Made by a program: the position numbers and the translations under genes
The notes under the pieces: model-generated
What the model was told of the DNA's origin: nothing
Seen by the model: the letters and a program-made list of their open reading frames with translations, nothing else
Databases searched by the model: none
Source of the DNA: Synergistota bacterium
GTDB lineage: Bacteria; Synergistota; JAGHAJ01
Reading direction: 5' to 3'
Assembly (NCBI GenBank): GCA_021161545.1
Contig: JAGHAJ010000158.1
Span: 1-8,021, forward strand
DNA: 8,021 nt
In this document: piece after piece, positions 1-8,021 of the stretch
Layout: the number at the start of each line of letters is the position of its first letter
Position numbering within the stretch: the first letter of the stretch is position 1

Positions 1-673
1 CAGTCATTATGGCATCTGCTATGTTCATAGAAAATATAACGGCTATAGAAGGCATAACATTGGGCAATATGTACTTGGTGAGAATTTTCTTATTATTTGC
101 ACCAAGTGCCCTTGCTGCCTCTACAAAGAGGCGAGACTTAACCGACATTACCTGATTTCTTACCACACGGAAGTAAGTTGGAGCATAAACTACAGCTATG
201 GAGACCGCAATATTGATTATTCCTGGACCAAGCATAGCAGCTATAGCAATTGCAAGTATAAGACCCGGAAAGGAATATATAGAATCCATAATCATGGTAA
301 TCACCCTATCGAAAATCCCCCCAACATATCCCGATATGAGTCCTAAAGGAACACCTATGACAAAGGCAATACCCACCGAAATTACGGCTATTGCAAGCGC
401 AATCCTTGCACCATATATAACACGGCTGAGCATATCCCTGCCAAGATTATCCGTTCCCATCCAGAAGTGTCTATCAGGTGGCAAAAACGCCTTTCCTACA
501 CTCTTTATAGGGTTATAAGGTGCTATAAATGGAGAAAAAACAGCAAATATTATAAACGCAAGGAGTATAATTCCCCCCGCTACCATCATCTTCCCCGCCA
601 CAGTCCTGGAACTACCCTTTAAAAACTTAAACAGCAAATAGGAAATAAACTTCTTTTCCACACCAGTAGTCAT
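1..673 (-). CDS. Dpp/Opp-type ABC transporter permease, DppC-like (3' end beyond window)
   Basis: This is an inner-membrane permease subunit of a peptide/opine/nickel-class ABC importer and would pair with the DppB-like protein encoded just before it. I translated it by hand: it starts MTTGVEKKFISY and 224 residues lie in the window. At roughly 280-300 residues for the family, 60-75 C-terminal residues are missing. An N-terminal hydrophobic segment lies near residues 29-50, followed by the family signature GTDNLGRD at 73-80, further hydrophobic segments near 90-112 and 125-148, and the cytoplasmic EAA loop (EAARALGA, 185-192) that contacts the ATPase. The ATG lies one base after the DppB stop, with GAGGT about 6 nt upstream inside the dppB end, so the two are probably translationally coupled. 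The substrate cannot be read from the permease. The context suggests a sugar, polyol or sugar acid rather than a peptide, but that is inference. Confidence 0.93.
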   Translation of the reverse strand, partial: MTTGVEKKFISYLLFKFLKGSSRTVAGKMMVAGGIILLAFIIFAVFSPFIAPYNPIKSVGKAFLPPDRHFWMGTDNLGRDMLSRVIYGARIALAIAVISVGIAFVIGVPLGLISGYVGGIFDRVITMIMDSIYSFPGLILAIAIAAMLGPGIINIAVSIAVVYAPTYFRVVRNQVMSVKSRLFVEAARALGANNKKILTKYILPNVMPSIAVIFSMNIADAIMT

Positions 674-674
674 T

Positions 675-1685
675 TCAATACCTCACTCTTGGGTCTACCA
701 ACGCATCTATCACATCTATAAGGATACTAACTGTCACCACCAACAGAGCATAGAAGACTATTGCTCCCTGAATGCCAGCAAAATCTCTATACCTTATCCT
801 CATAATAAGGTAGCTACCTATACCCGGCCACGAGAAGGTGGTTTCTGTTAAGACCGCACCTGCAAGGAGCAGTGCAAACTGTAACCCCATAATAGTAAGT
901 ATAGGAACAAGTGCATTTTTCAAAGCATGCCTGTAAACAACAGCATTCTCTCTTATGCCTCTGGCACGTGCCGCTCTGACAAAATCCATATTTAATGTCA
1001 AAACCATATTTCCTCTTACCATCCTCACAAATATACTGGATATCACAAGCCCCAGCGTGATAGCCGGCAAAACAAGATGAGCAACCACATCTCTAAAGGA
1101 TTCCCAGTCACCAGTGAGAAGTGCATCTATGGTATAAAGAGATGTTATCTTATGAGGGTCCATCATGGGAGATACCCTACCAGATATGGGCAACCAGTGG
1201 AGATTCACGCCAAATATCACCTGAAAGAGCATACCCAACCAGAACACCGGTATGGAATATATAATTATAGTATACATTCTACCAAATACATCCCCAAAGC
1301 TGTCCTGCCGTCGTGCAGACTCCGTACCCATAAATATTCCTACCAAAACAGCAAAGAGCATAGCATAAAGGGTAAGTTCTAACGTAGCAGGAAACCTCTC
1401 CATAATCTCCTGGAACACAGGCCTTTCTGTAAGCATAGATGTACCCATATCGCCATGAAGCAACCGGCCAAGGTAGGAAATATACTGAATAAAGAGAGGC
1501 TCATCCAGCCCGAGGCGGTGCCTCATATTGGCAACCACAGAAGGAGGTGCTTTGGGACCAAGCAAGGCCGTAACAGGGTCTCCCGGCATTATCCTCATAA
1601 TGAAAAAGACCATTGTCAGAAGGATAAGCACCATAGGAACAGCCAACAGCAACCTTACCACAATATAGCGCCTCAGTGAACCCAT
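675..1685 (-). CDS. Dpp/Opp-type ABC transporter permease, DppB-like
   Basis: This is the first permease subunit of the same importer, 336 residues from the chosen start, a normal DppB length. It opens MGSLRRYIVVRLLLAVP, with a first membrane helix near 9-31 followed by the family motif PGDP (34-37). A periplasmic region follows, then hydrophobic segments near 101-120, 139-160, 203-222, 261-280 and 307-326. The EAA-type loop is FVRAARARG at 235-243, followed by the usual KNALVPI stretch. The frame stays open upstream to a possible ATG at 1763. I prefer 1685 because the protein then begins as DppB proteins usually do, and because an AGGGGG lies 10 nt upstream. It is the first gene after the 180-nt gap and so may have its own promoter. 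A binding protein and ATPases are not in the window; the ATPases would be expected beyond the left edge. Confidence 0.94.
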   Translation of the reverse strand: MGSLRRYIVVRLLLAVPMVLILLTMVFFIMRIMPGDPVTALLGPKAPPSVVANMRHRLGLDEPLFIQYISYLGRLLHGDMGTSMLTERPVFQEIMERFPATLELTLYAMLFAVLVGIFMGTESARRQDSFGDVFGRMYTIIIYSIPVFWLGMLFQVIFGVNLHWLPISGRVSPMMDPHKITSLYTIDALLTGDWESFRDVVAHLVLPAITLGLVISSIFVRMVRGNMVLTLNMDFVRAARARGIRENAVVYRHALKNALVPILTIMGLQFALLLAGAVLTETTFSWPGIGSYLIMRIRYRDFAGIQGAIVFYALLVVTVSILIDVIDALVDPRVRY

Positions 1686-1695
1686 TAAAAAATAG

Positions 1696-1701
1696 CCCCC
1701 T
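1696..1701 (-). promoter_or_regulatory. Shine-Dalgarno of dppB-like gene
   Basis: AGGGGG on the minus strand ends 10 nt before the ATG at 1685. It supports that start over the longer open frame from 1763, whose extra 26 residues do not look like a DppB N-terminus. Confidence 0.55.
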
Positions 1702-1741
1702 GCCTCGCAGATTGTATATGCAGAAAATAGGCCCTTTCTAT

Positions 1742-1770
1742 AAGATATCATAACACAGCACAAATCGCAA
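1742..1770 (-). promoter_or_regulatory. weak sigma-70-like promoter candidate for the transporter genes
   Basis: On the minus strand, TTGCGA (1770-1765) and TATCTT (1747-1742) are separated by 17 nt, each matching 4 of 6 consensus bases. Transcription would start a few bases on, giving a leader of roughly 50 nt to the dppB start. It lies in the only sizeable intergenic space of the window, which is why I mention it. A better -35 match, TTGACA at 1783-1778, has no -10 at proper spacing. Matches of this quality occur by chance in AT-rich DNA. Confidence 0.22.
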
Positions 1771-1865
1771 CAGGTAATGTCAACTTTTCACAGATAGGTA
1801 TTATGTTCCGGTTTAGGAAAAATAAAAGAGCAATAAATACAGGGACCGGCTTTGCAACCAATCCC

Positions 1866-2996
1866 CTAAAAATCATGACTGTGAGGTATTCCCTTCCTGT
1901 GCAGCTCAAGGTGTTTATTTCCTTCTGCCCACCCATCATTTGCATCTTCCTTAGCATCAAGAGAAGCAACATACGGCTTTATATCCACCACCTCTGTTCC
2001 ATCAAAAGCATCCATCGGGGATATTACAAGCGTAGTACCTTTAATGGCAAGTAGCTTAACAATAGAAAGCCCAATTTTGGTAGGCCTATTAGGGCTCCTA
2101 CTCGCAAAGAGCCCTACCTCATCGGTTATCCATGGAGGGTGTGCTATATTAGACTTATATCTCGCCCTATCAAGCCAGAAAAGGACTATTATGTATTTAA
2201 ATGTTTCAAGTCCTCTAAGCGCCTCTTTATACTCAGGGTAAAGTTCTATTTTAAACTCTGCATCTTCATATTCCACAGGTTGATATGGCGCAGCATCTTT
2301 ATACGGCGTCCTTATGATTCCTATCGGTTTAACACCGTAATTTCCCTCAATCCGAACAACTTCGACACTCTCACCTTCCTGCCCTTCAACCTCAAAAAGG
2401 TAAGCAACCTTATGTCTGTCTATCTGCTCACCAACCGCCTTTAGGACTGCAACACTTGAAGGAGTTGCAAGCTCTCTCTTTACATCACTTTTATACCATA
2501 AAAGGCCCTCTAAGAGCCTCTTCGTTGCAGGAGCTGGGACATCAAGCAAACCGTGAGACGTCATAACCTTTCCAGAACCCACGTTTATTGAAGAAAAGAA
2601 TACCCTATCTACCTTAAGGTAGTATATTCCATAACATATTCCAACAACCATGGTTATAGCCCAATTACTCCCTACCTCATGAAAGTGAACACTATCAATA
2701 GATTCACCATGTACATAAGCCTCTGCCTCTGCAAGTAACCTATAGGTGCCTGCCACCTTATCTCTCACATCAACAGGTAAAATCATTCTCGATACAAGCC
2801 CAAGAACATCGGAAAAATGTCTGTGGGCTTCCCGGTCATCTTTGGGTACAAGAAGACTTTCTGCTTCAACAGGCAGAAAACCAACAGGCCTTATAGCTGC
2901 ATTCAACTTCTCAAGAGGAAAACCCATTTCAACGAGGCTGTGAAATATCGCCTCTTTCCTCGCACCACCAGAAAGGTCAAAGAATAGAATCCTCAT
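1866..2996 (-). CDS. fusion of a LarC N-terminal-like domain with a TsaA/TrmO-like domain
   Basis: This 376-residue protein has two recognisable parts. Residues 1 to about 193 resemble the first domain of LarC (formerly DUF111), the nickel-pincer cofactor nickel insertase. Seen motifs are MRILFFDL at the start, HRHFSD (58-63), HFHEVG (104-109), HG..DVPAPAT (148-158) and ELATP (175-179). Several family-typical residues are changed: the usual GISGDM after the first strand is GARKEA here, and EVGAVDSI is EVGSNWAI. The CTP-binding LarC C-terminal domain is absent. In its place, after a linker, residues 222 to about 360 match TsaA/TrmO (SAM-dependent m6t6A37 tRNA methyltransferase), with IGIIRTPY (225-232), GLFASRSPNRP (295-305) and DGTEVVDIKPY (332-342). 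The usual RPNPIG is RPTKIG. The ATG at 2996 overlaps the kinase stop by one base (TGATG). Activity is unknown; the domain identities are strong, the function is not assigned. Confidence 0.88.
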   Translation of the reverse strand: MRILFFDLSGGARKEAIFHSLVEMGFPLEKLNAAIRPVGFLPVEAESLLVPKDDREAHRHFSDVLGLVSRMILPVDVRDKVAGTYRLLAEAEAYVHGESIDSVHFHEVGSNWAITMVVGICYGIYYLKVDRVFFSSINVGSGKVMTSHGLLDVPAPATKRLLEGLLWYKSDVKRELATPSSVAVLKAVGEQIDRHKVAYLFEVEGQEGESVEVVRIEGNYGVKPIGIIRTPYKDAAPYQPVEYEDAEFKIELYPEYKEALRGLETFKYIIVLFWLDRARYKSNIAHPPWITDEVGLFASRSPNRPTKIGLSIVKLLAIKGTTLVISPMDAFDGTEVVDIKPYVASLDAKEDANDGWAEGNKHLELHRKGIPHSHDF

Positions 2997-4177
2997 CAGC
3001 AAATCCTCACATACTTTGGTAAACCATCCACTATAGGTACCTTCACCTCACCAACTATGAGAGGCTTCACATACTCCACATACAAAGCATCATCATCCAC
3101 ATATTCCTGTGAAAGTTCCCTCTCTTTATTGGCAACAACAGAAAGAGGAGCAGTTGCAGTTTCACCCACTTCTTCACCCAGCGTCACCATGACACCAGTT
3201 ATCCCGTCCAAGATAAGCTCAACTGCTCTTTTCCCGACCAGTATAGCATCATTTCTGTCTCTTAAAGATGCAAAGTGCATGGCACTTTGTTGGCATATAT
3301 CCAGTTTTATAGTTCTCGTCTTTAGCTTAAGTTCTCTTTCTATCACTAATTTCAGGTACTCCCCCACACTTCCAAGCATGGGATGTCCAAAGGCATCAAC
3401 AGAGACATCATCGCTCTCAACACCTATATACTCTCCAGAGTCATCCTTCAACCCCTCTCCCGTAACTATAAACACCCAGCCAGTCTTCCTGTAAACACGC
3501 TCAACATCGGCTAAAATTATATCCTTAGACACAGGCACTTCAGGCACATATACCAGATGAGGAGCATTGCTCCCATATTTCCTTGCAAGTATAGTGGATT
3601 TTGGTAGCCACCCCGTATTTCTTCCAACTGTTGTCAGTATGGTAATAGGTTCGGAAGTGGCCATGCTTTCTGCATGTATGCCCGCCTCCATGACAGATGT
3701 CGCAACATATTTAGCCGCACTGCCAAAACCCGGACAGTGATGCGTTTCAACAAGGTCATTATCTATGGTCTTTGGAATACCAATCACCTTGAGCTCATAT
3801 CCCACTTTTTTTGCCGCTTCATATATCTTATTTGCAGTATCCATAGAGTCATTGCCACCAATGTAAAAGAAGTAACCTATCCCATGTCTGTCAAAGAAAT
3901 CAAATATACTCTTGGTGTCACCATTGCTACCCTTCAGCATATACCTACATCCACCAAGAGCCGCACCGGGAGTATATTTCAATCCTTCCAAGAGGGCGTC
4001 ATCTACCACCGTTAGGTCAACCATTTCCCCTTTAAGCATACCTTCAACACCATGAACAGCTCCATATATCTTTCCGGCTTCTCCTCTCTTCCACTCCGTT
4101 ATTACACCGTATAAGCTACTGTTTATAACTGCTGTAGGACCTCCTGACTGTCCAATTACAGCATTTCTCCCAACCAC
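2996..4177 (-). CDS. 6-phosphofructokinase, probably pyrophosphate-dependent
   Basis: This 393-residue cytoplasmic protein is of the PfkA superfamily. It would phosphorylate fructose 6-phosphate, or a related ketose phosphate, at C1. Visible motifs are SGGPTAVIN (11-19), the phosphate-donor loop GGNDSM (107-112), the catalytic PKTIDND (135-141, base Asp139), GRNTGW (175-180) and GEG (220-222). ATP enzymes usually have Gly where this protein has Asp110 (GGDGS) and Gly where it has Lys136 (PGTIDND). Asp and Lys at these places are the established signature of PPi-dependent enzymes, which are usually reversible and unregulated. The length fits the roughly 400-residue PPi group known from Thermotoga. 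The start is GTG at 4177, preceded by AAGGGGGG about 6 nt upstream and 20 nt after the phosphatase stop. It may act on a sugar phosphate peculiar to this operon; the sequence cannot decide that. Confidence 0.92.
   Translation of the reverse strand: MVGRNAVIGQSGGPTAVINSSLYGVITEWKRGEAGKIYGAVHGVEGMLKGEMVDLTVVDDALLEGLKYTPGAALGGCRYMLKGSNGDTKSIFDFFDRHGIGYFFYIGGNDSMDTANKIYEAAKKVGYELKVIGIPKTIDNDLVETHHCPGFGSAAKYVATSVMEAGIHAESMATSEPITILTTVGRNTGWLPKSTILARKYGSNAPHLVYVPEVPVSKDIILADVERVYRKTGWVFIVTGEGLKDDSGEYIGVESDDVSVDAFGHPMLGSVGEYLKLVIERELKLKTRTIKLDICQQSAMHFASLRDRNDAILVGKRAVELILDGITGVMVTLGEEVGETATAPLSVVANKERELSQEYVDDDALYVEYVKPLIVGEVKVPIVDGLPKYVRIC
3004..3008 (-). promoter_or_regulatory. Shine-Dalgarno deciding the LarC/TrmO fusion start
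   Basis: GAGGA on the minus strand ends 7 nt before the ATG at 2996. The in-frame TTG at 3002 would sit only one base from it. The ATG is therefore the start, and the kinase stop codon overlaps it, indicating coupled translation. Confidence 0.65.
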
Positions 4178-4197
4178 GGCAGACCCCCCTTTTCCCT

Positions 4198-4821
4198 TCA
4201 GTATATCTTAAGGAGCTCACTCAAATTCTCTATTACAGGGACACCAAATTTCATCTTAAAGGTATCTATATCAAACATGCCCAGTTTCCCGATGAACTTA
4301 ATGCCATATCCAAGCGCCCTCTCAGCATCCTTCAACGAATCACCTACAAAAACTACCTCATCTTTCTCAACAGCAAAACTCTCAATGGTATAGTCAAAGT
4401 GTGGCTTTCCCTTTCCAAATCCATTTCTAAAACCAAGAATAAGGTCAAACTCAAGACCACATTTGTGAAAATAATCTTCAACATTCTCCTGAAAATTACT
4501 GGATGACACGACAACCCTATAATTTCTTGACCTTAACCCTTCAACAGTAAAAATCGTATCAGAGTAAAGAGGATAGGTAAATAGCTCCTTTCGCTTCCTC
4601 GATTCAAATCTATTTACCACTATAGAATTCCTCTCACCATTCGGAAAAAGGAGCTCCACCTGCTCAGAAAAAGGGAGTCCCGAAGACTCCCTATAAAATG
4701 AGACGACCTCGTCTCTTGGTATATCATACTCTCTCGTGATTTCATCTGCTGCTATTTCTGTAAGTCTCTCCATAGAATCCACCAGCGTGCCATCAAAATC
4801 AAACATTATAACCCTTACCAT
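4198..4821 (-). CDS. HAD-superfamily hydrolase (phosphoglycolate phosphatase-like)
   Basis: This 207-residue soluble phosphatase has all four HAD motifs. Motif I is DFDGTLVDS, with nucleophile Asp8 and acid/base Asp10. Motif II is the Ser run at VVVSSSN (103-109). Motif III has lysines at 137-139 (KGKP), and motif IV is GDSLKD (160-165). The segment between motifs I and II (about 20-95) is a helical cap, placing it in the cap-C1 group with phosphoglycolate phosphatase and beta-phosphoglucomutase. These dephosphorylate small sugar or acid phosphates, and the exact substrate is not readable. The ATG at 4821 lies inside the epimerase end (GGATGGTAA), giving a 7-nt overlap. An internal ATG at 4806, giving MFDFDGT, is possible. 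Its place between an epimerase and a PPi-type kinase suggests it acts on, or clears, a phosphorylated intermediate or by-product of the same pathway. Confidence 0.9.
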   Translation of the reverse strand: MVRVIMFDFDGTLVDSMERLTEIAADEITREYDIPRDEVVSFYRESSGLPFSEQVELLFPNGERNSIVVNRFESRKRKELFTYPLYSDTIFTVEGLRSRNYRVVVSSSNFQENVEDYFHKCGLEFDLILGFRNGFGKGKPHFDYTIESFAVEKDEVVFVGDSLKDAERALGYGIKFIGKLGMFDIDTFKMKFGVPVIENLSELLKIY

Positions 4822-5627
4822 CCAAACACCTGCCTCATGGTTTGTATCGCTTTTTCAGCCGCTGTATCTGGGTTCGGCATGGGAAGTATTTCAGCGGAGA
4901 TGTAACCATTATACCCTACTTCGTCAAGTGCTTTCTTAATCGCAACAAAATCTATATGACCAAAGCCAGGAGCCCATCTGTTACTATCTGCCACATGCAC
5001 ATGCCCTATCTTACTTCCCGCCTGCTTTATGCTCCGCACCATATCAGGTTCTTCAATGTTCATGTGAAATGTATCCACAAGTACATATACATTCTCCATA
5101 GACACAGCGTCTATAAGCTCCAAAACCTCCGACACTGTGTTGATGTAGTTCACTTCATACCTATTTATAGGCTCAATAAGGATACTTAACCCCCTTGTAG
5201 AGGCGTATTCAGCACATCTTCTCACACCTTCAATAAGCCACATATATGCATCATTCCTGTTAACACCTTTTTCCACATTACCCCTTATAAGTCCAAGTAT
5301 TACAGCCGCACCAAAATTAGCTGCAAAATCAACCTGTAACATCAACCTCTCTTGAGCCCTTTCCCTTATACCCTTATCCGAAGAGGAAAGGGACAGGCCC
5401 TCAACAAGGAAGGCCTGTCCTGTGCCTACAGCAGGAACTTGAAGTCCAGAATTCTTCACAATGGAGTTTATCTCATCTATATCTACCTTTTGTGGATTCC
5501 TGACAGCAATTTCAACACCATCATAACCTAATTCTGCAACCTTTCTTACACTCTTAGTAAGGCTATCCTTAAACGCCAATGCCTCAAACTCTGCATCTGG
5601 AGTTGACACCACTATAGCTGCCTTCAA
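4815..5627 (-). CDS. iolO: ketose 3-epimerase-like TIM-barrel protein, probable 5-keto-L-gluconate epimerase
   Basis: This is a xylose isomerase-like TIM barrel of 270 residues from the TTG start. Every active-site residue I recall from D-psicose/D-tagatose 3-epimerases lines up at a constant offset: Glu152, Asp185, His211 and Glu246 for the metal, and Glu158, His188 and Arg217 for the substrate. Stretches such as STPDAEFEALAFK near the start, GTGQAFLVEGLSL, TFHMNIEE and HVADSNRWAPG closely resemble the Thermotoga maritima TM0416 protein (IolO), which converts 5-keto-L-gluconate to D-tagaturonate. That comparison is from memory. The frame can also start at GTG 5639. I chose TTG 5627 because GAGGTG sits 9 nt before it and because the family begins right there (MKAAIVVST). 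It follows iolN directly, which fits the pathway order. Function is well supported by both sequence and context, though unproven. Confidence 0.87.
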   Translation of the reverse strand: MKAAIVVSTPDAEFEALAFKDSLTKSVRKVAELGYDGVEIAVRNPQKVDIDEINSIVKNSGLQVPAVGTGQAFLVEGLSLSSSDKGIRERAQERLMLQVDFAANFGAAVILGLIRGNVEKGVNRNDAYMWLIEGVRRCAEYASTRGLSILIEPINRYEVNYINTVSEVLELIDAVSMENVYVLVDTFHMNIEEPDMVRSIKQAGSKIGHVHVADSNRWAPGFGHIDFVAIKKALDEVGYNGYISAEILPMPNPDTAAEKAIQTMRQVFGW

Positions 5628-5636
5628 GATAAACAC

Positions 5637-5642
5637 CACCTC
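5637..5642 (-). promoter_or_regulatory. Shine-Dalgarno deciding the epimerase start
   Basis: GAGGTG on the minus strand overlaps the iolN-like stop codon (TGA) and ends 9 nt before TTG 5627. The alternative GTG starts at 5639 and 5636 lie within or against this site and would have no proper ribosome binding site of their own. Confidence 0.65.
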
Positions 5643-6741
5643 AAAAGCCTATTTTGGGCAATCCGTAAACAGGTTTCCAACCATCACTCTCCGGTTCTTT
5701 AAGGTACGGCTCCATCTCCTTTGCAGACCTCAATGTAACCTCCTCAACTGGAGGCACTTTCCCGGGTGGAAACGTCTCCAAAATCTGGTCATTTACCAGC
5801 GTTAAATACTTTAATATCGCAGCTATAGGCCTTTTTGCCTTCTTCGGGTCTCCCAACGTAGCTTTACCCACAACTCCAACGGGCTGAGCTACAATCTCTA
5901 TCGGTGCATGCCCTTCCCCTTCAGACCACCTGTGTGGCCTTCTAAACGGCTCAACTGATGTATCAAAGTGACCTCCAGGAAGGTAACTCCTGGTCTCTGT
6001 GTCACTTGCATGTTCCATATCAATCATCTCAGGTGGGAACATTAAAAGGGCAATAGAAGTTTCTGCTTCTGCAGCATGTATAAACTCCGTCTCCATGGCA
6101 TTGGGCTTACCATTCGGACCGAAAAACTCCCTAACAGCTCTATGCCAATCTAAAACCTGATATATACCAGGAAGCTGATACTTGTACATGAATTCATGTA
6201 GAGCAGATTCAAGCACCCATAGTTGGCCATGGTTGTTGAGTATTATCTGCTTTCTGAAACCGTCATTCCATAGTCCCAACATCACATTAACAAGCATCTC
6301 CTTCACAACATCCTGCGGGACATTTACCGTACCTGCCATCCCTATGTGATGGTATGGATGTGCCCCATAGTTTATTGGTGGCCATGCGAGATTAACAGGT
6401 TTTCCCTGCTTTGCAGTGTATCTCCGAACCGCCTCAGCAATCATGCATACAGCAAGCGTATCCATGCCAGAGCTCATATGGAGACCGTGCCTTTCAGTAC
6501 TACCCACAGGAATAATAACTATATCATTTCTCTTTCTGTTTTCAACCACTTGCTGACGAACCGCAGTCTGAATATAACTACCCGGCTTTGCTAACTCTGG
6601 AGGAGAAGGCACCTCATACTCTCTAAGAATCTCGTCTATTTCTTCTTCCGAAGCATCCCATATCTGTTTTTTCAACCTACCAACTTCGCTATCCTCAAAG
6701 ACTATTGCAGGATTTTCGGTTGTAATCCACATTCTTCCCAT
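5641..6741 (-). CDS. iolN: creatininase-superfamily hydrolase, probable 3-dehydro-scyllo-inosose hydrolase
   Basis: This 366-residue protein is well over the roughly 250 residues of ordinary creatininases, with about 70 extra N-terminal residues and a long C-terminal part. The metal-site pattern of creatininase is present with the right spacing: Glu83 and His85 in GSTERHG (80-86) and Asp94 in SGMD. ILNNHGQ follows (167-173), with His171 in the place of the next metal ligand, and HAAEAETS (222-229) corresponds to the family HAGE.ETS. GAHPYHHIG..GTV matches the family substrate loop. Its place between two Zn-dehydrogenases and an IolO-like epimerase matches the Thermotoga inositol cluster. There IolN, a creatininase-superfamily member, opens the ring of 3-dehydro-scyllo-inosose to give 5-keto-L-gluconate. 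GGGAGGT lies just upstream of the ATG. Superfamily membership is clear; the specific reaction rests largely on the neighbours. Creatinine itself is an unlikely substrate. Confidence 0.85.
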   Translation of the reverse strand: MGRMWITTENPAIVFEDSEVGRLKKQIWDASEEEIDEILREYEVPSPPELAKPGSYIQTAVRQQVVENRKRNDIVIIPVGSTERHGLHMSSGMDTLAVCMIAEAVRRYTAKQGKPVNLAWPPINYGAHPYHHIGMAGTVNVPQDVVKEMLVNVMLGLWNDGFRKQIILNNHGQLWVLESALHEFMYKYQLPGIYQVLDWHRAVREFFGPNGKPNAMETEFIHAAEAETSIALLMFPPEMIDMEHASDTETRSYLPGGHFDTSVEPFRRPHRWSEGEGHAPIEIVAQPVGVVGKATLGDPKKAKRPIAAILKYLTLVNDQILETFPPGKVPPVEEVTLRSAKEMEPYLKEPESDGWKPVYGLPKIGF

Positions 6742-6758
6742 ACTATTATACCTCCCTC

Positions 6759-7769
6759 TTAAGGCCTCAAAATTACCTCTATTGCCTCTTTTTGCCTCAT
6801 AGCATTAAGTCCAACTTTAAAATCCTGTAGTTTAAGGTCATGTGTGATAAGTTTCCTCAAAGGCAACACCTTCAAAGCCCTTATTGCGTCAGGAAATGTA
6901 TGGTCCGCTATGTACGTTCCCATGACATTTATCTCATGCCTCGTTATATCATACTGGTAAAGGTGCTGCTCAACAGACCTATTCATACCAAACAGTAACA
7001 CTCTTCCACCCCTTCTCACAACCTCAAGGGTATCACCAAAAAGTACACCAACCGCATCAACTACAATGTCCGCACCTATGTCTGTCTCGTCCATGACAAC
7101 ATCCTTCAAGGATGTCTCTTGCGGATTCACTATCATGTCTGCCCCCATCTCTTCCGCAAACCCTCTCCTGTAGTCAGATGGTTCTGAGACTATCACACGC
7201 ACACCAGATGCCTTGAATATCGCAATGTAGTAAAGTCCTATCGGACCAGCTCCAAGGACCACTGCAGTCTCTCCTATCATAGGTTCCAGCTTCTTCACAC
7301 CGCTCACAACACAAGATAAGGGTTCTGTAAATACAGCTATCTCAGGTGGAATACCATCAGGTATTCTGTGGAGGGAATACTGAGGAGCTACATTATACTT
7401 GGCGAAGCCCCCATCAATGAATATACCCAGTGTTGTCATATTTACACATAAATTCGGTCTGCCCATCTTACAATAAGCACAACTATCACATGGAATATTA
7501 GGGTCTATGACTACTCTATCTCCCACTTCAAATCCCTTAACCGCTCTGCCCTTCTCTATAATCTTACCTGTGTATTCATGACCCAGTATAGTGTCAGGAG
7601 TTGCAGGATGACCAGGAGGTACATTAAGTATCTGTATATCAGTCCCACATATACTCGCTGCTTCAACCTCAATCAATACCTCCTCATCCTTTTTTATCCT
7701 CGGGATTTCTCTTTCCTCAAGAGAAAACTTTCCATCACCCTTAAAAACAACTGCAAGCATCTTTTCCAT
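6759..7769 (-). CDS. zinc-dependent medium-chain (alcohol/polyol) dehydrogenase
   Basis: This 336-residue NAD(P)-dependent oxidoreductase is of the MDR family (threonine, sorbitol and galactitol dehydrogenase-like). The catalytic zinc site is Cys41 in CGTD and His64/Glu65 in GHEYTG, with Glu149 in TEPLS as the probable fourth ligand. A structural zinc site has four cysteines (94, 97, 100 and 108). The Rossmann loop is GAGPIG (173-178), and Glu196 at the end of the second strand favours NAD over NADP. It follows the iolM-like gene by 14 nt and precedes the iolN-like gene by 17 nt, so it belongs to the same transcription unit. A strong GAGGGGG lies 7 nt before the ATG. The known Thermotoga pathway uses a GFO/IDH/MocA-family enzyme for the first inositol oxidation. 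This protein could replace it, act on another polyol or inositol isomer, or reduce D-tagaturonate. Family certain, substrate unknown. Confidence 0.92.
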   Translation of the reverse strand: MEKMLAVVFKGDGKFSLEEREIPRIKKDEEVLIEVEAASICGTDIQILNVPPGHPATPDTILGHEYTGKIIEKGRAVKGFEVGDRVVIDPNIPCDSCAYCKMGRPNLCVNMTTLGIFIDGGFAKYNVAPQYSLHRIPDGIPPEIAVFTEPLSCVVSGVKKLEPMIGETAVVLGAGPIGLYYIAIFKASGVRVIVSEPSDYRRGFAEEMGADMIVNPQETSLKDVVMDETDIGADIVVDAVGVLFGDTLEVVRRGGRVLLFGMNRSVEQHLYQYDITRHEINVMGTYIADHTFPDAIRALKVLPLRKLITHDLKLQDFKVGLNAMRQKEAIEVILRP

Positions 7770-7783
7770 AACTAATCCCCCTC

Positions 7784-8021
7784 TTACATGACAGCAGTTA
7801 TCTTAACATTTGCCTTGTCTGTCTGCAATAACTTTATGTGGTCAGGAACCTCATCTATAGAGATCTTCTTTGTAATCAATGGCGTTTGGTCCATACCACT
7901 CGCCATCAGACTTATAACATTAGGGAATGTGCCGTGTCCAGAATGCCCCTGAGAACCAACAATCTGTGCCCTTCTAACCTGAAATACTTCAGCAGTAACC
8001 GGTATTTTCACATCTGCACGA
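7784..8021 (-). CDS. iolM: C-terminal part of a zinc-dependent dehydrogenase, probable scyllo-inosose 3-dehydrogenase (5' end beyond window)
   Basis: Only the last 79 residues or so are present. The frame is open to the window edge, reading RADVKIPVTAEVFQ at the cut, so an apparent GTG start at 8011 is just an internal valine. The stretch EVFQVRRAQIVGSQGHSGHG and the following ISLMASGMD are, from memory, nearly the same as in Thermotoga maritima TM0412 (IolM). IolM oxidises scyllo-inosose to 3-dehydro-scyllo-inosose. The last part (DEVPDHIKLLQTDKANVKI) is the typical MDR C-terminus. The N-terminal zinc sites and the Rossmann fold lie outside the window and cannot be checked. It comes before a second dehydrogenase and the iolN- and iolO-like genes on the same strand. 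The MDR family call is safe; the specific assignment rests on a short but distinctive region plus the neighbours. Confidence 0.82.
   Translation of the reverse strand, partial: RADVKIPVTAEVFQVRRAQIVGSQGHSGHGTFPNVISLMASGMDQTPLITKKISIDEVPDHIKLLQTDKANVKITAVM

Follow-up and report, generated by a model that had tools for sequence, protein, structure and literature searches.

Gene content of the locus

The window analyzed here is a stretch of 8,021 nucleotides from a Synergistota bacterium (contig JAGHAJ010000158.1, assembly GCA_021161545.1). On its minus strand, genes for an alcohol dehydrogenase, an IolN-like protein, an IolO-like protein, a HAD phosphatase and a PPi-dependent phosphofructokinase follow one another in that order, and the last gene of the run joins a LarC1 domain to a TrmO domain. 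The features are as follows.

6759..7769, minus strand: Zn-type alcohol dehydrogenase gene, Tdh/IolM-like (PF08240/PF00107; the IolM and Tdh models matched below cut-off)
5641..6741, minus strand: IolN-like 3-dehydro-scyllo-inosose hydrolase gene (NF041098, 309.8 bits, cut-off 245)
4815..5639, minus strand: IolO-like 5-keto-L-gluconate epimerase gene (NF041099, 372.8 bits, cut-off 300)
4198..4821, minus strand: HAD-family phosphatase gene (PF13419)
2996..4177, minus strand: PPi-dependent phosphofructokinase gene (NF010675, 430 bits); its stop overlaps the ATG of the fusion gene
1866..2996, minus strand: LarC1-TrmO fusion gene, a single open frame of 376 amino acids plus stop; both domain models match above curated cut-offs
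2415..2984, minus strand: LarC1 (Ni_insertion N-terminal) domain, residues 5-194, matching PF01969 positions 2-205 of 375
2334..2414, minus strand: linker, residues 195-221, without an in-frame start codon
1956..2291, minus strand: TrmO_N (TsaA/UPF0066) AdoMet-methyltransferase domain, residues 236-347 (PF01980)
1841..1866, minus strand: terminator-like hairpin directly after the fusion stop (11 pairs, 5 of them G-C, in a scan; a consensus match alone)

The fusion gene runs from an ATG at 2996, with a GAGG motif resembling a ribosome site 5' of it, to a stop codon that ends at 1866; oligopeptide-type ABC permease genes lie beyond the gene and the hairpin. Given that the IolN and IolO matches both exceed their equivalog cut-offs, the operon looks like one for Thermotoga-type inositol catabolism, a pathway assignment based on the NCBIfam models. 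The sequence-only reading had seen in this carbohydrate operon a hint of cofactor supply for an epimerase or racemase. That idea finds no footing here, as the epimerase of the operon is IolO-like, of the xylose-isomerase TIM-barrel family, and not LarA. The link to the carbohydrate operon itself also failed to hold, since neither LarC nor TrmO lies near the IolN loci that match best in the phylum. We considered a conserved tie between the fusion and the inositol operon and rejected it for the same reason (best IolN loci of genomes G121, G015, G018 and G041).

Both halves of the protein were matched separately. The LarC1 half (residues 5-194) matched PF01969 with 141.5 bits (E 5e-41, cut-off 22.1), and residues 236-347 matched PF01980 TrmO_N over profile positions 2-116 of 116 (112.9 bits, E 1.3e-32, cut-off 26.8). 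The protein also passed the NCBIfam models for LarC1 (TIGR00299, 126.8 bits, cut-off 90) and for TsaA/TrmO (TIGR00104, 125.2 bits, cut-off 93.25). By sequence search, the solved relative of the LarC1 half is LarC 12bi (E 1e-29), and those of the TrmO half are the TrmO-type structures 2nv4, 1xqb and 7btu (E 8e-26 to 4e-18); a PDB fold search gave no significant match. The PF01969 match ends at position 205 of 375 and the LarC2 model NF052512 is unmatched in the fusion, so the LarC C-terminal domain is indeed missing, as had been proposed. The claim of one uninterrupted frame joining LarC1 to a TsaA/TrmO-like domain is likewise borne out at the Pfam and NCBIfam cut-offs, each half scores above its own curated cut-off, and the frameshift that had been named as a refuting condition was looked for between the two domains and was absent, as was any stop codon. 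No ATG, GTG or TTG occurs in frame across residues 151-240, and thus the TrmO half cannot be separately produced from an ordinary start. GC, GC3 and codon preference are alike in both halves and in the neighboring genes, while shifted frames score close to 0. A chance origin of the frame is excluded.

Residues kept and lost in the two halves

A set of 46 LarC sequences, drawn almost entirely from the phylum, was compared with the LarC1 half. In the fusion, GDM at residues 14-16 reads KEA, D112 is replaced by W and D116 by M, and the TPTG motif has become TPSS. G14, M16, D112, D116, T180 and G181, all changed in the fusion, are kept by 46 of 46 homologs, and D15 and H56, also changed, are each kept by 45. 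Of 24 positions shared by all other sequences in a leave-one-out count, 6 are changed in the LarC1 half (no other sequence departs at more than 2), and this half differs at 13 of the 47 positions conserved in at least 90% of the 46 sequences. LarC from distant bacteria and from viral-contig records (L030, L033, L127-L131) keeps GDM and both aspartates. The fusion retains H58, H96, H104, H106, E107, H148, E175 and the PAPAT motif. Its profile match ends at 205, some 30 positions short of the end usual for lone LarC1 proteins in the phylum (about 235). In an AlphaFold2 model, most blocks of residues 1-195 have a pLDDT of 88-97, and so this half probably still folds. Nickel insertion by it appears unlikely, given the loss of residues kept by every other LarC examined. 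These substitutions at positions invariant in the 46 homologs also make an ordinary LarC1 activity unlikely.

The AdoMet contacts described for the Archaeoglobus fulgidus YaeB/TrmO protein are Q22, R82, D111 and K122, with mutation evidence in Escherichia coli (PMC4132733). Their equivalents in the fusion, Q239, R300, D329 and K340, were all kept in our alignment. Among 8 positions that are otherwise invariant, the TrmO half has 1 change, and other TrmO sequences have up to 2. Two further motifs are altered. The asparagine of RPN, found in 29 of 29 homologs, is T306 in the fusion, and the proline of DGTP, found in 28 of 29, is E335; these changes could impair catalysis. The C-terminal domain of bacterial TrmO, which carries DPRxxY and has been proposed as the tRNA-binding part (PMC4132733), is missing, with no TrmO_C match in the fusion and no DPR in its sequence. 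Archaeal-type, single-domain TrmO proteins might act on other targets, as suggested in the same paper (PMC4132733). In the phylum, the TrmO half is closest to the single-domain TrmO proteins of genomes G004 and G002 (46–47% identity, with weak tree support).

Distribution of the fusion and of other Lar and TrmO genes

The fusion has so far been seen in the source genome alone. There was no second copy among 185 phylum genomes and none in viral contigs, and no plasmid or phage record covered 80% of the query in tblastn. A gapped DNA pattern, which captures fusions with CAC as the His codon and within about ±10 residues of the same spacing, was matched by five stretches in 84,980 species genomes, with no fusion among them: two were LarC with a chance second half, and three were unlike the fusion protein. 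We found no description of a LarC1-TrmO domain combination and, among the papers searched, none naming both LarC and TrmO, in agreement with the sequence-only view of the two as an odd pair.

The source genome (1.58 Mb in 288 contigs, 82% complete) encodes one full LarC (C238), a lone LarC2 with LarB (C190), one LarE and five LarA proteins. Because full LarC, LarB, LarE and LarA are encoded elsewhere, the nickel-pincer cofactor would be independent of the fusion. In the same 82%-complete genome, no TrmO domain was found besides that of the fusion; across the phylum, 131 of 183 genomes have no TrmO match. Split LarC1 and LarC2 genes are common in the phylum. We considered, and rejected, the idea that the lone LarC2 on C190 is left over from a broken LarC whose first half gave rise to the fusion. 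This explanation is not needed, since genome G006 has a lone LarC2 and a full LarC but no other match containing LarC1, and the two halves did not fall together with one LarC in small trees (weak support). None of the short loci examined around the TrmO genes of relatives contained LarA, LarB, LarC or LarE, and TrmO and LarC genes are not close to each other in those phylum genomes for which the positions of both were listed.

The survey also brought several Lar-associated arrangements to light. A cluster of LarB, LarC1, a protein of about 600 amino acids (P592) and a lone LarC2 recurs in the phylum (L027:1-8761, L093, L094, L095, L096), and P592 has no Pfam or NCBIfam match. In several genomes, this cluster adjoins methylene-H4MPT dehydrogenase, ATP-grasp and formylmethanofuran dehydrogenase B/D-like genes, which suggests that a Lar-like step is tied to C1 cofactors. 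At L027:2427-2762, the gene for a small NifX/NafY-like (Nitro_FeMo-Co) protein overlaps the LarB gene. The full LarC lies in a run conserved between the source genome and G006, consisting of ATP-grasp (MptN-like), CitG, LarC and methylene-H4MPT dehydrogenase (L001:905-2083, L005:1429-2622). The five LarA homologs of the source genome, members of the nickel-pincer racemase superfamily, are at L034-L038 (C246, C21, C40, C276 and C64).

Interpretation and comparison with known systems

Loss is concentrated in one half of the protein, with 6 of 24 departures in LarC1 against 1 of 8 in TrmO. We hypothesize that the fusion is an AdoMet-dependent methyltransferase of the TrmO (beta-barrel, UPF0066) class in which a LarC1 module has been repurposed, a reading to which we assign a probability of about 40%, given that it best fits the asymmetry between kept AdoMet contacts and lost LarC1 invariants. 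The TrmO half would bind AdoMet and perform catalysis. The LarC1 half would retain its fold and most of its histidine and glutamate motifs and, with its acidic and GDM residues gone and no LarC2 partner domain, would no longer insert nickel; most likely, it would act as a substrate- or partner-binding module. The Lar genes elsewhere in the genome would leave the fusion free of its ancestral job, and a substrate other than t6A tRNA is most likely. That the protein is an active methyltransferase is itself an inference from sequence, and several points stand against the proposed repurposing: the fusion occurs in a single genome, the RPN asparagine and the DGTP proline are changed, and relatives do not share the operon link. 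The new modification chemistry that had been suggested at the outset is possible. There is a slim chance of a more specific version, in which the LarC1 module, although its nickel-insertion residues are gone, would still bind a nucleotide cofactor of the pincer type or another kind and pass it to the TrmO barrel to be methylated; if true, this would mean either a methylated cofactor not seen before or a small-molecule methyltransferase of a new class.

The strongest competing explanation, which we regard as doubtful, is that the fusion serves as the tRNA t6A37 (or other RNA) methyltransferase of the organism, with the LarC1 half replacing the TrmO C-terminal domain in RNA binding or dimerization. 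Such a role would be in keeping with a protein that passes the TrmO equivalog model, retains the AdoMet contacts and contributes the sole TrmO domain found in the incomplete genome. However, the protein has a single TrmO domain and no DPRxxY, a type not known to make m6t6A (PMC4132733), its gene sits in a sugar operon, and the many phylum genomes without a TrmO match argue that the modification is dispensable in this group.

It is also unlikely that the fusion is decaying or functionless, the product of a rearrangement in which a truncated LarC copy and a TrmO gene became joined, with both halves now drifting. A restriction to one genome, long branches and altered invariant residues in both halves could all be explained in this way, but the frame has stayed open over 376 codons with normal codon preference, its start overlaps the upstream stop, and all of the AdoMet contacts and most of the strictly invariant LarC1 residues have been kept.

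We consider a continuing nickel-pincer role improbable. Here, LarC1, together with the lone LarC2, would bind the precursor or cofactor, and the TrmO half would methylate it or be regulated by it. The lone LarC2 does share a gene run with LarB in a genome that has five LarA homologs, and split LarC1/LarC2 pairs are common in the phylum; nevertheless, D112, D116 and GDM are missing from the LarC1 half, the lone LarC2 of G006 occurs in a genome with a full LarC and no other LarC1 match and indicates that LarC2 does not need the fusion, and TrmO and LarC genes are not close to each other in phylum genomes where both were listed. Least probable is a chimeric assembly, an unlikely origin even for a metagenome-derived genome in 288 contigs that is 82% complete and a fusion found nowhere else, given that the join is in frame at a domain boundary, GC, GC3 and codon preference are alike on both sides, and the LarC1 half represents an unusual diverged paralog rather than a cut-off normal LarC.

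The fusion suggests that LarC1 can persist in the absence of LarC2 and of its own invariant acidic residues. Should a methyltransferase activity and its substrate be found, they would show a role of single-domain TrmO proteins outside tRNA. The general lesson is limited to what one diverged protein from one genome can teach.

The fusion has the N-terminal LarC1 domain in common with LarC, the pyridinium-3,5-bisthiocarboxylic acid mononucleotide nickel insertion protein (PF01969, PDB 12bi), its LarC1 half and the LarC of G006 share 42% identity, and it keeps the HFHEVG, NVGSG, HG and PAPAT motifs. Unlike LarC, it is without the LarC2 (CTP-domain) half, and its GDM, two aspartates, His56 and TPTG are changed. 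With TrmO/YaeB/TsaA proteins (UPF0066; AF_0241 2nv4 and the bacterial homologs 1xqb and 7btu), it shares the whole TrmO_N domain and the four AdoMet contacts, and its residues 220-348 are 47% identical to the TrmO of G004. It differs from them in having no TrmO_C or DPRxxY, in the change of the RPN asparagine to threonine and the DGTP proline to glutamate, and in its fusion behind LarC1. The lone LarC1 genes of L095 and L096 adjoin LarB and LarC2 and, in contrast to the fusion, have nothing TrmO-like attached. Like these split genes, the fusion encodes LarC1 apart from LarC2, and frameshifted DUF111 genes represent another case of this separation (PMC3711429).
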